From contig NZ_FNOZ01000017.1 of NCBI RefSeq assembly GCF_900107175.1, forward strand, positions 1 to 64,000: 64,000 nt of DNA, read 5' to 3'. This document shows positions 1 through 64,000 of this stretch, one piece after another (within the stretch, counting starts at the first letter, position 1; each line of letters begins with the position of its first letter). The DNA comes from Modestobacter sp. DSM 44400 (GTDB lineage Bacteria; Actinomycetota; Actinomycetes; Mycobacteriales; Geodermatophilaceae). The translations under genes were made by a program, and so were the position numbers. The notes beneath the pieces were generated by a model, which was given only the letters and a program-made list of their open reading frames with translations, was not told the origin of the DNA and did not search any database.

Positions 1-217
1 GCACCGCCAGCGGCGCCTCCCCGTAGGGCAGATCCCGTGGCGATGTCGTCCGGCGCTGCCGCACGCTGGTCGAGACCACCCCGCACACCGGGCACGCCGC
101 CGCGGTCTCCTCCTCGGTGATCACGTGCACGACTCGGGTCCCGTCCGCGGCGCGCAGCACCTCGCGCACTCGAACTCCGGGCAGGCCGAACAGGATCGTC
201 GTACCGTCTGAACTCAC
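1..217 (-). CDS. ISL3-family transposase, N-terminal 72 residues (runs off the window)
   Basis: This partial gene begins with GTG at 217 and reads out of the window on the left. The visible N-terminus has the ISL3 layout: a short beta-rich start (ILFGLPGVRVREV), then the first CPVCG knuckle of the zinc ribbon (around residues 42-46), then RQRRTTSPRDLPYGE, which resembles the conserved 'R-x-R-x-x-R-D-L-P' stretch that precedes the second zinc knuckle. The catalytic DDE domain lies beyond the window. It encodes the transposase of the insertion sequence ending near 338. Whether the full gene is intact cannot be judged. Confidence 0.8.
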   Translation of the reverse strand, partial: MSSDGTTILFGLPGVRVREVLRAADGTRVVHVITEEETAAACPVCGVVSTSVRQRRTTSPRDLPYGEAPLAV

Positions 218-338
218 TCGTGGCCCCTCTGCTGTCGGCTCGTATCCACCGTCAGCATCGAGGGGCCACGGGCTTCTCAGCCCGAGGCCGCGATCCTCAC
301 AAGATCATGTCCTTCTTCCCCCTCAAGTTCGAAGAGCC
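1..338 (-). mobile_element. ISL3-family insertion sequence, right-hand end only
   Basis: The window opens inside an insertion sequence. A transposase starts at 217 and reads leftward off the window, and outside its start lies a terminal sequence that reads GGCTCTTCGAACTTGAGGGG on the minus strand and ends at 338. Tips that begin GGCTCTTC or similar are typical of ISL3 elements. Positions 220-229 and 260-269 form a 10-bp inverted repeat (GTGGCCCCTC/GAGGGGCCAC) just upstream of the transposase. ISL3 elements usually duplicate 8 bp of target, so GCCATGGG at 339-346 is the candidate duplication. The other end is outside the window, so this cannot be confirmed. Confidence 0.75.
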
Positions 339-341
339 GCC

Positions 342-497
342 ATGGGCGGGGTTGTGCCGCCGACTGACGAGCTGCGCCAGGCGGCATCCAAGTTGCTCAG
401 GGTCCCGCTGTCGGACCTCTTCACCGCCGAGTCGCTGGCCGAGGTTTGCCGCCCGCTCCCGCCGGGGCTGCGGCGCAAGTCGGCGGCCCAGCGATGA
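342..497 (+). CDS. small hypothetical protein of the mobile element, probably cut by the insertion sequence
   Basis: A 51-residue frame starts four bases after the insertion-sequence end and stops in an ATGA overlap with the next gene. The product (MGGVVPPTDELRQAASKLL...) has two predicted helices and a basic C-terminus. The stretch LRQAASKLLRVPLSDLFT looks like the end of an XRE-type or transcription-accessory domain, but this is not secure. Because the frame stays open back into the insertion sequence, the original gene may have been longer, with its 5' part displaced by the insertion. The ATG at 342 is then only the first start available. Function unknown. Confidence 0.4.
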   Translation: MGGVVPPTDELRQAASKLLRVPLSDLFTAESLAEVCRPLPPGLRRKSAAQR

Positions 498-760
498 GCG
501 CTCTTGACGATCTCTCCCTCATCGCCAAGCACGCTCTCTGGGTCGGCTGCATGGCCGCGAGCGTGCCCGTGCCGCTGAGCGACCCGGCGACCGTCGAGCG
601 TGTGTCGTCGCTGCTGCGGTCCGGGTCCTCGACAAGCAAAGAGGGCCCAGGCGTCAGGACTGGACCCTCTTCACTCTCCACCCACCACACCGCGTCGGGG
701 CGGCCTGCCAGTCACCCCTCACGAGCCTCGTCATGTGAGGTTCGCTATGACTCAGAGTAA
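494..760 (+). CDS. hypothetical 88-residue protein upstream of the primase
   Basis: The start overlaps the previous stop (ATGA at 494-497), and the end overlaps the primase start by 14 bases, so the three genes are probably translated together. The N-terminal half (MSALDDLSLIAKHALWVGCM to about residue 38) reads like a folded helical segment with conserved hydrophobic spacing. The second half is Ser/Thr/His-rich and low in complexity and may be disordered. I recognise no family. Small proteins in this position are common in actinobacterial integrative elements and often act in copy control or excision. That role is only inferred from position. Confidence 0.5.
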   Translation: MSALDDLSLIAKHALWVGCMAASVPVPLSDPATVERVSSLLRSGSSTSKEGPGVRTGPSSLSTHHTASGRPASHPSRASSCEVRYDSE

Positions 761-2624
761 CGAGGTTGTGACTGCTATGGCTGAGGCCGATGCCCCCGTC
801 ATCCAGTACACCGACGCATCGTTTGTGCGGCTGAATGGACGCGTCGCCAAGGAGCCGGGCTGGCAGCTCACGAGGTTGACATGGCCTGCTGTCGAAGGCG
901 ATGACAGCTTCGGCATCAACTGCGGGCTGTCCGGCTTTGTGGTCATCGACTGCGACACCAAGGAAGTCGATCCCGGTGACGGGGAGGGTCCTCTCTGGCT
1001 CTTCGGCGAGCAGTCGCTGGACGACTTCCTGTGGCACAACAGGATCACGCTGCCGCCGACCTTCACGGTGCGGACTCCGCGCGGTGGCGTGCACCTCTAC
1101 TTCCGGATGCCGCCGGGCACGTCGCTGGGCAACCAGACGGACTGGCTGCCGGGCGTGGACTACAAGTCCACCGGCGGGTACGTCGTCGCCGCCGGGAGCC
1201 GGGTGGCCGCTGATCCGTCGAAGGGCAAGCCCGCCGGAAGCTATGAGCCGGTCGACTCGTCGGTGCAGGTCGCGGACCTGCCTGACGTCCTCCTGACGGC
1301 CCTGCGGACGCGTCAGCGCGGCGATCGTCGCGGCGAGCCCATCGGCGGCAACGTCGATGATCTCGCTGGGGCGCGCGACGACCTGTGGGACTTCGGATCG
1401 CCGGTCGGTCCGGGTGAGCGCGACGACGTCGCGTTCCGGTTCGCGTCGTCGCTGCGGAACTCCATGTCGATCAAGACGAAGGCGAAGCGGCTCATGGAGC
1501 TGCGGCACCGCGACTTCGTACAGCCGGTGGGTAACACGTTCCTGCTGGAGACGGCGCTGGCCAAGGTGGACAACGCGTGGGCGAACTACTCGGAGCCGAC
1601 GGCCGAGACCTGGCAGACCGAGGCAGCGGCGGCGCTGGTCGCCACCACTCCCCCGGCTCCGGTCACGCCGATCGAGTCGCCGCAGACGCGGGCCGCGTAC
1701 ATCCGGTCTCGGCTGCTGGCCGAGGACGAGCTGGACCTGCTGCCGGAGCCGGAGTTTCTCATCGGTGACGATCTGCTTCCCGCCGACGCGGTAGGCATGC
1801 TCATCGCGGCACCGGGCACCGGCAAGACGCTGCTGGAGCTGGACTGGGCGCTGTGCATCGCCGCCGGCCAGCCCTGGCACGGCCGGTCTGTCCGGCAGGG
1901 CCGCGTGCTCTACGTCTACGCCGAAGGTGCACGCGGCCTGCGGCTGCGCCGCGATGCATGGCGCGCCTACAACGGCGGGCTCATCGTCGGCTCGAACGCG
2001 ATGTTCTACCCGTCGACGGTGCCGCTGCTCGATCCCGGCTGGGTGAGCGGTCTGGTCGAAGTCGTCGCGGAGCTGAGCCCGGCGCTGGTGGTGATCGACA
2101 CGCTGGCGCGTGCTACCGCCGGTGCTGACGAGAACTCCGTTAAGGACATGGGCCGTGCGCTCGAAGCCGCGCACGCGATCCGTGAGTCGTCGGCCTGCGC
2201 CGTCCAGCTGGTGCACCACACCAACCGGAGCGGCGAGTACCGCGGCTCCAGTGCCATCGAGGCGGCGGTCACCGACATGATGACCTTGAGCCGCATCAAC
2301 CCGGGCATGGTCATGCTGCGGCAGTCCAAGCGCAACGACGGCGAACCGTTCGATGACCTTCATCTGCGGTTCGAGGCCGTCGAGAAGTCCGGCGTACTGG
2401 TCCCCAACGACGGCATCCGGCAACTGCTGGACGGTGACATCAAGGCCAAGGTGCGGGCCGCGCTCGCCGTGCTTCGGTCAGCCACAGCGGGCCAGATCAC
2501 CGAACACACCGAGGCCAACACCAAGGCCGTTCAGCGGGCGCTGACGGCGCTGATGGAGAGCGGCGACGTTCTCCGCGACGGACCGAGCAACCGGCCGGTC
2601 TACCGGCTGGCGGTGGCGCTCTGA
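747..2624 (+). CDS. bifunctional primase-polymerase / RepA-like helicase
   Basis: This 625-residue replication protein has two parts. The N-terminal archaeo-eukaryotic primase/polymerase domain (about residues 20-210) shows the acidic pair in VVIDCDTK (near 67), the GGVHLYFR strand and the STGGYVVAAGS loop typical of bifunctional primase/polymerase (Prim-Pol) proteins. The C-terminal RecA-fold ATPase (about 330-560) has Walker A APGTGKT near 357, Walker B ALVVIDTLARA and the LVHHTNRSGEYRGSSA segment seen in RepA/AAA_25 hexameric helicases. A short winged-helix-like tail follows (about 570-620). ATG 747 was chosen because it has GAGG upstream and begins just before the primase fold. The next gene overlaps its stop. 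It is likely the autonomous replication enzyme of the element. Such fusions are usual in phage satellites and integrative plasmids. Confidence 0.88.
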   Translation: MTQSNEVVTAMAEADAPVIQYTDASFVRLNGRVAKEPGWQLTRLTWPAVEGDDSFGINCGLSGFVVIDCDTKEVDPGDGEGPLWLFGEQSLDDFLWHNRITLPPTFTVRTPRGGVHLYFRMPPGTSLGNQTDWLPGVDYKSTGGYVVAAGSRVAADPSKGKPAGSYEPVDSSVQVADLPDVLLTALRTRQRGDRRGEPIGGNVDDLAGARDDLWDFGSPVGPGERDDVAFRFASSLRNSMSIKTKAKRLMELRHRDFVQPVGNTFLLETALAKVDNAWANYSEPTAETWQTEAAAALVATTPPAPVTPIESPQTRAAYIRSRLLAEDELDLLPEPEFLIGDDLLPADAVGMLIAAPGTGKTLLELDWALCIAAGQPWHGRSVRQGRVLYVYAEGARGLRLRRDAWRAYNGGLIVGSNAMFYPSTVPLLDPGWVSGLVEVVAELSPALVVIDTLARATAGADENSVKDMGRALEAAHAIRESSACAVQLVHHTNRSGEYRGSSAIEAAVTDMMTLSRINPGMVMLRQSKRNDGEPFDDLHLRFEAVEKSGVLVPNDGIRQLLDGDIKAKVRAALAVLRSATAGQITEHTEANTKAVQRALTALMESGDVLRDGPSNRPVYRLAVAL

Positions 2625-3202
2625 TGGCCGCCGATCAGTCGGCCACGGACCGGCCGGTCGAGGAGCCCGTCGGACCCGGCTTGTCCGATGAGATCGACCG
2701 TCTTGTCCGACGGGAGGACAACACAACTTCCGAGAAACTGCTGGTCAGCGGGTCCGTCGGACAGAGTGTCCACCCGTCGGACAGTCGTTGTCCCGTCGTC
2801 GGACAGGACAGGGTGGGGGTACGTAGTACCCCCCCTGTCCACCGGGGCCGTCCACCGGACGCGTCCAGTGAGAGCGATCAACTGCGCCAGCTGTCGGAGC
2901 TGCTCGGCGTCCACGTCGAAGACGTCGAGCTGTGGGAGAGCCCGACTGACGGCCGCCGCCGCTGGTACTTGGTGATGACCCAAGATCGCCGCCAGTGGGC
3001 CGTCCCGGTCCACAGCCGAGAGGTCCGGTCCCCCACCGCGCTGAATGCCTTGACGCGCCGCTGGGGCCGAACCCGCGCCCTCCCGGAGCTGACCAAGGCC
3101 GATGGCCGACGAGCCCTGCGCCTGATGCACGAAATCACCGAAGCCGAGGCCGCTCTCGGCCTGGACACCGACACCACCCACCTGAAGGAGAACGACCGAT
3201 GA
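2624..3202 (+). CDS. hypothetical protein overlapping a putative replication origin
   Basis: The ATG shares its A with the primase stop (TGATG), and the end overlaps the next start (ATGA). The 192-residue product has two unlike parts. Residues 1-85 are low in complexity, and their DNA carries repeated TCGGACA boxes and a large hairpin. Residues 86-185 look like a folded domain with an acidic-aromatic stretch (VEDVELWESPTDGRRRWYLVM) and a helical end. I recognise no family. The open frame through the repeats may be incidental, with the repeats being the element's origin and the true protein starting later. Possible later starts, such as GTG 2812, have no good ribosome site. Confidence 0.5.
   Translation: MAADQSATDRPVEEPVGPGLSDEIDRLVRREDNTTSEKLLVSGSVGQSVHPSDSRCPVVGQDRVGVRSTPPVHRGRPPDASSESDQLRQLSELLGVHVEDVELWESPTDGRRRWYLVMTQDRRQWAVPVHSREVRSPTALNALTRRWGRTRALPELTKADGRRALRLMHEITEAEAALGLDTDTTHLKENDR
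2669..2840 (+). other. putative replication origin: five TCGGACA iterons plus a 35-bp hairpin
   Basis: The heptamer TCGGACA occurs three times on the plus strand (2757, 2777, 2799) and twice on the minus strand (2682-2688 and 2704-2710). Within each group the copies lie 20-22 bp apart, about two helical turns. Directly to the right, 2806-2840 folds into a stem of 8 + 8 pairs with one small internal bulge and a GTA loop (GGACAGGG..GGGGTAC/GTACCCC..CCCTGTCC). Phased repeats next to a strong hairpin, immediately behind a primase-helicase gene, are how many plasmid and satellite origins are built. The repeats are seen; the function is inferred. Confidence 0.5.
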
Positions 3203-3819
3203 GCATCAACCCCAACCCTGAGCCCACCGGCGACCTCGACTGGTCAGAGGAGGACCTGTCTCGATTGGAGATGATCAGCGCGATCCCCGGCATCGCCAAG
3301 ATCGTCGGTGGCCTGGCCCAGGTGGTCGAGAACGCCCTGAGTCCCGCTCTGAGGGGCCGCAGGGTGCAGTCCTGCCTTCACATCATGGACGAGATCAACA
3401 CGCGTGCGTTCATGCCGATGGACACGGTCGAGGATGCCGAGCCTGGTCGTCGGCCCCTGCTCTGCCCCCGGCATCCGGAGCGGTTGCTCTGCAACAAGCC
3501 GGACTGCTTCTACATGCATTATCTGGCTCACCACAGCGATGAGCCCGACGTCGCGGTGTGCTTCGTCTGCTCGACGCCGGTGGCCGACTTGGAGTTCGAG
3601 GGCGTCACCGCCGAGGTGCAGCTCCACCGGCAGCTGCCCTTCTACGACGACCACCGCCACGTTGACGCCTTCTGGACCTACAGGGGCACCCTCGGCGTCC
3701 TTCCGGTCGCGTACCTCTGCCCGCGGCATGACCGGCTGATCGACCTGCCGGTGCAGTTGGCCTGGCCTACCGGGGGAACCGACGATGTGCAGCCCGAGGA
3801 CGTCTACCGGCTTGCGTAA
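3199..3819 (+). CDS. hypothetical Cys/His-rich (probable zinc-binding) protein
   Basis: The last gene of the replication operon overlaps its neighbour by ATGA. The 206-residue product has an acidic N-terminus (DWSEEDLSRLE), a helical segment up to about residue 75, then a run of potential metal ligands: CPRH, CNKPDC, HYLAHH, CFVC and, near the C-terminus, CPRH again. That gives two or three possible zinc sites (CxxH, CxxxxC, CxxC, CxxH). I recognise no family. Position suggests a replication, packaging or regulatory role in the element, with zinc used for structure or DNA contact, but this is inference. Confidence 0.6.
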   Translation: MSINPNPEPTGDLDWSEEDLSRLEMISAIPGIAKIVGGLAQVVENALSPALRGRRVQSCLHIMDEINTRAFMPMDTVEDAEPGRRPLLCPRHPERLLCNKPDCFYMHYLAHHSDEPDVAVCFVCSTPVADLEFEGVTAEVQLHRQLPFYDDHRHVDAFWTYRGTLGVLPVAYLCPRHDRLIDLPVQLAWPTGGTDDVQPEDVYRLA

Positions 3820-3888
3820 CGACCACTGCCGGTCGAGCACTTAGGCTCGGCCGGCGGGGCGGCTTCACAGGCGCCCCTCAGCAGCTGC

Positions 3889-3915
3889 TTGTCGGTCTAC
3901 CGGAGCACGTAAGTT
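3889..3915 (+). promoter_or_regulatory. possible promoter for a leaderless transcript
   Basis: TTGTCG (3889-3894) and TAAGTT (3910-3915) are separated by 15 bases, and TAAGTT ends six bases before the GTG at 3922. No Shine-Dalgarno sequence precedes that GTG. A -10 box this close to a start codon is the usual picture of a leaderless actinobacterial mRNA. The -35 match and spacing are weak. Confidence 0.3.
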
Positions 3916-3921
3916 GCCTCC

Positions 3922-4704
3922 GTGACCATGCTCATGTCCGGGTGGACGCGCCACGGAGTTGTCCTAGCCTCCGACCGCCGACTCACATATCCCGACGGAA
4001 GTATCGCCGAGGATCGAGAAAACAAGCAGGTCGTATGGAACAACGCACTTGTCATGGCGTACACGGGCTTGGCACGCCTTGGCCCGAGGGCGGAGGAGTC
4101 CACACACGACTTCATGACCAGCGCCCTCAGTAGGACTACCTCCGGCGACAGTTGGAACCCGACCAGTTTCGCAGACTTAGCGACGGCAAAACTTCGTTCG
4201 ACTCGGCGAGTCGTGAACCATAAGTCCACCGGCCTACTCTTTCTCGCAATAGGAGTCGGCGCTGACAACCGTCGGCTGGGAATCGTCATCACGAACCTGC
4301 CGGACGCCGGATGGAGCGAACAGCCGAACATGAGTTTCAGGGCCACTACGTATCAGATGCCACCCGCCTCCATCACCGTTCACGGGCAGCGACTACATCC
4401 GGCGGCGCTAAACTCAGTGTCCCGCTACCGACGCCGCATAGAGCGGCACACCAGCTCGCTCAAGCCAGTGGCTCAAATTCTCGCGTTAGCGATACAAGGC
4501 GCTGCGATGAGCGAGCCCCGAGTCGGATCTAACGTGGTCGCCACGATGATCTCCCCGGGGACTCCGTCTCAGTCTCTATATTTCCCGGGCGATCAGAGTG
4601 AAACGACCGCTTATCATCCTAATGTAATTCTGGGCCACACCATCTTGTCGGGCATTAAGATGACTTATCCGGACCAGCCGATTCGATTCCGATACCTGCC
4701 CTGA
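3922..4704 (+). CDS. proteasome-beta-like Ntn hydrolase (stand-alone, on the mobile element)
   Basis: The 260-residue product begins Met-Thr. If the Met is removed, Thr becomes residue 1, and the following TMLMSGWTRHGVVLASDRRL matches the start of proteasome beta subunits: Thr1 nucleophile, Asp17 in ASDRR, a lysine at 34 (proteasome Lys33 with one inserted residue) in NKQVV, and a Gly48 turn in AYTGLA (Gly47). No propeptide precedes Thr1. The C-terminal half has the GSNVVATMISPG stretch expected from the second sheet. The gene is clearly poorer in GC than its neighbours (codons such as CTA, ACA, TAT, AAT), stands alone, and lies between the replication and integration genes, so it looks like separately acquired cargo. 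The fold is inferred from motifs; substrate and role are unknown. A defence or anti-host function is possible. Confidence 0.6.
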   Translation: MTMLMSGWTRHGVVLASDRRLTYPDGSIAEDRENKQVVWNNALVMAYTGLARLGPRAEESTHDFMTSALSRTTSGDSWNPTSFADLATAKLRSTRRVVNHKSTGLLFLAIGVGADNRRLGIVITNLPDAGWSEQPNMSFRATTYQMPPASITVHGQRLHPAALNSVSRYRRRIERHTSSLKPVAQILALAIQGAAMSEPRVGSNVVATMISPGTPSQSLYFPGDQSETTAYHPNVILGHTILSGIKMTYPDQPIRFRYLP

Positions 4705-4739
4705 GAGGTCTGACGACCGGACTCATAGGCATGGGCGTC

Positions 4740-4835
4740 TGGGCGCCAACCCCAGCCCCACCACCTGACTGCCCGTCCCCTGGGCGCCACCCCAGCGCGA
4801 CGCGACGGAACAAGATCGCGGACTCAAGATCGCGG
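4740..4835 (+). repeat. intergenic direct repeats
   Basis: The space between the Ntn-hydrolase gene and the next gene holds two pairs of direct repeats. TGGGCGCCAACCCCAGC (4740-4756) recurs as TGGGCGCCACCCCAGC (about 4780-4795). AAGATCGCGG occurs twice 15 bp apart (about 4812 and 4826). No gene is visible here. They could be remnants of duplication or protein-binding sites. Confidence 0.5.
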
Positions 4836-4844
4836 TGGGCCGAC

Positions 4845-4873
4845 TTGCACCAAACGAGCGTCTCGTTTACATA
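4845..4873 (+). promoter_or_regulatory. promoter with an operator palindrome in its spacer
   Basis: TTGCAC (4845-4850) and TACATA (4868-4873) are separated by exactly 17 bases, a good vegetative promoter spacing. Filling that spacer is the perfect palindrome AAACGAG-CGT-CTCGTTT (4852-4868). A repressor bound there would block polymerase. A second palindrome, GCTTGA-GCGT-TCAAGC (4905-4920), lies in the leader. The transcript would serve the genes from 4953, including the recombinase. No obvious repressor gene is in the visible part of the element. Confidence 0.5.
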
Positions 4874-4952
4874 GCCTTGCTAAGCAGTTACGTTCGTCTG
4901 GGTTGCTTGAGCGTTCAAGCACGCACGTCAGGAACCCAGGAAGGCAACCGCC

Positions 4953-5273
4953 ATGATCGACTTCTCCGCCCTCGCCGCTGGTGCCACCGTCGCCGCCGAG
5001 GCCGACTTCCCCTCGGCCGCCGCGACCCGTCGCCGGGCCGCTGACCCCGCGTTCGTCCAGCTCGTCACCGACGCCACGAAGGACCACAAGCGCCGCGAGC
5101 TGCCCGGCCGGTTCAGCACCAAGCCCTTCGAAGGGCGCAAGGGTGCCAACGAGCTGAGCACCGTGGCCAACGAGCTGCACCGCGCCGCGCGCCAGGTAGG
5201 CATCAAGATCGCCGTCCGCCGCTTCGACGTCGAGGACGCCTCGGCCCGCCTGACCTTCAAGGTCGCCAAGTGA
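4953..5273 (+). CDS. hypothetical 106-residue protein, first gene of the recombinase operon
   Basis: ATG 4953 has a reasonable ribosome site (AGGAAGG upstream) and follows the operator-controlled promoter. The product has an Ala-rich start, then a basic middle (KDHKRRELPGRF, KPFEGRKGANEL) and ends in a short beta-strand pattern (IKIAVRRFDVEDASARLTFKVAK). The mix of basic residues and a small alpha/beta layout would suit a DNA-binding or nucleoid-associated accessory protein such as a recombination directionality factor, but no family is recognised. Its stop overlaps the next tiny gene, which in turn overlaps the recombinase, so the three are probably one unit. Confidence 0.6.
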   Translation: MIDFSALAAGATVAAEADFPSAAATRRRAADPAFVQLVTDATKDHKRRELPGRFSTKPFEGRKGANELSTVANELHRAARQVGIKIAVRRFDVEDASARLTFKVAK

Positions 5274-5386
5274 CCGAGCCGCTCCCCTCCCCTGGCGACG
5301 ACGACCAGGCCGACGACTTCGACGGGTATGACGAGCGCGGCGGCCCGCCCGTTGACCCCGACGACCCGGACGCGGAGCCCTGGTGA
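5270..5386 (+). CDS. 38-residue highly acidic protein coupled to the recombinase
   Basis: GTG 5270 overlaps the preceding stop (GTGA) and TGA 5384-5386 overlaps the recombinase GTG at 5383, so this frame is embedded in a chain of translational coupling. The peptide is dominated by Asp, Glu, Pro and Gly (for example PGDDDQADDFDGYDERGG) and has almost no basic residues. It may be a genuine small acidic protein, conceivably a DNA mimic or a partner of the basic protein encoded just upstream, or only a spacer that couples the two genes. The coupling at both ends favours real translation. Confidence 0.5.
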   Translation: MTEPLPSPGDDDQADDFDGYDERGGPPVDPDDPDAEPW

Positions 5387-6018
5387 ACGTCGTCGCCTAC
5401 CTCCGAGTCAGCACAAGGGAGCAAGCCGACACTGGCCATGGGCTCGACGCGCAACGCCACGAGATCCTTTCTACGGCCTCGGCTCGGGGCTGGGCGATCG
5501 TTGCCTGGACCGAGGACGCCGGCGTGTCTGGCGGGCATCTAGACCGGCGCGCGGGCTGGTTGCGCGCCATCGAGCTGGTCGAGTCGGGCCAGGCCGACGC
5601 GATCGTGGCGAGCAAGATCGACAGGGTCAGCCGCTCGGTCGCGGACTTCGCTGCTCTCGTGGACCGGGCGCAGACCTCGGGCTGGGCGTTGATCATCTTG
5701 GACATTGGGTTGGACTTGACGACGCCGATGGGCCGCTTCACCGCCCATGTCCTGTCCGCTGCCGCGCAGCTCGAGCGCGACATGATCAAGCAGCGCACAC
5801 GCGACGGGCTCGCGGCGGCGCGATCCAAGGGCATTAAGTTGGGTCGGCCTCGGTCGCTGCCGGAGGACGTCGCCCATCGGGTCATCGAGCTGCGTGCCAG
5901 CGGCGCGACCCTGGCCGCGATCGCCGACCGCTTCAACGCCGAGGGTGTGCCCACCGCCAGGGGTGGCAGCCGCTGGCACCCGGCCACCGTCCGGGCTGTC
6001 CTCACCCGAGCCGCGTAG
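5383..6018 (+). CDS. small serine recombinase (resolvase/invertase family), probable integrase
   Basis: The 211-residue protein carries the resolvase catalytic fold: the nucleophile Ser10 in YLRVSTREQ, the KIDRVSRS arginine motif near residue 70, and the long helix AAAQLERDMIKQRT. The C-terminus has KGIKLGRPRSLPED, then a helix-turn-helix (ATLAAIADRFNAEGVPTARG and the WHPATVRAVL segment) like the start of the recombinase domain in larger serine integrases. The end is short of the zinc and coiled-coil domains of phage-type large integrases. It is the only site-specific recombinase in the visible part of the element, so it may perform integration and excision, although resolution or inversion is equally possible for a protein of this size. 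GTG 5383 is set by the overlap with the acidic gene. Confidence 0.85.
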   Translation: MNVVAYLRVSTREQADTGHGLDAQRHEILSTASARGWAIVAWTEDAGVSGGHLDRRAGWLRAIELVESGQADAIVASKIDRVSRSVADFAALVDRAQTSGWALIILDIGLDLTTPMGRFTAHVLSAAAQLERDMIKQRTRDGLAAARSKGIKLGRPRSLPEDVAHRVIELRASGATLAAIADRFNAEGVPTARGGSRWHPATVRAVLTRAA

Positions 6019-6060
6019 CCCCGGCGTCAAGCGGCTGAGCGCCGTGCTGAAGACGCGACA

Positions 6061-6092
6061 ACGCCCGCTGCGAACAATCTCGCAGCGGGCGT
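6061..6092 (+). terminator. strong hairpin after the recombinase
   Basis: ACGCCCGCTGCGA (6061-6073) pairs perfectly with TCGCAGCGGGCGT (6080-6092) around a six-base loop. It lies 43 bases past the recombinase stop and is followed by TCGTCGTGTT, only moderately T-rich. This is best read as the terminator of the 4953-6018 operon. A recombinase binding site is an alternative. Confidence 0.65.
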
Positions 6093-6110
6093 CGTCGTGT
6101 TACTTGAAGG

Positions 6111-6604
6111 TCATCTCAGCCGGTGACCCCGGCAACCCATGACCTGTGCGTCCATCAGGCCATCAGCGCAGACCACCGACTGGTCGCGAGCGAAATTTCC
6201 CAGCTCCGCGCTGGGGGAACCGGTCAGGTCTCGACCAGCTCCCGCAACTCGGCCCGGCGGCAGGTCCTCCAGCACCGGCCAGGAACCACCCAGCTCCGGT
6301 GTCGCCAGCGTCTGGACGTCCACGTCCCAGAAGCCGACGCCAGTCTCATCGAGCAACTTGCCGATCTTCGAGCGAGCGGCGGCGGCGTTCGCCCCCTTGG
6401 CCACGTGTCGCAGAGGAACCCAAGATCGTCGGCCTCGTCCTCGTCCTCCGTCGTCACCCTCCGCACCTCGGCCGCGATCGCCCTGAACCCCGCCCTCTCT
6501 TCCGCCAGATGATCAAGGGCCGGTAGTCCGCTCTGGCCTGTTCCTGGCGACTTGCCGTGCCGGGTGTTTGTCCGGGGCGACGGGGGGAAGGTGGTGTCTA
6601 GCAA
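6111..6604 (-). pseudogene. possible broken minus-strand gene in an otherwise empty stretch
   Basis: Between the recombinase terminator and the secreted-protein gene (6093-6628) there is no good gene. Two minus-strand frames hold protein-like text. From about 6530 a frame reads ALDHLAEERAGFRAIAAEVR and an acidic run TTEDEDEADDLGF, which resembles the helical N-terminus of some phage head proteins. From 6404 another frame reads SKIGKLLDETGVGFWDVDVQ. If they were once one gene, a frameshift near 6400-6430 has broken it. The resemblance is weak, and the region may simply be non-coding. Confidence 0.22.
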
Positions 6605-6628
6605 CCCCTCTCCCAGAAGGAGCTATCC

Positions 6629-6955
6629 GTGAAGCTTTCCAAGGGCATCGCCACCGCCGCCGTAGCCGGAGCGCTGAGCTTGGGCGTGGCCGCGCCGGCC
6701 GCCGCCGCACCGACGAACACCGCCGCAGGTGGCGCTGCTGGCTTGATCGCGGCCGTGGTCCAACTCCAGGACGTCACCGTGACCGTTGTCGATGTCGACG
6801 ACGTGAACGTGGCGGTGCAGAACGTGCTGAACAGGAACCGGATCCTCAACAACGCGTTCCAGAACTTCCTGAACAACAACAACGTTGACGTCGACATCAA
6901 CGACGTCATCGACGTCAACATCCTCGAGGACGGAACGGTCGTCGTCGTCATCTGA
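6629..6955 (+). CDS. small secreted protein with alternating Val-Asp repeats
   Basis: The GTG start has a good ribosome site (AGAAGGAG, about 7 bases upstream). Residues 1-28 form a classical signal peptide (MKLSKG, a hydrophobic core, then APAAAAP). The mature part, about 80 residues, alternates Val and Asp (VTVTVVDVDDVNV, VDVDINDVIDVNI), has an Asn-rich centre (NRNRILNNAF, FLNNNN) and ends in Val-Val-Val-Val-Ile. There is no Cys. Such alternation suits a beta-helix or amyloid-like surface protein, and calcium binding by the Asp ladder is possible. It has its own terminator and so is probably a single-gene unit. Function unknown; a secreted cell-surface or biofilm component carried by the element is the simplest reading. 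Confidence 0.75.
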   Translation: MKLSKGIATAAVAGALSLGVAAPAAAAPTNTAAGGAAGLIAAVVQLQDVTVTVVDVDDVNVAVQNVLNRNRILNNAFQNFLNNNNVDVDINDVIDVNILEDGTVVVVI

Positions 6956-6970
6956 CGGTTCCGGTTCGCC

Positions 6971-7004
6971 GATGATGGCCCGGTCTCTGGACCGGGCCAT
7001 CGTC
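6971..7004 (+). terminator. hairpin terminator after the secreted-protein gene
   Basis: GATGGCCCGGTC (6974-6985) pairs perfectly with GACCGGGCCATC (6990-7001) around TCTG, with partial extension outward. It starts 18 bases after the stop of the secreted-protein gene. There is no U-tract, as is usual in very GC-rich actinobacteria. Confidence 0.7.
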
Positions 7005-7189
7005 ATGAGTGCGCCCGTCGCTGCTCGAGGTACGGCTCCCTGGCTTGCGCTCGGTCATAGACCGCTGCTGGCCGCCCTCGACTCGTTACGATCAACGCCA
7101 GAGCGACGGCCTGGCGCCTAGTGCGAGGGCAGCAGCGGTGAACCGGTGGCGCATGTAGCGCCATGGCGGCCCTCCCGGATGTGCGAGTC

Positions 7190-7203
7190 GATCACACGTG
7201 ATC
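7190..7203. promoter_or_regulatory. palindromic site upstream of the capsid gene
   Basis: GATCACACGTGATC is a perfect palindrome with a two-base centre, 20 bases before the capsid start codon and just upstream of its ribosome site (CAGGAG). The 7005-7222 gap contains no gene. The site could be an operator for the capsid operon. TACGAT near 7086 is a possible -10 box, but I found no convincing -35. Confidence 0.3.
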
Positions 7204-7222
7204 ACGCACCCAGGAGCTTCCG

Positions 7223-8767
7223 ATGCCCGGTCGTCTTACAGAGGGCCTTGCGCCCGCCCCGTCTACCGCGAAGCCGTCCGCCGAGTCGGACAGCCGCCTT
7301 CAGTACCTGATTGACAACATCACCAGCTTGTCGGAGTACGAGCTCCAGGAACTGATCGACATCCTTCAGAGTCGTGCTGAGGCGGCGGGCGGCGATCCCA
7401 ACCTGAGCACCCGAGAGCTGCAGTCACTGGCCTCGTTCTCCATGCTCGTCAAGACGGAGATGCAGCGGCGCAACAACGGCGGCGCGATCACTGCGAGCGC
7501 GACGACCTTCGTTGTTCCGGCTGACCGGCGGCCCAACCGCGTCGGCAGCGGATCCGCTACGGCCATCACCGCCAGCGGCGTCGACCTGAACGACGGCGAC
7601 TCGCTTGGTCACGAGTTCGCCGACGCCATGAAGCGGTCGGCCTCGGACCCGCGCATCGGCAAGACCCAGGTCGCCAAGTTGCATGTCCAGCGGTCCGCCG
7701 ACCGGACTCTGACCACCGACGACCCGATCGCCACGGCTGCCGTGTTCAAGGCCGCTGCCGCCGAGCACGCCCAGTACGTCGCCGCGCAGCTGGCGCAGCC
7801 GCAGGCACTGGTTGCCGCTGGCGGGCTCGGCACGCCGGAGGCCGTCGACTACGCCATCGCCGGGTTCGAGGTCGCTGACCGGCCCGTCCGGGACGCGCTG
7901 CCCAGCTTCACCGCTACACGCGGTGGCGTCCGCTTCGTTCGGCCGCCGACCCTGGCCGACCTTGAGGGGTCGGTGGGCATCTGGTCGATGGCGAACGACA
8001 TCGCCGCCGTCACCGACCCGGCCGTGCGCAAGCCGATCCTCCGGGTGCCGATGAGCACGGAAGTCGTGGTCGACCTGATGGCCGTCACCAACCGGCTGTT
8101 GTGCGGCAACACGCTGGCGCGCGCCTTCCCCGAGTACGTCACCCGGATCACCGAGCTGGCGCTTGCCGTCTACGCCCGCGTGGCCGAGCAGCAGCTGCTC
8201 ACCCAGATCGGGGCGCTGTCCACGGCGGTGTCCGGTGCGGCCGGCGAGGGCGCTGGCGTCGGTGCGACGCGGGTTCTGCTGCCGCTGCTCGACCGCGCCG
8301 CCACGGGGATGCGCGACCGGCTGCGGATGGCTCAGGACGCGCCGCTGCAGCTGGTCCTCCCTCACTGGTCGAAGGGCATCCTGCGTTCTGACCTGGCGAT
8401 GCAGGAGCCCGGTGACGCTCGTGAGGGTGTGACCGACGCCGAGCTGATCGGCTACCTCGCTGCGCGGAACCTGGCTCCGACGTTCGCGCTGGACGGGGAG
8501 GCCGGGCAGCACTTCGACGTCCAGGACCCCGGCCCGGTCAACGCGTGGCCGACCGAGATCGTCAGCTACATGTTCCCGGCGGGGGCGTTCCAGTTCATGG
8601 ACGGCGGCACGCTGGACCTGGGCATCGTGCGGGACTCGGAGCTGAACGCGGCGAACGACTTCGAGATGTTCTCCGAGGGCTTCGAGGCCGTGCTGCACCG
8701 CGGTGGCGAGGCGTTCCGCATCAGCCAGGCCGTCACCCCGTCCGGCATCAGCCGGGCCGCTGCCTGA
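7223..8767 (+). CDS. HK97-fold-like phage major capsid protein
   Basis: The 514-residue product has the outline of a phage major capsid protein. Residues about 20-60 form a charged helix (SRLQYLIDNITSLSEYELQE) that would act as the scaffold-like delta segment. A linker reaches about residue 115. The remainder is a long alpha/beta region ending with YMFPAGAFQFMDGGTLDLGI and RDSELNAANDFEMFSEGFEA. The 'D-L-G-x-V-R-D-S-x-L-N-x-x-N-D-x-x-x-F-x-E' pattern is typical of actinophage major capsid proteins. ATG 7223 follows CAGGAG. No protease, portal or tail gene is next to it. The following gene overlaps its stop. This assignment is by motif and length, not by full alignment. Confidence 0.78.
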   Translation: MPGRLTEGLAPAPSTAKPSAESDSRLQYLIDNITSLSEYELQELIDILQSRAEAAGGDPNLSTRELQSLASFSMLVKTEMQRRNNGGAITASATTFVVPADRRPNRVGSGSATAITASGVDLNDGDSLGHEFADAMKRSASDPRIGKTQVAKLHVQRSADRTLTTDDPIATAAVFKAAAAEHAQYVAAQLAQPQALVAAGGLGTPEAVDYAIAGFEVADRPVRDALPSFTATRGGVRFVRPPTLADLEGSVGIWSMANDIAAVTDPAVRKPILRVPMSTEVVVDLMAVTNRLLCGNTLARAFPEYVTRITELALAVYARVAEQQLLTQIGALSTAVSGAAGEGAGVGATRVLLPLLDRAATGMRDRLRMAQDAPLQLVLPHWSKGILRSDLAMQEPGDAREGVTDAELIGYLAARNLAPTFALDGEAGQHFDVQDPGPVNAWPTEIVSYMFPAGAFQFMDGGTLDLGIVRDSELNAANDFEMFSEGFEAVLHRGGEAFRISQAVTPSGISRAAA

Positions 8768-9471
8768 TGGGCAAGCGCGACCCGCGCTGCACGACACCCG
8801 GCTGCACGTACATCGCTGTCCCTGACCAGCCGGTGTGCGTGCAGCACGGGGGCCAGCCAGCGGCCCGACTCTCGGTCGCACCGGTCGACCACATGAGGCT
8901 CTGTGGCGCGACCCGGCGAGACGGCGGCTCTTGCCAGCAGCCCGCCATGCACGGTCAGCAGCGGTGCCGGATGCACGGCGGCTCGGCTCCCCGAACGAGA
9001 GGCAAGGCTGTGGAGCGAGTCGCGGAGCAGAAAGCCATGGAACTCGCCGACAAGCACGGCGTCCCCCGGTCCATCTCGGCGGTCGACGCACTCCAGGAGG
9101 AGCTCGATCGGACCCAGGGGCGGATCGACTGGTACCAGCGCCAGCTGACGCTTCAGCCGCACGACGGAGCGCTGTTGGCGGTCTACTCGGCCGAGCGCAA
9201 CCATCTGCGCCAGCTGGCCGGAGGGATGGTCACCAGCAAGGTCGACGAGCGCAAGGCCGTGGTGTCGGAGCGCACCCTGGACGTCCTAGAAGCTGCGGTC
9301 GAAGCCACGCTCCGCGACTTCGGGCTCGACCCGCACAGCGACCGCGTTCGCCGGGCGATCGGCCGTCACATGACGGAGCTGGTCAAGACCGGTGACTCGC
9401 ACAAGATGGGCGACGTGATCGACGCGGAGATCGTCTCCGACGATCCGATCCCCCAGCCCGTACCGTTCTGA
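8767..9471 (+). CDS. HGGxP-motif zinc-knuckle protein, possible small terminase subunit
   Basis: The ATG shares a base with the capsid stop (TGATG), so the two are coupled. The first 85 residues contain two Cys/His knuckles that each end in HGG: C-x4-C with CVQHGG, then CGATRRDGGSC with CRMHGGSAPR. This HGGxP signature is frequent in proteins encoded beside actinophage terminases and capsids. After it comes a long helical region (GKAVERVAEQKAMELADKHG, ALQEELDRTQGRIDWYQRQL) and a C-terminal helical domain up to residue 220. The overall build, DNA-contact head plus helical oligomerisation part, fits a small terminase subunit, but the family function is not proven. It is the last gene of the element before the chromosome junction. 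Confidence 0.6.
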   Translation: MGKRDPRCTTPGCTYIAVPDQPVCVQHGGQPAARLSVAPVDHMRLCGATRRDGGSCQQPAMHGQQRCRMHGGSAPRTRGKAVERVAEQKAMELADKHGVPRSISAVDALQEELDRTQGRIDWYQRQLTLQPHDGALLAVYSAERNHLRQLAGGMVTSKVDERKAVVSERTLDVLEAAVEATLRDFGLDPHSDRVRRAIGRHMTELVKTGDSHKMGDVIDAEIVSDDPIPQPVPF

Positions 9472-9540
9472 CCAGGGGATATACCGTCTAGACGCCCTAC
9501 AGGCCGGTATTCGAACGACGGCACTGCGTCAGGTCGACAA
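9472..9540. other. right junction of the mobile element with chromosomal tadA
   Basis: Up to 9471 the genes belong to the element. From about 9540 rightward the minus strand encodes intact TadA sequence ending in GEVRGGEVVDL. Between them the tadA frame continues into unrelated residues (TQCRRSNTGL) and a stop at 9497. The crossover should therefore lie between about 9500 and 9540. A matching copy of the core at the left end, beyond the window, would define the attachment sites. Confidence 0.55.
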
Positions 9541-10366
9541 CCTCCCCGCCACGCACCTCCCCGACGACCAGCCGGTCGGGCCGCATCCGCAGCGCCTGGC
9601 GCACCAGGTCCCGCAGGCTCACCGCGCCCACCGACTCGACGTTGGGCGGCCGGGTCAGCAGCCGCACGACGTGCGGGTGCTCCGGGGAGAGCTCCGGAGC
9701 GTCCTCGCAGAGCACCAGCCGCTCCCCCGCATCGACGAGCCCCAGCAGCGCGGAGAGCACCGTCGTCTTGCCGCTGCCCGTTCCGCCGGTGACCAGGAAG
9801 GCCAGCCGGCGCTCCACCACGGCGGCCAGTAGGTCGACCGCGGCGCCGGGCAGCGCACCGCGGTCGGCGAGGTCGGCGTAGGTCAGCCGGGCCCGGCGAA
9901 GCACGCGCAGCGACACGCAGGTGCCCGAACCTGCGACCGGGGGCAGCACGGCGTGCAGCCGGGTGCCGTCGGGCAGCGCCGCGTCCACCCAGGGGGCCGC
10001 GTCGTCCAGCCGGCGGCCGGCCGCAGCAGCCAGCCGGACGGCCAGGCGCCGGACCGCCTCCTCGTCGGGAAAACCGACCACGGCCCGTTCCAGCCCGGCG
10101 CCCCGGTCCACCCACACCTCCCGCGGACCGTTGACCAGCACGTCGGTCACCCCCGGCGCCCGCAGCAGCGACTCGAGCGGGCCGGCGCCGGACAGCTCGT
10201 CGGTTGCCTCCCGGACGGCAGCGAGCACGGCGCGGTCGCCCAGCAGCCCGCCGGTCTCCTCCCGGACCAGCGCGGCGACGGCCCCCGGCGTCGGCGTGCC
10301 GGGCACCGCGGCGAGCCGTGCCCTGACCCGGTCGACCAGCGGCCCCGTCGGGCGCGCGGACGTCAC
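9497..10366 (-). pseudogene. tadA: TadA/CpaF secretion ATPase, 3'-truncated by the mobile element
   Basis: TadA/CpaF powers Flp-type pilus assembly from the cytoplasmic face of the membrane. The first 279 residues are well preserved: the N-terminal domain with GVTDVLVNGPREVWVDRG, the Walker A loop GGTGSGKTTV (about residue 197) and the Walker B-like RPDRLVVGEVRGGE. In intact homologues the next residues are a conserved Leu-rich stretch and an N-T-G-H motif with about 100 more residues. Here ten foreign residues and a stop follow VVDL. GTG 10366 overlaps the stop of ssd (GTGA), so the operon order is normal. The Asp-box, Walker B and C-terminal oligomer contacts are lost or incomplete, so pilus assembly should fail unless excision restores the gene. 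Confidence 0.85.
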
Positions 10367-11439
10367 CGGGCCCCGTCCCGCGGCAGCTCGACCAGCAGCT
10401 GCCGGCTCAGCACCCCCAGCGGCGACCGGGCGGCGACCGACGGCGGTTCACCCCGCTCGCCACGGGCCACCGCCGACCGGTCATGTCCGAGCTCGGCGAA
10501 CACCGGGCGACCCACCACGTCGGCGACCTCCTTCCGGGACAGCCCGCCGGGCACCGGGCGGCTGACCACCCGGGCACCGGACCAGCCGCCGCCGGTCAGC
10601 AACGCCCGGGCCGCCGCGGCGGCGCGCAGCCGGGCCGGTACCAGCAAGACGGTCATATCGGCGTCGGCCAGCACCGTCTCGGCCGGCCGGCCCCGGCAGG
10701 GCAGGTCGAGGACGACGCCGTGCCCGCCGTCCCGAGCCGCCCGGAGGACCGTGGCCAGCGCCTCCTCGCGAACGTCCTCGGGGGCGTCCCGGGAGGCAGC
10801 CAGCACCGGGACGCCGCCGGCCTCGGGCAGCGCGGCGACCAGCGCGGCGCCGGCCACCCGGCCACTCAGCCCGCTCAGCTCCGGCCAGCGCAGCCCCTGA
10901 GCCCGTTCGGCGCCCAGCAGCAGGTCCAGTCCGCCGCCCCAGCCGTCACCGTCCACGAGAAGCACGCCGCCGCCCGCGCCGGGAGCAGCCGCCAACGCCA
11001 GGGCGGTGGCCAGCGTGCTGGTGCCCGCGCCACCGCAGCAGCCGCCGACGACCGCCAGCCAGCCCGGCCGGACCGGCGCCCGGACCGCGGCCGCCACCCG
11101 TTCCACCAGCCACAGCTCATCGCGGGGCAGCACCACGACGCGCTCGGCACCGAGGTCGACGGCCGCGGCCCACGCCTCTGGCGCGGGGTCCTCGGCCAGC
11201 ACCACCAGCAGCCCGGGACGCCGTGGCAGCGCCCGGACCGGCGCCGCGGTCAGCGCATCACCGCCGACCAGCACGACCGGGGCGTCCCGGTGGGCGCGCC
11301 GGAGTGCGCTGCCGCCGGTGGTCAGCTCGGGCGTGCAGCCGGCAGCGGCCACCAGGCGGAGCAGGTCGTCGAGGAGCACGTCGTCCGCACTGACGACGAG
11401 CGGACGGGGAGCAGGTGCGACCGATGCGGAGAGGGACAC
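10363..11439 (-). CDS. ssd: septum-site-determining protein Ssd (CpaE/MinD-like)
   Basis: A 358-residue CpaE/MinD-type ATPase related to mycobacterial Ssd (Rv3660c). The N-terminal part (to about 120) is a response-regulator-like alpha/beta domain beginning RPLVVSADDVLLDDLLRL. The C-terminal part is a deviant-Walker ATPase: GGCCGGAGTSTLATALALA replaces the usual KGGxGKT loop, followed by LLVDGDGWGGGLDLLLGAE. The signature lysines are missing from the P-loop, as is common in Ssd. It probably regulates division or septum placement and may help localise the Tad machinery encoded downstream. GTG 11439 was chosen because it lies just before the conserved domain. An upstream TTG at 11517 is possible. 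Confidence 0.85.
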   Translation of the reverse strand: MSLSASVAPAPRPLVVSADDVLLDDLLRLVAAAGCTPELTTGGSALRRAHRDAPVVLVGGDALTAAPVRALPRRPGLLVVLAEDPAPEAWAAAVDLGAERVVVLPRDELWLVERVAAAVRAPVRPGWLAVVGGCCGGAGTSTLATALALAAAPGAGGGVLLVDGDGWGGGLDLLLGAERAQGLRWPELSGLSGRVAGAALVAALPEAGGVPVLAASRDAPEDVREEALATVLRAARDGGHGVVLDLPCRGRPAETVLADADMTVLLVPARLRAAAAARALLTGGGWSGARVVSRPVPGGLSRKEVADVVGRPVFAELGHDRSAVARGERGEPPSVAARSPLGVLSRQLLVELPRDGAR

Positions 11440-11565
11440 CCCGTCAGCGCAGCCGGGCCGGAGCCGTGGCGGAAGGCCCCCGGTGGATCTGTGGACGACC
11501 CGAAAGGGTGTGGACAACGGCGAGCCCAGCGGCGTCCTGAGCTGCTGGCCTTACCCTCGTGGATC

Positions 11566-12414
11566 ATGACGCGCGCTGCTGCGTTCTTCGACCTGGACAA
11601 GACCGTCATCGCCAAGTCCAGCACCCTGGCGTTCGGACGGCCGTTCTTCCAGGGTGGGCTGATCAACCGCCGGGCGGTCCTCAAGGGGGCCTACGCCCAG
11701 TTCGTCTTCTCCCTGGCCGGCGCCGACGCCGATCAGATGGAGCGGCTGCGCAGCCAGATCACCGCCATGACCACCGGCTGGGACGCCGCCGTGGTCGCCG
11801 ACATCGTCCGGGAGACGCTCCACGAGATCGTCGACCCGCTGGTCTACGCCGAGGCCGCCGACCTGATCGAGGAGCACCGGGCGGCGGGGCGGGAGATCGT
11901 CATCGTCTCCAGCAGCGGCGCGGAGATGGTCGGCCCGATCGGGGAGATGCTGGGCGCCGACCGGGCGGTGGCCACCCGGATGGTGACCGTCGACGGGAAG
12001 TACACCGGCGAGATCGACTTCTACGCCTACGGGGAGAACAAGGCCGTCGCCATCCGTCAGGTCGCCGCCGAGATGGGCTACGACCTCGCCGACTGCTGGG
12101 CCTACAGCGACTCGATCACCGACCTGCCGATGCTCGAGGTGGTCGGCCACCCGACCGCCGTCAACCCCGACCGCGGTCTGCGCAAGGCCGCCGTCGAGCG
12201 CGACTGGCCGGTGCTCACCTTCTCCCGACCGGTCAGGCTGCAGTCCCGCTTCTCCGGCCCCCGGACGCCGATGGTCACCGGCGCGGCCATGGGCGTGGGG
12301 GCCGCGGTGGCCGGGCTCGCCTGGTACGCCCGCCGGCGAGCGCTGCGGATGGCCGACGCGGCCGCTGCGACCGTGCCCCCGGTCCCGGCCCGCTGGCGGC
12401 GCCGCGGCGCCTGA
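11566..12414 (+). CDS. HAD-IB family hydrolase (SerB-like, Rv3661 orthologue)
   Basis: A 282-residue phosphatase of the HAD-IB group. Motif I is AAFFDLDKTVI (nucleophile Asp near residue 8), motif II IVIVSSSGAEMV (about 112), motif III has the lysine in YGENKAVAI, and motif IV is YSDSITDLPMLE (Asp pair near 180). The C-terminus adds a hydrophobic segment (MVTGAAMGVGAAVAGLAWYA) with a basic tail, so the enzyme may be membrane-anchored. It reads divergently from ssd, exactly as in mycobacteria. The family includes phosphoserine phosphatase and lysophosphatidic acid or related phosphatases. The anchor argues against a purely soluble serine-pathway role. Substrate unknown. Confidence 0.85.
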   Translation: MTRAAAFFDLDKTVIAKSSTLAFGRPFFQGGLINRRAVLKGAYAQFVFSLAGADADQMERLRSQITAMTTGWDAAVVADIVRETLHEIVDPLVYAEAADLIEEHRAAGREIVIVSSSGAEMVGPIGEMLGADRAVATRMVTVDGKYTGEIDFYAYGENKAVAIRQVAAEMGYDLADCWAYSDSITDLPMLEVVGHPTAVNPDRGLRKAAVERDWPVLTFSRPVRLQSRFSGPRTPMVTGAAMGVGAAVAGLAWYARRRALRMADAAAATVPPVPARWRRRGA

Positions 12415-12501
12415 GTGCCCCGGGTTCCCGCCCGGCCGGAGGCCTGCCTTCCTCGGCGTGCCCCCGTGCGCCGCGCCGCCCGATCGGCGATCCTGCCGGG
12501 C

Positions 12502-12774
12502 ATGACGACCGCAGTCCTCGCCTGGCTGGCGGTGGCCGCCGCCTGCACGGGCGCGGTGCTCTTCGGGCATACCGCACGCACCGCGCCGGTGCGCGGACCG
12601 CGTCCCACTGCCACCCGGGTGGGGTTGGCGGTGTCGCTGAGCGGTCCGTGGCTGGCCGTGCTGCTGTCGGCCGCCGGTGGCGCGCTGACCGGGCAGTGGC
12701 TGGTCGCGGCGGTGGCCGCCCTGGTCGGCGTGCTGGTGGCCGCCGTCGTCGGGCTGGCCCTCGACCCCTCCTGA
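12502..12774 (+). CDS. small membrane protein, function unknown
   Basis: From ATG 12502 the 90-residue product consists almost entirely of three hydrophobic segments: TTAVLAWLAVAAACTGAVLF, LAVLLSAAGGALTGQWLVA and the C-terminal AALVGVLVAAVVGLAL. Charged residues lie only in the first loop (HTARTAPVRGPRPTATR). An upstream GTG at 12415, right after the HAD stop, would add 29 basic and proline-rich residues that look non-coding, so the internal ATG is preferred. No family is recognised. It may be cotranscribed with the HAD gene. Confidence 0.55.
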   Translation: MTTAVLAWLAVAAACTGAVLFGHTARTAPVRGPRPTATRVGLAVSLSGPWLAVLLSAAGGALTGQWLVAAVAALVGVLVAAVVGLALDPS

Positions 12775-12788
12775 CCCCGACGCGCCGG

Positions 12789-13757
12789 TCAGACGCCGAG
12801 CTTCTTGCGGACCGAGTCGACCAGCGTGCGCGCCGAGGAGACCGGGTTGAACGCCTGCGCAGCCGTCGTAAGGTCGGCTTGCTCGCTCGCGGTGAGCTCC
12901 AGGTCGGCCGCGGCCACGTTCAACTCCAGCTGCTCGACGCTGGACGCCCCGGGGATGACCACTACCCGCGGCAGCCCGAGCAGCCAGGCCAGCGCCACCT
13001 GGGCCGGCCTGGCGTCGTGGGCGGCCGCCACCTCGCGCAGCAAGGCCAGCAGCGGCTCGGCCCGACGCAGGTTCTCCGTGCCGAACAACGGGTTCATCGC
13101 CCGGACTCCCCCGGGCCGGTGGTCGGCGGAGTACCGACCGCCGAGCAGGCCTTGGGCGAGCGGGCTGTAGGCCATCACCATCCGGTCCTCCCGCTCCGCG
13201 AACGGCACCAGGTCGGCGAGCGGGCCGGCATGGGCCAACGAGAACTGCACCTGGTTGCTGACCACCGGGCGGCCGAGCGCGGTGTCGGCCACCTGCCACC
13301 GCTCCAGGGAGTAGTTGGAGACGCCGACGGCGCCGATCCGGCCCTTACGTAGCAGCGCGCCCATCCCGGTCATGGTCACCGAGTCGGGGACGACCGGGTT
13401 GGGCTGGTGCACCTGGTAGAGCGGGATGCGGTCCAGCTGCAGCCGGCGGGCGCTGCCCTCGTACCGGTTGCGGACGACGGCCGGGAACGGCGCGACCGGA
13501 AAGACCTTGCTTGCCACCACCACCGAGCTGCGTTCACCGCCGAGGGCCTCGCCGAGGATCCGCTCGCTGCGGCCCAAGCCGTAGACCTCGGCGGTGTCGA
13601 ACAGCGTGACGCCCAGCTCCCGGGCCCGCCGGACGATGTCCCCCGCCGGGCCCTCGGCGTAGTCCGAGCCGTATCCCCATTCGCGGGAACCGAATTGCCA
13701 GGTGCCCAGACCCACCCGGCTGACCTGACCGAGACCGTCGACCTCCAGGAAGCGCAT
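12789..13757 (-). CDS. aldo/keto reductase
   Basis: A 322-residue NADPH-dependent aldo/keto reductase with the family TIM-barrel markers: GLGTWQFG at the start, LFDTAEVYGLGRSERILGEA (catalytic Asp and Tyr), VVVASKVF (catalytic Lys), YQVHQPNP (His region), IGAVGVSNYSLERW, and the cofactor segment VVIPGASSVEQLELN near the C-terminus. ATG 13757 starts directly at the conserved N-terminus; an earlier GTG would add 22 unsupported residues. It probably reduces aldehydes or ketones, but the substrate cannot be predicted. It stands alone, convergent with the small membrane-protein gene. Confidence 0.9.
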   Translation of the reverse strand: MRFLEVDGLGQVSRVGLGTWQFGSREWGYGSDYAEGPAGDIVRRARELGVTLFDTAEVYGLGRSERILGEALGGERSSVVVASKVFPVAPFPAVVRNRYEGSARRLQLDRIPLYQVHQPNPVVPDSVTMTGMGALLRKGRIGAVGVSNYSLERWQVADTALGRPVVSNQVQFSLAHAGPLADLVPFAEREDRMVMAYSPLAQGLLGGRYSADHRPGGVRAMNPLFGTENLRRAEPLLALLREVAAAHDARPAQVALAWLLGLPRVVVIPGASSVEQLELNVAAADLELTASEQADLTTAAQAFNPVSSARTLVDSVRKKLGV

Positions 13758-13877
13758 GAAAGCCAGTCTCGGTGACCCCAACGGTTCCCGCAGGGCTCCC
13801 GACCGAGGGACGAAGCGGCTCATCGGCAGCCAGGGAGGGCATGTGGCCGCGGTGTCGTCCGGAGGACGACGATGTGC

Positions 13878-14678
13878 TCAGCCCCGCTGCAGGCTCTCGC
13901 AGATCGCCAGGCCCTCGAGGGCGCCGTGAGCGGTGGCCCGGCAGCAGTGCGCCAGCCACCCGGCGACCCCGTCCGGCGTCCCGGACCGGTAGCCGTCCAG
14001 CGCGGCGGCGTACTCGGCCGGCCCCAGCTCTACGAAGCCGACCTCGGGCACCGACACCGCCTTGCGGTCCAGGCCGCGGGCGATCCCGGTCAACCGGGCA
14101 GCCGCCCGGGCCACCACGCCGTCCTGGGTGCCGAACGGCGCCACGGCGGCCAGCTCTCCGTGCACGACCGCGGCGATCAGCACGGCGGGGACGGCGGTCG
14201 TGCCGGTGACGAGTGAGAACAGCCCACCCAGCCGCGCCCCGGCGTGCCCGGCGGGACGACCGAGGGCGGCCGGTTCGGCGAGGTCGGCGGCGGCGAGCAC
14301 GTGCAGGCGCGCGAGCACCTGGCCGGGCGCCCGGTCCCACGTGTCGACCATGGAACCCAGCCCGACCGAGACCCGCAGCGCGCCCTGAACGACGGGGTCC
14401 TCGACCGTGCCGGCCCGGACGTCGGCAAGCGGGTACGCCGCCCCCTCCAGCGTCGCCGAGGCCCGGGCGCCGCGGAGCGCCGACTCGATGCTGACCCCGG
14501 CCGACTCCCGGCGCAGCACCCGGTGCGCGAGCAACCGGTCGACGGCGGCGCGGGCCTCCTCGGCGGCGTCGCGGACCCCGGTCAGGTCGAGCAGCGGGGC
14601 CAGCGGGTCAGGGCCGGTGGGGCGTCGCGCCGGGCGGGCCGCCGGGCGGGCGGCGCCGGGCCGCAGCGGGATGCTCAC
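13878..14678 (-). CDS. degenerate Fic-like protein (Rv3662c-type), often named 'oxidoreductase'
   Basis: A 266-residue conserved actinobacterial protein that follows the ssd/HAD block as Rv3662c does in mycobacteria. Its text follows a Fic-domain plan: ASATLEGAAYPLADV resembles the inhibitory S/T-x-x-x-E-G helix, and HGELAAVAPFGTQDGVVARA occupies the place of the catalytic H-P-F-x-x-G-N-G-R loop. The catalytic His is replaced by Ala and the GNGR triad by TQDGVVAR. It should therefore be unable to transfer AMP by the standard mechanism. Many databases call such proteins oxidoreductases without visible reason. The Fic relationship is my inference from motif order. GTG 14678 is the only strong start. 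Confidence 0.6.
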   Translation of the reverse strand: MSIPLRPGAARPAARPARRPTGPDPLAPLLDLTGVRDAAEEARAAVDRLLAHRVLRRESAGVSIESALRGARASATLEGAAYPLADVRAGTVEDPVVQGALRVSVGLGSMVDTWDRAPGQVLARLHVLAAADLAEPAALGRPAGHAGARLGGLFSLVTGTTAVPAVLIAAVVHGELAAVAPFGTQDGVVARAAARLTGIARGLDRKAVSVPEVGFVELGPAEYAAALDGYRSGTPDGVAGWLAHCCRATAHGALEGLAICESLQRG

Positions 14679-14716
14679 GGCTGCGACGGTACGAGCCCGC
14701 CTAGGCTGCGCTCACC

Positions 14717-15280
14717 ATGGCCCTCCCGTTGACCCTGCTGCTCGTCCGGCACGGCCAGAGCGAGTGGAACGCCGCCGAGCTGATGCAGGGACAGACTGCC
14801 GACGTCCCGCTCACCGAGCTCGGACACCAGCAGGCGGCCGCGGCGGCCGCCGAACTGGCCGAGCTGGCCCGGGCCGGATCCGGGCCGGGCGCGTTGGTAT
14901 CCAGCGACCTGCGCCGGGCGGTGCAGACCGCGGAGCACTGCGCCAGGAGCACCGGACTGCCGGTGGACACCACGCCGGCGCTGCGAGAGCAGGGGTACGG
15001 CGTGCTCGAAGGCCGCCCGTCCCGGGAGCTCTGGGACCTCGTCGACTGGACCGACCCGCACTGGTCGGCCGAGGGTGGGGAGAGCCTGGCGCAGCTGCAC
15101 GCCCGGGTCGCCGGGTACCTGGCCGCGCTCAAGGCCGACCCGCCCGCTCCGGTGGTGGCACTGGTCACCCACGGCGACACGATCCGCGCCGTGCTGGCCG
15201 TCGTCGCCGGCCTGGGGCCGGACCAGCTGCCGGCCGTCACGCCGCACAACGGCTCGGTGACCCGGCTGGTGCTGACATGA
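14717..15280 (+). CDS. cobC: histidine phosphatase, probable alpha-ribazole-5'-phosphate phosphatase CobC
   Basis: A 187-residue member of the phosphoglycerate-mutase-like superfamily. The phosphohistidine motif is LLVRHGQSEWN (His near residue 13), followed by SSDLRRAVQTAEHC, REQGYGVLEG and the second His in VALVTHGDTIRAVL. Standing directly upstream of cobU and cobS, it very likely removes the 5'-phosphate of alpha-ribazole phosphate or adenosylcobalamin phosphate in nucleotide-loop assembly. By sequence alone a general phosphatase cannot be excluded. The stop overlaps a coupled 80-codon frame that leads to cobU. Confidence 0.8.
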   Translation: MALPLTLLLVRHGQSEWNAAELMQGQTADVPLTELGHQQAAAAAAELAELARAGSGPGALVSSDLRRAVQTAEHCARSTGLPVDTTPALREQGYGVLEGRPSRELWDLVDWTDPHWSAEGGESLAQLHARVAGYLAALKADPPAPVVALVTHGDTIRAVLAVVAGLGPDQLPAVTPHNGSVTRLVLT

Positions 15281-15519
15281 GCGCCGCAAAGGCGACGGTT
15301 GAGCGAGCATCGCAGGGAGATACCCAGAGCCGGCAGGCTGCGAGCATCGCAGCGAGATGCCCGGAGCCGCCAGGAAGCGAGCGTCGCAGCGAGCGCCAGC
15401 GAGCGAGGAGCGGAGCGCCCGCAGAGGCGATTCATGTAGTCGAGCGAGGAGCGGAACGACCGCGGAGGCGACCCGTGTCGCCGACCGAGGAGCGGAACGA
15501 GACCGGAGCCGAGCAATGA
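15277..15519 (+). CDS. 80-residue coupled frame made of GAGCG-type repeats between cobC and cobU
   Basis: ATG 15277 overlaps the cobC stop (ATGA) and TGA 15517-15519 overlaps the cobU start (ATGA), so ribosomes could pass from cobC to cobU through this frame. The DNA is a degenerate repeat: variants of GCGAGCATCGCAGCGAG, GCGAGCGAGGAGCGGAGCG and CGAGGAGCGGAACGA occur six or so times. The peptide is correspondingly rich in Ser, Glu, Arg and Ala (ERRSERQRARSGAP) and is unlikely to fold. I treat it as a repeat-derived coupling spacer more than a functional protein. Confidence 0.35.
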   Translation: MSAAKATVERASQGDTQSRQAASIAARCPEPPGSERRSERQRARSGAPAEAIHVVERGAERPRRRPVSPTEERNETGAEQ

Positions 15520-16082
15520 GCAGGGTGCTCGTGCTGGGCGGCTCCCGGTCGGGGAAGTCCGCGCACGCCGAGTCGCTCGTCGCCGGCCGGGACGACGTCG
15601 TCTACCTCGCGACCTCCAGCGGCGACCCGACCGATGCAGAGTGGTCCGCTCGCATCGCCACGCACCGGAACCGGCGCCCGGCGGGCTGGACGACGCTGGA
15701 GACCACGGCGCCCTCCGAGCTGCTGCGGCGCGGCACGGTGCTGATCGACAGCGTCACCACCTGGGTGGCCGCGCTGATGGACGAGACCGGCGTGTGGGAC
15801 ACCGCCGAGGCGGCCGGCGCGCACGCGGCGGCGGGCCCGGGGGGCGGGGAGGCCGAGGCGCTGGAGCGGTTGGCGGCCCGCTGCGACGCGCTGATCAACA
15901 ACTGGGTGATGACCCCCGCACACGTGGTCGCCGTCAGCGACGAGGTGGGCCTGGGCGTGGTGCCGGAGACCCGGGCCGGGCGGCTGTTCCGGGATACCCT
16001 GGGCACCGTCAACCAGCGGCTGGCCGCCACCGCCGACGAGGTGTGGTTCGTGGTGGCGGGGCTGCCACAGAAGTTGCGATGA
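15516..16082 (+). CDS. cobU: adenosylcobinamide kinase/guanylyltransferase CobU (CobP)
   Basis: CobU phosphorylates adenosylcobinamide and transfers GMP to give adenosylcobinamide-GDP, the activated substrate of CobS. The 188-residue protein has the P-loop VLGGSRSGKSAHAES at the N-terminus, YLATS, the IATHRNRRPAGWTTLE segment (with the His that accepts GMP), a Walker B-like VLIDSVTTWVAALM, and the C-terminal VAVSDEVGLGVVPETRAGRLFRD that is characteristic of the family (split here by the family's usual G-x-G-V-V-P-E core). ATG 15516 is fixed by the glycine-rich start. It overlaps cobS by ATGA and both the preceding spacer frame and cobC are coupled to it. Confidence 0.95.
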   Translation: MSRVLVLGGSRSGKSAHAESLVAGRDDVVYLATSSGDPTDAEWSARIATHRNRRPAGWTTLETTAPSELLRRGTVLIDSVTTWVAALMDETGVWDTAEAAGAHAAAGPGGGEAEALERLAARCDALINNWVMTPAHVVAVSDEVGLGVVPETRAGRLFRDTLGTVNQRLAATADEVWFVVAGLPQKLR

Positions 16083-16849
16083 GCCGACGGTGGTGGGCCG
16101 GGCCGGGTGAGGCGTTCGCTCTGCTGAGCATCGCCCGTGTCCCGGCAGCGGCCTCGGCCCGCGGGGTGCTGCCCTGGGCGCCGCTCGTGGGCCTGGTGCT
16201 CGGCGCGCTGGCCGCCGCGGCCGGCTGGCTCGGGGCCCGCTACGCAACTCCACTGGTCGGCGCGGTCCTGGCCCTCGCCGTGCTGGCCGCCCTCACCAGG
16301 GGCCTGCACCTGGACGGGCTGGCCGACACCGCCGACGGGCTCGGCCCGCTTCGCGGGCGGGAGCGCGCCCTGGCGGTGATGCGCGCCGGGGACGTCGGGC
16401 CGTTCGGCGTGGTGACCCTCATGCTGACCCTGCTGCTGCAGGCGGCCTGCCTGGCCGCCCTCCTCCCGATCGACGGGGGCTGGCTGGCGCTGCCGGTGGT
16501 GGTCGTCGGGGCCCGGCTGGCGATGGCCCGCACCGGGCTGCGCGGGGTGGCGATCGCCGACGGCTCGTCACTCGGGCAGGCCGTGGCCGGCACCGTGTCG
16601 GGTGCCTGGCTGTCCGCCGCGGTGGTGGTCGCGGCTGCGGTCACCCTCGGCGCCGCTGGGCTGCTCGGCCTCAGCTTGACCGGCGGCGGCCAGCTGCTGC
16701 TGGCCGTCGTCCTCGGGTGGGCGGCCGCCGAGGCGCTCTACCGGCGCGCTCGGGCCCGGCTGGGCGGGGTCAGCGGTGACGTGATGGGCGCGATGGGCGA
16801 GGTGACGACGGCGGCCGCTCTCCTGGCGGCCGCCGTCCTGCTCAGCTGA
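16079..16849 (+). CDS. cobS: cobalamin synthase CobS (adenosylcobinamide-GDP ribazoletransferase)
   Basis: CobS joins adenosylcobinamide-GDP and alpha-ribazole (phosphate) in the membrane, the last assembly step. The 256-residue protein is an integral membrane enzyme with about six hydrophobic segments. The conserved metal-binding stretch is GLHLDGLADTADGLG (around residue 78), followed by RERALAVMRAGDVGPFGV. The C-terminal GGVSGDVMGAMGEVTTAAAL is the second family motif. Start overlaps cobU (ATGA). The pair forms an operon with cobC. It is followed, in the other direction, by a small gene and a MoaD-like gene. Confidence 0.95.
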   Translation: MSRRWWAGPGEAFALLSIARVPAAASARGVLPWAPLVGLVLGALAAAAGWLGARYATPLVGAVLALAVLAALTRGLHLDGLADTADGLGPLRGRERALAVMRAGDVGPFGVVTLMLTLLLQAACLAALLPIDGGWLALPVVVVGARLAMARTGLRGVAIADGSSLGQAVAGTVSGAWLSAAVVVAAAVTLGAAGLLGLSLTGGGQLLLAVVLGWAAAEALYRRARARLGGVSGDVMGAMGEVTTAAALLAAAVLLS

Positions 16850-16861
16850 TCGCCGCGCCGG

Positions 16862-17161
16862 TCAACGACGCTTGGTGAGCGAGCCGAGCAGCCTGCCCAG
16901 CCCGCCGGAGGCTCCGGCGCCTCCGCGCCCGCCCGCCGCACCGCGCGTCGTGCGACCGGTGCCCATGCCGCGGCGGCCGGCCGCAGGGCGACCGGTGGAC
17001 CGGCCCGCCCGGCCTGCTTTGCCCCCACGCGCCGCTGTCTCCGCCGTGCCCATCAGCTTGCCGAGGATGCCCATCCCGCCACCGTCCTCCGCGATCCCGG
17101 ACAGAACGCCCGATGCGCTCACGACGCGCCCCTCAGGCGGCGTGGCGTCGCCCTCAGCCAC
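16862..17161 (-). CDS. hypothetical Gly/Arg/Ala-rich protein
   Basis: A frame of up to 99 residues from GTG 17161, which overlaps the end of the MoaD-like gene. The N-terminal third contains a short plausible amphipathic part (GVLSGIAEDGGG, MGILGKLMGTAETAARG); the rest is a basic Gly-Arg-Ala tail ([20 protein letters not shown]) ending in GRLLGSLTKRR. Third codon positions are GC-rich as in real genes. A shorter form starting at ATG 17074 is possible. No family is recognised. The basic tail could bind nucleic acid or membrane. Its reality is uncertain. Confidence 0.4.
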   Translation of the reverse strand: MAEGDATPPEGRVVSASGVLSGIAEDGGGMGILGKLMGTAETAARGGKAGRAGRSTGRPAAGRRGMGTGRTTRGAAGGRGGAGASGGLGRLLGSLTKRR

Positions 17162-17438
17162 CAGCAACCGACTGGATGACCATCACCTCCGCGCTCGGCG
17201 GCACCGCCGTCGCCAGCCCGTCGGCGCGGCGGACGTCCTCCCCGTCGACGTAGACGTTCACGTGCCGGCGCAGCGCCCCGGTCTCGTCCCGCACCCGCCG
17301 GTCGAACACCGGATGGTCCGCCGCCAGCGCGTCGAGCAGGGCACGCACCGTTCCCGGACCTCCGAGGTCGACGTCGACGGCGGTGCGGCCACCGGTGCAG
17401 TCGGCCAACAGCCTGGGGAGCAGCACCCGCACGGTCAC
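17154..17438 (-). CDS. MoaD/ThiS-like ubiquitin-fold sulfur carrier
   Basis: A 94-residue beta-grasp protein that ends in Gly-Gly (VMVIQSVAGG), the hallmark of MoaD/ThiS sulfur carriers activated by adenylation of the C-terminus. The start VTVRVLLPRLLADCTGGRTA and the PGTVRALLDALAADHPVFDR helix match the family, as does HVNVYVDGEDVRR. GTG 17438 has a strong ribosome site (GAGGAGG). No moaE, moeB or thiG gene lies nearby. Instead it sits 97 bases downstream of a BNR-repeat gene on the same strand, so the two may share a pathway. What it delivers sulfur to is unknown. Confidence 0.8.
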   Translation of the reverse strand: MTVRVLLPRLLADCTGGRTAVDVDLGGPGTVRALLDALAADHPVFDRRVRDETGALRRHVNVYVDGEDVRRADGLATAVPPSAEVMVIQSVAGG

Positions 17439-17516
17439 GCGTCCTCCTCGCTGTCCCCCGCAAGCGGGAGGAGCCCCCAGCTCGTCGGCTCCGCTGCCGG
17501 CGGTGCTGTGTCCTCG

Positions 17517-17540
17517 CGTGACCTCGCAAGCTCGGTCACG
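17517..17540 (-). terminator. short hairpin at the end of the BNR-repeat gene
   Basis: CGTGACC (17517-17523) pairs with GGTCACG (17534-17540) around the loop TCGCAAGCTC. It overlaps the BNR gene's stop codon. The loop shares the CTCGCAAGCTCGG text of the terminator repeat family noted after cobIJ. No U-tract. It could attenuate transcription between the BNR gene and the MoaD-like gene. Confidence 0.35.
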
Positions 17541-18615
17541 GCAGCACCGCGGCGCGCACGCAGAGCACGTCGGGCAGGTGGCCGGCGACCTGGGTGAAGG
17601 TCTCCCCCTCGTCGGCGCTGGCGTAGACGTCGCCGCCGCGCGTGCCCAGGTAGACCCCGACCGGGTCGCCGGCGTCGACGGCGGCGGCGTCCCGCAGGAC
17701 GGCGTTGAACTCCACGTCCGGTAGACCGGCCGACTGCCGCCGCCAGCTGGACCCGGCGTCGTCGCTGCGGTGCACCGCAAGTCGACCCTCTGGCGGGATC
17801 CGCTCGCCGTCGGCCACCAATGGCACCACCCACACGGTGCCCGCCCGGTGCGGATGGGTCAGCATCACGAAGCCGAAGTCCGCGGGCAGCCCGTCAGCGA
17901 TGGAGGTCCAGGTGTCGCCGTCGTCCTCGGTGCGGTAGACGCCGTGGTGGTTCTGCGCATACAGCCGGCTGGGGGCGACGGCGTCGCGGGCGATCTTGTG
18001 CACGCACTGGCCGAACTCCGGCGCCGGGCCGGGCAGGAAGTAGGCGGAGATCCCGGAGTTGCGCGCCGCCCAGGAGTTCCCGCCGTCCCGGCTGCGGTAG
18101 ACGCCACCGGCGCTCATCGCGACGTGCACGGTCCCGTCCGGCCCGGGCGCGACGGTGTGCACCGCCGCGCCGCCGCCCCCCGGCTGCCACTCGGGACGGT
18201 GCGGGTGGTCCCACAGGCCGCGGTTCAACTCGAAGTGCTCCCCGCTGTCGGTCGACTGCCACAGCGAGTGCGGCTCGCAGCCGGCCCAGACCACGCCGGG
18301 CCGGTCGGCGGAGTCCGGCTGCAGCTGCCAGATGCGTTCCACCGCCCCGCCGGTGTCGGCCGGGAAGCGGATCGCGCCGTTCTCCGGCTCGGTCCACGTC
18401 GCGCCCAGGTCGTCGGAGTGGAACACCGTCGGGCCCCAGTGCTCCGAGCGCAGGCCGACCATCAGCCGGGTACGCCCACCGCGGGTGTCGATGCCGATGC
18501 TCGGCACCTCGGTCATCAGGAAGTGCGGCTGCGAGAGCGACCAGCTCCGCCGGTCCTCACTCGTCGCGAGCCAGAGCCCCTTGCGGGTGCCGATCGCCAG
18601 CAGTGTGGTGTCCAT
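17536..18615 (-). CDS. BNR/sialidase-fold beta-propeller protein
   Basis: A 359-residue protein with five or more BNR/Asp-box repeats (S-x-D-x-G-x-x-W): HSDDLGATWTE, QSTDSGEHFE, RSRDGGNSWAA, RTEDDGDTWTS, RSDDAGSSWRR and ASADEGETFTQ, spaced about 45-60 residues apart. They indicate a six-bladed propeller of the sialidase/YCF48/photosystem-assembly kind. There is no signal peptide, so it is probably cytoplasmic, and the sialidase Arg triad and nucleophile Tyr are not evident, so glycosidase activity is doubtful despite the usual name. ATG 18615 begins the first blade (LLAIGTRKGLWLATS). It precedes a MoaD-like gene on the same strand. Confidence 0.8.
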   Translation of the reverse strand: MDTTLLAIGTRKGLWLATSEDRRSWSLSQPHFLMTEVPSIGIDTRGGRTRLMVGLRSEHWGPTVFHSDDLGATWTEPENGAIRFPADTGGAVERIWQLQPDSADRPGVVWAGCEPHSLWQSTDSGEHFELNRGLWDHPHRPEWQPGGGGAAVHTVAPGPDGTVHVAMSAGGVYRSRDGGNSWAARNSGISAYFLPGPAPEFGQCVHKIARDAVAPSRLYAQNHHGVYRTEDDGDTWTSIADGLPADFGFVMLTHPHRAGTVWVVPLVADGERIPPEGRLAVHRSDDAGSSWRRQSAGLPDVEFNAVLRDAAAVDAGDPVGVYLGTRGGDVYASADEGETFTQVAGHLPDVLCVRAAVLP

Positions 18616-18658
18616 GCACCAGTAGACCGCCGGGATACGACGAACTCATCGGCCCCGT

Positions 18659-22324
<3,666 letters not shown>

Positions 22325-22339
22325 GGAGTGCCTCCCTCG

Positions 22340-22475
22340 GGGTCCGCGCCCCGGGTCGTCGGACACGGCAGCCGAGGTGTCTGGCTCTCCCGGTTCCCCG
22401 GGTCACGGTGGCGGGACCGCGCCGGGTTCTCACCGGCTTCCCTGCTGCACTGCCGTGCTGCCCGCGACCGTACCG
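22340..22475 (-). promoter_or_regulatory. cobalamin riboswitch controlling cobN
   Basis: On the minus strand this leader reads GGGAAGCCGGTGAGAACCCG, then CGCGGTCCCGCCACCGTGAC (B12 box, about 22397-22421) and later GGGAGAGCCAGACACCTCGG before CTGCC. These are the conserved blocks of the cobalamin riboswitch in correct order. The flanking CGGCAGTGCAG and CGGCTGCCG arms can close the outer stem. The switch ends about 20 bases before the cobN start, so binding probably hides the ribosome site or ends transcription. The stop codon of the histidine-kinase remnant lies inside it. Confidence 0.93.
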
Positions 22476-23275
22476 GTCGCTGCCGGTGATGGAGTTCCGG
22501 CACCGTCCGTGCCTGCGGCCTGCGGACCGCCGAGCGGCAGGCTCAGCCGGAAGCGGGCGCCCGCGGCCGCGGGCAGGCAGACGACGTCACCGCCGTGCGC
22601 CCGGGCGAAGCCGCGGGCGATGGACAGGCCCAGCCCCGCCCCTCCGTCCCGGCTGCGGGCGGCGTCGAGCCGGACCAGACGGTCGAAGATGCGCTCCCGC
22701 TCCGCCGGCGGGACGCCCGGGCCGTCGTCGCCGACATCGACCTCGGCCCGGCCGGTCGCGGACCGGACGACGACGGCGACGTGCCCGTTCGGTCCGGCGG
22801 CTCGGACCGCGCTGCGCAGCAGGTTGTCCAGCACCTGGGTGATGCGGTCGGCGTCCACCCGTACGTCGACCGACTCTCCCTCGACCGTCACGGCTGCTTC
22901 ACCGGTCACCAACCGCCGGGCGCGGCGCTCGGCCAGCGACCGCAGGTCCACATCGGTCAGGTCCAGTGCCGGGCCGGATCCGGCATCGAGCCGGGCGACG
23001 TCCAGGAGGTCGGCGACCAGCCGCCCCGAGCGCGCCAGCTCGCGGACCGCTCCGGCCAGCAGCTCCTCCCGGCGCTCCCGCGGGGGGTTCGTCCGCAGGA
23101 CCGTCTCCACCGAGGCCCGGACCGCGGCCAATGGGGTGCGGAGCTCGTGCGCGGCGTCGCTGAGCAGATCCCGCATCCCCGCCTCGGCCCGGCGGGCCTG
23201 GTCCTCGGCGCCGACCAGCTCGTCGAGCATGTCGTCGAACGCGGAGGCGGTCCGGCCCAGCTCGGTGCCGGGGCG
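22430..23275 (-). pseudogene. sensor histidine kinase, 5'-truncated remnant
   Basis: From 23275 down, the minus strand encodes the end of a HAMP-type linker (TELGRTASAFDDMLDELVGA), the HisKA helix with the phospho-acceptor SDAAHELRTPLAAVRA, and a full HATPase domain: N box VLDNLLRSAVRAA, G1 VDVGDDGPGVPP, F box ERIFDRLVRLD and G2 GGAGLGLSIARG. Nothing upstream in that frame encodes a sensor, membrane segment or start: the text changes abruptly at about 23275 and the next 300 bases look like part of a different gene on the other strand. No response regulator is adjacent. The catalytic half is intact but the gene is probably dead or only translated from an internal start. Confidence 0.7.
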
Positions 23276-23605
23276 GTCCGGGGTCTGCTGGGTGCAGCCG
23301 GACTGGCGGCGGCGTTCGGGCTGACGATCGCGGCCGGGGCGTCCTCCGGCCCGGACGAGGGCAGCCAGGCCACCAGCTCGTCGACCGCCGTGGAGTCGCC
23401 GTCGGGTGCGAGCACCGCCCCGACGCCGGGCAGCGACGCGCCCAGCGGCCGTCCACGGTCCGAGGCCCCGTCCGCAGGCACGCCGCCCGGCGGCGGACCG
23501 CCGGCCCGGGGCGTGCCGCAGCGGCCGCGGAACGGCCTGTCGACTTCTTGGCCAACCAGACCAACCAGCAGTACGGTGCCGGGATGGGAGTTCTGGAACC
23601 GGTGA
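23276..23605 (+). pseudogene. fragment of a membrane/secreted Ser-Pro-rich protein
   Basis: Immediately beyond the histidine-kinase break, the plus strand reads as coding text without a start: a hydrophobic helix (GLLGAAGLAAAFGLTIAAGA) followed by a Ser/Thr/Pro/Gly linker (ESPSGASTAPTPGSDAPSGR). Third codon positions are mostly G or C, as in real genes here. The frame runs into the antitoxin start region and stops at 23605. It looks like the middle of a gene for a membrane-anchored protein whose two ends were lost by deletion. No family can be named. Confidence 0.3.
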
Positions 23606-23832
23606 ATGTCTACGAGGCCAAGACGCAGCTGTCCCGGCTGATCGACCGGGCACTCGCCGGCGAGGACGTCGTCATCGCCCGCTCCGGACGGCCGCTGGTG
23701 CGGCTGGTCCCGGTGGGACATCCAGTTCCGCGGCGGGCTCCCGGCAGTGCGCGCGGTCAGATACACATGACGGACGACTTCGACGAGTTGCCGGCGGAAC
23801 TCGCGGCAGCCTTTCGCGGCGAACTGCCGTGA
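23584..23832 (+). CDS. Phd/YefM-type antitoxin of a VapBC-like pair
   Basis: An 82-residue antitoxin with the Phd/YefM DNA-binding start EPVNVYEAKTQLSRLIDRAL, EDVVIARSGRPLVRLVPV, then a flexible acidic end (MTDDFDELPAELAAAFRGEL) that would wrap the toxin. ATG 23584 begins at the conserved N-terminus; an ATG 36 bases earlier is possible. Its stop overlaps the toxin start (GTGA), the usual coupling of these operons. It should neutralise the PIN toxin and repress its own promoter, which must lie in the decayed sequence upstream. Confidence 0.9.
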   Translation: MGVLEPVNVYEAKTQLSRLIDRALAGEDVVIARSGRPLVRLVPVGHPVPRRAPGSARGQIHMTDDFDELPAELAAAFRGELP

Positions 23833-24203
23833 GGCTCCTGCTCGACACCCACGTCCTGCTCTGGTGGCTGGACGGCGATACGCGCCTGACGGGCGAGGCG
23901 ACGGAAGCGATCGCCACCGCGGAACTCGCCGTCGTCTCGGCCGCTTCGTGCTGGGAAATCGGCATCAAACAGGCCATCGGCAAGCTCTCCGGCCCGGCCG
24001 ACGTGGAAGCAGAGATCGCGGACAACGGCTTTACCCCGCTGTCCATCTCCGCCGGCCACGCGTTGGCCGCCGCCCGCCTGCCTGACCATCATCGGGATCC
24101 CTTCGACCGAATGCTCATCGCACAGGGGATCGCCGAGGGGTTGACGGTCGTCACGCGGGATCCCCGGTTCGCGGAGTACGGCGTACCTCTCCTGACGACC
24201 TGA
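23829..24203 (+). CDS. PIN-domain ribonuclease toxin (VapC-like)
   Basis: A 124-residue PIN-domain toxin starting with GTG in the antitoxin stop. Acidic residues of the active site are visible: Asp in RLLLDTHVLLWWLDGD, Glu in SCWEIGIKQAIGKL, Asp in LPDHHRDPFDRMLIAQ and the late Asp in VVTRDPRFAEYG. Such toxins cut tRNA or rRNA when the antitoxin is degraded. All four acidic positions are present, so it should be active. The pair lies between gene remnants, as often seen with mobile toxin-antitoxin modules. Confidence 0.92.
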   Translation: MRLLLDTHVLLWWLDGDTRLTGEATEAIATAELAVVSAASCWEIGIKQAIGKLSGPADVEAEIADNGFTPLSISAGHALAAARLPDHHRDPFDRMLIAQGIAEGLTVVTRDPRFAEYGVPLLTT

Positions 24204-24230
24204 TCCGCAGCCGGCCGCCGGACGAGTCCG

Positions 24231-24737
24231 TCAGACGCCGACCTCGACCAGGTCCAGCACGAAGACCAGGGTGGCGCCACCGGGGATCGGGCCCTGGCCC
24301 TGCGCGCCGTAGCCGAGATCGCTGGGGATGACGACCAGCCGGCGGCCGCCGACCCGCATGCCGGTGATCGCCTGCTCGAAGCCCGGGATGACCTGGCCGG
24401 CGCCCAGGGTGACCGGCAGGGTCTCGTCGGCGCCGCGGCGCCAGGAGGAGTCGAACTGCTCACCGGTCTCGTAGAAGGCACCGACGTACTTCACCGCCAC
24501 GGTGGCGCCGTCGACGGCCTCCGGCCCGGAGCCGACCACGATGTCACTCACCTGCAGGTCGCCGGGCGGTGGGGCGTCTGCCGGCGGCACCTCGGGCGCG
24601 ACGCTCAGGTCGGTGGAGATCCCAGCGGCCGGCTCGGCCGTTGCCGTCGGGGACTCCTCGTCGCTACCACCGCAGGCAGCGAGCGACGCGGCGACGAGCA
24701 GGGCGAGCAGTGCCCGCGGGGCGGTGCGGCGGATCAT
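24231..24737 (-). CDS. FKBP-type peptidyl-prolyl isomerase lipoprotein
   Basis: A 168-residue exported isomerase. The N-terminus MIRRTAPRALLALLVAASLA with the lipobox LAACGG (Cys near residue 21) marks a lipoprotein. An acidic linker precedes the FKBP domain (about 62-168), which begins QVSDIVVGSGPEAVDGATVAV and includes YETGEQFDSSWRRG, GQVIPGFEQAITGMRVGGRR, VVIPSDLGYGAQG and the ending LVFVLDLVEV. It should speed proline isomerisation of proteins outside the membrane. AGGAG lies nine bases before the ATG. It stands alone, convergent with vapC. Confidence 0.95.
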   Translation of the reverse strand: MIRRTAPRALLALLVAASLAACGGSDEESPTATAEPAAGISTDLSVAPEVPPADAPPPGDLQVSDIVVGSGPEAVDGATVAVKYVGAFYETGEQFDSSWRRGADETLPVTLGAGQVIPGFEQAITGMRVGGRRLVVIPSDLGYGAQGQGPIPGGATLVFVLDLVEVGV

Positions 24738-24930
24738 GGGGAGGTCTCCTGGCCGAGCAGCTGCTCGAGTCGGGGAACGACGGGGCGGAGCCCGTCGCGG
24801 TCGGTGCGGTCGCGGTGGACGGCCCTCCGGACAGTACTGAACGGCGGCGTGTGGCCACCTGGTTGCTGGCTGAGAGCAGGAGGTCGAAACTGCTGATCAT
24901 GAACTCCACCGCGCGCACCGAGCACCACCG

Positions 24931-26385
24931 ATGAGCCTCCTGGCCGCCGAGGTCGACCACACCAGCAGCTCCACGTTGCTCATCGCCGCCGCACTCATCG
25001 GTATAGCCGTGGTGGTCGTGTTGATCACCGTGCTCAAGGTGCACCCCTTCCTGGCGCTGATCCTGGGCTCCGCCGTCCTGGGCGTGATCGCCGGGGTGGG
25101 GGTCAGCGACATCGTCACCAGCTTCACCGCCGGGGTGGGGTCGACCGTCGGCAGCGTCGGCCTGCTCATCGCCCTCGGCGCGATGATCGGTGGTCTGCTC
25201 ACCGCCTCCGGCGGCGCCGACCGGGTGGTGACCGCGATCGTCGACCGGGTGGGCCCCCGGGCGCTGCCCTGGGCGATGGGCGGGGTCGCCGCGTTGATCG
25301 GCATCCCGCTGTTCTTCGAGATCGGCGTCGTCCTGCTCATCCCGATCGTGCTGCTGGTCGCCCACCGCAGCAGCCAGCCGGTGCTCCGCGTGGGCATCCC
25401 GGCACTGGCCGGCCTGTCGGTGCTGCACGGGTTCATCCCGCCGCACCCCGGTCCGCTGGTCGCGATCAGCAGCCTGAGCGCGAGCCTGGGCCTGGTCCTG
25501 CTCTTCGGCCTGATCCTGGCGATCCCGTGCGTCATCCTCGCCGGCCCGGTGTTCGGCAGCTTCATCAGCGCCCGGCTGCACGTCGCCACACCGACCGCCC
25601 TGGTCGGCGCTGCGGCGGGGGGCCGGGAGACCGGCTCGACGGGAGCGGGATCGATCGACGCCGGCAAAGACCTGGGCGGCGTCGGGGACCCGGCCCGGGA
25701 CGACGCCCGACCGCGCCACCAGCCCGGTTTCGGCGCCACCGTGGCCACCGTCCTGCTCCCCGTGGTGCTGATGCTGCTGGGCGCGATCGGCGAGCTCACC
25801 CTGGACGACGGCAGCACGCTGCGCTCGATCTCCGACATCATCGGTACACCGGTCATCGCCCTGCTGGCCGGCGTCATCGTCGCGATGTTCACCCTCGGCA
25901 ACGCGGTCGGCTTCGGCCGGCAGAAGATCTCCGACACCCTCGGCGGGTCCCTGCCGGCCATCGCCGGCATCCTGCTGATCGTCGCCGCAGGCGGAGGCTT
26001 CAAGCAGTTGCTCGTCGACTCCGGGATCAGCGGCCTGATCGCCGATGCCGCCGAGGGCGCGAACTTCTCTCCGCTGGTGCTGGGCTGGCTGGTGGCCGTG
26101 GGCATCCGGCTGGCCACCGGCTCGGCAACGGTTGCCACGATCACCGCGGCCGGGATCGTCGCTCCGCTGGCCGCCGATCTCGACAAGCCGACGACCGCGC
26201 TGCTGGCGCTGGCCGTCGGGGCCGGCTCACTGTTCTTCTCCCACGTGAACGACGCGGGGTTCTGGCTGGTCAAGGAGTACTTCGGGATGACCGTCGGCCA
26301 GACCATCAAGAGCTGGTCGGTGATGGAGACGATCATCTCCGTGGTGGGCCTGATCGGGGTGCTGGTGCTGTCGGTCATCGTCTGA
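24931..26385 (+). CDS. GntP-family gluconate/organic-acid symporter
   Basis: A 484-residue integral membrane transporter of the GntP family, which imports gluconate and similar sugar acids with protons. About 12 hydrophobic segments are visible. Family markers include VLKVHPFLALILGSAVLG, GAMIGGLLTASGGADRV, the FIPPHPGPLVAI signature (about residue 170) and FFSHVNDAGFWLVKEYFGMT near the end. A hydrophilic loop at residues 220-260 (RETGSTGAGSIDAGKDLG) interrupts the middle. No gluconate kinase is adjacent, so the substrate is open. The start is not preceded by a strong ribosome site. Confidence 0.92.
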   Translation: MSLLAAEVDHTSSSTLLIAAALIGIAVVVVLITVLKVHPFLALILGSAVLGVIAGVGVSDIVTSFTAGVGSTVGSVGLLIALGAMIGGLLTASGGADRVVTAIVDRVGPRALPWAMGGVAALIGIPLFFEIGVVLLIPIVLLVAHRSSQPVLRVGIPALAGLSVLHGFIPPHPGPLVAISSLSASLGLVLLFGLILAIPCVILAGPVFGSFISARLHVATPTALVGAAAGGRETGSTGAGSIDAGKDLGGVGDPARDDARPRHQPGFGATVATVLLPVVLMLLGAIGELTLDDGSTLRSISDIIGTPVIALLAGVIVAMFTLGNAVGFGRQKISDTLGGSLPAIAGILLIVAAGGGFKQLLVDSGISGLIADAAEGANFSPLVLGWLVAVGIRLATGSATVATITAAGIVAPLAADLDKPTTALLALAVGAGSLFFSHVNDAGFWLVKEYFGMTVGQTIKSWSVMETIISVVGLIGVLVLSVIV

Positions 26386-26404
26386 CCGGCGGGCCGACCC
26401 ACCC

Positions 26405-26723
26405 GTGACCGGCACGGTTCCCGGCACCTCGCTGCGGGCCGTCTTCGCGGACCGTCGCGGGCGGCTGCTGCTGGCGCTGCTGCTCGCCGAGTTCGCCGCC
26501 GCCGTCCAGGGCATCGCGTACATCACCGTGCTGCCGCTGGCCGCCCGGGACCTGGACGGCAGCCGGCTCTACGGCGCGACCCTGGCAGCCGGGCGCCGGC
26601 GTCTACTCGCTGAGCACCAGCCTGGGCGCGGACGACCAGCCGGCCATCGGCGGCGGGTTCCTGCTGGCTACGGCGGTCGCCGTCCTCACCCTGCTGGCCG
26701 CACGGCGGCGCCGGCCCGGCTGA
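26405..26723 (+). pseudogene. MFS transporter reduced to its two ends by an internal deletion
   Basis: GTG 26405 opens a transporter N-terminus (FADRRGRLLLALLLAEFAAA, VQGIAYITVLPLAARDLDGS) that resembles the first helix of an MFS protein. After about 63 residues (ATLAAG) the frame changes. The next plus-strand frame reads AGVYSLSTSLGADDQPAIGG and FLLATAVAVLTLLAARRRRP then stop at 26721-26723, which looks like the last helix and tail of the same type of transporter. About 300 or more residues between them are missing, with a frame change at the join near 26585. The gene is inactive. Confidence 0.7.
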
Positions 26724-26826
26724 GGACCGCTACCGCGGCGGCGGCCCGTCGACGGCCGCCGGCCTCGGTGGAGGCACCGGGAAGCAGCGGGGTGGCCGGG
26801 GTGTTCACCGCGGTGGGAGGAGCACC

Positions 26827-27156
26827 ATGACCGAGCCGAACGAGATCGACCTGCACTCCGAGTACCTGCGCGCCGACCTGTACGTCACGATGGGACAGCC
26901 CACCGAGGCCGCTCGCATCCTGGAGCCGGTGGTCGCCGCCGAGCCGTCCAACGCCGCCGCGCTGGAGCTGCTCGCCCGCAGCTACTTCGCCTCTGCCCAG
27001 CTGCGCCGCGCCGAGGAGACGCTGACCCGGCTGGTGGAGCTGGCCCCGTCCAACGGGTGGGCCCGCCGCGCGCTGGCCCGCACGCTGGAACGGCAGAGCC
27101 GGGCCGCGGACGCCGTCGTCCACCACCGGGTCGCCGACGCCCTCGGCGCCGACTGA
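26827..27156 (+). CDS. tetratricopeptide-repeat protein
   Basis: A 109-residue soluble protein built from about three TPR-like helix pairs: DLYVTMGQPTEAARILEPVV, PSNAAALELLARSYFASAQL with RRAEETLTRLVELAPSNG, and WARRALARTLERQSRAADAV. The G-x-x-x-x-A and A-x-x-x-Y patterns and the A-P-S-N turns are typical. It has no signal peptide and no enzyme motif and probably acts as a small binding scaffold. AGGAG precedes ATG 26827. The gene stands between a decayed transporter and a palindrome, so its partner is not evident from context. Confidence 0.85.
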   Translation: MTEPNEIDLHSEYLRADLYVTMGQPTEAARILEPVVAAEPSNAAALELLARSYFASAQLRRAEETLTRLVELAPSNGWARRALARTLERQSRAADAVVHHRVADALGAD

Positions 27157-27169
27157 ACCCTCGGAGCAT

Positions 27170-27218
27170 TGTGCAGATGGGGCGCCTTCCCGGCCGGGGA
27201 CGGCGCCTCATCTGCGCA
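27170..27218. repeat. long hairpin palindrome between the TPR and DUF4383 genes
   Basis: GCAGATGGGGCGCC (27173-27186) pairs with GGCGCCTCATCTGC (27202-27215) with one G-T pair, and the pairing extends two or three bases outward. The 15-base centre can itself pair (CCCGG/CCGGG). It begins 14 bases after the TPR stop. No U-tract follows. It belongs with the other long palindromes of this window, or serves as a terminator. Confidence 0.6.
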
Positions 27219-27292
27219 TCACCTCATCCGCTCGGAGCGCTCTCGGGCCGCCGGAAGCGGAATACACTTGCTTCCTAGCGAGGGAGCCCACC

Positions 27293-28108
27293 ATGAGCCG
27301 GAGAACTCACCTTCTGCCGTACCGCACGAGCGGAGAGCAGCACGAACCCCCGGGTGACGGGATCGCCGGCTCGGGCCGCGCCGACGAGCAACCGGCTGGC
27401 AGCCGGGTGTACCTCGTCCAGCGGGCCGGTGCGCTCGTCGTCGCCGCGTTCCTGCTGGTCTTCGGGCTGCTCGGGTTCGCCGGCGGGCTCGACTTCTTCT
27501 CCACCGACGGCCAGCGCATCCTCGGCCTCTCCTCCAACGGTCTGCTGTCCGCGCTGTCGGTGCTCACCGCCGTCGTCCTCATCGGAGCCGACCTCTGTGG
27601 GCCGCGGGTCGCCTCGATGGTGATGATCCTGGTCGGGTCGTTGTTCCTGCTGTCGGCGCTGGGAAACCTGGCGGTGCTGCGGACCGGCTGGAACTTCCTC
27701 GCCTTCGAAATGAGCAACGTGCTGTTCTCGATCGCCGTCGGGCTGGTGCTGCTGACCCTGGGCGCCTACGGCCGGGTCTCCGGGAACCTCCCGCCCGACA
27801 GCCCGTACGCGCACCCGCACGGCGAGGAGACCGAGCCGCCGGAGTCCCACCCGTCGACGCCTGAGGAGTTCGCCGCGGAGGCCGCCATGCGCGAGGCGGA
27901 GATCGCCGTCACCGAGCACCGGGCCACCGACGACCAGCGGCGCCGGGTGCGGGCCATGGCCCAGGTCCACACCCGCGGACAACGGCGCCGGGTATGGATG
28001 GAGTTCGGCCTCCCGTCGCGAACGCCGCCCACCCGGCCCGTTGCTCCCGGCCGCTGGACCGATCGTGCCGTGGCCCCCACCCGCGGACGGCGGCACCGGG
28101 AGGGGTAG
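27293..28108 (+). CDS. DUF4383 membrane protein
   Basis: A 271-residue protein with a basic N-terminus and four transmembrane segments: GALVVAAFLLVFGLLGFAGG, NGLLSALSVLTAVVLIGADL, VASMVMILVGSLFLLSALGN and the segment around VLFSIAVGLVLLTLGAYG. The FFSTDGQRILGLSSNGLLSA loop is characteristic of the actinobacterial DUF4383 family, whose function is unknown. The last 115 residues are hydrophilic (EETEPPESHPSTPEEFAAEA, then a basic tail) and longer than in most family members. cobG starts 28 bases after the stop, so the two may be cotranscribed, although a functional link is not expected. Confidence 0.85.
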   Translation: MSRRTHLLPYRTSGEQHEPPGDGIAGSGRADEQPAGSRVYLVQRAGALVVAAFLLVFGLLGFAGGLDFFSTDGQRILGLSSNGLLSALSVLTAVVLIGADLCGPRVASMVMILVGSLFLLSALGNLAVLRTGWNFLAFEMSNVLFSIAVGLVLLTLGAYGRVSGNLPPDSPYAHPHGEETEPPESHPSTPEEFAAEAAMREAEIAVTEHRATDDQRRRVRAMAQVHTRGQRRRVWMEFGLPSRTPPTRPVAPGRWTDRAVAPTRGRRHREG

Positions 28109-28136
28109 CCGGCCGGGAAGTAGCCTCGCGGACGCC

Positions 28137-29324
28137 ATGAACTCTGCCGCGACGTCCGCCATCCCGACCCGAACGCGGATCGACGCCTGTCCGGGTGCGC
28201 TGCAGACCCATCCGGCGGCCGACGGAGGGCTGGCCCGGGTCCGGGTCTCCGGCGGCTCGCTGCGTGCCGGTCAGCTGAGGGCGCTGGCCGCGGCCGCCCG
28301 CGAACTGGGCAACGGGTCGCTCGAGCTCACCAGTCGGGGCAACGTGCAGCTCCGCGGCCTCGCGGTCGGCACGGAGACCGAGCTGGGCGACCGGCTGGCC
28401 GCCGCGGGTCTGCTGCCCAGCGCCACGCATGAGCGGGTCCGCAACGTACTGGCCAGTGGGCTGTCCGGCCGGACGGCGGGTGGGCACGTCGACGTCCGGC
28501 CCTGGGCGGCGGCGCTGGATGCCGGCCTCTGCGCCGACGCCTCCCTGGCCGGCCTGCCCGGCCGCTACCTCGCCACCCTGGACGACGGCCGCGGCGACGT
28601 GGCCGGCCTCGGTGGCGACGTCGGCCTGCTCGCCCTCTCCCCCACCTCGGTGGCGCTGCTGCTCGCCGGCCGCGACTCCGGGCTGCGCGTCGACCCCGCG
28701 GGCGCCGTCGTCCTGGCGCTGGCCGCGACCCGTGCCTTCCTCGCCGAGCGCGATGCCCAGGGCACCGGCGCCTGGCGGCTCGCCGAACTCACTGACGGGC
28801 GGGAACAGGTCACCGCCCGCCTTTCCGGCCAACGTGGCCACTGTGGCCGCCCGGTGGGGGTGCCTGCGCCGCCGGTGAACGGCCCGGTGGGCGCGTTGCC
28901 GCAGCTCGACGGGCGGACCGCGCTGGCCGCGCTGGTGCCGCTGGGGGTGCTGTCCGCCGCGCAGGCCGAACTGCTGGCCGGGCTCGCGCCGGAGGTGGAG
29001 CTCACGCCGTGGCGGACCGTCGTCGTCCCGGACCTGACCGAGGACACCGTCGATGACGCCGCCGTGGACCTGCACCGGTCGGGCATGGTGTTCGACGAGG
29101 CGAGCCCCTGGCGGCTGGTCACCACCTGCGCCGGGCGGCCGGGCTGCGCGAAGTCGCTGGCCGACGTCCGCGCCGACGCCGCCGCCGCGGTGGTCGGCGG
29201 CACGCTGCCCGCCGGCGGCGCCCGCCAACACTGGGTGGGGTGCGAGCGGGGCTGCGGACGCCCCCACGGCGCAGCCGTCGACGTCGTCGCGACGCCGGCC
29301 GGTTACCGGATCGGAAGAGACTGA
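28137..29324 (+). CDS. cobG: precorrin-3B synthase CobG
   Basis: CobG is the oxygen-dependent monooxygenase that makes precorrin-3B from precorrin-3A and so commits the pathway to the aerobic route. The 395-residue protein belongs to the nitrite/sulfite-reductase fold: [20 protein letters not shown] is the siroheme-family motif, and the iron-sulfur cysteines are in [12 protein letters not shown] and [14 protein letters not shown] (C-x5-C and C-x3-C). ATG 28137 starts at the conserved end. TGATG overlap with cobH shows cotranslation. The order cobG-cobH-cobIJ is a compact operon without its own riboswitch in the visible leader. Confidence 0.93.
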
Positions 29325-29944
29325 TGTACGACTACGAGCACGACGGCGCCGAGATCTACCGGCAGTCCTTCGCCACCATCCGCGCGGAGGCCGACCTCTC
29401 GGGCTTGCCGGAGGACATCGCCCAGGTGGCGGTCCGGATGATCCACGCCTGCGGGCAGGTCGACCTGGTCGCCGACGTCGCCTTCTCCCCCGACGTGGTG
29501 GCCCGGGCCCGCGAGGCACTGCACGCCGACGCCCCCGTGCTCTGTGACGCGCAGATGGTCGCTGCCGGGATCACCCGCCGCCGGCTGCCCAAGGACAACG
29601 ACGTGGTCTGCACGCTCAACGACCCGCGCATCCCCGATCTTGCCCGCGAGCTGGGAACGACGCGCACCGCCGCGGCGATGCACCTGTGGGGCGACCGGCT
29701 GGACGGCGCGGTGGTGGCCATCGGCAACGCCCCGACCGCGCTGTTCCATCTGCTGGAGATGGTCGCCGCCGGAGCACCCCGCCCGGCCGCCGTCATCGGC
29801 ATCCCGGTCGGCTTCATCGGTGCCGTGGAGTCCAAGGAGACCCTTGCCGCCTCGGACCTGGACTTCCTCGTCGTCCGCGGCCGCCGCGGCGGCAGCGCGA
29901 TCACCGCCGCCGCCGTCAACGCGATCGCGAGCACGGTCGAATGA
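29324..29944 (+). CDS. cobH: precorrin-8X methylmutase CobH
   Basis: CobH moves the C11 methyl group to C12, turning precorrin-8X into hydrogenobyrinic acid. The 206-residue protein has the invariant His in [16 protein letters not shown] (near residue 43), [39 protein letters not shown] and [18 protein letters not shown]. Length and motifs match the family. ATG 29324 overlaps the cobG stop (TGATG) and the stop overlaps cobIJ (ATGA). Confidence 0.96.
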
Positions 29945-31440
29945 CGGGGCGTCTCTACGGCGTCGGGCTGGGCCCGGGCGACCCCGAGCTGGTCACCGTC
30001 AAGGCCGCCCGGCTGATCGGCGCCGCCGACGTCGTCGCCTTCCATGCCGCCCAGCACGGCCGCTCGGTCGCCCGAGCACTCGCCGCGCCGTACCTGCGCG
30101 CGGGCCAGGTCGAGGAGCTGCTGGTCTATCCGGTCACCACCGAGACCACCGACCACCCCGGCGGCTACCAGGGCGCGATCGACGAGTTCTACGAGGCCGC
30201 CGCCGCGCGGCTCGCCGCCCACCTGGACGCCGGCCGGGACGTCGTCGTCCTCGCCGAGGGCGACCCGTTCTTCTACGGCTCCTACATGCACATGCACAAG
30301 CGGCTGGCGCACCGGTACCCGACCGAGGTGGTCCCCGGCGTGACCAGCGTCAGCGGCGCCGCGGCGGTGCTCGGCCGGCCACTGGTCGAGCGGGACGAGG
30401 TGCTCACGGTGCTGCCCGGCACGCTGGATACCGAGGAGCTCGCCGAGTGGCTGGCCACCACCGACTCGGCCGCGGTGCTGAAGCTGGGCCGGACGTTCCG
30501 CAACGTCCGGGACGCCTTCGAGGCCGCCGGCGTGCTCGACCGCGCCTTCTACGTGGAGCGGGCGACGACGACGCAACAGCGCACGATGCCGCTGGCCGAG
30601 GTCGACCCGGACACGGTCCCCTATTTCTCCCTCGCCCTGCTGCCCAGCGAGCTGACCGGGCCGGTCCCGGGGCCGGAACAGCCGCGGGAGGACGAACCGC
30701 GCACCGGTGAGGTCGTCGTCGTGGGGCTCGGCCCAGGCAAGCGCAGCTGGACGACGCCCGAGGCCGCCGAGGCGCTGTCCTGCGCCGATGACCTGGTCGG
30801 CTACGGCCCGTACCTGGACCGGGTGCCGGCCAACCCCCGGCAGACCCGGCACCCGAGCGACAACCGGGTGGAGGCCGGGCGGGCCGCGGCGGCGCTGCGG
30901 CTCGCGCAGTCCGGACGGCGGGTGGCGGTGGTCTCCAGCGGCGACCCCGGGGTCTTCGCGATGGCCGCCGCGGTGCTCGAGGTGGCCGCGCAGCCAGAGT
31001 TCGCCGGCGTCGAGGTCCGGGTGCTGCCCGGCCTGACCGCGGCGCAGGCCGTGGCCTCCCGGGTGGGGGCGCCGCTCGGGCACGACTTCGCCGTCCTGAG
31101 CCTGTCCGACGTCCTCAAGCCCTGGGACGTCGTGGTCGACCGGCTGCGGCACGCCGCCGCCGCGGACCTGGTGATCGCCCTCTACAACCCGCGGTCCAAG
31201 GCCCGGCCGCACCAGCTGGCCGAGGCCCGCGACGTGCTGCTGGAGGTGAAGAGACCGGACACGGTGGTGGTCGTCGGCCGCGACGTCGGCGGGCCGGAAG
31301 AGAAGGTCACCGTGACCACGCTGGGCGACTTCAAGCCGGACACGGTCGACATGCGCTGCCTGGTGCTGATCGGCTCGTCGCAGACGCAGGTGGCGCCGTC
31401 CGGCCAGGTGTTCACCTCCCGCCACTACCCCGGCTGCTGA
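29941..31440 (+). CDS. cobIJ: CobIJ fusion: precorrin-2 C20- and precorrin-3B C17-methyltransferase
   Basis: Two SAM-dependent tetrapyrrole methylases joined in one 499-residue chain. The CobI half (1-240) starts [20 protein letters not shown], with [18 protein letters not shown] and [16 protein letters not shown]. After a Pro/Glu linker near residue 250 the CobJ half starts [20 protein letters not shown] and has [38 protein letters not shown] and [17 protein letters not shown]. The fusion is usual in mycobacteria and relatives. The two activities are consecutive around the CobG step, so tethering may hand over intermediates. A terminator-like repeat follows the stop. Confidence 0.96.
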
Positions 31441-31500
31441 AGGACCACCCTGCCCCCCACTCCTCGCAAGCTCGGAGCGGGCCCCTGCAGGGTGGCCTCG
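31441..31500 (+). terminator. terminator-like repeat after cobIJ
   Basis: The sequence AGGACCACCCTGCCCCCCAC starts directly after the cobIJ stop; CCACCCTGC pairs with GCAGGGTGG near 31484-31495, and the centre carries CTCGCAAGCTCGGAG. Two relatives with the same order of blocks (GAAGG-ACC/GCC-CCTCC, then CTCGCA-GCTCGG or a variant) occur after cobM and after the HTH-regulator gene. Confidence 0.6.
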
Positions 31501-31541
31501 GGACGGGAACACCGACCAGCGGTTTCGGCTTGCTACCGGTC

Positions 31542-32777
31542 GTGCCGTCCCTGCGTCTGTCCCGACCGGCCGGTTTCTGGTCCGTCGCCCTCCTGCTGGT
31601 GCTGGTGCTCGCGGCCTCCGGCGTCCCCTCGCCGCTGTACCGTGTCTATCAGGAGCGGTTCGGCTTCTCCTCCGGTGTGCTCACGCTGATTTTCGGCGTC
31701 TATGCCTTCGCGCTGCTGCTGGCGCTGCTGATCGTCGGCGAGTTGTCGGACCACATCGGCCGCCGTCCGGTGCTGGCCGGGGCACTGCTGATGCAGGCCG
31801 CGGCCATGGTGCTGTTCCTCGTCGCGGACGGCGTCGGCTGGCTGATCGCCGCCCGCATCGTGCAGGGGTTGGGCACCGGGGCGCTCACCGGCGCGATGGG
31901 CGCGGCCCTGCTGGACCTGCAGCGGCCGGAGAAGCCGCTGGGTCCGCTGGTCAACAGCGCCTCTCCCGGCTTCGGCCTGTCGCTGGGCGCGGTAGCCGCC
32001 GGGCTGCTCGTGGAGTACGTCGCCGATCCCACCGACTGGGTGTTCAGCGTGCTCGCCGCTGCCTTCGTGCTCGCCGCGGTCGCGATCATGGTCTTCCTGC
32101 CGGAGTCGTCGCCGCAGCGGCCGGGCGCCCTGCGCTCCCTGCTCTCCCGCGTACACGTGCCGAGGTCACAGCGGCCGGCGTTCATCACCGTGCTGCCGTG
32201 CCTGCTGGCGACCTGGGCACTGGGCGGTCTCTACGCCTCCCTCGGCCCGTCGCTGGTGGCCACCGTGTTCGGCATCGACGACCACCTGGTCGGCAGCCTG
32301 CTGATCCTGGCGCTCAACGGCACCGGCCTGGTCGGCTCGCTGGGGATGCGCAGCGTCGCCCCCGCCCGGGCGATGGTGACCGGGGCGCTGGTCTTCGTCG
32401 TCGGCATCGCCGGCACCATCGTCGCGCTGGCCACCGTCTCCACCTGGCTCTTCTTCGCCGCCGCCGTGGTCTCCGGCTTCGGCTTCGGCGCCGCGTTCCT
32501 CGGCGCCATCGCCACCGTCACCCAGGGCGTCGCGCCCGGCGAGCGGGCCGGACTGCTGTCGGCGGTCTTCACCGCCAGCTACCTCGCGTTCTCCGTGCCG
32601 GCCATCGCCGCCGGCGTCGCCGCCACCTCCGTCGGCCTGGCGCTGACCGCCGAGGTCTACGGCGGCGCGGTGATCGTGCTGGCGCTCACCGCGGTCGCCG
32701 GGCTGGTGGTCCGCCGGCAGCCGGTGACCGTCGAGCCCGCGGCCGCGCCGGTCCGCTCCCGGGAGCCGGTCGCCTGA
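31542..32777 (+). CDS. MFS transporter
   Basis: A major facilitator of about 411 residues with 12 hydrophobic segments. The first helix leads to SGVPSPLYRVYQERFGFSSG, the loop between helices 2 and 3 has the family motif GELSDHIGRRPVLAGALLMQ, and RIVQGLGTGALTGAMGAALL and AFLGAIATVTQGVAPGERAG follow. It most resembles drug or small-molecule exporters; the substrate is unknown. GTG 31542 was preferred, but a TTG at 31530 in frame is possible. It lies after the cobIJ terminator and is probably transcribed alone, so a link to cobalamin is not implied. Confidence 0.88.
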   Translation: MPSLRLSRPAGFWSVALLLVLVLAASGVPSPLYRVYQERFGFSSGVLTLIFGVYAFALLLALLIVGELSDHIGRRPVLAGALLMQAAAMVLFLVADGVGWLIAARIVQGLGTGALTGAMGAALLDLQRPEKPLGPLVNSASPGFGLSLGAVAAGLLVEYVADPTDWVFSVLAAAFVLAAVAIMVFLPESSPQRPGALRSLLSRVHVPRSQRPAFITVLPCLLATWALGGLYASLGPSLVATVFGIDDHLVGSLLILALNGTGLVGSLGMRSVAPARAMVTGALVFVVGIAGTIVALATVSTWLFFAAAVVSGFGFGAAFLGAIATVTQGVAPGERAGLLSAVFTASYLAFSVPAIAAGVAATSVGLALTAEVYGGAVIVLALTAVAGLVVRRQPVTVEPAAAPVRSREPVA

Positions 32778-32790
32778 CCGTTCTCTGAGC

Positions 32791-34380
32791 TCAGGACCGC
32801 GCCCGGGTCACCGCCGCGCAGAACCGCCGATGGTCCTCCTGGGCCTCCGCGAGCGGCTCGATCACCTCCGCGTCGGCGACCTCGCCCACTCGCGCGGCCA
32901 GCCGGCGCCGGGCTTGTCTGCCGCGCCGCCGGGCGCCGAGGTCGACCAACGGCCGGGCGACCAGCGCGAACAGGAATCCGGCCAGCAGCCCGCCGACCAG
33001 GAGCAACGTCGGCAGCGGCAGCCCCTCCACCCGTGGCAGCGGAACGACGTCGTCCAGCTGCAGCCAGCCCAGCGCGACCAGCCCGAGCAGCCACAGCGCG
33101 CCGGTCAGGGCGACCAGCACGAGCAGCCACTGCAACCCGCCGACCGCGCGCTGCCACAGCGGGGTGCGCTCCGGTCCGAGGTCGGTTCCGGCGACGGCGC
33201 GGTCCAGCTGGCCGGCCAGCCGCTCCTCGGACACCTCGGCGGTGCGCCGCAGGTCGTCCCGCCAGGCCTGCGGCAGGCCGTCCCCGGCGTCGTCCCGGGC
33301 GCGCCGCAACGCGGCGCTGACCGCGGCCTGCTGCATCGCGCCGGCCTGGGGCAGTGACGTCCGGGCGCGTTCGTCGCCCAGGTGCAGCCGGCCCAGCGGG
33401 TCGGGCCGGAGCTTGCCCACCCAGCGCAGCAGCGGCCAGCCGGTGTGCGCCGCGCCCCGGCGGCGGGCCGACCGCTCGACTGCGGTGACGACGGCGGGCA
33501 CCCCCGCGGCGTCGGCAAGGGCATCGGCCAGGCCCTCGCGCTCGTCGGCGATGCGCGACCGGCTGCGGGAGGTGGAGTCACCGCTGCCGCAGTGCACGGC
33601 CAGCGCCCCGGCCGCCGAGCGGGCGTCGGCGGCCAGCCGGTCGGTCGCCGCCCGGCGGGCAGCCACCCGCTTCGCCAGCTCGGCGCGCAGCTCGGGCAGC
33701 CCTGCTCCGGTGCGGGCGGCCGTCGCCACCACCGGCGTCGCGGCCAGGCCCTCGCTGTCCAGCAGCCCACGCAGGTCGGCCAGGCAGGCCCGCGCTGCCG
33801 GCTCGTCGAGCCGGTCGACCTGGTTGAGGACGACGACCAGGACCCCGGCGTGCCCGGCGAGCGGAGCCAGGTAGCGCTCGTGGACGGCTGCGTCGGCGTA
33901 CTTCTGCGGGTCCAGCACCCAGACCAGCACGTCGACCAGCTCCACCAGCCGGTCGACCTCCAGCCGGTTCTCCAGCCGGATCGAGTCGTGATCGGGCAGG
34001 TCGAGCAGCACCAGACCGTCCAGGCCCGGCTCGCCGCCGGCCACCCGGTGCCGGCGGGGCACCTCGAGCCAGTCGAGCAACCGGTCGGCACCGTGCTCGC
34101 CCCACACGGAGGCGTGCGCGACGCCGGTGGTGGGCCGGCGGACGCCGGGGGTGCTGACCTCACTGCCGGACAGCGCGTTGAACAGCGTGGACTTCCCGCT
34201 GCCGGTTGCGCCGGCCAGCGCGACGACGGTCGCGTCGCCGAGGGCCTCGCGGGCACCGGCCTTGGCCAGCAGGGTGCGGGCGCGGGCGACCTCGGGGACC
34301 TCCAGGCGTTCCTCGGCGACCTCGACCGCCTCACGCAGCGCGGCCAGCCGGTCGGTCAGCGGCAGTTCCGACCGCCTCAC
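32791..34380 (-). CDS. YfjP-like GTPase with C-terminal membrane segments (partner of the dynamin-like GTPase)
   Basis: A 529-residue GTPase. G1 is VVALAGATGSGKSTLFNALS, G2 lies in TPGVRRPTTGVAHASVW, G3 is LLDLPDHDSIR and G4 is VVVLNQVDRLDE. After a helical middle, two hydrophobic segments (LLVLVALTGALWLLGLVAL and LPTLLLVGGLLAGFLFALV) and a basic tail anchor it to the membrane. GTG 34380 overlaps the stop of the upstream GTPase gene, so the two are cotranslated and probably form a heteromeric membrane-remodelling pair, as known for bacterial dynamin-like proteins encoded in tandem. The exact process is unknown. Confidence 0.85.
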   Translation of the reverse strand: MRRSELPLTDRLAALREAVEVAEERLEVPEVARARTLLAKAGAREALGDATVVALAGATGSGKSTLFNALSGSEVSTPGVRRPTTGVAHASVWGEHGADRLLDWLEVPRRHRVAGGEPGLDGLVLLDLPDHDSIRLENRLEVDRLVELVDVLVWVLDPQKYADAAVHERYLAPLAGHAGVLVVVLNQVDRLDEPAARACLADLRGLLDSEGLAATPVVATAARTGAGLPELRAELAKRVAARRAATDRLAADARSAAGALAVHCGSGDSTSRSRSRIADEREGLADALADAAGVPAVVTAVERSARRRGAAHTGWPLLRWVGKLRPDPLGRLHLGDERARTSLPQAGAMQQAAVSAALRRARDDAGDGLPQAWRDDLRRTAEVSEERLAGQLDRAVAGTDLGPERTPLWQRAVGGLQWLLVLVALTGALWLLGLVALGWLQLDDVVPLPRVEGLPLPTLLLVGGLLAGFLFALVARPLVDLGARRRGRQARRRLAARVGEVADAEVIEPLAEAQEDHRRFCAAVTRARS

Positions 34381-36077
34381 GCACGTGCTCCGCGGGCGGC
34401 GGCGAGCATCCGGACGGCGTCGCGGAGCTCGTCGGCGCTGCCCGGGGTGGGGGCTGCGGCGTCCAGCAGCTCGGTGAACCGGGCCTGCTCGCCGTCCAGC
34501 AGGTCGGCGGCCCGTTGATCCAGGTCGGTACGCGCCGCGGCGGCGAGCTGGCGCACGGCCGCGTCGCCGAACACCGCCTCCAGCAGCCGTTGCCCGACCG
34601 CGGTCGTGCCGCCAGCGATGACCAGCTCGGCGCCGCTGAGCCCGGCGGTGGAGGCGAAGACGGCGACCATCACCACCGCGCCGGCGCCGTTGACGCCCCA
34701 GGACAGGAAGCGGGCCCGGGTGCGCTTGTCCGCCCCCTGGCTGCGGACCAGGTCCAGCACGGTGCCCTGCCAGTTGCGCACCGCGTCGGCGGCCGCACCG
34801 GTGAACGCCGGGGAGACGCCCTCGAGCTCGGACTCGCGGCCGGCGAGCAGGCCCAGCCCGCCGGGCAGTCCGCGCCAGGCGGTCACGGTGCGCTCGGCGG
34901 CCTTGTCGGCCTCGGCGCGGAGCAGCGTCTCCACGCCGGACTCCAGCGCGCCGCGCAGGTCGTCGGCGGGGCTGGCCCGACCGGTGAACGCGGCGGTGAC
35001 CCGGTCGCGGAGCCGGCCGACCTGCGCCTGCAGGCCGCGCATCCACTCGCCGGTGCCGACGAACTCCTGCCAGCGGGCCAGCACCTCACCGCGCAGCAGG
35101 CTGCCGTTGGCCACGCCCTCGTCCACTCCGGCGCGGGCCGCGGCGTAGGCCGCCTCGGCCGCGGTCTCCAGCGCGCTGGCGGCGACGGTCTGGTCCTCGA
35201 CGGCGGCGACGATCGCGCTGACCCGCTCGTCCATGCTCTGCAGCGCGCCGGCGAGGGTCTGCCGGACGACGGCGGCCCGCTGCTCCTGGTCGGCGGCCAG
35301 CGCGTGCAGCCACCCGCGCAGCGGCGCGACCTGCTCCTCGGGCAGGAAGCCATCGGTGAGCGGGCGCTCCTCGATGACGAACAGCCGGGCCGCGGACAGC
35401 CCGGCGCGCTGCAGCATGCCGGAGAGGTCGTCGGCCACCTCGCGCACGGCCTCGGGCGGCACCCGGTCGAGCACGACGGCGAGTGCGGTGCCCCGCTCCC
35501 GCGCGGTGCGCAGCAGGTCCCACGGGACGGCGTCGGCGTAGCGGGCGGCGGTGGTGACGAACACCCATAGGTCGGCGGCAGCCAGCAGCTGGCCGGCCAG
35601 GTCGCGGTTGGCCTCCACGACCGAGTCGACGTCGGGGGCGTCGACCAGGGCCAGCCCGGCGGGCAGCGCGTCGGTGGTCACCAGCTGCAGGCCGCCGGGG
35701 CCGGCCTCGCCGCCGGTGGTGCGGGCCAGGCCGGGGAGGACGCGGTCGCCGGAGAACTGCGCCCGGTCCGCGCGGGCGCAGACCAGTACGGGGGCGCGAG
35801 TGGTCGGCCGCAGCACGCCCGGGGTGGTGACCGTGGCACCGAGGATGCTGTTGACCAGCGTGGACTTGCCCGCGCCGGTCGAGCCGCCCACCACGGTGAG
35901 CAGCGGGGCGTCGAGGTTCCGCAGCCGCGGGAGCAGGTAGTCGTCGACCTGGTCGACGACGCCGCGGGCGGCCCGGAGAGCGTCGTCCCGGCCGGGGACG
36001 CCCAGCGTCAGCGGCGCCGCGGCAACCCGGTCGCGCAGCAGCTGCAGGGCATCGGGCAGCCCGGGCGGTGCGGTCAT
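34377..36077 (-). CDS. dynamin-like GTPase
   Basis: A 566-residue GTPase with G1 TVVGGSTGAGKSTLVNSILG, G2 in TTPGVLRPTTRAPVLV, G3 LALVDAPDVDSV and a G4-like LAVVLDRVPPEAV (no clean N-K-x-D). The long helical part (about 240-470) and a hydrophobic hairpin (AGAVVMVAVFASTAGLSGAE) resemble the stalk and membrane-contact parts of bacterial dynamin-like proteins. ATG 36077 gives a compact N-terminus; an upstream GTG/ATG at 36110 would add 11 residues. It is the first gene of the pair. Likely site of action is the cytoplasmic face of the membrane, in division, repair or vesicle events. Confidence 0.85.
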   Translation of the reverse strand: MTAPPGLPDALQLLRDRVAAAPLTLGVPGRDDALRAARGVVDQVDDYLLPRLRNLDAPLLTVVGGSTGAGKSTLVNSILGATVTTPGVLRPTTRAPVLVCARADRAQFSGDRVLPGLARTTGGEAGPGGLQLVTTDALPAGLALVDAPDVDSVVEANRDLAGQLLAAADLWVFVTTAARYADAVPWDLLRTARERGTALAVVLDRVPPEAVREVADDLSGMLQRAGLSAARLFVIEERPLTDGFLPEEQVAPLRGWLHALAADQEQRAAVVRQTLAGALQSMDERVSAIVAAVEDQTVAASALETAAEAAYAAARAGVDEGVANGSLLRGEVLARWQEFVGTGEWMRGLQAQVGRLRDRVTAAFTGRASPADDLRGALESGVETLLRAEADKAAERTVTAWRGLPGGLGLLAGRESELEGVSPAFTGAAADAVRNWQGTVLDLVRSQGADKRTRARFLSWGVNGAGAVVMVAVFASTAGLSGAELVIAGGTTAVGQRLLEAVFGDAAVRQLAAAARTDLDQRAADLLDGEQARFTELLDAAAPTPGSADELRDAVRMLAAARGARA

Positions 36078-36193
36078 GCCCGATACCTGCCCGACTTCAG
36101 GCCCGCTCACCCCTCGACATGATCACGGCCAGGGAACGGGCTCAACCGGCGGCACCTGCCGCCATGCGGAGGAACGCACCGCCTCCGCCTACG

Positions 36194-37030
36194 TCACGAC
36201 CCGGCGGGCACCTCGTAGACGATCTCGAGCCCGTCCTCGGGGTCGTCCTGCTCGCCGACCTGCCGAAAACCGTGGGCGAGCACGAGGTCGCGGGAGGCGG
36301 TGTTGTCCGGCCGGACCGATGCCCGCACCGTGCGCACCGCGGGCTCCCGAACGGCTCGCGCCAGCAGCACACGCAGGACAGCCTGGGCATGGCCGCGGCG
36401 CCGGTGTGCCGGGTCGATGGAGTACCCGACCTCGACCATCCCGGCCGCATCGGGCGGGCCGTGGAAGCCGGCCCGGCCGACGGTGCGCTGCCCGTCGGGA
36501 TCCCAGACCAGACCGGTGACCCAGGCGGCGCTCACCGGGTCCGCGGCGACCTGGGCCGCCCGCATCCGCCACACGCCCCGGCACTCGCTGCCGACGAGGT
36601 AGGGCGTCACAGGCACCGGCGTCAGCGGGCCCGCAGCCGCCAGGTCACCGGCGGCGAGCGCCTCCAGCGCGGGCAGGTTCAGGTGGACGATCTCCGCCCG
36701 CACCGGCAACGGCGGGCCGACGTCCACCAGCAACTCCAGCACCCGCCGGCCGACGTCCGCGCCGGCGAGCAGCGGCTCGGAGCCGACCCGTTCGGAGTCG
36801 GCCAGGTAGCCCCGGTACGCCTCGTCGGAGGGAAAGGAGAGGACGTGCACCTCGGTGGTTCCATCCGCGCTGCGGAGTCGGCGGTCCAGCCAGCCGTCGT
36901 GGCGGGCCAGCAGCGGCAGGACGCGGCTCTCGTACCGCTGGAAGGCCTGCACACCCTCGGGTGGGACGTCGAGGACGGCGACCACGGTCACGCGGCGGTC
37001 GTCGTCGGTGCGGATGTCGACATCGTTCAC
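36194..37030 (-). CDS. GNAT acetyltransferase fused to an N-terminal ABM-like barrel domain
   Basis: A 278-residue two-domain protein. Residues 8-110 (RRVTVVAVLDVPPEGVQAFQ, RYESRVLPLLARHDGWLDRR, VHVLSFPSDEAYRGYL) look like the dimeric alpha/beta barrel of antibiotic-biosynthesis monooxygenases and NIPSNAP/DUF1330 proteins. Residues 130-278 are a GNAT domain with PYLVGSECRGVWRMRAAQVA, VEVGYSIDPAHRRRGHAQAV (acetyl-CoA loop) and VRASVRPDNTASRDLVLAHG. GTG 37030 overlaps the upstream gene's stop. A link between a barrel sensor/catalyst and an N-acetyltransferase suggests small-molecule modification; the substrate is unknown. Confidence 0.78.
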   Translation of the reverse strand: MNDVDIRTDDDRRVTVVAVLDVPPEGVQAFQRYESRVLPLLARHDGWLDRRLRSADGTTEVHVLSFPSDEAYRGYLADSERVGSEPLLAGADVGRRVLELLVDVGPPLPVRAEIVHLNLPALEALAAGDLAAAGPLTPVPVTPYLVGSECRGVWRMRAAQVAADPVSAAWVTGLVWDPDGQRTVGRAGFHGPPDAAGMVEVGYSIDPAHRRRGHAQAVLRVLLARAVREPAVRTVRASVRPDNTASRDLVLAHGFRQVGEQDDPEDGLEIVYEVPAGS

Positions 37031-37515
37031 TCGGCCGTCGGCCAGGCGACGACCGGCCCCAGCAGGGCGCCGACATGCGGAACGCCCTCGGCGTCGCGGA
37101 CGACGACGTGGTGCTCGTGGCTGCCCGCGGCATGGGACACGGCGGCCAACAGCAAGGTCAGCTCGTCCCGGTCCAGCCCGGCGGTCAGGTCGGCCAGGTC
37201 GACGGCCTGCCCGTCGGCGAGGCTGGCCGCGGCCCGCAGGACCCGCAGCTGCCCGCCGGTGCCGGTGACGGTCCCCCGCCGCAGCGCGCCGTCCAGCTCG
37301 CCCCACTGCACGGCGGCCCACGGGCCGCCGTCGGCGGCGTCGCCGTCCAGTGCGATCGCGATCAGCCCGGCCGCCTGCAGCTGGGGCAGCCAGTGGCCGG
37401 AGTTGGCGAGCAGCAGGACGGCCGCCTCGGCCGCGTAGTCGCCGACCGCGGCGCGCAGCAGCGCGCTCTCCAGGTCGACCAGGTCGAGGTCGGCTGCCCG
37501 TGGTTCACCGATCAC
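37027..37515 (-). CDS. hypothetical protein coupled to the GNAT fusion
   Basis: A 162-residue acidic protein (MIGEPRAADLDLVDLESALL start) with a mixed alpha/beta pattern: GLIAIALDGDAADGGPWAAV, RAAASLADGQAVDLADLTAG and a C-terminal VSHAAGSHEHHVVVRDAEGV. The HEHH cluster could bind metal. No known family is recognised, but similar proteins of this size occur upstream of acetyltransferases in related actinobacteria. The stop lies inside the start of the GNAT gene (GTGA). No signal peptide. Confidence 0.65.
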   Translation of the reverse strand: MIGEPRAADLDLVDLESALLRAAVGDYAAEAAVLLLANSGHWLPQLQAAGLIAIALDGDAADGGPWAAVQWGELDGALRRGTVTGTGGQLRVLRAAASLADGQAVDLADLTAGLDRDELTLLLAAVSHAAGSHEHHVVVRDAEGVPHVGALLGPVVAWPTAE

Positions 37516-37611
37516 TGCGGCCTCCAGGCTACGGACGGACGTCGTCGGGTCCGAGTGTGCCCGCCGGGTCCGACAGAAACGCGCCGCGAGGATCGCCGCG
37601 GGCCGGTGCGG

Positions 37612-38556
37612 TCAGCTGCCGCGCGCGAGGTCGGCGACCGCCTCCGCGCATCCCCACGACATCGTGACGCCGGCACCGCCGTGGCCGTAGCAGGCGAGCA
37701 CGGGCACCGCGTGGCCCTCGACCCGCTCCAGCCGGACGGTGTCCCGCCCGGGCCGGAGCCCGACGTCCCGGGAGAGCACGGGCAGCCCGGCCAGCGCGGG
37801 GACCAGCGCCGCGGTGCGCCGCAGGATCGCCGCCTCGGTGTCGGGGTCGGGGGTGAGGTCCCAGTTCTCGACCTCGGCGACACCGCCGCAGACGACGTCG
37901 TTCCGGCGGGAGACGACGTAGGTCACGCCGGCCGGGTTGTCGTCGTCGGTGACCCACTCGGTGATCCCCGGGTTGGGCAGCCGGACGACCTGCCCGCGGA
38001 TCGGGTACAGGGTGTCGTCGTCCACGAGTTCCCCGGAACGCAGGCCGGCCGCGACGACCACGAGGTCGGCATCGGCTGCGCACTCGTCCACCGAGCCGAC
38101 GGTGCGGCGGACGTACCGCACGCCGAGCCGGTCGCACCGGGCGTGCAGCCAGGCGAGGTAGGTGGGCACGGTGATCACCGGAACGGTTGCCCGCACCCCC
38201 GCCAGGGCTCCGGGCGGCAGCTCGGCTGTCGTCGCCTCGCGGTGCTCGGGGACCGCCGCCGTCCAGGATCGGTCGGCGCCGGGTCGGCGCTCGACGACCA
38301 TCCCCTCCCGCAGGTCGACCCCGGTGGCCCGGTCGGCGGCGAGTTCGGCGAACCGGACCAGCGAGCGCGCCAGCCAGGTGGGGACGGCGGGCGACGTCCC
38401 GGCCCGGTAGGGGAACCACACGGCGGCGGCGACGGCGGACACGCTGTCCGTGGCGGACCGGTCCGCGACCACGGTCACCGCGTTGCCGGCACGGGCCAGC
38501 TCGGCGGCGATGCTCAGCCCGATCACGCCGCCGCCGACCACGGTGACCCGCCTCAC
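37612..38556 (-). CDS. FAD-dependent D-amino acid oxidase
   Basis: A 314-residue flavoprotein of the D-amino acid oxidase group. The N-terminal FAD-binding loop is VTVVGGGVIGLSIAAELARA. AVAAAVWFPYRAGTSPAVPT matches the A-A-V-W-F-P-Y segment conserved in DAAO, YPIRGQVVRLPNPGITEW is the middle strand, and the C-terminus has VGLRPGRDTVRLERVEGHAV and YGHGGAGVTMSWGCAEAV, the second flavin contact. It should deaminate D-amino acids to keto acids with oxygen as acceptor. GTG 38556 overlaps the upstream HAD gene's stop. Confidence 0.92.
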   Translation of the reverse strand: MRRVTVVGGGVIGLSIAAELARAGNAVTVVADRSATDSVSAVAAAVWFPYRAGTSPAVPTWLARSLVRFAELAADRATGVDLREGMVVERRPGADRSWTAAVPEHREATTAELPPGALAGVRATVPVITVPTYLAWLHARCDRLGVRYVRRTVGSVDECAADADLVVVAAGLRSGELVDDDTLYPIRGQVVRLPNPGITEWVTDDDNPAGVTYVVSRRNDVVCGGVAEVENWDLTPDPDTEAAILRRTAALVPALAGLPVLSRDVGLRPGRDTVRLERVEGHAVPVLACYGHGGAGVTMSWGCAEAVADLARGS

Positions 38557-39215
38557 CGGAGCACCGCCAGCGCCGCCGGCACCTCAGCGGGCGTGGCCAC
38601 GACGACGGCCGCCCCGGCCGCGGCCAACTCACCCCCCGGCGCCGGCCCCCAGCCGGCGCCGATGCACTGCAGCCCGTGCACCAAGGCGCCGAACACGTCC
38701 TGCGCCCGGTCGCCCACCAGCACCGGGCGCTCGCCGTCCGGGTGGGCGGCCAGCGCCGCGGCTGCGGCCACCACTAGCTCCTTGTGCCGGACGGCGCCGT
38801 CCAGCGTCGCGCCGTGCACCCCGGCGAACTGCCCGAACAACCCCACATGCGCCAGGATCTGCACCGCGAACTCCGCCGGCTTGCTGGTGGCCACCGCCAG
38901 CGTCGCCGCCTCGGCCCGCAGCTGGGCGGGCAACTCGGGAATGCCCGGGTGCGGCGGGGCGTCCAGCATCGCGCCGGCCGCGTAGCACGCCCGATAGGCG
39001 AGCACCGCCCGGTCGACGTCGTCCCCGCAGAGGCCGAACGTGGTGGCGAAGCCGTCCTGCAGTGGGGGGCCGACCATCGCGCGCAGCTGTGCCGGCGTCG
39101 GCTCGGGCAGCCCCATCTCGGCAACGGCCACCCGGGTCGAGGCCCCGATGCCGGGCGCGGAGTCGACGAGCGTTCCGTCCAGGTCGAACAGCACCAATCG
39201 CTGGGACAGGCCCAT
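38553..39215 (-). CDS. HAD hydrolase, phosphoglycolate-phosphatase-like
   Basis: A 220-residue HAD-IA hydrolase. Motif I is LVLFDLDGTLVDSAPG (nucleophile Asp near residue 12), motif II LAVATSKP, the motif III lysine is in VRHKELVVAA and motif IV is VLVGDRAQDVFGAL. A helical cap (residues 20-85) follows motif I. The build is that of phosphoglycolate or sugar-phosphate phosphatases of the Gph/PGP group. ATG 39215 was chosen as the methionine just ahead of motif I. It overlaps the D-amino acid oxidase gene, so they form a two-gene operon, but no metabolic link is clear. Confidence 0.88.
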   Translation of the reverse strand: MGLSQRLVLFDLDGTLVDSAPGIGASTRVAVAEMGLPEPTPAQLRAMVGPPLQDGFATTFGLCGDDVDRAVLAYRACYAAGAMLDAPPHPGIPELPAQLRAEAATLAVATSKPAEFAVQILAHVGLFGQFAGVHGATLDGAVRHKELVVAAAAALAAHPDGERPVLVGDRAQDVFGALVHGLQCIGAGWGPAPGGELAAAGAAVVVATPAEVPAALAVLR

Positions 39216-39420
39216 TCGGACCGACCCGGAACGAGATGGAACTGCCGGGACGACCTTGCCGGCGGGCCGGCGCAGTGGCCCGTGTGGTCTGGTCCGATGC
39301 CCCTCCTTAGTATGACGTGGACCGCTTCCAGCACGGGAGGGTTGCGGTCGGGCGCGAAGACGGCGCACCACCGCTCGTTCACCGGTCGGCAGAGTCGCCG
39401 ATCCGGACACCGGAGGCCGC

Positions 39421-40323
39421 ATGCGCCGCACCGTCACCGCCCTGGCCACGGCCGTCCTCGCCGCCACGATGGGAGTCGTCACCGCACTCCCCGCCGTCGC
39501 AAAGGACTCGCCGCCGACCGCTTCAGGGCACTTCATCGAGACCTCCCCGTACGTCGCGCTCGGTGACAGCTACTCGTCCGCGGCGGGCGTGGCCCCGTTC
39601 GTCCTGGGATCACCGCCGGCGTGCAGCCGCTCGCAGCTGAACTATGCCCACGACATCGCCGCCGTCACACAGCCCCTGTCCTTCATGGACGTCACCTGCA
39701 GCGGCGCGAAGACGTCGGACTTCTTCACCTCGCAGCCGAACACGGGCGCACCCCCGCAGCTGGACACGGTCACCAAGGACACCCGACTGGTGACCATGAC
39801 CATCGGCGGCAACGACGGCGGCGCGTTCACCGGCATTCTCACCGGCTGCATCACCGCGTCGCTGACCACTCACGACGTGGCGGGCAACCCCTGTGAGAAG
39901 CAGTACGGGTCGAAGTTCACCGACATCGTCGCCGACCAGACCTACCCCAACCTCGTGCGCGCGCTCACCGCCGTCCACCAGAAGGCTCCCCGCGCCACTG
40001 TCGTAATCCTCGGCTACCCGCGCGTGCTGCCCGACACCGGCGTCCTCGCCTGCTACCCGTCGATGCCGATCTCGATGGGTGACGTCCCCTACGTCGACGA
40101 GTGGGCGCTGGCCCTCAACGGCGCCGTGGAGAAGGCGGCCGCGGAGACCGGCAGCCGGTTCGTCGACATGTCGGTCAGCTCGGCGGGCCATGACGCCTGC
40201 CAGCCGGTCGGTCAGCGCTGGGTCGAGCCGTTCAGCGGGCCGGTCAACGCCTACCCGGTCCACCCGAACGCCACCGGGGAGGCCGCGATGGCCGAGCAGA
40301 CCCTGGCACAGCTGGGCCTCTGA
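39421..40323 (+). CDS. secreted SGNH/GDSL-family lipase or esterase
   Basis: A 300-residue exported hydrolase. Residues 1-27 are a signal peptide (MRRTVTALATAVLAATMGVV, then ALPAVA). Block I is YVALGDSYSSAAGV with the nucleophile Ser near residue 43, block III is TMTIGGNDGGAF with the oxyanion Asn, and block V, near the C-terminus, is PVHPNATGEAAM with the catalytic His. Six cysteines (SPPACS, DVTC, TGC, NPC, LAC and DAC) could form three disulfides, as in Streptomyces lipases. GGAGG stands 6 bases before the ATG. It likely cleaves lipid esters outside the cell. Confidence 0.95.
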   Translation: MRRTVTALATAVLAATMGVVTALPAVAKDSPPTASGHFIETSPYVALGDSYSSAAGVAPFVLGSPPACSRSQLNYAHDIAAVTQPLSFMDVTCSGAKTSDFFTSQPNTGAPPQLDTVTKDTRLVTMTIGGNDGGAFTGILTGCITASLTTHDVAGNPCEKQYGSKFTDIVADQTYPNLVRALTAVHQKAPRATVVILGYPRVLPDTGVLACYPSMPISMGDVPYVDEWALALNGAVEKAAAETGSRFVDMSVSSAGHDACQPVGQRWVEPFSGPVNAYPVHPNATGEAAMAEQTLAQLGL

Positions 40324-40393
40324 CCCACCGCACACCGGTGGGGCCTGACCTGCCGGCTCGAGGGCGCCTGGGACCGGCAGGACCCAGGCGCCC

Positions 40394-41140
40394 TCAGCGT
40401 GGCCGAGCCGAGCGGCTCGTCACCCAGGCAAGGGCCTCCTCCACCGTCGCGACCGTGGAGATGCCGTCGGGCAGCGGCGGGCGGCGAACCAGCAGCACCG
40501 GCAGGCCCAGCTCCCGCGCCGCGGTCAGCTTGGCCTCGGTGAGGGAGCCGCCGGAGTCCTTGGTGACGACGACGTCCACCCCGTGCTCGCGCATCAGCGC
40601 CACCTCGTCGGCGACGCTGAACGGCCCGCGGGCCAGCAGCAGCGTCGCCCCTGGCGGGAGCGGGGTGTCCGGCGGGTCGACCGAGCGGACCAGGCAGTGC
40701 CCGGGCACTCCGGCGAACGCAGCCACGCCCTGCCGGCCGGTGGTGATGAACACGGTGCCGAACGCGGCGACCGCGTGGGCGGCGTCGGTCAACGTGTCGA
40801 CAAATCGCCATGTGTCCCCCGGCCGGGGCGTCCAGCCGGGGCGGTGCAGGCGGAGCAGCGGTGTACCGGTCGCCTGCGCGGCGCGGACGGCGTTGCCGGT
40901 GATCTGCACCGCGAAGGGGTGCGTGCCGTCCACGACGGCGCGCGGCCGGTGCTCGTCCAGCCAGTCGGCCAGCCCCTGCGCGCCGCCGAACCCGCCGATC
41001 CGCACGTCGCCGGCCGGCAGCACCGGCTCGGCGACCCGCCCGGCCAGCGAGGACAGCACGTCCACGCCCTCGGCGACCAGCGCCGCGGCCAGCCGGCGGG
41101 CCTCCCCCGTGCCGCCCAGCACCAGCACCTGCCCGCTCAC
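40394..41140 (-). CDS. cobK: precorrin-6A reductase CobK
   Basis: CobK reduces the precorrin-6A ring with NADPH. The 248-residue protein shows VLVLGGTGEARRLAAALVAE at the N-terminus, VRIGGFGGAQGLADWLDEHR, the AVVDGTHPFAVQITGNAVRA core typical of CobK/CbiJ, VFITTGRQGVAAFAG and VVVTKDSGGSLTEAKLTAAR. GTG 41140 starts at the conserved strand. The cbiD gene reads away from it 27 bases on, so both promoters share this tiny gap. Its neighbour in the pathway, CobL, is encoded 2 kb away. Confidence 0.93.
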   Translation of the reverse strand: MSGQVLVLGGTGEARRLAAALVAEGVDVLSSLAGRVAEPVLPAGDVRIGGFGGAQGLADWLDEHRPRAVVDGTHPFAVQITGNAVRAAQATGTPLLRLHRPGWTPRPGDTWRFVDTLTDAAHAVAAFGTVFITTGRQGVAAFAGVPGHCLVRSVDPPDTPLPPGATLLLARGPFSVADEVALMREHGVDVVVTKDSGGSLTEAKLTAARELGLPVLLVRRPPLPDGISTVATVEEALAWVTSRSARPR

Positions 41141-41166
41141 CCGTGCCACCGAGGCACGATGGCCAC

Positions 41167-42258
41167 GTGACGGAGGCCGGGCGCGAGAAGAGCACGGGCC
41201 TGCGGCACGGCTGGACGACGGGCGCCTGCGCCACCGCGGCGACAACCGCGGCCTACACGGCCCTGCTGACCGGCGAGTTCCCCGACCCGGTGAGCATCGA
41301 CCTCCCCCATGACAAGCACCCGACGTTCGCGCTGGCGCGGGAGTCGCTCGGCGACGGCACGGCCACGGCCGGCATCGTCAAGGACGCCGGCGACGACCCC
41401 GACGTCACCCACGGCGCGCTGGTCTCGGCGACCGTGACCGTGGGCGGGCCGGGCACCGGGGTGGTGTTCCGGGCCGGCGAGGGCGTCGGCACGGTGACCA
41501 AGCCCGGGCTGCCGCTGGCCGTGGGCGAACCGGCGATCAACCCGGTGCCGCGCCGGCTGATGACCGAGCACGTCGCCGCCGTCGCCCAGCGCTTCGACGG
41601 AACCGGGGACGTCGTCATCGAGGTGTCGGTGGAGAACGGCGCCGAGCTGGCCCGCAAGACGTGGAACCCGCGGCTGGGGATCCTCGGCGGCCTGTCCATC
41701 CTGGGGACGACGGGGGTCGTCGTCCCGTACTCGTGCTCGTCCTGGATCGACTCGATCCGCCGCGGCGTCGACGTGGCCCGCGCCGCCGGGCACACCCACG
41801 TGGCCGGCTGCACCGGCTCGACCAGCGAGCGGACGGTCAGCGAGCTCTACGGCCTGCCCGAGGACGCACTGCTGGACATGGGCGACTTCGCCGGCGCCGT
41901 GCTGAAGTACCTGCGCCGCCACCCGGTGCCGCGGCTGACCATCGCCGGTGGCATCGGCAAGCTCGCCAAGCTCGCCGACGGGCACCTGGACCTGCACTCG
42001 GCCCGCTCGCAGGTCTCCTTCGCGGCGCTGGCGACGCTGGTCGCCGACGCCGGCGGGTCCGCGGAGCTGGTCGAGTGCATGCTGGGCGCCAACACCGCCC
42101 TCGACGCGCTGCAGCAGTGCGCCGCCGCCGGCCTGCCGCTGGGCGACCTGGTTGCGGCCGGCGCGCGGAAGACATCGCTCGACGTGCTCCGTGGCGCCCC
42201 GGTCGAGGTGGACGTGGTCGTGATCGATCGGGGCGGCGCCATCGTCGGCCGGACGTAG
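41167..42258 (+). CDS. cbiD: cobalt-precorrin-5B C1-methyltransferase CbiD
   Basis: CbiD methylates C1 of the corrin ring, in the oxygen-independent route at the stage after ring contraction. The 363-residue protein has the family start LRHGWTTGACATAATTAAYT, GEGVGTVTKPGLPLAVGEPA with INPVPRRLM, ARKTWNPRLGILGGLSILGT and GTTGVVVPYSCSSWIDSIRR. GTG 41167 was chosen over an upstream GTG at 41143, which would almost abut divergent cobK. In this cluster it appears to take the place of CobF, the aerobic C1 methyltransferase, which I do not find in the window. A terminator repeat of the cobM gene lies just past its stop. Confidence 0.95.
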   Translation: MTEAGREKSTGLRHGWTTGACATAATTAAYTALLTGEFPDPVSIDLPHDKHPTFALARESLGDGTATAGIVKDAGDDPDVTHGALVSATVTVGGPGTGVVFRAGEGVGTVTKPGLPLAVGEPAINPVPRRLMTEHVAAVAQRFDGTGDVVIEVSVENGAELARKTWNPRLGILGGLSILGTTGVVVPYSCSSWIDSIRRGVDVARAAGHTHVAGCTGSTSERTVSELYGLPEDALLDMGDFAGAVLKYLRRHPVPRLTIAGGIGKLAKLADGHLDLHSARSQVSFAALATLVADAGGSAELVECMLGANTALDALQQCAAAGLPLGDLVAAGARKTSLDVLRGAPVEVDVVVIDRGGAIVGRT

Positions 42259-42261
42259 CCC

Positions 42262-42329
42262 GGCCCCCTCGCGGGCACCGCCCCGGGCCTGCGAGGGGTG
42301 AGGGGGAGGAGGAGGGGGTCCTTCTGCCT
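42262..42329 (-). terminator. terminator-like repeat between cbiD and cobM
   Basis: On the minus strand the cobM stop is followed by AGGCAGAAGGACCCCCTCC, then CCCCTCGCAGGCCCGGGGC, and the region can fold (GCGAGGGG/CCCCTCGC, GGCCCGGGG pairing). The blocks match those after cobIJ and after the HTH gene. As cbiD and cobM converge here, the hairpin may end both transcripts. Confidence 0.6.
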
Positions 42330-43070
42330 TCATCGGGGCCGGGTGGTCGAGTAGAGATGGCTGTCCGGGAACTGGTCAGCGCTCAGCGCCCGGCCCACGA
42401 TCACGACCGCCGTCCGCCGGACCCCGGCCGCGGTGACCTGATCGGCGATGTCTGCCAGCGTCCCGCGCAGCACCAGCTCGTCGTCCCGGCTGGCCCGCGC
42501 CACCACCGCGACCGGACAGTCCGTGCCGTAGTGCGCGGCCAGCTCGGGGGCGAGGTCGTCCATCCGCTGCACGGCCAGGTGCAGCACCAGCGTCGCGCCG
42601 GTCGCGGCGTAGGCGGCCAGCTCCTCCCTCGGCGGCATCGGCGTCGAGCGCGCCGACGTCCGGGTCAGGACGACGGTCTGCGCCACCCCGGGCACCGTGA
42701 GCTCCCGCTTCAGGCTGGCCGCGGCCGCTGCGAACGCCGGCACCCCGGGGACGACGTCGTACGGAACCCCGGCCGCGTCCAGCCGGCGCATCTGCTCGGC
42801 CATCGCGCTGTAGACCGACGGGTCGCCGGAGTGCAGTCGGGCGACGTCCAGCCCGGCCTCGTGCGCGGCGACCAGCTCGGCGGTGATCTGGTCGAGGTCC
42901 AGGTCGGCGGTGTCGACCAGCCGGGCGCCGTCCGGAGCCGTGTCGAGCAGCTCCCGCGGCACCAGGGCACCGGCGTAGAGGCAGACCCGGCAGGCGGCGA
43001 TCAGCCGCGCCGCCCGCACGGTGACCAGGTCGGCTGCCCCCGGCCCAGCCCCGATGAAGTGCACCGTCAT
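42330..43070 (-). CDS. cobM: precorrin-4 C11-methyltransferase CobM
   Basis: CobM adds a methyl group at C11 of precorrin-4. The 246-residue SAM-dependent enzyme begins VHFIGAGPGAADLVTVRAAR, then CRVCLYAGALVPRELL, LHSGDPSVYSAMAEQMRRLD, YDVVPGVPAFAAAAASLKRE and the late QTVVLTRTSARSTPMPPREE that marks this member among the tetrapyrrole methylases. ATG 43070 is certain from the strand start. It lies downstream of def and cobL on the same strand, separated from cobL by a 79-base gap with a palindrome. Confidence 0.96.
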   Translation of the reverse strand: MTVHFIGAGPGAADLVTVRAARLIAACRVCLYAGALVPRELLDTAPDGARLVDTADLDLDQITAELVAAHEAGLDVARLHSGDPSVYSAMAEQMRRLDAAGVPYDVVPGVPAFAAAAASLKRELTVPGVAQTVVLTRTSARSTPMPPREELAAYAATGATLVLHLAVQRMDDLAPELAAHYGTDCPVAVVARASRDDELVLRGTLADIADQVTAAGVRRTAVVIVGRALSADQFPDSHLYSTTRPR

Positions 43071-43100
43071 GACGTCGTCCTCCGGTCCGGCTTCGCCATC

Positions 43101-43141
43101 ACCGCAGTAGAGGCGACAGCAAGCGGGGCCTTTACAGCGGT
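43101..43141. repeat. palindrome between cobL and cobM
   Basis: ACCGCAGTAGAGGC (43101-43114) pairs with GCCTTTACAGCGGT (43128-43141) with two imperfect pairs around a 13-base centre. It lies inside the cobL-cobM gap and is a smaller relative in shape of the other long palindromes. No U-tract. Confidence 0.5.
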
Positions 43142-43149
43142 ATTGGCGC

Positions 43150-44373
43150 TCACCTCGTCACCGACCAGATGGTCACCGGCATCGCGGTCTTCCAGCCGAG
43201 AAAGCCGCCCACCGGCTCGGCCTGGGCCACCGACAGCCGGGTCAGCGAGCCTCCCCAGCGGCCGTGCCACTCGGCGAGCACGGCCTCGCTCTGCACCGTC
43301 ACCGCGTTGACCACCAGCCGCCCGCCCGGCGCAAGGGTCTCCCAGCAGGCGTCCAGCAGTAGCGGGGTGGTCGCGCCGCCACCGACGAAGACGGCGTCCG
43401 GCTGCGGCAGCCCGAGCAGGGCCTCGGGCGCCGCGCCCTCGACGACCTGCAGGTCCGGAACGCCGAGCCGGGTCGCGTTGGCGGTGATCCGCGCGGCCCG
43501 ATCGGGGCGCGCCTCCACCGCGATCGCCCGGCACGAGGGGTGCACCCGCATCCACTCGACGCCGATCGACCCCGCACCGGCGCCGACGTCCCAGAGCAGC
43601 TGGCCGGGCAGCGGCACGAGCCGGGACAGCGTCACCGCCCGCACGTCCCGCTTGGTCAGCTGGCCGTCGGAGGCGTAGGCGTCGTCCGGCAGCCCAGGGA
43701 CGGTGGGCAGCGGGACCGTTCCGGCATCGGCGACCACCTCGACGGCGGTGAGCACCAGCGGATCGGTCGCGGCGTGCGGCCAGTCGGCGGCAAGGCCGGT
43801 GAACCGGTGCTCCGCAGGGCCACCCAGCTGGGCCAGCGCGGTCAGCCGGCTCGCGCCGTAGCCGGCGGCGGTGAGCAGCCGTGCCACCGCGGCCGGCGTC
43901 GTGGTGTCCGAGCCGAGCACCACCAGCCGCCTTCCCGGCGTCACGTGCGGGGCCACCAGGGACACCGACCGCCCGACCACCGGCACGACCTCCACGGACT
44001 CCACCGCCCAGCCCAGCCGCGCGCAGGCCAGCGTCACCGCGGAGGGGTGTGGGACGACGTCGACGGCGGCGGCCCCGAAGCGGCGGACCAACGAGCTGCC
44101 GACCCCGGAGGTCATCGGGTCGCCGCTGGCCAGCACCACCACCCGCCGGCCGGGGTGCGCGGCCGGCAGCTCGTCCAGCGCCGGACCCATCGGCGAGGGC
44201 CAGGGCACCCGCTCCGCGGCGACACAGCCGGGGACCAGGCCCAGCTGACGTGCGCTGCCGCGCAGCACCTCGGCGCCCTCGACCGCCCGGCGGGCGGCCG
44301 GCGACAGCCCGTCCCAGCCGTCGGCGCCGACGCCCACGACGGTGACGGTCCACCCCTCGGGTGCCGTCGTCAC
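43150..44373 (-). CDS. cobL: precorrin-6Y C5,15-methyltransferase (decarboxylating) CobL
   Basis: CobL adds methyl groups at C5 and C15 and decarboxylates the C12 acetate. The 407-residue protein joins the two known halves: an N-terminal CbiE-type methylase (VTVVGVGADGWDGLSPAARR, VVVLASGDPMTSGVGSSLVR, VVPHPSAVTLACARLGW) and a C-terminal CbiT-type methyltransferase from about residue 225 (DGQLTKRDVRAVTLSRLVPL, GQLLWDVGAGAGSIGVEWMR, DAVFVGGGATTPLLLDACWE). GTG 44373 overlaps the def stop. The fusion is the usual aerobic form. Confidence 0.96.
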   Translation of the reverse strand: MTTAPEGWTVTVVGVGADGWDGLSPAARRAVEGAEVLRGSARQLGLVPGCVAAERVPWPSPMGPALDELPAAHPGRRVVVLASGDPMTSGVGSSLVRRFGAAAVDVVPHPSAVTLACARLGWAVESVEVVPVVGRSVSLVAPHVTPGRRLVVLGSDTTTPAAVARLLTAAGYGASRLTALAQLGGPAEHRFTGLAADWPHAATDPLVLTAVEVVADAGTVPLPTVPGLPDDAYASDGQLTKRDVRAVTLSRLVPLPGQLLWDVGAGAGSIGVEWMRVHPSCRAIAVEARPDRAARITANATRLGVPDLQVVEGAAPEALLGLPQPDAVFVGGGATTPLLLDACWETLAPGGRLVVNAVTVQSEAVLAEWHGRWGGSLTRLSVAQAEPVGGFLGWKTAMPVTIWSVTR

Positions 44374-44927
44374 GCCGGCAGCTCACCGTCCGGGCCGGCG
44401 GCCTCGGCCAGCAACTGCTCGCGCCGCTCGGCGGGCAACAGGTCGACGTAGACCGTTCCGCCGAGGTGGTCGACCTCGTGCTGGAGGCAGCGCGCCGCCA
44501 TGCCGGTGGCCTCGATCGACACCGGGTCGCCGTGCACGCCGACGCCGTCCACCCGGGCGCGGAAGGCCCGTTCCAGTTCGGCGTAGGGGCCCGGCACCGA
44601 CAGGCAGCCCTCCTCGGTGCGCTCGACCGCGGGCTCGTCGCCGACCGGCTCCAGGATGGTGAGCACCGGGTTCACCGCGTAACCGACGACGTCCTCGCCC
44701 TCGGCGTCCGGGCAGTCGATGACGAAGACCCGGGCGTCGACACCGATCTGGTTGGCCGCCAGCCCCACCCCGTCGGCGGCGGCCATGCTGGCGAACATGT
44801 CCAGCAGGAGGTGCCGCAGCTCGCGGTCGAAGGTGGTCACCGGCGCGCACGGACGGTGCAGGACCGGGTCCGATCCGTAGGTGACGATCGGCCGGGCAAC
44901 GCCGTCGTAACGGCCGGGCAGGCGCAT
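44370..44927 (-). CDS. def: peptide deformylase
   Basis: Removes the formyl group from new proteins. The 185-residue metalloprotease has all three motifs: GVGLAANQIG (about residue 52), EGCLSVPG with the metal-binding Cys, and the HEVDHLGG helix with two metal-binding His and the catalytic Glu. ATG 44927 is natural. The gene overlaps cobL (GTGA), an unusual pairing that places an essential translation gene at the head of a cobalamin operon. As the housekeeping copy is usually with fmt, this may be a second deformylase. Confidence 0.95.
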   Translation of the reverse strand: MRLPGRYDGVARPIVTYGSDPVLHRPCAPVTTFDRELRHLLLDMFASMAAADGVGLAANQIGVDARVFVIDCPDAEGEDVVGYAVNPVLTILEPVGDEPAVERTEEGCLSVPGPYAELERAFRARVDGVGVHGDPVSIEATGMAARCLQHEVDHLGGTVYVDLLPAERREQLLAEAAGPDGELPA

Positions 44928-44971
44928 GACCGTCGATCCTAGGGACGTCTGCTGTCCCTACAGTGACCGCG

Positions 44972-46006
44972 ATGTCCACTGCGGAAGCTTGTGCTCTGAA
45001 TCGCCGGGCGACCCAGGGCACAAGCATCCGCAGTCGGCCCATGCCGGTACATGCCGCGACCGCCGCCGGGCTCGCCCTCGGTGCCGCCGCCGACCGCCTG
45101 TTCGCCGACCCCCGCCGGGGCCATCCGGTGGCCGGCTTCGGGCAGGCCGCCGCCGCGCTGGAGCGCCGGGTGTGGCGCGACTCCCGCGCCGCGGGCGCGG
45201 GCTACACGCTGCTGACCGTCGGGACGGCGACCGGCCTGGGGACGGCGCTGCACCGGCTCACCGCGGCCCGCCCGCTGGCCCGGACGACGGTCACCGCGGT
45301 GGCCACCTGGGCCGTGCTCGGGGGCACCTCCCTGGACCGGGCCGCGACCACCATGGCCGGCCACCTGGAGGCCGGGGACCTGCCCGCCGCCCGGGCGCAC
45401 CTGCCCACGCTCGCCGGCCGGGACCCGCGCGACCTCGGTGCGCCGGAGCTGGTCCGGGCCACCATCGAGTCGGTCGCGGAGAACACCTCCGATGCCGCCG
45501 TGGCCCCACTGTTCTGGGGCGCGGTCGCCGGCCTGCCCGGGCTGCTCGGATACCGGGCGGCCAACACCCTCGACGCGATGGTCGGGTACCGGTCGGCGCG
45601 GTACGAACGCTTCGGCTGGGCCTCCGCGCGGCTGGACGACGTCCTCAACTGGGCACCGGCCCGGCTGACCGCCGCGCTCACCGTGCTCGCCGCCCCGGTC
45701 GCCGGCGGCTCGGCTGCCGGGGCGTGGCGGGCCTGGCGGCGGGACGGCGCCGCCCACCCCAGCCCCAACGCCGGACGCTGCGAGGCCGCGCTGGCCGGCG
45801 CCCTGGGCGTCCGGCTCGGCGGCCGCAACGTCTACGGCAGCCGGGTCGAGGAGCGGCCGCCCCTCGGCGACGGTCAGCCGCCGGTGCGCGGCGACGTCCG
45901 CCGGGCGACCCGACTGTCCCGCGTGGTGTGGACGACGGCTGCTGCGCTGGCCGCGGTCAGCCGACTGCGCCGCGGTGGCGGGCAGCCCGGCGTCGTCACG
46001 AGCTGA
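44972..46006 (+). CDS. cbiB: adenosylcobinamide-phosphate synthase CbiB (CobD)
   Basis: CbiB joins adenosylcobyric acid with (R)-1-aminopropan-2-ol or its phosphate in the membrane. The conserved part starts HAATAAGLALGAAADRLFAD and includes PRRGHPVAGFG, the APELVRATIESVAENTSDAA motif, LFWGAVAGLPGLLGYRAANT with LDAMVGYR, and the C-terminal HPSPNAGRCEAALAGALGVR, with several hydrophobic segments. ATG 44972 lies seven bases after TACAGT, which fits a leaderless mRNA; the palindrome is then in frame. ATG 45041 is the alternative but lacks a ribosome site and follows the hairpin by six bases. An AGGGAC/GTCCCT repeat (44941-44959) sits in the promoter shared with def. Confidence 0.93.
   Translation: MSTAEACALNRRATQGTSIRSRPMPVHAATAAGLALGAAADRLFADPRRGHPVAGFGQAAAALERRVWRDSRAAGAGYTLLTVGTATGLGTALHRLTAARPLARTTVTAVATWAVLGGTSLDRAATTMAGHLEAGDLPAARAHLPTLAGRDPRDLGAPELVRATIESVAENTSDAAVAPLFWGAVAGLPGLLGYRAANTLDAMVGYRSARYERFGWASARLDDVLNWAPARLTAALTVLAAPVAGGSAAGAWRAWRRDGAAHPSPNAGRCEAALAGALGVRLGGRNVYGSRVEERPPLGDGQPPVRGDVRRATRLSRVVWTTAAALAAVSRLRRGGGQPGVVTS
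44978..45034. repeat. 57-bp palindrome, in frame at the start of cbiB
   Basis: ACTGCGGAAGCTTGTGC (44978-44994) pairs with GCACAAGCATCCGCAGT (45018-45034) with one mismatch, and TCTG/CAGG adds four more pairs. The total is 57 bp, or 19 codons, and lies in the cbiB reading frame between its second codon and the residues PMPVHAA. If the upstream start is used, the palindrome is translated as TAEACALNRRATQGTSIRS or similar. Confidence 0.65.
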
Positions 46007-46206
46007 TCACCAGGAGTCATCGCCAGGCCGGGGTGCCCGGCACGCAGACCCCGCCACGACATGCGTATCCCGGGCCGACAGCGGTAGTTTTCCGGTCACC
46101 GAAGCGGTCGGCCCTCTGGCGGGGCCGATGGTGCGCGGCACGTTGAGACACCGGCGGCCGCAGCCCCACCGGAGTCTCGGTGCCCCGGAGAGATCGGTCT
46201 TCCCCG

Positions 46207-46953
46207 ATGAGCCTCACGTCGACGCCACCGCGCACCCCCCGGGCCCGCCGATCCCCGGCCCCGGCTCCCGCTCCGGCGTCCTCTACCGAGCACATCCCCG
46301 TCCCGCCTGCGGCTCGTCCGGCCGGCGACGGCCCGGCCGGTCGCTACCGGTACGACCTGCAGGCCGACCAGTGGTGGTGGTCCCCCCAGTTCTTCGCGCT
46401 GCACGGGCTCACTCCCGGCACGGCGATGCCCGGCGTGCCGCTGCTGCTGGCCGGCGTGCACCCTGCCGACCGCCCGCGGGTCCGCCAGGCCGTGACCGAC
46501 GCCTGCACCGCCGGCGTCCCGTTCGCCGTGGAGCACCGGGTGGTCCGCAGCGACGGCGAGATCCGCACCGCGGTCCTGGTCGGAGAGCTGGAGATCAGCT
46601 CGGACGGCGAGGCGACCGCGCTGAGCGGCCTCGTCATCGACGTGACCGACGGCCGGGCCGCCGCGGAGCCCGGCGACCAGATCCGCGCCCTGGAGTCCGA
46701 GATCGAGCAACTGCGCACGGCCATGGTCAGCCGGGTGTCGATCGAGCAGGCCAAGGGCGTGCTGATGCTGCTGATGGGCTGCGCGGACAGCGTCGCCTTC
46801 GACCTGCTGACCCACATCTCCAGCCACACCCACCGCAAGGTGCGCGACGTCGCCACCGCGATCGTCGAGTCGGCCGGTGGCGGAACTGCCCTGCCCGCCG
46901 ACGTCCGGGCGATTCTGCACGATGCCTGCCCGCCGGGAGCCCCCGCGGCCTGA
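46207..46953 (+). CDS. PAS and ANTAR domain regulator
   Basis: A 248-residue signalling protein. After a disordered Pro/Ala-rich start, a PAS-fold sensor follows (YDLQADQWWWSPQFFALHGL to about residue 150, with EHRVVRSDGEIRTAVLVGEL), then a coiled coil (IRALESEIEQLRTAMVSRVS) and an ANTAR domain (IEQAKGVLMLLMGCADSVAF, FDLLTHISSHTHRKVRDVAT). ANTAR proteins bind paired hairpins in nascent RNA and prevent termination. The PAS part probably senses a ligand or redox state. ATG 46207 starts at a short Met-Ser-Leu. No histidine kinase is adjacent. The 46007-46206 gap holds no gene. Confidence 0.9.
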   Translation: MSLTSTPPRTPRARRSPAPAPAPASSTEHIPVPPAARPAGDGPAGRYRYDLQADQWWWSPQFFALHGLTPGTAMPGVPLLLAGVHPADRPRVRQAVTDACTAGVPFAVEHRVVRSDGEIRTAVLVGELEISSDGEATALSGLVIDVTDGRAAAEPGDQIRALESEIEQLRTAMVSRVSIEQAKGVLMLLMGCADSVAFDLLTHISSHTHRKVRDVATAIVESAGGGTALPADVRAILHDACPPGAPAA

Positions 46954-47065
46954 CCGGCCCTGCCCGTCCGGTCGACCCCGGCGTCAGCGATGATGCGCCC
47001 AGCGCCCAGCGCCGCCCGATCCGTGCCGGCGCCAGGACCGCGACGAGGCGAGGGGAGGCCTGCGC

Positions 47066-47731
47066 GTGTTCTACCTGCTCGTCCGGTTCGTGCTGAGACC
47101 ACTGTTCTGGCTGACTTGCCGCCCCACGATCACCGGCCGGGAGAACGTGCCCGCCACCGGCCCCGTGATCCTGGCCAGCAACCACCTGTCGTTCATCGAC
47201 AGCATCGCCATCCCGCTGGTGGCACCGCGCAAGGTCGGCTACCTGGCCAAGGCCGAGTACTGGCAGGGCAGCGGTTTCACCGGGTGGCTGCAGCGCGCCC
47301 TGTTCACCGCCCTGGGGGCGCTGCCGGTGGAACGCGGCACCCACCGGGCGGCCCAGGCCGCGCTGGACACCGCGCTGGGGGTGCTGCAGACCGGCGGGGC
47401 CTTCGGCATCTACCCGGAGGGCACCCGTTCGAAGGACGGCCGGCTGGCCCGGGGCAAGACCGGGGTGGCCTGGCTGGCGCTCACCGCCGACTGCCCCGTC
47501 GTCCCGGTCGCGGTCGCGGGGACCGACCGCGTCCAGCCGGTCGGCGCCAGCTGGCCACGGCCGCACCGGGTCTCGATCACCTTCGGGACGCCGCTTACCT
47601 TCCATGAGCAGCGCGGCCAGGCCGGCCGGGGCCCGGCCCGTCGGGTGGTCACCGACCGCGTGATGGAGGCGATCGCGGAGCTGTCCGGCCAGGAGAAGGC
47701 CGGCTGGGGAACCACGACCGCCGCCCCGTGA
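47066..47731 (+). CDS. 1-acyl-sn-glycerol-3-phosphate acyltransferase (PlsC family)
   Basis: A 221-residue membrane-associated acyltransferase that makes phosphatidic acid. The N-terminal hydrophobic helix ([17 protein letters not shown]) is followed by the active-site H-x4-D motif in [13 protein letters not shown], the [20 protein letters not shown] segment and the EGTRS motif in [40 protein letters not shown] closes the fold. GTG 47066 has AGGGGAGG upstream. It overlaps cobQ by GTGA, so a lipid gene is cotranslated with a cobalamin gene; this is arrangement only, not evidence of a shared pathway. Confidence 0.92.
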
Positions 47732-49227
47732 ACGGGGCGCTGCTGGTCGCCGGCACCAGCTCCGACGCGGGCAAGTCCGTGGTCACCGCCGGGATCTGCC
47801 GCTGGCTGGCCCGGCAGGGGGTCTCGGTGGCGCCGTTCAAGGCGCAGAACATGAGCAACAACTCGATGGTCACCGCCGACGGGGCGGAGATCGGCCGGGC
47901 GCAGGTGATGCAGGCCGCCGCCGCCCGGGTCGAGCCGGAGGCGGCGATGAACCCGGTGCTGCTCAAGCCCGGTGGTGCGGACTCCAGCCAGGTCGTCGTC
48001 CTGGGCCGCCCGGTCGCCGAGGTCACCGCGCTGTCCTACCGGCCGATGAAGCCCGCCTTGCTCGAGCAGGTGCTGGCCAGCCTGGCCGACCTGCGGTCCC
48101 GGTTCGACGTCGTCGTCTGCGAGGGCGCCGGGTCCCCCACCGAGATCAATCTGCGCGCCGACGACATCGCCAACATGGGGCTGGCCACCGCGGCCCAGCT
48201 GCCGGTCGTGGTGGTCGGCGACATCGACCGGGGCGGGGTCTTCGCCGCGCTCTACGGCACCGTCGCCCTCATGCCCCCGGCCGACCAGCGGCTGGTCGCC
48301 GGCTTCCTGGTCAACAAGTTCCGTGGCGACGTCCGGCTGCTCACCCCCGGCCTCGAGCAGCTGGCCGCGCTGACCGGCCGCCCCACGCTGGGCGTGCTGC
48401 CCTGGCGGTCCGGGCTGGAGCTTGACGTCGAGGACTCCCTCGGCGTGGACGCCGCCCGCGCCTCCGCCGGCCCGCCGCACGGCGAGGACGTGCTGCGGGT
48501 GTCGGTCGCCCGACTGCCCCGGCTGTCCAACTTCACCGACCTGGACGCGCTCGCCGCCGAGCCGGGGGTGCTGCTGCGCTACGCCACCCGCCCGGAAGAG
48601 CTGGCCGACGCCGACCTGGTGGTGCTGCCCGGTACCCGCTCCACCGTGGCCGACCTGGGCTGGCTGCGGTCCACCGGCCTGGCCGACGCCGTCGCCCGAC
48701 GGGCCGCCGAGGGGCGGGCCGTGCTGGGCATCTGTGGCGGGCACCAGATGCTGGCCCGCACCATCTGCGACGACGTGGAGTCCGGGGCCGGCGTCGTCCC
48801 GGGGCTCGGGCTGCTGCCTACCGACGTCCGGTTCGCCCGGGAGAAGACCCTGGGCCGCCCGGTCGGGACGGCGCTGGGCCAGTCGGTGCACGCCTACGAG
48901 ATCCACCACGGGGTCGTCGCCGTCGACGAGGGCGCGGAGCCCTTCCTGGACGGCGCCCGCGCCGGGTCGGTGTTCGGGACGACGTGGCACGGCGCGCTGG
49001 AGGACGACGGATTCCGCCGCGCCTTCCTCGCCGAGGTCGCCCGGATCAGCGGCCGCCGCTTCGTGCCCGCCCCGGACACCGACTTCGCCGCCGTCCGCGA
49101 GGCCCGGCTGGACGCCCTCGGTGACCTGGTCGCCGAGCACGCCGACACCGACGCGCTGTGGCGACTGGTCGAGTCCGGCCCACCGGCGGGCCTGCCGCTG
49201 CTCCCGGCCGGGTTCAGCCCGCGCTGA
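47728..49227 (+). CDS. cobQ: cobyric acid synthase CobQ
   Basis: CobQ amidates four side chains of adenosylcobyrinic acid a,c-diamide with glutamine. The 499-residue protein has the N-terminal ATP-binding part ([54 protein letters not shown]) and a C-terminal class I glutamine amidotransferase with [14 protein letters not shown] (nucleophile Cys near residue 334) and the His in [13 protein letters not shown]. Length and motifs are normal. GTG 47728 is fixed by the overlap with plsC. Confidence 0.97.
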
Positions 49228-49261
49228 GTCGGGCCCGCACGCCGTCCGGCCACCCGACCGG

Positions 49262-49474
49262 GGGCGCGCCGCGGGTGCTCTTCCAGCTGGTCCCCGAGCC
49301 GGCGACGGTCAAGAACCGGGTACACCTGGACGTCCGGGGCGGCGCCGACCGGGTGGATGCCGAGGTCGAGCGGCTCGTCGCCCGCGGGGCGACCGTGCTG
49401 CACGAGGGCCGGCAGGGCCCGCACCGCTGGGTACGATCGCCGATCCGGAGGGCAACGAGCTCTGCCCGACCTGA
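49262..49474 (+). pseudogene. VOC/glyoxalase-fold protein, truncated and frameshifted
   Basis: Frame one reads APRVLFQLVPEPATVKNRVH, LDVRGGADRVDAEVERLVAR, GATVLHEGRQGPHRWV, which matches the second half of a small VOC protein (the 'V-P-E-P-K-x-V-K-N-R-x-H-L-D' motif). Then the text continues in another frame as TIADPEGNELCP and stop. TGG-GT[one base lost]-ACG restores the usual 'R-W-V-T-I-A-D-P-E-G-N-E', so a single deletion near 49431 explains the break. The first third of the gene is also missing. It follows cobQ and is a dead remnant. Confidence 0.75.
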
Positions 49475-49497
49475 CTACCGGGCGCGCCCGAGTGCCG

Positions 49498-49692
49498 TCA
49501 GCTGGCGCGGCGCTCCCGCTCGGCCCGGCGGTCGGCGACCGCGCGCTGGGCGAGCACCCGACTGCGGTCGTTGCGCGGGCGGCGCTCGGGCCGGTTACGG
49601 GCATCCTCGACGAGCTGCCAGGCAGCGAGCGCACTGGCCCGCACCGGAGTGGCTGGAACCGTCGCCGGTCGGGCCGGCTGGGCTGTGTTCAT
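49498..49692 (-). CDS. hypothetical small basic protein
   Basis: A 64-residue frame starting with ATG 49692, preceded by GGGGGAAAG. The product begins with Ala/Pro residues (NTAQPARPATVPATPVRASA), has one helix (LAAWQLVEDARN) and ends in an Arg-rich helix (RPERRPRNDRSRVLAQRAVA). No known family is recognised. High Arg content and the helix ending suggest nucleic acid binding or a ribosome-associated role, but it could be a chance frame. It reads away from the PemK-like gene, with 255 bases between. Confidence 0.45.
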   Translation of the reverse strand: MNTAQPARPATVPATPVRASALAAWQLVEDARNRPERRPRNDRSRVLAQRAVADRRAERERRAS

Positions 49693-49757
49693 CTGCGCGC
49701 TCTTTCCCCCGTGGCAGCTGGTGGTCGAGCCGCCGAGGAGAGTGTGACCCCGTCTCG

Positions 49758-49771
49758 GCGGTTCGAACCGC
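49758..49771. promoter_or_regulatory. palindrome in the gap upstream of the PemK-like gene
   Basis: GCGGTTCGAACCGC is a perfect 14-bp palindrome. The motif GTGTGACC occurs on both sides (about 49742 and 49775), and TGTCACAAGAATCACATG follows. The gap 49693-49947 has no gene. These could be operator elements for the divergent genes on either side; no regulator is assigned. Confidence 0.3.
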
Positions 49772-49947
49772 GGGTGTGACCGGTTGGTACCGATCGACGC
49801 CCCACCTGTCACAAGAATCACATGCGTGTAGTCATCACGTCCAGCGACGCGCTGACAGCGGAGCGCAATGTCAGCTGGCCGGGCCACTACGGGCCCCGAC
49901 AGCGCGCCGGCGTCGTCCGCTGCGCCGATGTCCTAGCGTCCCGGTGC

Positions 49948-50496
49948 ATGTCGAACGGTGGTTGGCGGAGCGTGCTCGGACGGCTGGCGACGGTGGCACT
50001 GCGCGAGGGAACGCGGTCGCTGCGGCGCGGCGTCCGGAACGGCGCGTCCCCGCGAATCCCGGCCCGCGGGCGGCGGAGGCCGCCGGCCGGCACTCCTCGC
50101 CCTGGGGAGGAGGCGATCCACCTCGAGTACCGCCCGCGGGCCGACGGCCGACCCGACCCCGGCGAGATCGTGTGGGCGTGGGTGCCCTACGAGGAGGACG
50201 ACGGACGCGGCAAGGACCGCCCCGTGCTCGTCGTCGCACGTCAGGGCGGGACACTGCTCGGTCTGATGCTCAGCAGCAAGGACCACGACCTGGACGCCGC
50301 CGACGAGGCCCGCCACGGCCGGTCGTGGGTGGACGTCGGCAGCGGTGCGTGGGACCGGCAGGGCCGGCCCAGCGAGGTGCGCGTGGACCGGGTGCTACGG
50401 CTGGATCCGGCCGACGTGCGACGGGAGGGTGCCGTGCTGAACCGGGCGCGGTTCGACGAGGTCGCCGCGGAGGTCCGCCGGGTACACCGCTGGTGA
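49948..50496 (+). CDS. PemK/MazF-family protein with a basic N-terminal extension
   Basis: A 182-residue protein. The first 60 residues are basic and probably unstructured (RSLRRGVRNGASPRIPARGR). The PemK-like domain (about 65-180) has DPGEIVWAWVPYEEDDGRGK, DRPVLVVARQGGTLLGLMLS and RPSEVRVDRVLRLDPADVRR, matching the 'G-D-I-V-W-V' and 'R-P-V-L-V-V' strands of MazF ribonucleases. No antitoxin gene is next to it, and the family includes stand-alone actinobacterial members of unknown role. It may therefore not be a toxin. ATG 49948 is the start nearest the domain. Confidence 0.7.
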   Translation: MSNGGWRSVLGRLATVALREGTRSLRRGVRNGASPRIPARGRRRPPAGTPRPGEEAIHLEYRPRADGRPDPGEIVWAWVPYEEDDGRGKDRPVLVVARQGGTLLGLMLSSKDHDLDAADEARHGRSWVDVGSGAWDRQGRPSEVRVDRVLRLDPADVRREGAVLNRARFDEVAAEVRRVHRW

Positions 50497-50512
50497 CCTC
50501 GGCGGGCGAGCC

Positions 50513-50845
50513 TCAGCCCGTGGGCGACTCGTCGTGCGCGGCCCGGCGCACCGGCGGGCGCAGCTGGTAGACCCCGCCCTGGCCGTCCGCCGACTGCAGG
50601 TCGTAGCGGTGCACGACCTTGGGCCCGGCATGCAGGTGGACGTGGGTGATCGTGGGCAGCGGGGCGCCGTGCCGGGCCTCGCGCACCTCGACCCTTCCAT
50701 CGAGGGGACCGCCGACGAACTGCAGGACGGCGTCCTCGGTGCTCGTGCTCGTCGCGGCCGCAACGTCGTCGGACAGCGGGACCCCCTCACTCGGCTCGGT
50801 CAGACCTCGACCAGGGTAGGCGCGCGATGGCCTGCGGTCAGGCAT
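50513..50845 (-). CDS. hypothetical protein
   Basis: A frame of about 110 residues. The core is LQFVGGPLDGRVEVREARHG, LPTITHVHLHAGPKVVHRYD and a VYQLRP tail, which reads like a small all-beta domain. The C-terminus is basic then acidic (RRAAHDESPTG). The N-terminus is uncertain because no good start stands near the domain: ATG 50845 has no clear ribosome site. No family is recognised with confidence, though 'G-G-P-L-D-G' starts many small actinobacterial domains of unknown function. It is convergent with the PemK-like gene. Confidence 0.55.
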   Translation of the reverse strand: MPDRRPSRAYPGRGLTEPSEGVPLSDDVAAATSTSTEDAVLQFVGGPLDGRVEVREARHGAPLPTITHVHLHAGPKVVHRYDLQSADGQGGVYQLRPPVRRAAHDESPTG

Positions 50846-50869
50846 CCGCCGCCGCACCGGCCGACAACC

Positions 50870-51937
50870 TCAGGCCGGCCGGGGTCGCAAGCAGCGCGCG
50901 ACCAGCGGCGCGGAGAACAGCATGACGAACAGCCGGAGCACCTGGACGGCCAGCACGAAGGTGGCGTCCGCCCCGCTGCCGGTCGCCGTTGCCAGTACCG
51001 CGTAGATCCCGCCGGGTGTGGTCGCGAGGTAGCCCTCCAACGGCGTGACCCCGGCGGTGGCGGACAGCACCGCGCCCAGACCGGCGCAGGCCAGCACGAT
51101 GCAGACGATGAGGACGAGCGCCAGCGGAAGGGCACGGCCCACCAGGCGCAGGCTGTCCCGGGTGAAGCTGAGGCCCACCTGCAGCCCGATGGCGAGGAAG
51201 GCAGCCGACTCGACGGACCCCGGCACGGTGGCGCCGGCGGAGAGCCCGGCCAGCTCGAGCCCGGCGGCCACCGCCATCGGCCCGAGCAGCATCCCCACCG
51301 GCACCCGGGCGAGCCGCCCGATCAGCACGCCGACCACGGCACAGACTCCGGTGAACAGCAACCCCGCCGGCCAGCCGGGCCCGCCCGCGGCCGCGGCGGC
51401 GCCGGAGCCGCCCGACGCGCCGTACACCACGGTGGCCACCACGGGCATCGCGACCAGGACCAGCAGCACCCGCAGGTACTGCAGGACGGCGACCACCCGT
51501 TCGTCCGCACCGAGGTCCCGGGCCATGGCGGTCACCCCGGCAGCGCCGCCGGCGATCAACGCGAAGGCCCCGGTCACCGCGCTGACATCGGGATGCAGGC
51601 GCATGAGCTGCCCGGCCACGAGACTGACCAGCAGGGTGGCGACCGTCACCGCGAGCACCGACACCCAGTGCGCCGCGAGGCTGCGCAAGGTCCCGGCCTC
51701 GACCAGCCCGCCGATCGAGACGCCGATCACGGCCTGCGCGCCCGTTCCCGCGACCTGCGGAACGGCGAGCCGGATCGGCCGCACCAGCGCCCGGCCGAGG
51801 CCCGCGACGAGTGCGCCGAACAGTGCCGGGGAAGGAATGTGCAGCAGGCCGAGCAGGACGCTGACGACCACGGCGGCCAGGAGGACCACCGCCCAGTCGA
51901 GCAGCAGCCGCCGCCACCCGCCGTCCACGCGGGTCAC
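50870..51937 (-). CDS. AbrB-type membrane protein (often misnamed transcriptional regulator)
   Basis: A 355-residue integral membrane protein with about 10 hydrophobic segments in two similar halves. Each half carries an AbrB-duplication signature: VLLGLLHIPSPALFGALVAG with VAGTGAQAVIGVSIGGLV, and RLARVPVGMLLGPMAVAAGL with ESAAFLAIGLQVGLSF. The stretch GVTPLEGYLATTPGGIYAVL is the usual T-P-G-G motif. Despite the name it has no DNA-binding domain. It is presumed to be a transporter, formerly linked to ammonia monooxygenase. The substrate is unknown. Confidence 0.85.
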   Translation of the reverse strand: MTRVDGGWRRLLLDWAVVLLAAVVVSVLLGLLHIPSPALFGALVAGLGRALVRPIRLAVPQVAGTGAQAVIGVSIGGLVEAGTLRSLAAHWVSVLAVTVATLLVSLVAGQLMRLHPDVSAVTGAFALIAGGAAGVTAMARDLGADERVVAVLQYLRVLLVLVAMPVVATVVYGASGGSGAAAAAGGPGWPAGLLFTGVCAVVGVLIGRLARVPVGMLLGPMAVAAGLELAGLSAGATVPGSVESAAFLAIGLQVGLSFTRDSLRLVGRALPLALVLIVCIVLACAGLGAVLSATAGVTPLEGYLATTPGGIYAVLATATGSGADATFVLAVQVLRLFVMLFSAPLVARCLRPRPA

Positions 51938-51956
51938 TCTGCCCGAGCGCCAGTCG

Positions 51957-52009
51957 GCCCCCTCCAGGGCGTCCCCGAGCCTGCGAGTGGACCCGGGAGG
52001 GGCCCTTCT
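51957..52009 (-). terminator. terminator-like repeat after the HTH-regulator gene
   Basis: On the minus strand it follows the stop directly: AGAAGGGCCCCTCCCGGGTC, then CACTCGCAGGCTCGGGGACG and CCCTGGAGGGGGCC. GGCCCCTCC pairs with GGAGGGGCC. Blocks and order match those after cobIJ and cobM. Confidence 0.6.
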
Positions 52010-52303
52010 TCAGGCGCCGGTGATGCGGCGGAGCTCGGCGACGTGGGCGGCGAAGGCCGCCCGGCCGGCCTTGGTCAGCGCGAGGCTGGTGCGGACCCGG
52101 GAGGTGATCGTGGCCTTGCGGACCTTCACGTACCCGGCCTCCTCGAGCTGCTTGACGTGCTTGGACAGCACCGAGTCGCTCACCCCGACGGCATCGCGGA
52201 CGGCGGCGAAGTCCATGGTGTCGACGGCGACCAGCAGCCCGCAGATCTGCAGGCGGGGCGGCGCGTGCACCACCGGGTCGAAGTGCGGTCGGACGGCGGT
52301 CAC
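52010..52303 (-). CDS. winged-helix (MarR/ArsR-type) transcriptional regulator
   Basis: A 97-residue one-domain regulator. The winged helix has RLQICGLLVAVDTMDFAAVR, the recognition helix region VSDSVLSKHVKQLEEAGYVK, and the wing KATITSRVRTSLALTKAGRA. It resembles short MarR-like (HTH_27) proteins. GTG 52303 overlaps the stop of a membrane-protein gene upstream (GTGA), so the two are cotranslated. Paired palindromes at the operon's start are the obvious binding sites, suggesting autorepression. The inducer is unknown. Confidence 0.85.
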   Translation of the reverse strand: MTAVRPHFDPVVHAPPRLQICGLLVAVDTMDFAAVRDAVGVSDSVLSKHVKQLEEAGYVKVRKATITSRVRTSLALTKAGRAAFAAHVAELRRITGA

Positions 52304-52788
52304 AGCTCCTCGCGCAGTTCGGCGATGTAGATCCGGCTCCACCACCGGCTGATCAGCGCGACGCCGATTCCGAGGACGGCCCCGCCGACCACCATCGCGC
52401 CGCGCAGGCCGGCCCCGTACTCCGCGCCCGCGGCCAGGGCCAGGGCCAGGACGACCACGTAGCCCAGCAGCCACACCCGGGTGGCCCGCTGGGTACGGCC
52501 GGGGCGCATGCCGTTGACCCAGAAGCCGGTGATCCGCTTGTAGACGACCATCAGCGCCCAGCAGCCGGCGAGGAAGAGCGCCAGGGCGACCGCCGTCACC
52601 CACGACTCGTGCGCCGAGTAGGAGCTGACCAGCCCGAACACCAGCAGTCCCAGGAGCGCGTCGTACCACCACGGCTGCATCGCCCGCTCGGCCACCGCGG
52701 CCCGGTCGGCGCGCAGGACGGCCAGCTGGGCGGCCGCCTGCACGGTCGGATTTCCCGAGGCGGCCGCCGGCCGCTCGTCACTTTCCAT
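52300..52788 (-). CDS. membrane protein cotranscribed with the HTH regulator
   Basis: A 162-residue protein with an Ala-rich N-terminal helix, then four hydrophobic segments: WWYDALLGLLVFGLVSSYSA, AVALALFLAGCWALMVVY, VWLLGYVVVLALALAAGAEY and GAMVVGGAVLGIGVALISRW. Small multi-helix proteins paired with short MarR/PadR-like regulators are common and may sense membrane-active compounds. ATG 52788 lies inside one of the two operator-like palindromes, so binding would block expression directly. No enzyme motif is visible. Confidence 0.7.
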   Translation of the reverse strand: MESDERPAAASGNPTVQAAAQLAVLRADRAAVAERAMQPWWYDALLGLLVFGLVSSYSAHESWVTAVALALFLAGCWALMVVYKRITGFWVNGMRPGRTQRATRVWLLGYVVVLALALAAGAEYGAGLRGAMVVGGAVLGIGVALISRWWSRIYIAELREEL

Positions 52789-52825
52789 GTCGGAAAGTAG
52801 GGCAATCGCTTTCCAGGTCGGCAAG
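52781..52825. promoter_or_regulatory. paired operator palindromes at the membrane-protein/HTH operon
   Basis: CTTTCC-ATGTC-GGAAAG (52781-52797) and CTTTCC-AGGTC-GGCAAG (52809-52825) are near-identical inverted repeats with centres 28 bp apart. The first covers the start codon of the membrane-protein gene; its outer bases extend the match to ACTTTCC/GGAAAGT. They are the likely binding sites of the winged-helix protein made by the same operon. The second lies at the edge of the cobalamin riboswitch leader of the divergent unit, which it may also affect. Confidence 0.6.
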
Positions 52826-52844
52826 GAGGACGGGGTGTGCCGCG

Positions 52845-53030
52845 GCCGGGACGCGTGGTGGAATGACCCCGAACTGCGACGGCAGTGGAGGAAGTCCGGT
52901 GCGATTCCGGCGCGGTCCCGCCACTGTGACCGGGGAGTCCGACCCCATGCACGCCACTGCCCCTCACCGGGCGGGAAGGCGGGGACGGGCGCCGATCCGG
53001 GAGCCAGGAGACTCCAGCCGTCGTCCCTGC
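52845..53030 (+). promoter_or_regulatory. cobalamin riboswitch controlling the chlI/D-cobO-cobB-cobT operon
   Basis: The leader contains GGAAGTCCGGTGCGATTCCG then GCGCGGTCCCGCCACTGTGA (B12 box, about 52911-52929), the CACTGCC arm and GGGAGCCAGGAGACTCCAGC before CGTC. These conserved blocks appear in the right order and spacing for a cobalamin riboswitch. The operon's GTG follows at 53075, so the expression platform is short and may act on translation or by an early terminator. Confidence 0.93.
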
Positions 53031-53074
53031 CACCTCCGGGCGCGGACACCCGGGGAGAGGAACCGTGGTCTCTC

Positions 53075-55153
53075 GTGACCTACCCCTTCAGCGCTGTCGT
53101 CGGCATGGACGACCTCCGTCTGGCGCTGCTCCTCAACGCCGTCTCCCCCGCCGTCGGCGGGGTGCTCGTGCGCGGGGAGAAGGGCACCGCCAAGTCCACG
53201 ACGGTGCGCGCCCTGGCCGCCGTCCTCCCGCCGGTGGACGCCGTCGCCGGCTGCCGCTTCGCCTGCGACCCGGCCGCTCCCGACCCGGCCTGCCCCGACG
53301 GACCGCACTCCCCCGAGGAGCCGTCGCTGTCCCGTCCGGCCCGGCTGGTCGAGCTGCCGGTCGGCGCGTCGGAGGACCGGGTCGTCGGCGCGCTGGACCT
53401 CGAGCGCGCGCTCACCGAGGGCGTCAAGGCCTTCGAGCCCGGTCTGCTGGCCGCCGCGAACCGGGGCGTGCTCTACGTCGACGAGGTCAACCTGCTGCAC
53501 GACCACCTGGTCGACCTGTTGCTGGACGCCGCCGCGCTGGGCACCGCCTACGTCGAGCGGGAGGGGGTGTCGGTCCGGCACGCGGCGCGCTTCCTGCTGG
53601 TCGGCACCATGAACCCCGAGGAGGGCGAGCTCCGCCCGCAGCTGCTGGACCGCTTCGGGCTGACCGTCGAGGTCGCGGCCCCCCGGGACACCACGCTGCG
53701 CGCCGAGGTGGTCCGCCGCCGGTTCGCCTCCGACGCCGACCCGGCCGGCTTCGCCGCCGCCTGGGCCGGCGAGGAGTCCGCGCTCGCCGAGCGGATCGCC
53801 GCCGCCCGAGCACTGCTGCCCCAGGTCGTCCTCTCCGACGCCGCGCTGCGCCAGGTCACCTCGGTCTGCGCGGCATTCGACGTCGACGGCCTGCGGGCGG
53901 ACCTGGTCACCGCCCGCGCCGCCATCGCGCACGCCGCCTGGGCCGGTCGCACGGAGGTCACCGAGGATGACGTCCGGGTCGCCGCCCGGCTCGCCCTCCC
54001 CCACCGCCGACGACGCAACCCCTTCGACGCACCCGGCCTGGACGACGACACCTTGGAGCAGGCGCTGTCCGACGCCCGCCCCGAGAACGACGGCCCGGAC
54101 TCCCCCGACGACGAGCCCCCGACCGACGGCCCGGACGGCGGCGGCCCGACCCCCGACGACCCCTCCCCCGGGCGCGGCTCCGCCCCAGGCAAAGGAAGCT
54201 CTACCGGCGGATCGGAGCCCGATACCGGTGGAAAGGATCCTTTGCCTGGGGAGGCGGAAGAACCCACGACGGCGCCGCGGGGCGAGGGCGGCGGGCACAC
54301 CGACGCGACCCCGGCTCCGGAAAAGGCCGCGGTCGCGCCGTCCGACCCGTTCCGCACCCGCCGGCTGGAGGTCCCCGGCATCGGCGCGGGGGCGGCCGGT
54401 CGGCGGTCCCGGGCGCGCAGCGAGCGCGGCCGGGTGGTCGGCTCCCGGCGTCCCGAGGGCGCCGTCACGAAGCTGCACCTGACCGACACCGTGCTCGCCG
54501 CGGCTCCGCACCAGCGGGCCCGTGGCCGCACCGGGCCGGGGCTGCGGCTGGAGCGGGAGGACCTGCGCCAGGCCACGCTCGAGGGACGGGAGGGTAATCT
54601 CGTCCTGTTCGTCGTCGACGCCAGCGGGTCGATGGGCGCCCGCTCCAGGATGGCCGCGGTGAAGGGCGCCGTCCTCTCCCTGCTGCTGGACGCCTACCAG
54701 CGCCGGGACAAGGTCGGGCTGATCACCTTCCGCGGCGGCGACGCCGAGCTGGCCCTGCCGCCGACGTGGTCGGTCGAGGCCGCGGCCTCGCGGCTGACCG
54801 GCCTGGCCACCGGCGGCCGGACGCCGCTGGCCGCCGGGCTGCTGCGTGCGCACGAGGTGCTGCGGGTGGAGCGGGTGCGCGACCCGCAGCGCCGTCCGCT
54901 GCTGGTGGTCGTCACCGACGGCCGGGCCACCGGTGCCCGCGGCGGGAACCACCTGGCCGACGCCCGCCGCGCCGCCGCGATGCTGGCGGCGGCCGGAACG
55001 GCGAGCGTCGTCGTCGACTGCGAGTCCGGACCGGTGCGGCTGGGCCTGGCGGGCAGCCTCGGCACGGTCCTGGGAGCGCAGACGCTTCGCCTGGAAGAAC
55101 TGGCCGCGGAGTCACTGGCGAGCACGGTGCGCAACGCGCGGAAGGCGGCCTAG
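53075..55153 (+). CDS. cobaltochelatase/magnesium-chelatase-like fused ChlI-ChlD subunit
   Basis: A 692-residue protein that fuses the AAA ATPase and VWA subunits of a metal chelatase; with CobN it should drive cobalt insertion. The ATPase part has Walker A GVLVRGEKGTAKSTTVRALA, Walker B NRGVLYVDEVNLLHDHLVDL and sensor region LVGTMNPEEGELRPQLLDRF. A Pro/Asp/Gly-rich linker (about 345-470) follows and contains a translated 69-bp palindrome (residues 370-393). The VWA domain has the MIDAS motif VVDASGSMG, then TGLATGGRTPLAAGL and VVTDGRATG. GTG 53075 is the first start in frame with the domain. It stands first in the riboswitch-controlled operon; TAGTG overlap leads to a tiny frame and cobO. 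Confidence 0.92.
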   Translation: MTYPFSAVVGMDDLRLALLLNAVSPAVGGVLVRGEKGTAKSTTVRALAAVLPPVDAVAGCRFACDPAAPDPACPDGPHSPEEPSLSRPARLVELPVGASEDRVVGALDLERALTEGVKAFEPGLLAAANRGVLYVDEVNLLHDHLVDLLLDAAALGTAYVEREGVSVRHAARFLLVGTMNPEEGELRPQLLDRFGLTVEVAAPRDTTLRAEVVRRRFASDADPAGFAAAWAGEESALAERIAAARALLPQVVLSDAALRQVTSVCAAFDVDGLRADLVTARAAIAHAAWAGRTEVTEDDVRVAARLALPHRRRRNPFDAPGLDDDTLEQALSDARPENDGPDSPDDEPPTDGPDGGGPTPDDPSPGRGSAPGKGSSTGGSEPDTGGKDPLPGEAEEPTTAPRGEGGGHTDATPAPEKAAVAPSDPFRTRRLEVPGIGAGAAGRRSRARSERGRVVGSRRPEGAVTKLHLTDTVLAAAPHQRARGRTGPGLRLEREDLRQATLEGREGNLVLFVVDASGSMGARSRMAAVKGAVLSLLLDAYQRRDKVGLITFRGGDAELALPPTWSVEAAASRLTGLATGGRTPLAAGLLRAHEVLRVERVRDPQRRPLLVVVTDGRATGARGGNHLADARRAAAMLAAAGTASVVVDCESGPVRLGLAGSLGTVLGAQTLRLEELAAESLASTVRNARKAA
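54183..54251. repeat. 69-bp palindrome read in frame within the chelatase linker
   Basis: CCCCAGGCAAAGGA (54183-54196) pairs perfectly with TCCTTTGCCTGGGG (54238-54251). Inside, ACCGG/CCGGT and ATCGG/CCGAT (around AGC) continue the stem with small internal loops. The total is 69 bp, 23 codons, so it preserves the frame. The encoded residues (about GKGSSTGGSEPDTGGKDPLP) are Gly/Ser/Pro-rich and sit in the flexible linker between ATPase and VWA domains. Confidence 0.75.
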
Positions 55154-55230
55154 TGAGCAAGCGCGCGAGCTCACCCATCAGCACGGGGCGCCGAGGCACC
55201 CGGCCGACGAGCGCCAACGAGGAGGACTAG
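55153..55230 (+). CDS. 25-residue coupled reading frame between the chelatase gene and cobO
   Basis: GTG 55153 overlaps the chelatase stop (TAGTG) and its TAG (55228-55230) overlaps the cobO start GTG in the same way (TAGTG). The peptide (SKRASSPISTGRRGTRPTSA and an acidic end) is basic and low in complexity. A strong ribosome site for cobO (GAGGAGG) lies inside it. It is more likely a coupling device or spacer than a functional peptide, but it fits precisely between the two genes. Confidence 0.35.
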   Translation: MSKRASSPISTGRRGTRPTSANEED

Positions 55231-55844
55231 TGCCCCAGGGCCAGGTCAGCGACGTCCCGGCCGACGGGCTGAGCACTCGCCAGCGCCGCAACCGCCCGCT
55301 GCTCGCGGTGCACACCGGGGAGATGAAGGGCAAGTCCACCGCCGCGTTCGGCATGGCCATGCGGGCGTGGAACCAGGGCTGGTCGGTTGCGGTGTACCAG
55401 TTCGTGAAGAGCGCCAAGTGGAAGGTCGGCGAGGAGAACGCGCTGACCGCGCTCGGCCGGCTGCACGAGACGACGGGCGAGGGCGGGCCGGTCATCTGGC
55501 ACAAGATGGGCTCGGGCTGGTCGTGGTCGCGCAAGCACGGCGAGGAGACCGACCACGCCGCCGACGCCGCCGAGGGCTGGGCGCAGATCAAGCGCGACCT
55601 GGCCGCGCAGGCGCACCGGTTCTACGTGCTCGACGAGTTCACCTATCCCATGACCTGGGGCTGGGTCGACGTCGAGGACGTGGTGGAGACCCTGACGAAC
55701 CGGCCGGGCAGCCAGCACGTGGTGATCACCGGCCGGAACGCCCACCCGGCGCTCATCGAGGCGGCGGACCTGGTCGTGGAGATGACCAAGGTCAAGCACC
55801 CGATGGACGCCGGGCAGAAGGGCCAGCGGGGGATCGAGTGGTGA
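55230..55844 (+). CDS. cobO: cob(I)yrinic acid a,c-diamide adenosyltransferase CobO
   Basis: CobO attaches the adenosyl group to cobalt. The 204-residue protein has the P-loop HTGEMKGKSTAAFGMAMRAW, then VAVYQFVKSAKWKVGEENAL, HETTGEGGPVIWHKMGSGWS, RFYVLDEFTYPMTWGWVDVE and VVITGRNAHPALIEAADLVV, all standard for the CobA/CobO/BtuR family. GTG 55230 is preceded by GAGGAGG. It follows the chelatase in the order of the reactions, after cobalt insertion. Confidence 0.96.
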   Translation: MPQGQVSDVPADGLSTRQRRNRPLLAVHTGEMKGKSTAAFGMAMRAWNQGWSVAVYQFVKSAKWKVGEENALTALGRLHETTGEGGPVIWHKMGSGWSWSRKHGEETDHAADAAEGWAQIKRDLAAQAHRFYVLDEFTYPMTWGWVDVEDVVETLTNRPGSQHVVITGRNAHPALIEAADLVVEMTKVKHPMDAGQKGQRGIEW

Positions 55845-55864
55845 CCGCCGCGCCCGCCTCCTCT

Positions 55865-55927
55865 GTTGATCATCGGCGAATGGCTAGCGACACGCCGAAC
55901 GGTCGCGGCCAGATGCCGATGATCAAC
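55865..55927. repeat. 63-bp palindrome between cobO and cobB
   Basis: GTTGATCATCGGC (55865-55877) pairs perfectly with GCCGATGATCAAC (55915-55927). Inward, TGGC/GCCA and GCGAC/GTCGC extend the stem around a short loop. It lies 20 bases past cobO and 20 before cobB inside one operon, so it is unlikely to be a terminator; an RNA-processing or spacer role, or a mobile palindromic unit, is possible. Confidence 0.7.
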
Positions 55928-55947
55928 ACGTATCAGGGGGTCGGCCG

Positions 55948-57339
55948 GTGAGCGCACACCGGGTCCCGCGCATCGTGCTGGCCGCGCCCGCCAGCAACGC
56001 CGGCAAGACCTCGATCGCCACCGGCCTGATCGCCGCGCTCACCGCCCGCGGCCTCACCGTCTCCCCGCACAAGGTCGGACCGGACTACATCGACCCCGGC
56101 TACCACGGTCTGGCCGCCGGCCGCCCGGGTCGCAACCTGGACAACTGGCTGGTCGGCGAGGACCGCATCGTGCCGCTGTTCCTGCACGGCGCGCTCACCC
56201 CGCGCCCGGCCGACGTCGCGGTGGTCGAGGGCGTCATGGGCCTGTTCGACGGCGCCGCCCACGCCAGCGTCGAGCCCGGCTACGGGTCCACCGCACAGGT
56301 CGCCACCCAGCTCGCGGCGCCCGTCGTCCTGGTGGTGGACGCCGCCGCGCAGGCCCGCAGTGTCGCCGCGCTGGTGCACGGGTTCGCCACCTTCGACCCG
56401 GCGGTGCGCCTGGGCGGCGTCGTCCTCAACCGGGTCGGCAGCGACCGGCACGAAACGATCCTGCGCGAGGCACTGGGCGCGGCGGGGGTCCCGGTGCTGG
56501 GCGCGGTGCGTCGGATCGAGGCGCTGCACACCCCCTCGCGGCACCTGGGCCTGGTGCCGGCCGCCGAACGCTCGGCGCAGGCCGTGCGGACGGTCGGTGC
56601 GCTGGGGGCCGTCGTCGAGGCGGGCGTCGACCTGGACGCCGTCCTCCGGCTGGCCCGCTCGGCTCCGGACCTGCACGACACCCCCTGGGACCCGGCCGCC
56701 GAAGTGACCCCGATCGAAGGCCGGCCGGTGGTCGCCGTCGCCGGCGGACCGGCGTTCACCTTCGGCTACGCCGAGACCACTGAGCTGCTCGCCGCCGCGG
56801 GCGCCGACGTCCGAACCGTCGACCCGCTGACGGACGAGGCGCTGCCCGAGGGCACCCGCGCGCTGGTCGTCGGCGGCGGCTTTCCCGAGGTGCACGCCGG
56901 TGCGCTGAGCGCCAACGTCGGCCTGCGGACGGCAGTCGCCGCCCTCGCCGCCGCCGGCGGCCCGATCGCCGCGGAGTGCGCCGGGCTGCTGTACCTGTCC
57001 CGGGAACTGGACGGCGCACCGATGTGCGGCGTGCTGGACACCGGCACCGCGATGCACTCCCGGCTGGCCCTGGGCTACCGCGCGGCGGTGGCGCTCACCG
57101 ACAGCGTGCTCGCTGCGGCCGGCACCCGGGTGCGCGGTCACGAGTTCCACCGCACCACCGCCGACCCGGGCGCCGGCGCGACCCCAGCCTGGCAGTGGAG
57201 CGCCGACGGCCCGGAGGGGTTCGCGCAGGGGTCGGTGCACGCCAGCTACCTGCACCTGAACTGGGCGGGATCGCCGGGAATGGCCGGCCGGTTCGTCGCC
57301 GCCGCGGCCCGGGTGGGCGTGCTCAGTGCACATCGCTGA
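55948..57339 (+). CDS. cobB: hydrogenobyrinic/cobyrinic acid a,c-diamide synthase CobB
   Basis: CobB amidates the a and c side chains with glutamine and ATP. The 463-residue protein has the N-terminal P-loop VLAAPASNAGKTSIATGLIA, HKVGPDYIDPGYHGLAAGRP with GRNLDNWLV, and VVEGVMGLFDGAAHASVEPG. The C-terminal amidotransferase domain (about 265 on) has VVGGGFPEVHAGALSANVGL, the nucleophile in AAECAGLLYLSRELDGAPMC and a final SVHASYLHLNWAGSPG with the catalytic His. GTG 55948 is set by the conserved start. It overlaps a short frame with a cbiM-like start at its end. Confidence 0.96.
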   Translation: MSAHRVPRIVLAAPASNAGKTSIATGLIAALTARGLTVSPHKVGPDYIDPGYHGLAAGRPGRNLDNWLVGEDRIVPLFLHGALTPRPADVAVVEGVMGLFDGAAHASVEPGYGSTAQVATQLAAPVVLVVDAAAQARSVAALVHGFATFDPAVRLGGVVLNRVGSDRHETILREALGAAGVPVLGAVRRIEALHTPSRHLGLVPAAERSAQAVRTVGALGAVVEAGVDLDAVLRLARSAPDLHDTPWDPAAEVTPIEGRPVVAVAGGPAFTFGYAETTELLAAAGADVRTVDPLTDEALPEGTRALVVGGGFPEVHAGALSANVGLRTAVAALAAAGGPIAAECAGLLYLSRELDGAPMCGVLDTGTAMHSRLALGYRAAVALTDSVLAAAGTRVRGHEFHRTTADPGAGATPAWQWSADGPEGFAQGSVHASYLHLNWAGSPGMAGRFVAAAARVGVLSAHR

Positions 57340-57430
57340 GGGCGTCCACCCGCCCGTCCACACGCTGGGCTGGACGATCGCCGCCGCCCTGCTCGCCGCG
57401 CTGCCCAGCTCCCCCGGCGTCCGCGCATGA
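57326..57430 (+). pseudogene. stub resembling the N-terminus of cobalt transporter CbiM
   Basis: A 34-codon frame starts at GTG 57326 inside the end of cobB and stops at the start of the next gene. It reads V-H-I-A-E-G-V-H-P-P-V-H-T-L-G-W-T-I then a hydrophobic ALLAALP and stop. CbiM proteins begin M-H-I-x-E-G-x-L-P-P-x-x-x-L-x-W, where the N-terminal Met-His binds cobalt. The rest of CbiM (about 200 residues) is absent; after about 27 residues the frame ends. It looks like the stump of a cbiM gene lost between cobB and the CobE/CobC gene. Confidence 0.5.
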
Positions 57431-58815
57431 TGACCGTCGGCGTCGGCGCCTCGGCCGGGGTGCCCGCCGAGGAGGTGCTCGCCGCGCTGGACGCCGTCGT
57501 GCCCGCCTCCACCGGGCGCGTCACCCTCGCCACCCTCGACGTCCGGGCCACCGAACCCGGGCTGCGCGAGGCGGCCGAGCGGCGGGGCTGGCCGCTGACG
57601 GGGCACCCGGCGGCTGCGCTGGCCGCTGTGCCGGTGCCGGCGCCGTCGGCCCGGGTGGCCGCCGCCGTCGGCACGCCCTCGGTCGCCGAGGCCGCCGCGC
57701 TGCTCGGCGGCGGGCAGCTGGTCGTCGGCAGGACGGTGCACGGGCGGGTGACGGTCGCGGTCGCCCGGACCGACGAGGACCTGCACCACCACGGGGACGT
57801 CGAACTCGCGCCGGGGCTGGTCGACCTGGCGGTCAACGTGCGCGCCGGCGCCCCGCCGGCCTGGCTGCGCGCCGTGCTGCACGCCGCGGTCGAGGACAGC
57901 GCCGCCTATCCCGACCCCGGGCCGGCCCGGAGGGCCGTGGCCGCCGTGCACGGCCGGGCCGAGGAGGAGGTTTTGCTGGCCGCCGGCGCGGCCGAGGTCT
58001 TCACCTTGGTCGCCCGGGCTCTCCGGCCGCGGCGGCCGTTCGTCGTGCACCCCTCGTTCACCGAGCCAGAGGCGGCGCTGCGCGCGGCCGGGCACGCCGT
58101 GCAGCGGGTGCACCTGCGCGGCGAGGACGGCTACCGGCTGGACCCCGCCGCCGTCCCCGAGGACGCCGACCTGGTCGTGCTGGGCAACCCGACCAACCCC
58201 ACCTCGGTGCTGCACCCCGCCGCCGCCGTCGCCGCGCTCGCCCGGCCCGGGCGGGTGCTCGTGGTCGACGAGGCGTTCGCCGACACGGTGCCCGGGGAAC
58301 CGGCGTCGCTGGTCGGGCGCGGCGACCTGCCCGGCGTCCTGGTGGTGCGCAGCCTGACCAAGACCTGGGGCCTGGCCGGGCTGCGGGTCGGCTACGCGCT
58401 GGGGCCTGCGGACCTGGTGGCCGCGCTGGCCGCCGCGCAGCCGCACTGGCCGGTGTCCACGCCGGCGCTGGCCGCACTGGTGGCCTGCACGAGCGAGGCC
58501 GCCCGCACCGAGGCCGCCGCCCTCGCCACCGAGACCGCCGTCCACCGGGCCGCGCTGCTGGCCGCCCTGCCGCCCTCGGTGCAGGTGATCGGGGTACCGA
58601 CGTCGTCCTTCGTGCTCCTCGGCGTGCCCGGCGGCGCGGCGGTGCGAAAGCGGTTGCGCGACGCCGGCTGGGCGGTGCGCCGGGGCGACACGTTCCCGGG
58701 CCTGTCCGACGACCATCTGCGGGTCGCCGTCCGGGAACCCGCCACCTCGCGTGCGTTCGCCGCCGCGCTGGCTGAGATCCTTGCCCGGATGGACGTCCCC
58801 GAGGAGCACCGTTGA
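57427..58815 (+). CDS. fusion of CobE/CbiG C-terminal domain and CobC aminotransferase
   Basis: A 462-residue chain. Residues 1-115 are a CobE/CbiG-C domain (GVGASAGVPAEEVLAALDAV, LATLDVRATEPGLREAAERR, AVGTPSVAEAAALLGGGQLV). Residues 130-462 are a PLP enzyme of the threonine-phosphate decarboxylase type (CobC/Rv2231c): PDPGPARRAVAAVHG, AEEEVLLAAGAAEVFTLVAR, LVVLGNPTNPTSVLHPAAA, VLVVDEAFADTVPGE and the Schiff-base lysine, residue 312, in RSLTKTWGLAGLRVG. It should make aminopropanol phosphate for the nucleotide loop, while the CobE part helps in an unclear way. ATG 57427 is nearest the domain start. cobT overlaps its stop. Confidence 0.88.
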   Translation: MMTVGVGASAGVPAEEVLAALDAVVPASTGRVTLATLDVRATEPGLREAAERRGWPLTGHPAAALAAVPVPAPSARVAAAVGTPSVAEAAALLGGGQLVVGRTVHGRVTVAVARTDEDLHHHGDVELAPGLVDLAVNVRAGAPPAWLRAVLHAAVEDSAAYPDPGPARRAVAAVHGRAEEEVLLAAGAAEVFTLVARALRPRRPFVVHPSFTEPEAALRAAGHAVQRVHLRGEDGYRLDPAAVPEDADLVVLGNPTNPTSVLHPAAAVAALARPGRVLVVDEAFADTVPGEPASLVGRGDLPGVLVVRSLTKTWGLAGLRVGYALGPADLVAALAAAQPHWPVSTPALAALVACTSEAARTEAAALATETAVHRAALLAALPPSVQVIGVPTSSFVLLGVPGGAAVRKRLRDAGWAVRRGDTFPGLSDDHLRVAVREPATSRAFAAALAEILARMDVPEEHR

Positions 58816-59903
58816 ACACCGACCCACCTCCGTTCCCGGGAACCCTCCTGGGCGACACCATCGCCGCCGTCCGCCCCCGGGAGGCCGCCGCCGAGCGGGC
58901 CGCCCGCGACCGGCTGGACCGGATGACCAAGCCGCCGGGCGCCCTCGGCGTGCTGGAGGACGTCGCCGCGCAGCTGGCCGGCACCGCGGGCCGGTGCCCG
59001 GCACCGCTGCCCACCCCGGCCGCAGTCGCTGTCTTCGCCGGTGACCACGGCGTGCACGCCCGGGGCGTCACCCCGTGGCCGCAGGAGGTGACCGCCCAGA
59101 TGGTCGCCAACTTCGTCGCCGGCGGCGCGGTGATCAACGCCTTCGCCGCGCAACTGGGAGCCAATGTCGTGGTTGTGGACGTCGGCGTGGCCACGCCCGC
59201 CGAGCCCGCCCCGGCGCTGTGGGACCGCAACGTCCGCCGCGGTACCGCTGACCTCGCGGTCGGTCCGGCGATGAGCCTGGACGAGGCCCGGCGGGCGGTC
59301 GAGGTCGGCATCGAGGTGGCGACGGCGCTCGCCGACGGGCACGGCTGCCTGGTCACCGGCGACATGGGGATCACCAACACCACGGCGTCCGCTGCGTTGA
59401 TCTGCGCCTTCACCGGCGCCGACCCGGTCGCGGCCACCGGGCGTGGCACCGGCGTGGACGACCCGACGCTGGCCCGCAAGGTCGACGTCGTGACCCGGGC
59501 CGTCGCCCGGGTGCCGGCGCGGCCGGCGACACCGGAGCAGGCGCTGGCGGCACTGGCCGAGGTGGGCGGCCTCGAACACGCCGCGCTGGCCGGGTTCGTG
59601 CTCGGCGCCGCAGCGGCGCGCGTCCCTGTGCTGCTGGACGGCGTCATCGCCGGCGCGGCCGCGCTGGTCGCTGCCGCGCTGTGCCCGACCGCGCTGGAGC
59701 ACGCGCTGGCCGGGCACACCTCGGCCGAGCCGGGACACTCCCTGGCGCTGCGGGCGCTCGGCCTCCGCCCGCTGCTGGGCCTGGACCTTCGACTGGGCGA
59801 GGGCACCGGCGCGCTGCTGGCGGTGCCGCTGGTGGCCAGCGCCGCCCGGGCGCTGCAGGACGTGGCGACGTTCGACTCCGCCGGCGTCACCGAGAAGAGC
59901 TGA
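58812..59903 (+). CDS. cobT: nicotinate-nucleotide-dimethylbenzimidazole phosphoribosyltransferase CobT
   Basis: CobT makes alpha-ribazole phosphate, the lower-ligand donor. The 363-residue protein has the substrate-binding start RLDRMTKPPGALGVLEDVAA, AVFAGDHGVHARGVTPWPQE, LVTGDMGITNTTASAALICA, ATGRGTGVDDPTLARKVDVV and the C-terminal RLGEGTGALLAVPLVASAAR, with a late Glu near SAGVTEK. A TTG start overlaps the stop of the CobE/CobC gene (TTGA). It supplies CobS, encoded in the 16-kb operon. Confidence 0.96.
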   Translation: MNTDPPPFPGTLLGDTIAAVRPREAAAERAARDRLDRMTKPPGALGVLEDVAAQLAGTAGRCPAPLPTPAAVAVFAGDHGVHARGVTPWPQEVTAQMVANFVAGGAVINAFAAQLGANVVVVDVGVATPAEPAPALWDRNVRRGTADLAVGPAMSLDEARRAVEVGIEVATALADGHGCLVTGDMGITNTTASAALICAFTGADPVAATGRGTGVDDPTLARKVDVVTRAVARVPARPATPEQALAALAEVGGLEHAALAGFVLGAAAARVPVLLDGVIAGAAALVAAALCPTALEHALAGHTSAEPGHSLALRALGLRPLLGLDLRLGEGTGALLAVPLVASAARALQDVATFDSAGVTEKS

Positions 59904-61138
59904 TGAGCCCTCCACCCGATCCGGGCTCCGCCGCGGTCTACCCGGTCGGCCTGCGCCTCGGTGGCCGTCGGGTCGTCGTCGTCGGCGGCGGCCAGGTGGC
60001 CCACCGCCGGGTCGCCGGGCTGCTCGAGGCCCGCGCGCACGTCACCGTCGTCAGCCCCGAGGTCACGCCGGCCCTGGAGGCCCTCGTCGCCCCCGGCGCG
60101 GTTACCTGGCACCCGCGCCGCTACGTCCGCGGCGACCTGGCCGGGACCTGGTACGCGGTGGCCGCCACCGACGACCCGGCGGTGAACGCGGCGGTGGCCG
60201 AGGAGGCCGAGCGGCTGCGGATCTTCTGTGCCCGGGCCGACGACCGGTCCGCGTCCAGCGTCTGGACCCCGGCGGTCGGCAGGCAGGGCGACCTCGTGGT
60301 CGGTGTGCACGGCGGGGGCGACCCCCAGCGGGCCGTCGGCGTCCGGGACGCCGTCCTGGCCGGGCTGACCGACGGCTCGATCGCCGACCGGGCCTCCCGG
60401 GCACCCACCGGGGCGCCGGGCAGCGTCGTCCTGGTGGGCGGCGGACCCGGCGACCCCGGGCTGGTCACCGTGCGCGGGCGGCAGGCGGTGGCGACCGCGG
60501 ACGTCGTCATCGCCGACCACCTCGCCCCGCAAGGTCTGCTCGCCTCGCTGCCGGTGGGCGTGGAGGTCATCGACGCCTCCAAGCTGCCGCGCGGGCGTGC
60601 GATGGCCCAGGAGCAGATCAACTCCCTGCTCATCGACCGGGCCCGGGCGGGCAAGCGGGTCGTGCGGCTCAAGGGCGGGGACCCGTTCGTCTTCGGCCGC
60701 GGCTACGAGGAGCTCGCGGCCTGCACCGCCGCCGGCATTCCGGTCGAGGTGGTGCCCGGCGTGACCAGCGCCATCGCCGTCCCGGGGCTGGCCGGCGTGC
60801 CGGTCACCCATCGCGGGATGACCCACGAGTTCGTCGTCGTCTCCGGGCACGTGCCCCCCGGCCACCCCGCCTCGCTGGTCGACTGGGCAGCGCTGGGGAA
60901 GCTGCGCGGGACCGTCGTCGTGCTGATGGGCGTGGACACCGCGCCGGCCATCGCCGCCGCGCTGGTCGAGCACGGCCGCCCCGCCGACACCCCCGTGGCG
61001 GTGGTCTCCGACGGGGCGACCCCCGCGCAGCGGATGCTGCGGACGACGCTGGCCGGGCTGGCCCGGACGCTGGCCGACGAGGGTGTCCGGCCGCCCGCGG
61101 TGTGGGTGGTCGGCGACGTCGTCTCCCTCGGTGCCTGA
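59903..61138 (+). CDS. cobA: uroporphyrinogen-III C-methyltransferase with precorrin-2 dehydrogenase domain (CysG/CobA type)
   Basis: A 411-residue two-domain protein. Residues 12-150 are a precorrin-2 dehydrogenase-like Rossmann domain (RRVVVVGGGQVAHRRVAGLL, YAVAATDDPAVNAAVAEEAE). Residues 165-411 are the SUMT methylase: VVLVGGGPGDPGLVTVRGRQ, VIDASKLPRGRAMAQEQINS, VVRLKGGDPFVFGRGYEELA and VVPGVTSAIAVPGLAGVPVT. It makes precorrin-2, the pathway's entry, and could also feed siroheme. CysG-like fusion is common. ATG 59903 overlaps cobT (TGATG). It is the last gene of the riboswitch operon. Confidence 0.93.
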   Translation: MSPPPDPGSAAVYPVGLRLGGRRVVVVGGGQVAHRRVAGLLEARAHVTVVSPEVTPALEALVAPGAVTWHPRRYVRGDLAGTWYAVAATDDPAVNAAVAEEAERLRIFCARADDRSASSVWTPAVGRQGDLVVGVHGGGDPQRAVGVRDAVLAGLTDGSIADRASRAPTGAPGSVVLVGGGPGDPGLVTVRGRQAVATADVVIADHLAPQGLLASLPVGVEVIDASKLPRGRAMAQEQINSLLIDRARAGKRVVRLKGGDPFVFGRGYEELAACTAAGIPVEVVPGVTSAIAVPGLAGVPVTHRGMTHEFVVVSGHVPPGHPASLVDWAALGKLRGTVVVLMGVDTAPAIAAALVEHGRPADTPVAVVSDGATPAQRMLRTTLAGLARTLADEGVRPPAVWVVGDVVSLGA

Positions 61139-61159
61139 GCGCCGGCCGGGTGCTCGCTG

Positions 61160-61175
61160 TGTGATCTTGGTCACT
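61160..61175 (+). promoter_or_regulatory. CRP/GlxR-like binding site
   Basis: TGTGA-TCTTGG-TCACT matches the cAMP-receptor-protein consensus TGTGA-N6-TCACA at nine of ten half-site bases. It lies 44 bases before the secreted hydrolase start, in a position suited to promoter control (TACCGT, 61182-61187, is a weak -10 candidate). GlxR/Crp sites often govern secreted hydrolases in actinobacteria. Confidence 0.45.
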
Positions 61176-61218
61176 CGGGGCTACCGTCGGCGCACCGTCA
61201 CCGTCCGGAAGGCCCTCC

Positions 61219-62535
61219 ATGACCCGCCACCGCATCCGCGCCCTCCTGGTGCCCCTGGCCCTCGGCCTGCTCACCACCACGCTGGTCAGCCCGGCCTCGG
61301 CCGCCCCGACGCGGTACCCGCAGCCGCCGGAGGTCGACTACTTCGTCAACGAGGCGACCCTTCCCTTCGACGCGCTCCCCGGAACGACGACCACCCGCAC
61401 CTGGGGCGTGCTCCAGGGCGCCGGGTACCAGATCGAGGTGCCCGACCACTGGAACGGCGACCTGGTGATGTGGGCCCACGGCTACCGGGGCACCGGCGCC
61501 GAGCTCACCGTCAGTGCGCCGCCCGACGGCCTGCGGCAGTACCTGGTCGACCACGGCTACGCCTGGGCGGCGTCCAGCTACGACGAGAACGGCTACGACG
61601 TCGACTCGGGGGTGGAGAGCACGCACCGGCTGGTCAGGTACTTCGACAAGGCCGTCGGCAAACCCGACCAGCGCTACCTCGCAGGGGTCTCCATGGGCGG
61701 CCACGTCACCGGCGTCTCGATCGAGAAGTACCGGGCCGAGTACGTCGGCGCGATGCCGGTCTGCGGCGTGATGGGCGACCGCCGGCTGTTCGACACGTTC
61801 CTCGATTACAACGCCGCTGCGCAAGCGCTGACCGACACCCCGCCGGTCTACCCGGCCCCGGCCGACTACGTGACGACGACCGCCGCGCAGATGAAGACCG
61901 AGCTGGGGCTGCCTGACGCCCTCACCCCGGCCGGTGAGGAGCTGCGAGCGGTCACCGAGCAGCGCACCGGCGGTGAGCGGCCGCTGTTCGACGCCGGCTT
62001 CGCAAACTTCGCGAACTTCCTGTTCACCGTGTACCCGGTCTTCCCCGGCCTCGGCGAGGAGAAGGGAGCCGTCGGCGGCAACGCCGACACCGTCTACCAG
62101 CTCGATGCGGACCCGGCGCTGACCGCGGAGGAGCAGGCGCTCAACGCCGAGGTCCTGCGGGTCGAGGCGGCGCGCAGCCACCGCGGGCTGTCCGGCGTGC
62201 CGACCATCGACGGAAGGTTCCGCATCCCGGTGCTGACGATGCACGACCTCGGCGACCTGTTCGTGCCATTCAGCATGGAACAGGAGTACGCCCGGGACGC
62301 CGCCCGGCGCGGCAACTCCGACCTGCTGGTGCAGCGGGCGATCCGCGGCGTCGCGCACTGCGACTTCAGCCCCGAGGAGTACCAGCAGGCGTTCGCCGAC
62401 CTGGTCACCTGGGTGGAGGACGGCGTCCGGCCGGAGGGGGACGACGTCCTGAACCCGACCGTGGTGGCCGACCCCCGCTACGGCTGCCGGTTCACCATGC
62501 CGCAGCGGGACTTCGACACCCAGGACTGCAGCTGA
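61219..62535 (+). CDS. secreted alpha/beta-hydrolase
   Basis: A 438-residue exported protein. The signal peptide covers residues 1-30 (RHRIRALLVPLALGLLTTTL then SPASAAP). The alpha/beta-hydrolase core begins near residue 75 with WNGDLVMWAHGYRGTGAELT (oxyanion region), and has the nucleophile elbow YLAGVSMGGHVTGV (Ser near residue 158), the late acidic LTMHDLGDLFVPFSMEQEY and the His in RGVAHCDFSPEEY. The substrate is unknown; an esterase or peptidase is possible. It is probably transcribed alone under the CRP-like site and ends at a palindrome. Confidence 0.88.
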   Translation: MTRHRIRALLVPLALGLLTTTLVSPASAAPTRYPQPPEVDYFVNEATLPFDALPGTTTTRTWGVLQGAGYQIEVPDHWNGDLVMWAHGYRGTGAELTVSAPPDGLRQYLVDHGYAWAASSYDENGYDVDSGVESTHRLVRYFDKAVGKPDQRYLAGVSMGGHVTGVSIEKYRAEYVGAMPVCGVMGDRRLFDTFLDYNAAAQALTDTPPVYPAPADYVTTTAAQMKTELGLPDALTPAGEELRAVTEQRTGGERPLFDAGFANFANFLFTVYPVFPGLGEEKGAVGGNADTVYQLDADPALTAEEQALNAEVLRVEAARSHRGLSGVPTIDGRFRIPVLTMHDLGDLFVPFSMEQEYARDAARRGNSDLLVQRAIRGVAHCDFSPEEYQQAFADLVTWVEDGVRPEGDDVLNPTVVADPRYGCRFTMPQRDFDTQDCS

Positions 62536-62542
62536 CGGACCA

Positions 62543-62602
62543 GGCATAGGAAGCTTTCCCCCCGGTTCTCGCGCCGGAACCGGGTGCAGAGCTTCCTATG
62601 CC
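62543..62602. repeat. 60-bp palindrome between convergent genes
   Basis: GGCATAGGAAGCT (62543-62555) pairs perfectly with AGCTTCCTATGCC (62590-62602); CCCGGTTC/GAACCGGG forms a second, inner stem of eight pairs. It follows the hydrolase stop and contains the stop codon of the convergent iron-sulfur gene (62596-62598). It can serve as a two-way terminator, but has no U-tract and has the shape of the other palindromes. Confidence 0.7.
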
Positions 62603-63327
62603 GGGGGGATCCGGGCGGCGGCGTCCTCCAGGAGCACCTGGCGTTCGGCCGGGTCCCGCCGCGGGCAAGAGGTGCAGACGGCCTCGTGCGGGACCCGGTA
62701 GAGCAGGCAGCAGGACGCCCGCCGGGTGAAGCGGGTGCCGACCACCTCGACGTAGCGCGGGGCGGGCATCGGCGCCCCGATCGCGGCGGCCAGCGGTCCG
62801 GCCAGCGCGGTGACGGCGTCCACGTCGCCGACCGCCCGGCCCAGCGCCAGCAGCCGGTTGGCGAGGGAGTCGGTGGCGATGGCCCACAGCGGGCGGGTGC
62901 GCGTGCCGCCGGCCTCGGCGACCGCGCCGACCACCGCGGTGAGCGTGCCGCGCAGGTCCGCTTCCAGGTCGGTGGAGTGGCCGGCGGCGGTGGTCGCCGC
63001 GATCGGCACCCCGCCGGACAGCAGGTGCAGCCGGGTGTCGGACAGCCGGGCCGACAGCGGCCGGCCGGTGACCAGCCCGGCCAGCGCCGGGGTCAGCAGC
63101 ACGCTCGACACCGAATACCACCACACCGTGGCCAGCACCCGGCGGTCGGTCGTGCGCTGGCGCGCGGCCCGCTCGGTGAGCACGTGTGCCGTCCACCACG
63201 CGTCGGCCAGCCGGGTCGCCGGAACCACCACGCCCATCGGCGGGGCGACCAGCCCGAGCGCGGCCGCACCGGGCAGCCGGGCTGCGACGGCAGCCTGCGC
63301 GCCGTCGTCGCTCTCCTCGTCCCTCAC
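62596..63327 (-). CDS. FhuF-like (2Fe-2S)-binding protein
   Basis: A 243-residue protein whose C-terminus has the FhuF cysteine pattern C-C-x10-C-x2-C in RRASCCLLYRVPHEAVCTSC, the 2Fe-2S site of siderophore-iron reductases. The helical N-terminal two thirds contain RVLATVWWYSVSSVLLTPAL and an ALAGLVTGRPLSA stretch typical of the family. It likely releases iron from siderophores by reduction. No siderophore gene is near. GTG 63327 is the best start ahead of the helical part; longer versions lack support. The stop codon lies inside a palindrome. Confidence 0.85.
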   Translation of the reverse strand: MRDEESDDGAQAAVAARLPGAAALGLVAPPMGVVVPATRLADAWWTAHVLTERAARQRTTDRRVLATVWWYSVSSVLLTPALAGLVTGRPLSARLSDTRLHLLSGGVPIAATTAAGHSTDLEADLRGTLTAVVGAVAEAGGTRTRPLWAIATDSLANRLLALGRAVGDVDAVTALAGPLAAAIGAPMPAPRYVEVVGTRFTRRASCCLLYRVPHEAVCTSCPRRDPAERQVLLEDAAARIPPA

Positions 63328-63454
63328 TCCGGACAGTCTGCGCCTCCGGGGCAGGTCAGGTCCGGGCGACGCGGGGGTGACCGAAGCCATAGGTTGTGCA
63401 TGAGAGTCAGCGCCGCCCGGCCGGAACGGCGGCGCCCGGATCCGGAGGTGCCAC

Positions 63455-64000
63455 ATGAGCGGAACGACCGAGGCCCACGGCCTGACCAACCCCGAAGGCG
63501 GCTTTCCCCCGCCAGCGGAGTTCACCGCGCAGGCCAATGTCGGCGAGGAAGCGTACGAGCGGGCCGCGGCCGACCGGGTCGGCTTCTGGGAGGACGCCGC
63601 GCGCCGGCTGGACTGGACCCAGGAGTGGGACCAGGCGCTGGACTGGAGCAACCCGCCGTTCGCCAAGTGGTTCGCCGGCGGGAAGCTCAACGTGGCGGTC
63701 AACTGCGTGGACCGGCACGTCGACGCTGGCCACGGCGAGCAGGTCGCCTACCACTGGGTCGGCGAGCCCGGCGACACCCGGACGATCACCTACGCCCAGC
63801 TCAAGGACGAGGTGTGCCGGGCGGCCAACGCGCTGACCGAGCTCGGCGTCCAGTCCGGTGACCGGGTGGCGATCTACCTGCCGATGATCCCGGAGGCAGT
63901 GGTCTCCATGCTCGCCTGCGCCCGGATCGGCGCCGTCCACATGGTCGTGTTCGGCGGCTTCTCCCCCGACGCGCTGGCCAGCCGGATCACCGACGCCGGT
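63455..64000 (+). CDS. acsA: acetyl-CoA synthetase, N-terminal 182 residues (runs off the window)
   Basis: AcsA activates acetate to acetyl-CoA with ATP. The visible part has PPPAEFTAQANVGEEAYERA, FWEDAARRLDWTQEWDQALD with WSNPPFAKWFAGGKLNVAVN, NCVDRHVDAGHGEQVAYHWV and the AMP-binding-family segment YLPMIPEAVVSMLACARIGA followed by HMVVFGGFSPDALASRI. These match the N-terminus of acetate-CoA ligase. GGAGG stands seven bases before ATG 63455. The nucleotide-binding motifs and the regulatory lysine are beyond the window. TAGGTT near 63390 is a weak -10 candidate. Confidence 0.93.
   Translation, partial: MSGTTEAHGLTNPEGGFPPPAEFTAQANVGEEAYERAAADRVGFWEDAARRLDWTQEWDQALDWSNPPFAKWFAGGKLNVAVNCVDRHVDAGHGEQVAYHWVGEPGDTRTITYAQLKDEVCRAANALTELGVQSGDRVAIYLPMIPEAVVSMLACARIGAVHMVVFGGFSPDALASRITDAG

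Follow-up and report, generated by a model that had tools for sequence, protein, structure and literature searches.

What does a lone gene for a proteasome-like hydrolase do within a mobile element of an actinobacterium? The question is raised by an open reading frame near the start of the window, i.e. the whole stretch of 64,000 nucleotides analysed here, which is the first 64 kb of its contig in an assembly of 5.0 Mb and 182 contigs. The initial annotation had described the gene product as a stand-alone, propeptide-free Ntn hydrolase which starts with Met-Thr and carries the catalytic set of proteasome beta subunits. Each of these points was borne out by residue conservation and two fold predictions. 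The reading frame starts with GTG and is translated into 260 amino acids beginning with MT- (motifs MTMLMSGW...VLASDRRLT...ENKQVVW...AYTGLA). With the Thr counted as residue 1, the further catalytic positions are Asp17, Lys34 and Gly48, in agreement with the earlier numbering. The set which defines the proteasome-like family is Thr1 (or Ser1), Asp17, Lys33 and the oxyanion Gly47. An in-frame TAA is located four codons in front of the GTG (3910-3912). Because only three codons are left between this stop and the start, a propeptide is impossible. The next available start is the ATG at 3928, from which the Thr would be lost. The gene is also, as had been stated before, poorer in GC than its surroundings: it has 58.6% (GC3 67%), bases 230-9526 have 67.5% and the host part (9527-64000) has 75.1%. 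Its transcript is possibly leaderless, as suggested in the initial annotation; by eye, a TAAGTT ends 6 bases in front of the GTG, but a sigma-70 scan found no promoter-like site.

Homologues were counted at 14 places, namely the window, Gordonia phages, the plasmid pJCM17324 and the genomes G105, G928, G958, G394, G300, G1070, G835, G824, G550, G556 and G416. Loci representing the same place were merged (L013 with L019, both G416; L009 with L007; L016-L018 with L011, L012 and L015; L020, L037 and L040 with L002). We left out L004, L005 and L006, judged by their ORFs to be chance matches inside other genes, as well as L014, which matched in its C-terminal part only and for which the start was not found. 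M1, T2, D18, K35 and G49 (numbering including the Met) are unchanged in the alignment of all 14 homologues. Three of the 14 copies are short (120, 159 and 102 amino acids), the integrase-linked copy of G958 among these. Two members are long, with 571 and 598 amino acids (L034 16179-17891 and L035 10811-12604). One of them, from G550, has TPR repeats after the Ntn domain. The C-terminal part of the other looks repeat-like, and Pfam gave no confident match to it.

A profile built from ten homologues, with the window protein left out, finds the gene with the E-value given in Table 1, and no other match at E <= 10 among the 441 stop-to-stop segments (>=80 aa) of the window. The Pfam family Proteasome (PF00227) aligns collinearly but stays below threshold (E 0.073, 13.1 bits vs a cut-off of 22.4), TIGR03634 reaches only E 0.15, and a phmmer search of the PDB with the window protein gave no match. 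The family profile retrieved three PDB entries, all weakly: HslV (collinear, E 0.28), connectase (E 0.37) and a DUF2121 protein (E 0.36), the last two matching in the C-terminal half. Since no sequence family passes its cut-off, the assignment rests on profiles, motif and predicted fold. Both fold predictions, the check that had been proposed for the structure, gave an Ntn beta-sheet core with flanking helices, and Anbu and 20S subunits were among the matches listed in the fold comparisons. HslV, BPH and connectase structures were absent from the matches listed, an absence that carries no exclusion. Predicted helices 61-70 and 80-92 occupy the place of H1 and H2. Further helices are predicted at 160-174 and 180-197, and the insertion between H3 and H4 typed as PMI is not seen in the model. 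The C-terminal residues 239-248 form a helix in the first model and strands in the second, with low confidence in both. The window protein thus almost certainly has the Ntn fold and belongs to the proteasome-like family, and it is very likely an active enzyme, as predicted from these data.

Lone proteins of this kind were already known. Fuchs, Alva and Lupas (2021, PMC8665760) described 22 new proteasome-like families without propeptides, some of them in phages; no function was given and no genomic context suggestive of a function was found. In their survey, propeptides are restricted to 20S beta and HslV, and the families marked for phages in Table 1 of the paper are PPH, CPH, AAH, PMI-4 and DAH. 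The initial annotation had considered a proteasome-type protease as satellite cargo to be new. This holds only in part, as the 2021 paper had already described proteasome-like homologues that stand alone, some of them carried by phages; the novel contribution is the mobile and partly defence setting.

By its description in that table, sequences being uncompared, the window protein is probably a Distant Actinobacterial proteasome Homolog (DAH). DAH proteins lack a propeptide, are marked for Actinobacteria and phages, and include members with extra C-terminal domains (section 3.3). This is the best fit: PPH is too short, the paper has no AAH from actinobacterial phages and an insertion of the PMI type is not seen, with CPH as a further possibility. 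PPH and AAH do resemble the window protein in being proteasome-like, phage-carried and without propeptide. PPH, however, has about 140 residues and no H2, compared with 260 residues and helices predicted at H1/H2 here, and Fuchs et al. found no AAH in Actinobacteria-specific phages, so that the relatives in Gordonia phages argue against AAH. There are also differences to DAH. For the extra DAH domain the paper states no match among known structures, but in G550 the C-terminal part consists of TPR repeats. The paper also reports no informative gene context, in contrast to the mobile and partly defence context here. DAH is also marked for Proteobacteria, Cyanobacteria and other bacteria (PMC8665760); the present search covered none of these genomes. 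Anbu, which forms split rings (PMC8665760) and has a long C-terminal helix H5, shares 13-16% identity with the window protein in structural alignments. Another proteasome homologue carried by a phage is g89 of vB_CbaS-RXM (PMC8953757), which is named BPH by its authors and belongs to a lytic-type phage of an alphaproteobacterium. Among the open-licence PMC matches listed, none dealt with what DAH does or with proteasome-like proteins as a defence against phages.

The host has its own prcBA genes on another contig (C67), with pafA-like neighbours as judged by eye. Unlike 20S beta, which has a propeptide and an adjacent alpha gene, and unlike HslV with its propeptide, the window protein has no propeptide, and scans of nine element proteins, four of them also by a further family scan, brought up no alpha subunit, no ATPase of the proteasome type and no HslU, the partner unfoldase of HslV. 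This is what the initial annotation had reported for the vicinity of the gene. An AAA_25 ATPase domain is present on the element, but within the replication protein. Host PrcB matched the family profile collinearly (residues 12-54 on 11-51) at E 0.11-0.14 in a three-sequence search, and no usable match was obtained when the family was aligned by hhalign with PrcB and PrcA of the host. By this hhalign result, a recent copy of a host proteasome gene was ruled out.

Table 1. Features of the element around the Ntn gene, with positions in the window.
Feature	Position	Strand	Evidence or remark
ISL3-type transposase start at contig end	2..217	-	PF14690 5.3e-6
Prim-Pol + AAA_25 replication protein (primase-helicase)	600..2624	+	PF13481 1.9e-37, PF09250 1.4e-20, phrog_906 1.9e-52
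ORF between replication gene and Ntn gene, no family match	2624..3202	+	Pfam/PHROG/PADLOC-type scans
ORF with Cys/His pairs, no family match	3196..3819	+	ends 102 bases 5' of Ntn start
Proteasome-beta-like Ntn hydrolase, 260 aa	3922..4704	+	conservation, fold, profile E 1.5e-29
Small ORF, no family above cut-off	4953..5273	+	family scans
Small serine recombinase, resolvase/invertase type	5383..6018	+	PF00239 2.6e-37, phrog_95 4.3e-49
HK97-type major capsid protein	7223..8767	+	phrog_777 4.7e-60
Phage-like ORF	8764..9471	+	phrog_3678 1.6e-16 (scanned as longer ORF 8545-9468)
Element right end inside host tadA	9480..9533		tadA 5' part (minus strand) from about 9530

Carriage by a mobile element, as originally claimed, is evident from the interruption of tadA, the phage-type neighbours (Table 1) and the presence of the Ntn gene in only one of 56 genomes of the family. 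On contig C111, the remaining half of tadA continues from near base 210, with a CCTG common to both sides. The 11 loci read, from 11 of 22 further genomes searched in the same genus, all have an uninterrupted tadA at this site. The window contig and C111 are joined only via the tadA halves, and the interior of the element between them is absent from the assembly; only part of the element is available, the window opening at a contig end within the ISL3-type transposase. For the capsid protein, 700 phage records gave matches; the one to Arthrobacter phage Atuin, for instance, has 44% over residues 216-512. The scanned version of the following ORF matched the terminase small subunit phrog_10899 only at 0.022, with nothing credible in Pfam, and a longer version of the ORF with Cys/His pairs, starting at 2995, gave sub-threshold family matches only. 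No tail or lysis genes were detected among the element proteins scanned, in an element cut by the contig end. We are confident that the Ntn gene is cargo of a mobile element. With the capsid, replication and resolvase genes seen in the part present in the assembly, this element is possibly a phage satellite.

At the element ends (window 9480-9533; L030 165-215), inverted near-repeats (13 of 16 bases) were seen by eye around the CCTG. The end on the C111 side reads by eye like the start of a large serine recombinase, and Pfam found nothing in these 57 residues. Due to this resemblance, recombinase att sites are as likely as a transposon with terminal inverted repeats. Between the resolvase and capsid genes, positions 6629-6955 encode a small Val/Asp/Asn-rich protein with a signal-like N-terminus and no credible family.

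The neighbourhood survey proposed by the initial annotation showed that homologues recur in mobile elements, clearly so at six of the 14 places (window, G105, Gordonia phages, pJCM17324, G928 and G958). Gene calls were obtained with an ORF-scoring script, G550 and G556 were viewed in part, and the neighbours for scanning were picked by eye, so that all neighbourhood counts are observations and not rates. In G105 the neighbours are a large serine recombinase (PF00239 2e-32, PF07508 1.2e-9), an AAA_25 helicase and a weak small terminase. G928 has Prim-Pol and FtsK genes, a setting which we take to resemble that of an actinomycete integrative element. The replication protein of the window has a relative in the neighbourhood of G105 (E 1e-39) and a weaker one in that of G928 (4e-11). 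The short copy of G958 is located 6 bases after a phage-type integrase, near a tRNA-Lys, and in G1070 and G835 an IS transposase is nearby. On the M. marseillense plasmid pJCM17324, the Ntn gene is found two genes after a resolvase. An ORF at L008 648-1367, a possible partner with a sub-threshold DUF4145 match (E 0.1), ends 13 bases in front of this plasmid-borne gene.

Nine records of temperate Gordonia phages matched, Nymphadora gp30 among them. In Nymphadora, gp30 is located between the last tail gene and the integrase, on the strand opposite to the adjoining tail and lysis genes. Kita and Zirinka, which are outside the nine records, have other genes at this place, in Zirinka one annotated as a BrnT-like toxin. 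The region is described by Pope et al. (2017, PMC5559632), with toxin-antitoxin and exclusion genes and with defence expressed from the prophage. This slot is the strongest single pointer to the function, as a positional hint only.

Strong matches to defence genes were found at four of the 14 places: IetAS (G394), TIR-TM (G300), TIR (G928) and type IIG restriction (G1070). In G394, a single 17.8 kb contig carries the IetAS pair, ArdC, SSB and the Ntn gene in a stretch of 8 kb (L033 1634-9596), SSB and ArdC close to the Ntn gene and the IetAS pair upstream. Four further places (G824, G550, G556, G416) showed by eye no clear mobile or defence gene, G550 and G556 having been viewed in part; in G416 a PIN-domain gene (2e-8) is located a few kb off, with weak candidate-defence matches. 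At E <= 0.01, neither the window protein nor any of the homologues L007, L008, L002 and L048 had a match among the PADLOC models, and the TPR fusion of G550 gave one weak match (0.0076) in its repeats. In a control with 10 host genes, PADLOC returned one strong-looking match (mad2, 1.2e-16) and three weak ones. We take the mad2 match for false, the gene reading by eye as a cobalamin-pathway methyltransferase. As a false-looking score reached 1.2e-16, we relied on much higher scores or on Pfam support. Some of the gene neighbourhoods favour a putative role in defence, superinfection or takeover. A divergent pair of the Ntn gene and a TIR-domain gene occurs in two genomes that belong to different families (L037 5714-8058; L049 9082-11259), with related AAA_33 kinase genes (45% over 172 residues) at both places.

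How might such a protein act? Once methionine aminopeptidase had taken off Met1, Thr1 would be free at the N-terminus, and propeptide processing would not be needed. Thr1 would be activated by Lys34 and Asp17, with Gly48 providing the oxyanion hole; this chemistry is established for the proteasome. The hydrolase may then cut or transpeptidate specific proteins without a dedicated unfoldase. As accessory cargo of actinobacterial phages, a plasmid and elements of the Prim-Pol and integrase types, it may shield the element and its host cell from other phages and elements, in the niche taken by toxin-antitoxin and exclusion genes in the same Gordonia phage region. That the protein is a stand-alone threonine hydrolase, most likely a DAH, carried as mobile accessory cargo and used in conflict with other phages or elements, is in our view an evenly balanced proposal. 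The role in conflict, read from gene position only, is at best equally plausible.

The mobile setting would also suit a function in counter-defence or takeover, in which the hydrolase destroys or modifies a defence or regulatory protein of the host on entry or induction. The copy in G394 sits with the anti-restriction protein ArdC and with SSB, whose genes are typical of the leading region of conjugative elements. The Nymphadora gene, however, is located in a region described for prophage-expressed defence, and defence matches outnumber counter-defence ones among the neighbours scanned, which were chosen by eye; we regard this alternative as unlikely. Quite unlikely, too, is a housekeeping function, i.e. 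processing of an element-encoded protein such as the replication protein, a repressor or the capsid protein. Among the capsid matches listed, 13 of 20 begin only at residue 204-216 of the window capsid protein, no prohead protease was recognised in the nine element proteins scanned, and a Prim-Pol or AAA_25 replication gene is nearby at at least three of the 14 places (window, G105, G928). Against this, tblastn of nine non-Ntn element proteins of the window against 13 homologue loci (E <= 0.01) gave no common partner gene, the matches being confined to the replication gene and the resolvase, at 2 loci each. Moreover, gp30 and the neighbouring tail and lysis genes are on opposite strands, and the 10.6 kb stretch of pJCM17324 has no capsid gene among those listed. 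On the same points, a capsid-maturation protease was set aside.

An active enzyme that is not a protease, either a specific ligase or transpeptidase like connectase or a small-molecule amidase, would account for the lack of an unfoldase partner among the element proteins scanned. Two of the three weak PDB matches of the profile (connectase and the DUF2121 protein) point in this direction, as does a very weak match of the G300 protein to the connectase N-terminus (E 0.16). The matches listed in the fold comparisons are Anbu and 20S subunits, however, and connectase, a monomeric ligase, is described by Fuchs et al. (PMC8665760) as lacking H1 and H2, at the place of which helices are predicted here. 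This reading therefore appears rather improbable.

If the proposed use in conflict is true, threonine proteases would join the chemistry of conflicts between phages, elements and bacteria. On a wider reading, which we consider doubtful, lone threonine hydrolases of the proteasome type were taken up repeatedly by actinobacterial mobile elements and serve as a new class of immune effector or of weapon between elements, in some cases next to TIR or IetAS systems and in others fused to repeat (sensor-like) domains. One of the orphan families in the 2021 survey would then have its first function. The recurrent mobile setting and the defence genes nearby in several places make the question of function testable.

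Plasmid searches with the proteins of G300, G928, G1070 and G556 gave no match, and the plasmid-borne protein retrieved itself only. A scan of viral contigs with the single window sequence found no relative, and in scan A1 Nymphadora alone was recovered again. In scan A3 of genome contigs, one of 119 candidate stretches was confirmed. It belongs to Protofrankia coriariae, a member of the same class as the window genome, and is the same place as that counted as G300.
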